DNA from: an uncultured Bacilli bacterium
Lineage (GTDB): Bacteria; Bacillota_I; Bacilli_A; RF39; UBA660
NCBI GenBank assembly: GCA_947598455.1
Contig: CANQFI010000037.1
Span: forward strand, 1-13,699
Direction: 5' to 3'
Length of the DNA: 13,699 bases
Within the stretch, counting starts at the first letter, position 1, and each line of letters begins with the position of its first letter. Positions 1 to 13,699 of this stretch are shown here, piece by piece. The position numbers and the translations under genes are program-made. Below the pieces are notes generated by a model that made no database searches, was not told the origin of the DNA, and saw only the letters and a program-made list of their open reading frames with translations.

Positions 1-405
1 TATTTTTATACTAATAAAGTATTTACTGATAAAGTAGTTACTAAAGAAGAATTAGGTAACCAATTTGACATTAATTACATATCTAGTAAGGACTATGTCA
101 TCGCATTATCTAAAGGAAATAATATTTTTATGATTGAAAGAATACTAAATAATAATATTTCTTTATTAGATGATGAAACTTTATTTAAAGAATTATTAAA
201 AAACAGTTATTGTAACTGGTCAAATAATTTTACTATTCTAAATATCATTCCTGATAATTATCAAAAAAAATACGAAAGTATTATCAAAGAAATGTATCAA
301 GTAAAACAGAATGAAAGACAAACCTCAATTGATAATTCAAAACTAGACCCTTTCGAAAATATTGAAGACGAGATATTAATAAGCGATGACGATTTACCAT
401 TCTAA
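1..405 (+). CDS. 5'-truncated protein with SSB-like acidic C-terminal tip (DDDLPF)
   Basis: The frame is open from base 1, so the Met at 130 is probably internal and the gene begins upstream of the window; 134 residues are visible. I do not recognise the family. The visible part is mixed alpha/beta (YVIALSKGNNIFMIERI near the middle), followed by a charged low-complexity linker (NERQTSIDNSKLDPF) and the terminal EDEILISDDDLPF. An acidic stretch ending in D-D-D-L-P-F is the classic C-terminal tip of bacterial single-stranded DNA-binding protein, which docks onto repair and replication partners. However, the visible body lacks the usual SSB OB-fold motifs. It could be a divergent SSB, a replication accessory protein, or a mobile-element protein imitating the tip. 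That it is coding is fairly sure; the function is not. Confidence 0.65.
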   Translation, partial: YFYTNKVFTDKVVTKEELGNQFDINYISSKDYVIALSKGNNIFMIERILNNNISLLDDETLFKELLKNSYCNWSNNFTILNIIPDNYQKKYESIIKEMYQVKQNERQTSIDNSKLDPFENIEDEILISDDDLPF

Positions 406-443
406 AAAATATTAAAAAATTATTAAATAATAATGTTATGAAC

Positions 444-472
444 TTTAAAAATTAATAAATATAGGATATAAT
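444..472 (+). promoter_or_regulatory. Candidate sigma-A promoter for the leader RNA and LRR gene
   Basis: A perfect -10 TATAAT lies at 467-472, 17 bases after a weak -35 (TTTAAA, 444-449). Transcription would start near 479, which is exactly the first base of the left arm of the leader hairpin; this coincidence supports the call. The -35 is poor, and AT-rich DNA gives chance matches. Confidence 0.45.
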
Positions 473-478
473 TATTAC

Positions 479-552
479 GGGATATATAAGTCACAACCTT
501 CAATGTTATTTTTTAATTACATTGTTATAAATTATATATCCCTTTTTATTTG
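479..552 (+). ncRNA. Structured leader RNA or attenuator, class unknown
   Basis: An 11-bp perfect inverted repeat (GGGATATATAA at 479-489, TTATATATCCC at 532-542) closes a 42-base interior. The interior holds a second hairpin, CAATGT (501-506) with ACATTG (519-524), which can continue as ATT/AAT around a TTTT loop. The outer stem is followed directly by TTTTTATTTG, so it resembles an intrinsic terminator closing a short structured RNA. The -10 at 467-472 puts the transcript start at the stem's first base. It could be a riboswitch-like attenuator for the LRR gene at 586, or a free small RNA of about 70 nt. I could not match it to the purine, preQ1, fluoride or c-di-GMP riboswitch consensus motifs I know. 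Confidence 0.4.
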
Positions 553-585
553 TTAAAAAGAAAACTATAAAAGTCGGAGGTATAT

Positions 586-852
586 ATGAAATTTATCGTA
601 GATGGAATTTTGCGAAGGGTAGAAGGAAAAGAAGAAAACATAAAAATACCAGAAGGTGTGAGGAAAATAGATGATAATGTATTTAAAGGACACACCGAAA
701 TAAAAAAAGTAGAACTTCCAGATAGTTTAGAAAAAATAGGTGAAAATGCCTTTGAAGGTTGTACAAATCTAACGTCAGTAACTTTTCCACAAAAATTAAA
801 AATGATAGAGTATCAGGCATTTTTTAAATGCTCAAAATTAACAAAAAGGTGA
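586..852 (+). CDS. Short BspA-type leucine-rich-repeat (LRR_5) protein, probably truncated
   Basis: The 88-residue product has a strong Shine-Dalgarno GGAGG at 576-580, five bases before the ATG. After a short head it carries three 23-residue repeats of the BspA/LRR_5 type, with the pattern IPxxVxxIxxxxFxGxxxIKKV, LPDSLEKIGENAFEGCTNL, FPQKLKMIEYQAFFKCSKL. Such repeats build a solenoid used for binding proteins or surfaces. There is no signal peptide, so this copy would be cytoplasmic. It stops abruptly inside the third repeat (KLTKR, then TGA), where relatives normally continue for many more repeats, and the stop sits in the ribosome-binding site of the next, broken gene. I read it as a 3'-truncated remnant or stub; it may still be translated. 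Confidence 0.6.
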   Translation: MKFIVDGILRRVEGKEENIKIPEGVRKIDDNVFKGHTEIKKVELPDSLEKIGENAFEGCTNLTSVTFPQKLKMIEYQAFFKCSKLTKR

Positions 853-857
853 TAAAT

Positions 858-1683
858 ATGGGATTAGTAGATAATATAATTGATAATACAATTGATGCTT
901 TTAGATTTAAAGATACTATTTTTTATAAAGAAAATAGTGATTTACAAGAAAGATATGATGCTTTAAAAAAATTAAATAACGAGTATCCAAATAATGAAGA
1001 TTTATTAAGTGAATTATATATAATAAAAAAAGGTTTAGATGGTGAAAATGAAATATCATATCAATTAAAAAAGCCCACATAGGAATGTATATCTTAAGAT
1101 AAGACAAGTTGAGGCACAAAGAGAAGTAGTAAGAAAAATATGGGAAAATAATACAAATAAATTAACTAAGTTATTTGCTACAAATAAATTTGAATACTAT
1201 CGAAGAGTATTAGTTATCGCTGCTAATAAAGAAACTATTTTAAATACAACTAAAGCCCCTAAAGATATGAAATATAAAATATTAAGAGCTGATGCTCTAG
1301 TAAGACAAATTGAATATGATTTAAACCATAGAGATAATGATGAATATTTAGAATCTAAAAAAAATATGGAAGCATTAGCTCAAAGTTATCTTGATTTATC
1401 TATCAAAGAAGAAATTAATTATTATGAATATTATAAAAACAAATATTGTCAAAATATTAATGTTTCTTCTGATATTAGTTTAAAAGAAAGATTAATTAAA
1501 TTAAGAAAGGATAGATCAAATAAGATGAATATACCAGCATATTATATATTTACCAATGACGAACTAGATAAATTAATTGCCATTAAACCTAAAACAATTA
1601 ATGAACTACAATCATCTAATATATTAACGCCAATAAAAATTAAAACTCATGGTAAAGCCATAATTGAAGAACTCAATAAATAG
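858..1683 (+). pseudogene. Broken NERD-HRDC protein (nuclease-related domain plus HRDC domain)
   Basis: The intended start is the ATG at 858, with AGGTG at 847-851 as ribosome-binding site. Residues encoded up to about 1065 read as the N-terminus of a NERD-domain protein (MGLVDNIIDNTIDAF, then KKGLDGENEISYQLKK). At the A run 1067-1072 the frame slips: one extra A would continue as AHIGMYILR in the second frame, which soon stops at 1100. From about 1102 a third frame is open to 1683 (EAQREVVRKIWENN, then RVLVIAANKETILN, KAPKDMKYKILRADAL), ending in an HRDC-like module (NIPAYYIFTNDELDKLI, KTHGKAIIEELNK). The middle of the NERD domain, where the family's D...ExK nuclease-like residues would lie, is absent. 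This is therefore a pseudogene with a frameshift plus an internal deletion. The Met at 1267 is not a real start, although the HRDC part stays intact as an open frame. Confidence 0.75.
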
Positions 1684-1718
1684 CTTTAATGGTCAATTAT
1701 CCATCTTAAATAACTTAT

Positions 1719-1748
1719 AAGAGTCTATATATAGACTTTTTTTTCTTT
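1719..1748 (+). terminator. Intrinsic terminator after the NERD-HRDC remnant
   Basis: The 16-bp perfect palindrome AGTCTATATATAGACT (1722-1737) extends with AAG/TTT pairs to a 9-bp stem (1719-1727 with 1732-1740) around a TATA loop. It runs into eight T (1737-1744), then CTTT. It ends transcription of the upstream flank. Confidence 0.8.
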
Positions 1749-1820
1749 AATAAATATTAATTCATATTTTTTATAATCTAATCAACAATATAATGTAAGC
1801 ACTAAATATATCAAATTTAT

Positions 1821-1850
1821 TTGCTTATTCTTTTATAAATGTGGTAATCT
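1821..1850 (+). promoter_or_regulatory. Candidate extended -10 promoter for the TIM-barrel protein
   Basis: TTGCTT (1821-1826) is followed after 18 bases by TAATCT (1845-1850), preceded by TGG as an extended -10. The start would fall near 1857, giving a leader of about 25 bases with the Shine-Dalgarno GGGGAG at 1869-1874. Confidence 0.5.
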
Positions 1851-1881
1851 AATGTTGATAAAAAGACAGGGGAGATATTAA

Positions 1882-3795
1882 ATGAAGAAGAAATCACTAA
1901 TAATAGGCATTAGTATAATTATATTATTAGTAGTTATTATATGTATTATAAGTGTTATTTCTAATAAAAAAAATAATAATGAAGAAAGTACTTTAGCATA
2001 CAAAATATATAATGATTCCAAAGAATATGTAAAAAATAATTCATCATCTAATTTATTCGATGGTGATACTAACATTTTATCTTATGTATCTAATGAAGAT
2101 AAAATATTAGATGAAAGTAGTGTTATTGTTAATAAAGATGGCAATATATCATTAAAATTATTTTTTGATAATACTTGTTTTTATAAAGATTTTAATGATG
2201 GAGACATTACGCAAACAGCTGATAAAGATGAATGTTCTACATATGCTTTAAATTATCGTGAATCAACTAGTATGTATTCATGGAATTCCTATTCTTTAAC
2301 TAAATCAAATGATTTAATAAAAATACTAAAAGAATTAAAAGTAAAAGACTTATATCAAAGTATATCTAGTAATAATATGGATAAAGAATATATCGAAGAA
2401 ATTATCAAATATTATCATGATGAAGGAATAAATGTATACCGTTTAATCGGAGATTCTGCTTGGGCATATGATATAAGTACTCCTAAAAAAGAAATAGATG
2501 AAATTATTAAATATAATAAAACAGTATCAGATGATGCCAAAATATTAGGAGTTACAATTGATATAGAACCACATACGAGTAAACAATGGAAAAAAGCTAA
2601 TGATAAAAGTAAAGAAAATATTTTTGATACTTATGTCGATAACATGATAAAACTATATAATTATGCTAAAGAAGGTAACTTAGAAGTTGTTTTATGTACT
2701 TCGGTATGGTTCAATAGGTATAAAAGTTATGAAAAATTATATACAAGTGCTGCTGACACTTTTTCAATTATGAATTATGAAAAAGAAAATAATATTGAAA
2801 ATATTAAAGAAGAATTAGAATTAATAGAAAAAAATAATAAAAAAGTTGAAACAATAGCTCATAGCGGTTCTAATAGTGAAGAAACTGAAAGTTATCATAA
2901 TGATACATTTACTAAACTACAAGAAGATCATAAAAAGATATTAGATAATTATAGCTATAAAAAATTTAGAGCTTCATATCATTATTTAACATCAATTAAT
3001 TATTTAAAAAGTAAACAAAATTTCTTATTAGTATATTATGAAACTGATGATGGATCTACATTAAATGATATGACACTAGAAGATAGTAAAGGTAATAAAA
3101 TAAATGGTGATTTAATATTATTAAAAGATGAAACCTTCTATCTATTTGTTGGGATAAATAGTGAAGAAGAATATCATGTTAGTTCAAGTAGTCATGATGT
3201 TATAAATAGTGATTCAATTATCATTGATAATTCTGAAAATGGAAGAACCAAAGTAGATATTAAATTTGAAAAGAAAAGAACCGATCCTAAAGTTGGCGAT
3301 TATGTGGCTTATCCATATATTTATAAAAACGTTGTAGATGGTTGGTCAAGTGAGTCTTCCTTATCTGGTTGGCGAATCCTATCAATAGATGGTGATAACA
3401 TAAAAATAGTTAGTGCTGGTACTCCTGAATTATATGAATATAGTACAGACTCTGATACAGCTCTTGAAGAAATAGATAAGAAATTAAAGAAATATTTAAA
3501 TAGTTCATACGCTAGTTCAGTTGAAAGCTTAAATAAAGAAATGATAGATGATTATTGTGACTGTGATTCAGCCCATATAGGAAATATTGAAGATACTATA
3601 ATTAATAATAATAGTAATGTTTTGCTAGCTACTAAATATGATGATAAAAAAATTTATCTCTTAGAAAAAACAGGAGATATTTACGAAATAGGAACAATTA
3701 AAGCCAAGTTTGGTTTAAGACCAGTTATTACTTTAAACATCAAACAATTTCAAAAAACTAATAAAGATAATGAATGGATAATTTCTAAAAAATAG
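1882..3795 (+). CDS. Membrane-anchored TIM-barrel (glycosidase-like) protein with C-terminal WRILSIDG-type domain
   Basis: The protein has 637 residues, with GGGGAG seven bases before the ATG. Residues 4-27 form one hydrophobic anchor with an MKKK start, placing the rest outside the cell. Residues 36-135 are a poorly recognised region with a possible Cys pair (NTCFYKDF, DKDEC). Residues about 150-370 read as a TIM barrel of the putative-glycosidase type: GINVYRLIGDSAWAYD, LGVTIDIEPHTSKQW, NLEVVLCTSVWF, FSIMNYEKE, VETIAHSGS. D227 and E229 in IDIEP are the best acidic catalytic candidates. Residues about 465-637 resemble the DUF6273-like domain of many gut Bacillota surface proteins (KVGDYVAYPYIY, GWRILSIDGDNIKIVSAG, FGLRPVITL). 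It has its own promoter and no clear terminator, so readthrough into the phosphodiesterase gene is possible. Substrate unknown; a cell-surface glycan is inferred. Confidence 0.7.
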   Translation: MKKKSLIIGISIIILLVVIICIISVISNKKNNNEESTLAYKIYNDSKEYVKNNSSSNLFDGDTNILSYVSNEDKILDESSVIVNKDGNISLKLFFDNTCFYKDFNDGDITQTADKDECSTYALNYRESTSMYSWNSYSLTKSNDLIKILKELKVKDLYQSISSNNMDKEYIEEIIKYYHDEGINVYRLIGDSAWAYDISTPKKEIDEIIKYNKTVSDDAKILGVTIDIEPHTSKQWKKANDKSKENIFDTYVDNMIKLYNYAKEGNLEVVLCTSVWFNRYKSYEKLYTSAADTFSIMNYEKENNIENIKEELELIEKNNKKVETIAHSGSNSEETESYHNDTFTKLQEDHKKILDNYSYKKFRASYHYLTSINYLKSKQNFLLVYYETDDGSTLNDMTLEDSKGNKINGDLILLKDETFYLFVGINSEEEYHVSSSSHDVINSDSIIIDNSENGRTKVDIKFEKKRTDPKVGDYVAYPYIYKNVVDGWSSESSLSGWRILSIDGDNIKIVSAGTPELYEYSTDSDTALEEIDKKLKKYLNSSYASSVESLNKEMIDDYCDCDSAHIGNIEDTIINNNSNVLLATKYDDKKIYLLEKTGDIYEIGTIKAKFGLRPVITLNIKQFQKTNKDNEWIISKK

Positions 3796-3811
3796 TAACA
3801 TAATATAAAAC

Positions 3812-3840
3812 TTGTAGAATTTATAAAGAAATGATAAAAT
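3812..3840 (+). promoter_or_regulatory. Extended -10 promoter of the EAL-domain gene
   Basis: TTGTAG (3812-3817), a 17-base spacer and TAAAAT (3835-3840), with TGA directly before the -10, give a good sigma-A promoter. The start would be near 3847 and the leader about 40 bases. A 9-bp inverted repeat (TAGAATTTA 3815-3823, TAAATTCTA 3853-3861) flanks the core promoter and could be an operator. Confidence 0.6.
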
Positions 3841-3885
3841 GGTACTGCGTGTTAAATTCTAATTGTGCAGGGAGTATGAGTATAT

Positions 3886-5337
3886 ATGAAAAAGATATTA
3901 AAAACTATTCCATATAATATTTTTCTAATAATATTACTAGTCGTTACTATTCTTTTAATATGTATTGCTTTTATGACAAATATTAGTAGAGAATATAAAA
4001 GTATTATCCTAATATTAGGTTTTATATCTATACTATATTCTAGTGTAGTATTACTATATTCATTCTATCGTGATAAAAAATGGTACAACCAAGTATATGT
4101 TGATTCAATAACTAATGGATACACAGGAGAAAAATTTAAACTAGAATACGAAAAAACTCTTTCTTCTAAAGCCCTTATAGTAATGGATATTAATCAATTT
4201 TCTTTACTTAATAAACATTATGGTTACGAACATTGTAGTAAAATATTAAAAGAAGTATATGAAATATTAAAAGAAAATTTACATGATAAAGGTTTTTGTT
4301 ATAGAGAATTAGATGATCGTTTTATTATCTGTTTAACTTATAAAAGAAAAACGGAAATAATTCATTTTATAGAACGTATCGACTATAAGATTAAAGAAGC
4401 TTTATCTCTAGATTTTGGTATTTCTCTAGCTTATGGTATTTGTGAATGCAAAGATGAATCATTTGTTGATGCTGAAAGTAAAGCCTTAGTAGCCTGGAAA
4501 AACGTAAAAAAATTTCCTGGACAGAATTATGCCTTTTATGAAGAAGAAAAACTTAATTTAATGATTGAAAATAGAATTTTATTAGATAAATTAGAAAAAG
4601 CCTTAAAAGAAAATAAATTAAGTATTTATTTTCAAGCTAAATATGATGTTAAATCTAAAAATATTATCGGAAGTGAAGCCTTACTTCGTTGGCAAGATGA
4701 TGATGGCTCCTTTATTTCACCACAAAGATTTATTCCAAGTGCTGAAGAAACTGGTTTAGTTACTAAAATTGATTCCTATGTTTTAAATCAAGTATGTTCT
4801 ATTTTAGCCAGTTTAAAAAAAGATGGTTTAAATCCTGGAATTGTTTCTATAAATGTTTCAAGAAATAAACTTGGCGAAAAGAATATCGTTAAAGAATACG
4901 AAAATGTCTTAAAAAAATATAAAATATCTAAAAAAGAAATCGAATTAGAAATAACTGAAGGAACAATATTATCAGAAAATCAATTAGTTCATACAGCTAT
5001 TGAAGCTCTAATTCAAAGAAACTTTGGAATTTTAATTGACGATTTTGGAACAGGCTATTCATCCATTTCCATGCTAAAAAATTTGCAAATGAAAGGTATT
5101 AAAATTGATCGCGCCTTTGTTATGGACGAAACCAAAAAAGGCAAAGAGATACTAAAATATGTTGTAACATTAGCTAAAGGTCTTAATTTAGAGACAATAG
5201 CTGAAGGAGTAGAAGAAGAATCACAATATAAATATTTAAAAGAATTAGGTTGCGATGGTATACAAGGCTACTATTTTTCAAAGCCCATGCCTCTAAAAGA
5301 ATATCGAGAATTATTAAGTCAATGTAAAAAGAGTTAA
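3886..5337 (+). CDS. Membrane c-di-GMP phosphodiesterase (degenerate GGDEF, intact EAL)
   Basis: This 483-residue protein should hydrolyse cyclic di-GMP to pGpG at the inner face of the membrane. Two membrane helices (about 8-31 and 38-61) precede a GGDEF-fold region (about 70-215). Its signature is degenerate: the GGDEF site reads LDDRF in RELDDRFIICL, so cyclase activity is not expected, though GTP binding as an allosteric input is possible. The EAL domain (about 228-480) keeps its motifs: E264-A-L (GSEALLRW), N323 (NVSRNK), E355 (ELEITEG), D385-D386 (DDFGTGYSS), K406 (KIDRAF), E440 (AEGVE) and Q460 (QGYYFSKP). AGGGAG at 3869-3874 is 11 bases before the ATG, a rather long spacing. The gene has its own promoter and terminator directly upstream of the polysaccharide operon, which suggests it lowers local c-di-GMP to restrain that system. 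Confidence 0.9.
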   Translation: MKKILKTIPYNIFLIILLVVTILLICIAFMTNISREYKSIILILGFISILYSSVVLLYSFYRDKKWYNQVYVDSITNGYTGEKFKLEYEKTLSSKALIVMDINQFSLLNKHYGYEHCSKILKEVYEILKENLHDKGFCYRELDDRFIICLTYKRKTEIIHFIERIDYKIKEALSLDFGISLAYGICECKDESFVDAESKALVAWKNVKKFPGQNYAFYEEEKLNLMIENRILLDKLEKALKENKLSIYFQAKYDVKSKNIIGSEALLRWQDDDGSFISPQRFIPSAEETGLVTKIDSYVLNQVCSILASLKKDGLNPGIVSINVSRNKLGEKNIVKEYENVLKKYKISKKEIELEITEGTILSENQLVHTAIEALIQRNFGILIDDFGTGYSSISMLKNLQMKGIKIDRAFVMDETKKGKEILKYVVTLAKGLNLETIAEGVEEESQYKYLKELGCDGIQGYYFSKPMPLKEYRELLSQCKKS

Positions 5338-5351
5338 TAATTCTTTTTTTT
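5326..5351 (+). terminator. Intrinsic terminator overlapping the EAL-gene stop codon
   Basis: AAAAAGAGTT (5326-5335) pairs with AATTCTTTTT (5339-5348) with one G-T wobble around a three-base loop, and runs into eight T (5344-5351). The stop codon TAA (5335-5337) lies in the stem-loop. It is AT-rich and probably leaky. Confidence 0.6.
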
Positions 5352-5370
5352 GCATAAAATCCGTAAATCA

Positions 5371-5399
5371 TTGACAAAAAAGAAGCGATTTACTATTAT
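5371..5399 (+). promoter_or_regulatory. Strong sigma-A promoter of the polysaccharide operon
   Basis: A perfect -35 TTGACA (5371-5376), a 17-base spacer and TATTAT (5394-5399) make this the best promoter in the window. The start would be near 5406, leaving a leader of about 46 bases that is too short for a c-di-GMP riboswitch. It immediately follows the terminator of the phosphodiesterase gene, so the two units are transcribed separately. Confidence 0.8.
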
Positions 5400-5407
5400 A
5401 TATTTGA

Positions 5408-5425
5408 ATTTTATTTAAATAAAAT
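5408..5425 (+). promoter_or_regulatory. 18-bp perfect palindrome just after the operon's transcription start
   Basis: ATTTTATTTAAATAAAAT is a perfect palindrome at about +3 to +20 of the predicted transcript. Its position fits a repressor operator or a small 5' hairpin. It is pure A/T, so a chance origin in this base composition is quite possible. Confidence 0.3.
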
Positions 5426-5451
5426 AATTTTATTGGGAAAAGGGGGATGAA

Positions 5452-6147
5452 ATGAGGAAAGTTCTACGTCAAGAGAAAAAGTTTTTAATTGATACTTTTG
5501 ACTATTTATCAAACGCTTATAAATTTGAACAAATTTTAATACCTGATGAACATAATCATAATGATGGTTATATTGTTAGAAGTCTTTATTTTGATACAAT
5601 TGATGATCGTGACTACCATGAAAAAATGGCTGGAGTAAAAAACAGAAGAAAAATTCGTCTTCGAGTTTATGATCCTAAAGGTTCATTTGCTTTTTTAGAA
5701 ATAAAGCAAAAAGAAGGTCAATATCAATTAAAAAGATCTTTAAAGATTAGTAAAGAAGATGCTTTAGAATTAATTAATAAAAATTATAATGTTTTATTAA
5801 AATATGATGAAAACTTTGCAAAAGAATGTTTTAGTATATTAACTAACGATTGTTATGTACCTAAAGCAGTCGTTGAATATAAAAGAAAAGCCTTTATCGC
5901 TAAAGAAAATAGTATAAGGTTAACCTTTGATTCAGAAATTGTAGCTAACGAAAATAATTACAATATTTTTGATGAAAACTTACTATTATATCCTGTATTT
6001 CCCCAAGAAAATGTTGTATTCGAGGTGAAATATAACGGCTTTTTATTAAGTTATATTAAAGACTTAATCGAAGTTATTAATCGTAGCGAGTTATCAATAA
6101 GTAAATATTGTTTAGCACGTCAAGTTACAGTTAATTATTTATATTAA
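5452..6147 (+). CDS. VTC-domain (TTM/CYTH superfamily) protein, polyphosphate-polymerase-like
   Basis: This 231-residue cytosolic protein is a complete triphosphate-tunnel metalloenzyme domain of the VTC type. The basic and acidic tunnel residues are all visible: E8-K9-K10 (RQEKKFLI), R43 and Y46 (VRSLYFDT), R66-K67-R69-R71 (RRKIRLRVY), E83-K85 (LEIKQKE), E142-K144-R145 (VVEYKRKAF), R156 (IRLTFDSEI), E191-K193 (VFEVKYNG) and S217-K218-Y219. In yeast Vtc4 this fold makes polyphosphate from ATP; the bacterial stand-alone members are poorly characterised, so the exact reaction here is inferred. It is first in the six-gene operon, with AGGGGG (5441-5446) five bases before the ATG, and 17 bases separate it from the DUF4956 gene, a frequent partner. 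No membrane segment or SPX domain is present. Confidence 0.85.
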   Translation: MRKVLRQEKKFLIDTFDYLSNAYKFEQILIPDEHNHNDGYIVRSLYFDTIDDRDYHEKMAGVKNRRKIRLRVYDPKGSFAFLEIKQKEGQYQLKRSLKISKEDALELINKNYNVLLKYDENFAKECFSILTNDCYVPKAVVEYKRKAFIAKENSIRLTFDSEIVANENNYNIFDENLLLYPVFPQENVVFEVKYNGFLLSYIKDLIEVINRSELSISKYCLARQVTVNYLY

Positions 6148-6164
6148 AGAAGTGGGGAGTAAAA

Positions 6165-6842
6165 ATGAAAGAAACTTTATTAGAGTTATTACAACAATCA
6201 CAATCACTTTCAGTAAATGAAATTATAATGCATTTAGTCGTAGCAACTATTATAGGATTTTGTATATATATTTCATACCAAATCAGTCATATGGGTACTG
6301 TATATAGTAAAAAATTTAATGTTTCACTAGTAATGCTTACTATTTTAACAGCTACTGTTATGACAGTTATTGGAAATAATGTAGCATTATCATTAGGTAT
6401 GGTCGGTGCCTTATCTATTGTACGTTTTAGAACAGCTATTAAAGATTCAAGGGATACAGCTTATATCTTCTGGACAATTATAGTTGGTATTTGTTGTGGT
6501 GTTGGTGATTATTTTGTTGCTGGTATTGGTTCAGCAATAGTATTTATCGTTATGTTAATATTAGGACATGTTAAAAATGATAATCGTATATTGTTAATTA
6601 TTCGTGGTTCACGTGTCGAAGATTTGAAAATAGAAGGAGTTATTTTTGAATTTTATCAACATAGAGCTGTATTAAAAGCAAAAAATACTTCTAAAGATAG
6701 TGTAGAATATATTTATGAATTAACAAGAAAAACATATGATATGGCTTTAGAGAACAATAAAAGTATTACAGAAGAATTATATAAAATTAAAAATATTGAA
6801 TATGTAAATACTGTTGTTCAAAGTGACGATATAAGTGGTTAA
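6165..6842 (+). CDS. DUF4956 family membrane protein
   Basis: A 225-residue polytopic protein with about four membrane segments (about 20-38, 53-70, 99-117, 119-136) and a soluble C-terminal domain (about 140-225). The diagnostic conserved core of DUF4956 is clear: GMVGALSIVRFR (78-89), then IKDSRDTAYIFW with D94, R96, D97. The strongly conserved RFR and SRD charges at a membrane boundary suggest a ligand- or ion-handling role, but no function has been established for the family as far as I know. The family is repeatedly found beside VTC and CotH proteins, as here. GGGGAG lies just upstream of the ATG, and only two bases separate its stop from the CotH start, implying coupled translation. Confidence 0.85.
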   Translation: MKETLLELLQQSQSLSVNEIIMHLVVATIIGFCIYISYQISHMGTVYSKKFNVSLVMLTILTATVMTVIGNNVALSLGMVGALSIVRFRTAIKDSRDTAYIFWTIIVGICCGVGDYFVAGIGSAIVFIVMLILGHVKNDNRILLIIRGSRVEDLKIEGVIFEFYQHRAVLKAKNTSKDSVEYIYELTRKTYDMALENNKSITEELYKIKNIEYVNTVVQSDDISG

Positions 6843-6844
6843 TT

Positions 6845-8272
6845 ATGAAAGCTAAATGGGTAACTTTTATATTAGTAATAGTAGTTATAAGTGTTACATT
6901 CATAGCTGGAAGTAATTTTTTTGCTAAAGGACCACAAAAGAATGAATATAAATTTTATCATGAAGATAATAAATGCTCAGATACTGAGAATGGTTTTTGT
7001 ACGCATTTACCACTTGTATCAATAGATACAGGTGGACAAGATATACCAGGAGCCAATCATGAAAAAGATACTATTTCTTCAACCATATCTATTGTTGATA
7101 ATCAAAAAGGCGGTAATCATTTAGATGATAAAAAAGACGTAGATACCAAAGCAAACATTCGTTATCGTGGAAATAGTTCTTTATCATTTGATAAAAAAGG
7201 TTATTTATTAAAATTTGTAAATGATGATGGTACTGAAAACAAACAAAAAGTCATGGGCATGGAAAAACATGATGAATGGGTTTTACATGGACCATTTATT
7301 GATAAAACTTTAATGCGTAATTATCTTTGGTATCATATTGCAGGCGAAATAATGGACGACGCTCCAGATTCAAGATTTTGTGAATTATTTGTTGATGGTG
7401 AATATCAAGGTGTTTATTTGATGGTTGAATCGCCAAGTCGTGGTGATAGTAGTCGTATGCAAATTAAAAAATATGAAGATGGAAAAAGCTATACACCATA
7501 TATTGTTAGACTAGATAGATATGATGAAAACGACTGGGGAACAATTAATAATTTTTCTCATTACGCTTATATAAGTGGCAATACTAAAACAATTGGTTAT
7601 AATATAGTTTACCCTGGGCAAGATAAAGTAACTGATGAATTAAAAAGATATATTGAAAGTGATTTTTCTAAGTTTGAAAAGAAACTTTATTCTTTTGATT
7701 ATGATACACATTTATATGGTTATGAAAATTTTATCGATATAGATTCTTTCGTAAATTATTATATTTTAAATGAGTTTACCCAAAATTATGATGCAGGTAG
7801 ATATTCAACATATTTGTATAAAGATGTAAGAGGTAAATACGGAATTTATGTATGGGATTTTAACTCAGCCAACGATAATTATGAATATGAAATACAAATT
7901 AATGAATTAAAATTGCAAAATACAAACTGGTATTCAATGTTAATAAGCGATGAAGATTTTACACAAAGAATTATAGATAGATATAGATATTTAAGAAATC
8001 ATTCTTTAAATGAAGAATATTTATTAAATTATATTGATGCCATTATTGAATATTTAGGTTCAGCAGTTGATCGAAACTTTGCTGTTTGGGGTTATACATT
8101 TGATGGATTTAAAGAGGAATATACAATATTACAAAATAGTATACCTTCATATGATGTAGCCATTGAACAATTAAAAGACCACATTGAAGAACGCGGAAAA
8201 TTTTTAGATGAGTATATTGATACAATCAAACAATTCTCTTCTGAATCAAAAGTAAAGAAATATAATCATTAG
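6845..8272 (+). CDS. CotH-type protein kinase-fold protein, membrane anchored
   Basis: The 475-residue protein starts with a hydrophobic anchor (about 4-24), so the kinase domain should face outward. CotH landmarks appear in order: the glycine loop RGNSS (108-112), YLLKFV, EWVLHGPFIDKTLMRNYL, FVDGEYQGVYLMVE, the catalytic-loop segment NEFTQNYDAGRYSTYLYKD with D316, and the metal-binding segment VWDFNSA with D338. The 22-residue spacing of these aspartates matches the two essential aspartates described for Bacillus CotH, a Fam20-like kinase that phosphorylates spore-coat proteins. Activity is therefore plausible. There is no sign of a spore-coat setting here, so the target is more likely a secreted matrix or surface protein, or the polymer itself (inference). 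The weak Shine-Dalgarno (AGTGG) suggests dependence on translation of DUF4956. Confidence 0.88.
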   Translation: MKAKWVTFILVIVVISVTFIAGSNFFAKGPQKNEYKFYHEDNKCSDTENGFCTHLPLVSIDTGGQDIPGANHEKDTISSTISIVDNQKGGNHLDDKKDVDTKANIRYRGNSSLSFDKKGYLLKFVNDDGTENKQKVMGMEKHDEWVLHGPFIDKTLMRNYLWYHIAGEIMDDAPDSRFCELFVDGEYQGVYLMVESPSRGDSSRMQIKKYEDGKSYTPYIVRLDRYDENDWGTINNFSHYAYISGNTKTIGYNIVYPGQDKVTDELKRYIESDFSKFEKKLYSFDYDTHLYGYENFIDIDSFVNYYILNEFTQNYDAGRYSTYLYKDVRGKYGIYVWDFNSANDNYEYEIQINELKLQNTNWYSMLISDEDFTQRIIDRYRYLRNHSLNEEYLLNYIDAIIEYLGSAVDRNFAVWGYTFDGFKEEYTILQNSIPSYDVAIEQLKDHIEERGKFLDEYIDTIKQFSSESKVKKYNH

Positions 8273-8288
8273 AAAGTGGGTGAAATAG

Positions 8289-10412
8289 ATGAAAAAGTTT
8301 TTGATAGTTGTTACTGTATTAATAAGTGTTTTATTAATTTATGATTTATTATTCTATGAATTCGGCTTTTTTATCGATTTTCATCCAAATAAAGAAGTAA
8401 CAACATTTGTTAAAACTGACGGGAAAACAATACTATTAAATAAGGATGGAACGTATGAAGAGTTTGAAATAAAAGGTGTTGATTTAGGTTCTGGTATTCC
8501 AGGAAAGTTCTCAACAGAATATGCTATAGATGAAGAAACTTATTTAAGATGGTTTAAGTATATTCAAGATATGGGAGCTAATACAATTCGTATTTATACA
8601 ATGCTAAATGATGATTTTTATAATGCTTTTTATAAATATAATAAAAATAACGAAAAACCACTTTATTTAATTCAAGGCTTATGGGTAAATGATTACATTT
8701 TAAATTCTCGTTTAGATGCTTATGATGATAAATTTTTAGGTCAAGCTTTAAAGGATAGTAAAAAATTAGTAGATATTATTCATGGTAAAAGACAAGCTAC
8801 TATTGGAGCAGAATCAGGAACTGGCTTTTATTTTCATGATATATCTGATTGGGTTATTGGTTATATTCTTGGTGTAGAATGGGAAGAAAGAACCGTTGCT
8901 TTTACTGATGATATTCAAAGAGAACGTAGTCCATACCAAGGAAAATATATGTATACATCTGATGATGCTAGTGCTTTTGAAGCTATGCTTGCCCAATTAG
9001 GTGATAAAATAATCGAATATGAATCAACAAGATATAAAAATCAAAGATTAGTAGCATTTGCTAACTGGCCATCAACTGATCCCTTTGAATATTCTGAGGA
9101 GTTTCTAAATTATATTTATAAATATGCTTCAGTCGATGTTGAACATATTAAATCAACTGATAAATTTATTTCTGGACAATTTGCATCTTATCATATATAT
9201 CCATATTTTCCAGATTATTTAAATTATGATCCCGAATATGCAGATTATACTGATGAAAATGGTGTAAAAAATACATATCGCGCATATTTAACGAAAATAA
9301 ATAAGTACCATACCATGCCAGTGGTTATAAGTGAATTTGGTATTCCATCTTCAAGAGGAATGGCAGACTATGAACGAAATGTTGGTCGAAATCAAGGACG
9401 AATGAGTGAAGACGATCAAGGCAAAGCCCTAGTCGATTGCTATAACGATATTCGTGCCGCTGGCATTAAAAATGCCATAATTTTCACATGGCAAGACGAA
9501 TGGTTTAAAAGAACTTGGAACACTATGCATGCTGTTAATTTAAATAAAACTGCCTATTGGAGCGATTATCAAACAAATGAACAATTCTTTGGCTTATTAA
9601 CATTTGACCCCGGTGAAGAACGTAGTATTAGTTATGTTGATGGTGATATTGAGGAGTGGAGGAGGAAGGATTTAGTTTATGAAAATAATGGACTATCTAT
9701 TTCCCATAAATATGACGAAAAATTTATGTACTTCTACATTCATCAAGATGGTTACAAAGATAACCCAGTACCATTATATATTCCTATAGATATAACACCA
9801 AAAAGTGGTGCTACTAAAAGTGAAGAACATAATATTAATTTTGCCAGAGCTGCTGACTTCTTAATTGTAATTGATGGTAAAAATAATAGTCGAATTCTAG
9901 TTCAAGAAAGATATAATACAATAGAAGCAATGTTTGGATATGAACTATATAATAGAAATAGTTATGTTAATCCTCCAGCTATTGATAGTTCTAAATTTCA
10001 AACAATTGATATGATTATCAGATATGTAGGAAACACTATAAATTATGAAAAATCTTTAGACAAATACGAAACCGGAAAACTAACCTACGGCAACGCTAAT
10101 CCTGATAGTAAATATTATAATTCTTTAGCTGACTTTATAATAAATGGTGATGATATAGAGATAAGAATACCTTATGGTTTACTTAACTTCTCAGATCCAT
10201 CTAATATGAAAATCCATGACGATTACTATAAATATTATGGAGCTGAAGAATTAGGAATTACAGAAATGTATATTGGTGTTGGTGATGGAAAAGAAACTAT
10301 TCCAATGAATAAAGTAAGTTTAAAAGGTTGGAAAAAAGATGTAACATATCATGAAAGATTAAAAAAATCTTATTACTACATAAAAGAAATATGGGGTGAT
10401 ACAGATGACTAA
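8289..10412 (+). CDS. Membrane-anchored clan GH-A-like glycoside hydrolase with C-terminal CBM9/DOMON-like module
   Basis: A 707-residue protein with an N-terminal anchor (4-22). Residues about 50-430 look like a GH2/GH5-type TIM barrel: KGVDLGSGIPGKF at the entry, DMGANTIRIYTML as an early strand, YLIQGLWVN, then YILGVEWEER with E197 as candidate acid/base, and VVISEFGIPSSRG with E349 as candidate nucleophile. AIIFTWQDEWFKRTW is the typical late aromatic strand. From about residue 448, VDGDIEEW...KYDEKFMYFYIHQDGY resembles the start of a CBM9/DOMON-like beta-sandwich, reaching to about 690. It probably trims, releases or loads the exported polymer at the cell surface, as glycosidases do in other synthase-dependent exopolysaccharide operons. 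The linkage it cleaves cannot be read from the sequence. GTGGGTG precedes the ATG. Confidence 0.82.
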   Translation: MKKFLIVVTVLISVLLIYDLLFYEFGFFIDFHPNKEVTTFVKTDGKTILLNKDGTYEEFEIKGVDLGSGIPGKFSTEYAIDEETYLRWFKYIQDMGANTIRIYTMLNDDFYNAFYKYNKNNEKPLYLIQGLWVNDYILNSRLDAYDDKFLGQALKDSKKLVDIIHGKRQATIGAESGTGFYFHDISDWVIGYILGVEWEERTVAFTDDIQRERSPYQGKYMYTSDDASAFEAMLAQLGDKIIEYESTRYKNQRLVAFANWPSTDPFEYSEEFLNYIYKYASVDVEHIKSTDKFISGQFASYHIYPYFPDYLNYDPEYADYTDENGVKNTYRAYLTKINKYHTMPVVISEFGIPSSRGMADYERNVGRNQGRMSEDDQGKALVDCYNDIRAAGIKNAIIFTWQDEWFKRTWNTMHAVNLNKTAYWSDYQTNEQFFGLLTFDPGEERSISYVDGDIEEWRRKDLVYENNGLSISHKYDEKFMYFYIHQDGYKDNPVPLYIPIDITPKSGATKSEEHNINFARAADFLIVIDGKNNSRILVQERYNTIEAMFGYELYNRNSYVNPPAIDSSKFQTIDMIIRYVGNTINYEKSLDKYETGKLTYGNANPDSKYYNSLADFIINGDDIEIRIPYGLLNFSDPSNMKIHDDYYKYYGAEELGITEMYIGVGDGKETIPMNKVSLKGWKKDVTYHERLKKSYYYIKEIWGDTDD

Positions 10413-11553
10413 TATGTTTCAAGTAACAAACATTATCTATCTATATCTACTTATTACTATTTGTTTAATATTCTTTAATGTATGGTATGTACTATATGAA
10501 AAAATAAGTATAAAAATTGGTGAGAAGAAAAAAGAACAATATCTTAAAATAATCAAAAACGAAGACGAAAATGAAGAAATAAGTGAAAAAAGATTAAAAT
10601 ATTTCTATCATCAATTAAAAAATGTTAACAACTTTATCTGGTTTGATTCAGTTCTAGATGATATTAGAAAAGATGAAGAAAGCGAAATAGATGTAGATAA
10701 ATTTATTTTAAAACTTAATTCTGTATTTCAGAAATTAGCATCTTACTATCGTAAAGAAGACTCAGTTCAAAAAGCCTTCTTTGCCCATGTCTTAACCAAC
10801 TATCCTAATATTAGTGATAATAAATCAGACCAAATATATAAAGCAATTACCGAATTTACTTATGATGATTCAATTTATTGCCGTGAAAATGCTATGCTAT
10901 ATCTCTTTAATAATGGAACTGTCGATAATATAATTCACGCTTTAATAAATATGAATAATCGTAATTTATTCTATAACCAAAAAATGTTAACTGATGATTT
11001 ATTAAAATTTAAGGGCGATAAACAAAAATTAGCTGAAAGATTATTAGAATTATTTGATGAATTTATCGTTGAAACTCAAATTGCCATTATTAACTTCCTT
11101 CGTTTACTAAAAAATGGCTATGAAGAAAAAATATATGAACTCTATACTCAACATAAATACGATAAAGAAGTAGAACTAGCAATGATTCGTTACTTTGCTA
11201 GACACATTTATCCTCCGATCTTAACTGAATTTGAAAAGACCATAAAAGATAAAAGCGTCGATAACGATGAATATAGAATTATTTTAGCTAGTACTTTAGC
11301 TTCATATGATGAAAAAGAAGTAAGACAATTATTAATAGAAGCCTTAAGTGATACAAATTGGTATGTTAGAAAAAATTCAGCCACTTCATTAGCTCGTATG
11401 AAAATTACTGATAATGAATTAAAAGAAATTCTTGAAAGTAATGACCGCTATGCTAAAGAAATGGTATCTTATATTTGGAAAGATTTAGGTAAAGAATATA
11501 CTCCAACTTTAGATAAAGAATCTAATAAGAAAGGAAAGAAAAAACATGTATGA
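10405..11553 (+). CDS. Membrane-anchored HEAT-repeat protein
   Basis: I place the start at the ATG at 10405, six bases after GGGGTG (10393-10398), rather than the GTG at 10396; this overlaps the glycosidase stop by eight bases and gives 382 residues. One membrane helix (about 9-29) is followed by a basic segment (KISIKIGEKKK), which by the positive-inside rule places the rest in the cytosol. The remaining roughly 300 residues are alpha-helical with HEAT-like repeats, clearest near the C-terminus: VRQLLIEALSDTNWYVRKN, SATSLARMKITDNELKEIL. The lysine-rich tail (NKKGKKKHV) ends in a TGA overlapping the next ATG. HEAT solenoids are protein-docking scaffolds. Position and topology suggest a partner or regulator of the glycosyltransferase, perhaps analogous in place to PgaD or to the missing PilZ receptor; this is inference. 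Confidence 0.75.
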   Translation: MTNMFQVTNIIYLYLLITICLIFFNVWYVLYEKISIKIGEKKKEQYLKIIKNEDENEEISEKRLKYFYHQLKNVNNFIWFDSVLDDIRKDEESEIDVDKFILKLNSVFQKLASYYRKEDSVQKAFFAHVLTNYPNISDNKSDQIYKAITEFTYDDSIYCRENAMLYLFNNGTVDNIIHALINMNNRNLFYNQKMLTDDLLKFKGDKQKLAERLLELFDEFIVETQIAIINFLRLLKNGYEEKIYELYTQHKYDKEVELAMIRYFARHIYPPILTEFEKTIKDKSVDNDEYRIILASTLASYDEKEVRQLLIEALSDTNWYVRKNSATSLARMKITDNELKEILESNDRYAKEMVSYIWKDLGKEYTPTLDKESNKKGKKKHV

Positions 11554-12982
11554 GTTAATTGAATTTGGTAAAGTATTTTTACATGTTGTAAATGTCTTCT
11601 TTGTAGCATATTTAATTGGTTACTCAACATATTTATTCTTATGTGCTACAGTTGGTAGTTATACTTTATATAAATATCGTAATTATCGTAAATTAAGTAA
11701 TAGATTAAGTCATGAATATTATGTACCAGTATCTATTTTAGTTCCTGCTCATAATGAAGATTTAAACATAGTAGATACAGTTCGTTCATTATTAGATTTA
11801 AATTATAAATTATATGAAATAATAGTTATTGATGATGGCTCAACAGATGATACTTCTAAAAACTTAATTAAATACTTTAAAATGAATAAAGTAGATCGAC
11901 CACTTCATCGTGTCTTAAAATGTGCATCCATAAAAGGAATCTATGAAACAAACGATACTAAAGTTAAAATAACATTAATTATGAAAGAAAATGGTGGTAA
12001 ATCAGATGCTTTAAATGCTGGTATAAATGCTTCAAACTATCCATATTTTACTTGTATGGATGCTGATTCAATGTTACAAAGAGATGCTTTAGAAAATATA
12101 GTAAGACCAATTTTAGGTGATGATAGAGTAGTAGCATGTGGTGGTATAGTTCGTATATCTAATGGTTTAAAATTTGAAAATGGTTATATAAATGAATACC
12201 ATCTTCCTAAAGGACTTTTAGTAAGTATGCAAGTCCTAGAATATGATAGATCTTTTTTAGCATCTCGCATTCTATTTGATCAATTTAATGGTAACTTAAT
12301 AATATCAGGAGCCTTTGGTTTATTTAAAAAAGACATAGTTATTGCTGCCGGTGGCTATGATGCTGATACAGTTGGCGAAGATTTTGAATTAGTTATTAAA
12401 TTACATGTATTCTGTAAAATGCATAATATAGATTATATAATTAAATATATTCCTGAAGCAATATGTTGGTCACAAGCTCCAAGTAATTTAGCTAGTTTAT
12501 TTAGACAAAGAAGAAGATGGCATAAAGGTTTATTACAAGGAATGCTAAAATATAAAGAACTATTTTTAAACTCATCTTATGGTTTAATTAGCTTTATATC
12601 TTTCTTATATTTCTTATTATATGAATTATTATCTCCATTTATTGAAATATTTGGTATATTTACGATGATTTTAGCTTATTTCTTAGATTTACTTAATGTA
12701 CCATTTATGCTTATGTTTATGCTTATTTATATCTTCTTTGGTGCTGTCTTATCATTGTGTACTTTCTTTGCTAGAGTTCATGTTGAAAATATAAAATTAT
12801 CTATTTGGGATGTTCTTAAAGCTATATTACTTTGTTCTTTTGAGATTACAATCTTGCATTTTATTATTTTAGTCGCTCGTTTATCAGCATTTATAGGTTA
12901 TAAAAAGAAAAGAAAAGTATGGGATAAAGTTGATAGACAAAAGAATGATTTCAATTTAGAAAATAATGTAAGTGATGGTTAA
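11546..12982 (+). CDS. Processive family 2 glycosyltransferase (polysaccharide synthase)
   Basis: This 478-residue membrane protein should polymerise a beta-linked polysaccharide from UDP-sugars and extrude it. One helix (about 12-38) leads into the GT-A domain: VSILVPAHNEDLNI, IIVIDDGSTDDT (D96, D97), ENGGKSDALNAGIN, the metal-binding DADS (D172, D174), the catalytic GED (D279 in TVGEDFELVIKLH) and Q321xxRW (RQRRRWHKG), the hallmark of processive synthases. Three to four helices follow (about 345-455). It resembles PgaC (poly-GlcNAc) and BcsA (cellulose) cores, but the tail ends soon after the last helix, so there is no PilZ domain and the polymer cannot be assigned. The start overlaps the stop of the HEAT gene (ATGTATGA), indicating translational coupling. 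The stop codon sits in the loop of the operon's terminator. Confidence 0.9.
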   Translation: MYELIEFGKVFLHVVNVFFVAYLIGYSTYLFLCATVGSYTLYKYRNYRKLSNRLSHEYYVPVSILVPAHNEDLNIVDTVRSLLDLNYKLYEIIVIDDGSTDDTSKNLIKYFKMNKVDRPLHRVLKCASIKGIYETNDTKVKITLIMKENGGKSDALNAGINASNYPYFTCMDADSMLQRDALENIVRPILGDDRVVACGGIVRISNGLKFENGYINEYHLPKGLLVSMQVLEYDRSFLASRILFDQFNGNLIISGAFGLFKKDIVIAAGGYDADTVGEDFELVIKLHVFCKMHNIDYIIKYIPEAICWSQAPSNLASLFRQRRRWHKGLLQGMLKYKELFLNSSYGLISFISFLYFLLYELLSPFIEIFGIFTMILAYFLDLLNVPFMLMFMLIYIFFGAVLSLCTFFARVHVENIKLSIWDVLKAILLCSFEITILHFIILVARLSAFIGYKKKRKVWDKVDRQKNDFNLENNVSDG

Positions 12983-12998
12983 TGCCATCATTTTTTTT
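12971..12998 (+). terminator. Intrinsic terminator of the polysaccharide operon
   Basis: GTGATGGT (12972-12979) pairs with GCCATCAT (12984-12991), including terminal G-T wobbles, around a four-base loop. Eight T follow (12991-12998). The GT2 stop TAA (12980-12982) is in the loop. The compact GC-containing stem and T tract make this the clearest end of the operon. Confidence 0.85.
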
Positions 12999-13615
12999 AG
13001 GAAAATATGTTAATGATGAATTAATAAATCATAATTACAAGGTCATCGCCTTTGGTAGAAATGAAAACAAATTAAAAGAATTGCAAAAAGAAAACGTTGA
13101 TATATTTGTCGGTGACTTCTGTAATAAAAGTGATGCTCTAGCTGCTACTAAGAAAGTAGATTATGTAATTCACTGTGGTGCTTTATCAACCGTTTTTTTT
13201 TGGGGGGGGTAAAAGAGAAGATTTTATAAATACTAACGCAAACGGAACTATAAATCTAATTGAAGGCTGTTTAAAAAATAAAGTAAAAAGATTTGTATAT
13301 GTATCATCACCCAGTATATATGCAGCTAAAGAAAATAAAGAAAATATTAAAGAAGAATACAACGAATCAAATAAACTCAATTGTTATATCGAAAGTAAAA
13401 TAATAGCTGAAAAAAAGATTAAAGCCGTTGGTCATATTTATAACATAACTAATGATGAACCAGATTTTTGTGATAAATTAGATCAAGAATTAGCCAAAAC
13501 CAAACCATTAGCTAATGTTCAAAATAATAACTTAAATTCGAATGATAATACCTTTCTATCACCAATGATAAATACTATTGTGTTATTTACTATCAAGGAC
13601 ATAATTATCAATTAA
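12991..13615 (+). pseudogene. Decayed NAD-dependent epimerase/dehydratase (extended SDR, 3-beta-HSD-like)
   Basis: The reading FLGKYVNDELINHNYKVIAFGR is the second half of an extended-SDR N-terminus, and VDYVIHCGALSTV and RFVYVSSPSIYAA are further family landmarks. Three lesions are seen. (1) The glycine-rich NAD motif (TGATGF type) and start codon are missing, and homology begins at the terminator T run. (2) A T9G8 run at 13193-13209 shifts the frame; family members read roughly STVWGKREDF here, so about ten extra bases are present. (3) After ESKIIAEKKI the sequence jumps near 13420 directly to KAVGHIYNITNDEP, which lies far downstream in relatives, so on the order of 100 residues appear deleted. 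The catalytic YxxxK region is reduced to YIESK. The tail past about 13470 no longer resembles the family. No functional product is expected. Confidence 0.8.
13193..13209 (+). repeat. T9G8 homopolymer tract inside the SDR remnant
   Basis: Nine T (13193-13201) are followed by eight G (13202-13209). A G8 run is exceptional in this AT-rich window; the next longest G run is the five-base run in a ribosome-binding site. It causes the frameshift between the two SDR halves. A slippage-prone tract, plain decay, or a sequencing/assembly artefact are all possible. Confidence 0.9.
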
Positions 13616-13628
13616 AAAGCCTTAAATA

Positions 13629-13658
13629 ATAAAGCTTATCCAATAGGATAAGCTTTAT
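13629..13658 (-). terminator. Long perfect hairpin at the convergent gene end
   Basis: ATAAAGCTTATCC (13629-13641) is the exact complement of GGATAAGCTTTAT (13646-13658) around a four-base loop: a 13-bp stem. On the minus strand it is followed by TATTTAAGG, moderately U-rich; on the plus strand by ATAGTATTTG. It probably ends a minus-strand gene whose stop codon is inside the stem, and may also stop plus-strand readthrough. Confidence 0.55.
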
Positions 13659-13699
13659 ATAGTATTTGTTCTTCATTTATAGGACCAAGTACTCTTGAA
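13636..13699 (-). CDS. Possible 3' end of an unknown minus-strand gene
   Basis: Reading leftward from the window edge gives SRVLGPINEEQILYKAYPIG and then TAA at 13638-13636. Only 20 codons are visible, which is too few to identify a family. The composition looks protein-like, and the stop falls inside a hairpin, as it does for two other genes in this window. Another minus-strand frame here stops after eight codons. Real coding status depends on sequence beyond the window. Confidence 0.35.
   Translation of the reverse strand, partial: SRVLGPINEEQILYKAYPIG

What the first reader, a model, noticed from the sequence alone, without database searches (positions are those of the whole stretch)
5371..12998. 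Compact six-gene VTC-DUF4956-CotH-glycosidase-HEAT-GT2 operon: a candidate poorly described polysaccharide synthesis and modification system
One strong promoter and one terminator bracket six genes with overlaps or short gaps. Synthase, membrane partner and surface glycosidase form an export core. VTC, DUF4956 and CotH add a triphosphate enzyme inside, a conserved membrane protein, and an outward-facing kinase-fold enzyme. VTC and CotH proteins are usually studied elsewhere (polyphosphate, spore coat), so their role with a processive synthase is open. The intact state of the block between eroded flanks argues that it is under selection.
Basis: partly seen in the sequence, partly recalled or inferred. 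Interest (0 to 1): 0.75.

Follow-up and report, generated by a model that had tools for sequence, protein, structure and literature searches.

The report
Bacterial sugar-polymer operon with phosphate module
Six neighbouring genes that travel together in many gut bacteria appear to build and export a sugar polymer, and three of them look like a kit that makes a phosphate chain inside the cell, passes it through the membrane, and lets an enzyme outside use it to attach phosphate where no ATP is available.

Summary
VTC, DUF4956, CotH, a GH-A-fold glycosidase, a membrane-anchored HEAT protein and a processive GT2 lie at 5452-12982. They recur in this order in 60 of 81 loci; 14 of the other 21 are cut by a contig end. 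It is a synthase-dependent exopolysaccharide operon of Bacillota, often beside GGDEF/EAL genes. Its gene list matches the published table of NELoc-2 of Clostridium perfringens. The VTC-DUF4956-CotH trio was known beside Gram-positive Pel genes, and a 2025 paper could not find it elsewhere; here only 1 of 26 VTC copies from 149 genomes is near PelG. VTC and DUF4956 occur in the same 21 of 149 genomes, adjacent in 25 of 26 cases. Their neighbour is CotH, or else a Cthe_2159-domain protein. Secreted CotH goes with VTC (46 of 49 genomes); cytosolic-only CotH does not (2 of 20). VTC and CotH catalytic residues are invariant in the operons, while the glycosidase lost a catalytic Glu in 21 of 71. Best reading: VTC makes polyphosphate, DUF4956 exports it, and CotH outside uses it to phosphorylate the polymer or surface. 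The exopolysaccharide part is well supported; the polyphosphate step is inferred.

The parts
5452..6147 (+). VTC-domain protein, predicted cytosolic polyphosphate polymerase (TTM fold), no TM segment
   Evidence: PF09359 136 bits; profile reaches yeast Vtc4 3g3q, E 6.7e-5; eight recalled Vtc4 active-site residues map to columns invariant in 18 sequences and in 62 of 62 operon copies
6165..6842 (+). DUF4956 membrane protein: MgtC-like TM domain plus C-terminal ACT-like domain; proposed polyphosphate conduit
6845..8272 (+). CotH-family kinase, N-terminal TM/signal, catalytic part predicted outside
   Evidence: PF08757 202.5 bits; K117, E195, D316, D338, N340 invariant 64 of 64; topology 49 outside, 4 inside of 62
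8289..10412 (+). Membrane-anchored extracellular GH-A TIM-barrel protein plus C-terminal beta domain, nearest solved family GH157
10396..11553 (+). TM-anchored HEAT-repeat protein predicted to face the cytosol, likely partner of the GT2
   Evidence: PF13646 34.2 bits; inside orientation 70, outside 5, of 80; tree-distance r 0.92 with GT2
11546..12982 (+). Processive GT2 membrane synthase
   Evidence: PF00535 96.7 bits; nearest NCBIfam PgaC_IcaA 152.5 bits, below cut-off 422.3; four processive GT2 motifs together in 74 of 81 homologous ORFs
5371..5399 (+). Promoter-like site TTGACA-17-TATTAT
   Evidence: 11 of 12; TTGACA conserved in L001
12970..12993 (+). Terminator-like hairpin overlapping the GT2 stop
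   Evidence: weak (3 G-C pairs)
3886..5337 (+). GGDEF/EAL protein, EAL domain full length, GGDEF motif degenerate by eye; likely c-di-GMP phosphodiesterase tied to the operon
   Evidence: PF00563 2.9e-66, PF00990 1.7e-10; GGDEF/EAL ORF in the fetched stretch of 40 of 61 loci with all six genes
1882..3795 (+). Predicted secreted protein of a family without Pfam model, recurrent beside the operon
   Evidence: 31 related ORFs in 81 loci, the window's included; no Pfam match

Best explanation
The operon encodes a synthase-dependent exopolysaccharide machine with a built-in extracytoplasmic phosphorylation module. GT2, with the cytosolic HEAT protein, polymerises and extrudes a glycan; the outward GH-A protein binds or trims it; GGDEF/EAL neighbours tune it through c-di-GMP. 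Inside, VTC polymerises ATP phosphate into polyphosphate. DUF4956 carries the chain through the membrane, filling the role of the TM domain that this bacterial VTC lacks. Outside, where there is no ATP, the secreted CotH kinase takes phosphate from polyphosphate and puts it on the nascent glycan or a surface protein. Supported by data here: the gene set, its conservation, predicted topology, intact VTC and CotH active sites, and the link between secreted CotH and VTC-DUF4956. Inferred: polyphosphate export by DUF4956, polyphosphate as CotH donor, a glycan target, and c-di-GMP control. I hold the exopolysaccharide part alone at about 0.85; the confidence given is for the whole.
For: Six in order in 60 of 81 loci; one clade each for operon VTC and DUF4956 and correlated trees. 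VTC and DUF4956 in the same 21 of 149 genomes, p 5e-26, adjacent 25 of 26. Secreted CotH: 46 of 49 genomes have VTC; cytosolic-only CotH: 2 of 20, p 1.3e-11, as expected if only the outside kinase needs an exported donor. VTC catalytic residues 62 of 62 and CotH 64 of 64, while the glycosidase lost a catalytic Glu in 21 of 71. VTC has no TM segment in 61 of 62; CotH outside 49 against 4. In yeast VTC, basic residues line the polyP channel and are needed for vacuolar polyP (PMC9911596, passages); DUF4956 has an RxR in its membrane motif, R87 44 of 46 (2 Lys) and R89 46 of 46 even outside the operon. Published deletions in S. intermedius: the SIR_1592 mutant (the DUF4956 slot, by my reading) made more Pel and the CotH mutant less, each with over 50% less aggregation in artificial sputum medium (PMC12345266).
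Against: No biochemical data on any of these proteins; CotH is reported as an ATP-using protein kinase (recalled). VTC-DUF4956 also pairs with a Cthe_2159-domain protein instead of CotH (5 of 26 pairs; 15 of 20 loci chosen for lack of an adjacent CotH), and 4 of 26 pairs have neither, so CotH cannot be the only use. In S. intermedius none of the four accessory genes was required for Pel, and no effect of its own was reported for the polyP polymerase deletion. The RxR of DUF4956 sits in an MgtC-like motif, so it need not mark a polyP pore; the DUF4956 model has pLDDT 73.9 and pTM 0.54, and its ACT match is tied with unrelated ferredoxin-like folds. The CotH split used a cut (1.4) set after seeing the data, is not corrected for relatedness, and may partly reflect spore formers against others; 18 of the 59 secreted genes in VTC genomes are not adjacent to VTC. 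VTC and glycosidase trees correlate weakly (r 0.31).
Confidence: 0.4

Rival explanations
1. Polyphosphate itself is the exported product: VTC-DUF4956 lays down surface polyP as a matrix or cation-binding polymer beside the glycan, and the outer partner (CotH or Cthe_2159) anchors or binds it rather than using it as a phosphate donor.
For: Explains both alternative partners; active-site invariance of VTC; nearness to a gene I read as dltA in L231-L235 suggests a surface role.
Against: CotH keeps kinase-type catalytic residues in 64 of 64, unexpected for a mere binder; secreted CotH is tied to VTC as expected of a user.
Confidence: 0.25
2. The trio is a regulatory or stress module without polyP export: CotH phosphorylates surface or synthase proteins with traces of ATP or another donor, VTC keeps a cytosolic polyP pool, DUF4956 is an MgtC-like regulator.
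For: MgtC-like architecture of DUF4956; the Pel papers suggest regulation by protein phosphorylation and phosphate metabolism; moderate effect of deletions on polymer amount.
Against: One-to-one pairing of DUF4956 with VTC and the split between secreted and cytosolic CotH are not explained.
Confidence: 0.2
3. VTC, CotH or both do other chemistry (triphosphatase; nucleotidyl or other transfer), and the module decorates the glycan with something other than phosphate.
For: TTM and atypical kinase folds are known to be reused for other reactions (recalled).
Against: All eight mapped Vtc4 polymerase positions are basic and invariant in operon members, R253 as Lys; both CotH catalytic Asp kept.
Confidence: 0.1
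4. Co-occurrence reflects shared ancestry and operon hitch-hiking; the trio has no functional link with the GT2 machine.
For: The trio or its VTC-DUF4956 pair stands alone in many genomes; HEAT-GT2 stands without it in L003, L006, L008, and GHx-HEAT-GT2 in L057, within the fetched stretches.
Against: Order kept in 60 of 81 loci, median gaps 16.5, 20 and 21.5 bp inside the trio and to the glycosidase; three different EPS settings seen (PelG in G106, DHHW-GT2 in L144, GT2-HEAT).
Confidence: 0.05

Closest known systems
NELoc-2 of Clostridium perfringens (Lepp 2010, PMC2879425)
   Same: Table 4 lists, among its 11 genes, VTC 230-232 aa, a 222-226-aa membrane protein, CotH 497, hypothetical 685, HEAT 377 and GT2 466, in this order
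   Different: VTC and its partner are duplicated around a resolvase; the partner is labelled tubulin/FtsZ there, which I read as DUF4956 from its position, length and membrane call. Link by gene table only; sequences not compared here
Gram-positive Pel cluster with cotH-PPP-DUF4956 accessory genes (PMC7112168, PMC12345266)
   Same: Same trio; a DGC/PDE neighbour in bifidobacteria
   Different: Pel has pelDEADAFG; the window has a GT2-HEAT-GH core and no Pel domain in the ten ORFs scanned
Clostridial cellulose synthase ccsZABHI (PMC7710045)
   Same: Gram-positive GT2 synthase with an outward glycosidase
   Different: CBM11-like CcsB, PilZ on CcsA, MBOAT/DHHW acetylation; no CotH in the text and no HEAT protein among the five genes (passages)
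PgaC/IcaA poly-GlcNAc synthase
   Same: Nearest NCBIfam model of the GT2 (152.5 bits)
   Different: Far below the cut-off of 422.3; no deacetylase domain among the ten window ORFs scanned
Eukaryotic VTC complex
   Same: TTM polymerase domain with conserved active site; synthesis coupled to membrane passage in yeast
   Different: 231-aa VTC domain alone, no TM segment; DUF4956 is a different membrane protein

Membership tests
NELoc-2 type operon | VTC, membrane partner, CotH, about 700-aa protein, HEAT, GT2 in that order | tested here: met
   Order and sizes compared with the published table; sequence-level comparison with C. perfringens not done
Gram-positive Pel | pelD, pelE, pelADA, pelF, pelG genes | tested here: not met
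   No Pel domain in ten window ORFs at E 0.01
Clostridial cellulose synthase (Ccs) | PilZ on the synthase, MBOAT and DHHW genes | tested here: not met
   None of these domains among ten window ORFs; CcsB-like protein not tested
PNAG (Ica/Pga) | GT2 over the PgaC_IcaA cut-off and a polysaccharide deacetylase | tested here: not met
   152.5 bits against 422.3; no deacetylase domain
VTC polyphosphate polymerase | VTC domain with intact TTM active site | tested here: met
   PF09359 over cut-off; residues mapped on Vtc4, R253 as Lys; 62 of 62. The residue list of Vtc4 is recalled; all eight letters fitted at one numbering offset
VTC polyphosphate polymerase | polyP made from ATP | not testable with these tools
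   needs assay
CotH kinase | CotH domain with catalytic Asp residues | tested here: met
   PF08757 over cut-off; D316 and D338 align with Asp residues of 5jd9, which I recall as D228 and D251; 64 of 64
CotH kinase | kinase activity, donor and target | not testable with these tools
   needs assay
GH157 beta-1,3-glucanase | GH-A fold with two catalytic Glu and family-level sequence similarity | tested here: inconclusive
DUF4956 | PF16316 over cut-off | tested here: met
   47.5 against 30.6 bits
MgtC | PF02308 over cut-off | tested here: not met
   23.9 against 31.4 bits; fold match of the C-terminal domain only, tied with others

The most novel reading that the evidence does not exclude
Bacteria solve the problem of phosphorylating things outside the cell, where ATP is absent, by making polyphosphate inside with VTC, threading it through DUF4956 and letting secreted CotH kinases use it as donor. 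The module is portable: it stands alone or plugs into different exopolysaccharide synthases (Pel, GT2-HEAT, GT2-DHHW) to make phosphorylated polymers, NELoc-2 of C. perfringens being one case.
Probability: 0.33. Interest if true: 0.92.

Novelty: new variant of a known kind. Interest (0 to 1): 0.72.

Why it matters
It gives a concrete candidate function to NELoc-2, a disease-associated locus for which the passages read offer only guesses (chitin synthesis, plasmid partition). It contradicts a 2025 statement that this trio is not found outside the Pel locus. It also offers a testable answer to an open question, how secreted bacterial kinases get a phosphate donor. If right, polyphosphate export and extracellular glycan or protein phosphorylation would be a feature of many Gram-positive surfaces.

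Tried and rejected
Rejected: Pel, Ccs and PNAG membership. Judged unlikely, not tested on the C. perfringens sequences: the chitin synthase and TubZ readings of NELoc-2. Simple glycosidase reading of the 707-aa protein: 21 of 71 homologues lack at least one catalytic Glu in the alignment, a few of them next to alignment gaps. The idea that lost glycosidase activity is replaced by the secreted gene just upstream of VTC has some support (9 of 21 against 5 of 50, p 0.003) but is confounded by relatedness. The working label 'GH18' for the 1882-3795 family came from my reading of a DxEP motif; Pfam gives no match, so I do not claim it.

Led nowhere: no Rfam, tRNA or tmRNA hit; PDB sequence search with the single VTC sequence gave chance hits, with the single 707-aa protein none. 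The homologue search for the glycosidase-like protein of C. tunisiense showed no C. perfringens name in the 120 rows listed of 1451; one row (P0149) bears a GH42 N-terminal domain name from a source. Paper searches joining CotH with VTC terms returned nothing; led to the S. intermedius paper; led to NELoc-2; one search listed three papers, none of which, in what I saw, treats the operon as an EPS system.

Rows dropped or merged: the search for related loci confirmed 154 relatives and kept 80. In the CotH test two matches (G001, G005, both in six-gene operons) were not located by the script, one with an internal stop (G064:C21) and the two fragments of G252 were left out, and second pieces of split matches were counted once, leaving 90. 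A first pass with a cut of 1.8 and eight misframed loci gave secreted 51 genes, 49 in VTC genomes, and non-secreted 40, 20 in VTC genomes; the corrected pass is. Of its three secreted exceptions, G268 and G290 look to me like spore-type proteins with a spurious upstream stretch (G290 scores 1.41 at a cut of 1.4); G075 is a real exception. The two draws (149 and 200 genomes) share at least G027, G069, G106 and G135. In one search one of the 65 operon leaves (L119) is the same locus as L026. My HMMs missed VTC in L142 and L237, where the Pfam search had found it. The 81 loci are not independent; some, such as L021 and L038, are near-identical in layout.

Papers seen: PMC7112168 section 6 and passages; PMC12345266 section 20 and passages; PMC2879425, PMC5964661, PMC11677781, PMC7710045, PMC10374906, PMC6848847, PMC10657179 and PMC9911596 passages only; all others only as search listings. 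CotH biochemistry, Vtc4 residue numbers, GGDEF/EAL and GT2 motifs and the beta-helix nature of Cthe_2159 are recalled.
Full report
What is in the window. Six same-strand ORFs at 5452-12982 encode VTC, DUF4956, CotH, a 707-aa protein, a TM-HEAT protein and a GT2 synthase that shows DDGS, DADS, GED and QRRRW motifs (motif meaning recalled). A GGDEF/EAL gene with a full-length EAL domain lies just upstream (3886-5337). A promoter-like site (11 of 12) sits 52 bp before VTC, and its TTGACA is conserved in the nearest relative L001. The downstream SDR gene is split over two frames at a T-then-G homopolymer.

Does the set recur? The HEAT protein (120 homologues listed; 34-row alignment A1) was used as bait in one genome per species: 154 relatives were confirmed and the best 80 kept as L001-L080. 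With the window that makes 81 loci. All six genes stand in order in 60. Of the other 21, 14 are cut by a contig end and one (L024) has 5808 N over the VTC place. Two (L041, L067) have VTC moved downstream. L057 has GHx-HEAT-GT2 without the trio, and L003, L006 and L008 have HEAT-GT2 only, within the fetched stretches. Median gaps are 16.5, 20 and 21.5 bp, then overlaps of 1 and 4 bp. Record titles name, among others, Lachnospiraceae, Oscillospiraceae, Holdemania, Blautia wexlerae, Murimonas intestini, Clostridium tunisiense and a Paenibacillaceae MAG. Operon VTC and DUF4956 sequences each form one clade among 110 and 111 leaves (65 of 65 operon leaves, one of them a duplicate; support 0.78 and 0.66). 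Tree distances correlate across the six genes (0.31 to 0.92; HEAT-GT2 0.92, CotH-GT2 0.82, VTC-GHx lowest; 56 loci). This suggests that the trio joined the GT2-HEAT machine once and has mostly been inherited with it.

The trio. In an even draw of 149 Bacillota genomes, VTC and DUF4956 occur in the same 21 genomes, 26 copies each, 25 of 26 adjacent; the last lies on two contig ends. CotH is within 3 kb in 17 of 26. A Cthe_2159-domain protein is the next gene in 5 more, and a relative of it is next to the pair in 15 of 20 further loci chosen for lack of an adjacent CotH. PelG is near 1 of 26. A near-full-length match to the HEAT profile is present in 2 of 149 genomes, with partial matches in 3. 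L144 shows a third EPS setting: a gene I read as galE, a GT2, a bactofilin/LRR protein, a DHHW/AlgX-like protein, then the trio. This contradicts the statement in PMC12345266 that the authors fail to find this arrangement outside the Pel locus.

A test of the mechanism. If CotH outside needs exported polyP, secreted CotH should go with VTC-DUF4956 and cytosolic CotH should not. I classified 90 CotH genes from the 149 Bacillota and 200 Bacilli genomes by an N-terminal hydrophobic segment. Of 62 secreted genes, 59 lie in genomes with VTC, 41 of them within 4 kb; of 28 cytosolic genes, 9 do. By genome: 46 of 49 with secreted CotH have VTC, against 2 of 20 with cytosolic CotH only (p 1.3e-11). The cut was set after seeing the data and relatedness is not corrected. 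An earlier, flawed pass gave 49 of 51 for secreted and 20 of 40 for the rest.

What is known. NELoc-2 of C. perfringens lists the same six products in order, with VTC and its membrane partner duplicated; its authors thought of chitin synthesis or plasmid partition. Later work supports its link with necrotic enteritis strains but also finds it in other strains, and newer annotation names CotH, HEAT, glycosyltransferase and polyphosphate polymerase. Pel papers describe the trio as accessory genes. In S. intermedius none of them is required for Pel; deletions of SIR_1592 and of the CotH gene change Pel amount and aggregation, and no separate effect is reported for the polyP polymerase gene. Yeast VTC couples polyP synthesis to passage through a basic channel. 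The listings of my searches show no paper that proposes polyP as donor for CotH (open library only, not every listed text opened).

Verdict. The finding is real and its interpretation as an EPS system is supported. The new part is the reading of the trio as a portable, polyphosphate-fed phosphorylation module, with a strong comparative signal but no biochemistry.

Noticed in passing
window 12982-13615: SDR/epimerase gene split into two overlapping ORFs in different frames at a T-then-G homopolymer; may be a pseudogene or an assembly error. The DNA after the GT2 in L001 shows no clear counterpart.
   Followed up: partly
window 1882-3795 and loci such as L050:4098-4970, L069:3884-4771: Predicted secreted protein family without Pfam match recurs beside the operon (31 ORFs, window included), often directly before VTC; possibly a seventh member.
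   Followed up: partly
L018, L027, L029, L034-L037, L041, L043, L050 and others: 21 of 71 glycosidase homologues lack at least one of the two catalytic Glu, yet the gene is kept: an apparent pseudo-glycosidase subclass.
   Followed up: partly
L231-L235: VTC-DUF4956 next to a divergent Cthe_2159-like gene and close to a gene I read as dltA (teichoic acid D-alanylation).
   Followed up: no
L122, L238, L246, L247, L250: VTC-DUF4956-Cthe_2159 preceded by a divergent pair that reads like a two-component system (sensor kinase about 424-452 aa, regulator about 225-232 aa).
   Followed up: no
L118 (same genome as L023, Holdemania): A second six-gene operon in that genome in which the glycosidase is read as two ORFs.
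   Followed up: no
window 586-852: Short ORF that reads, by eye, like a fragment of a BspA-type leucine-rich repeat protein.
   Followed up: no
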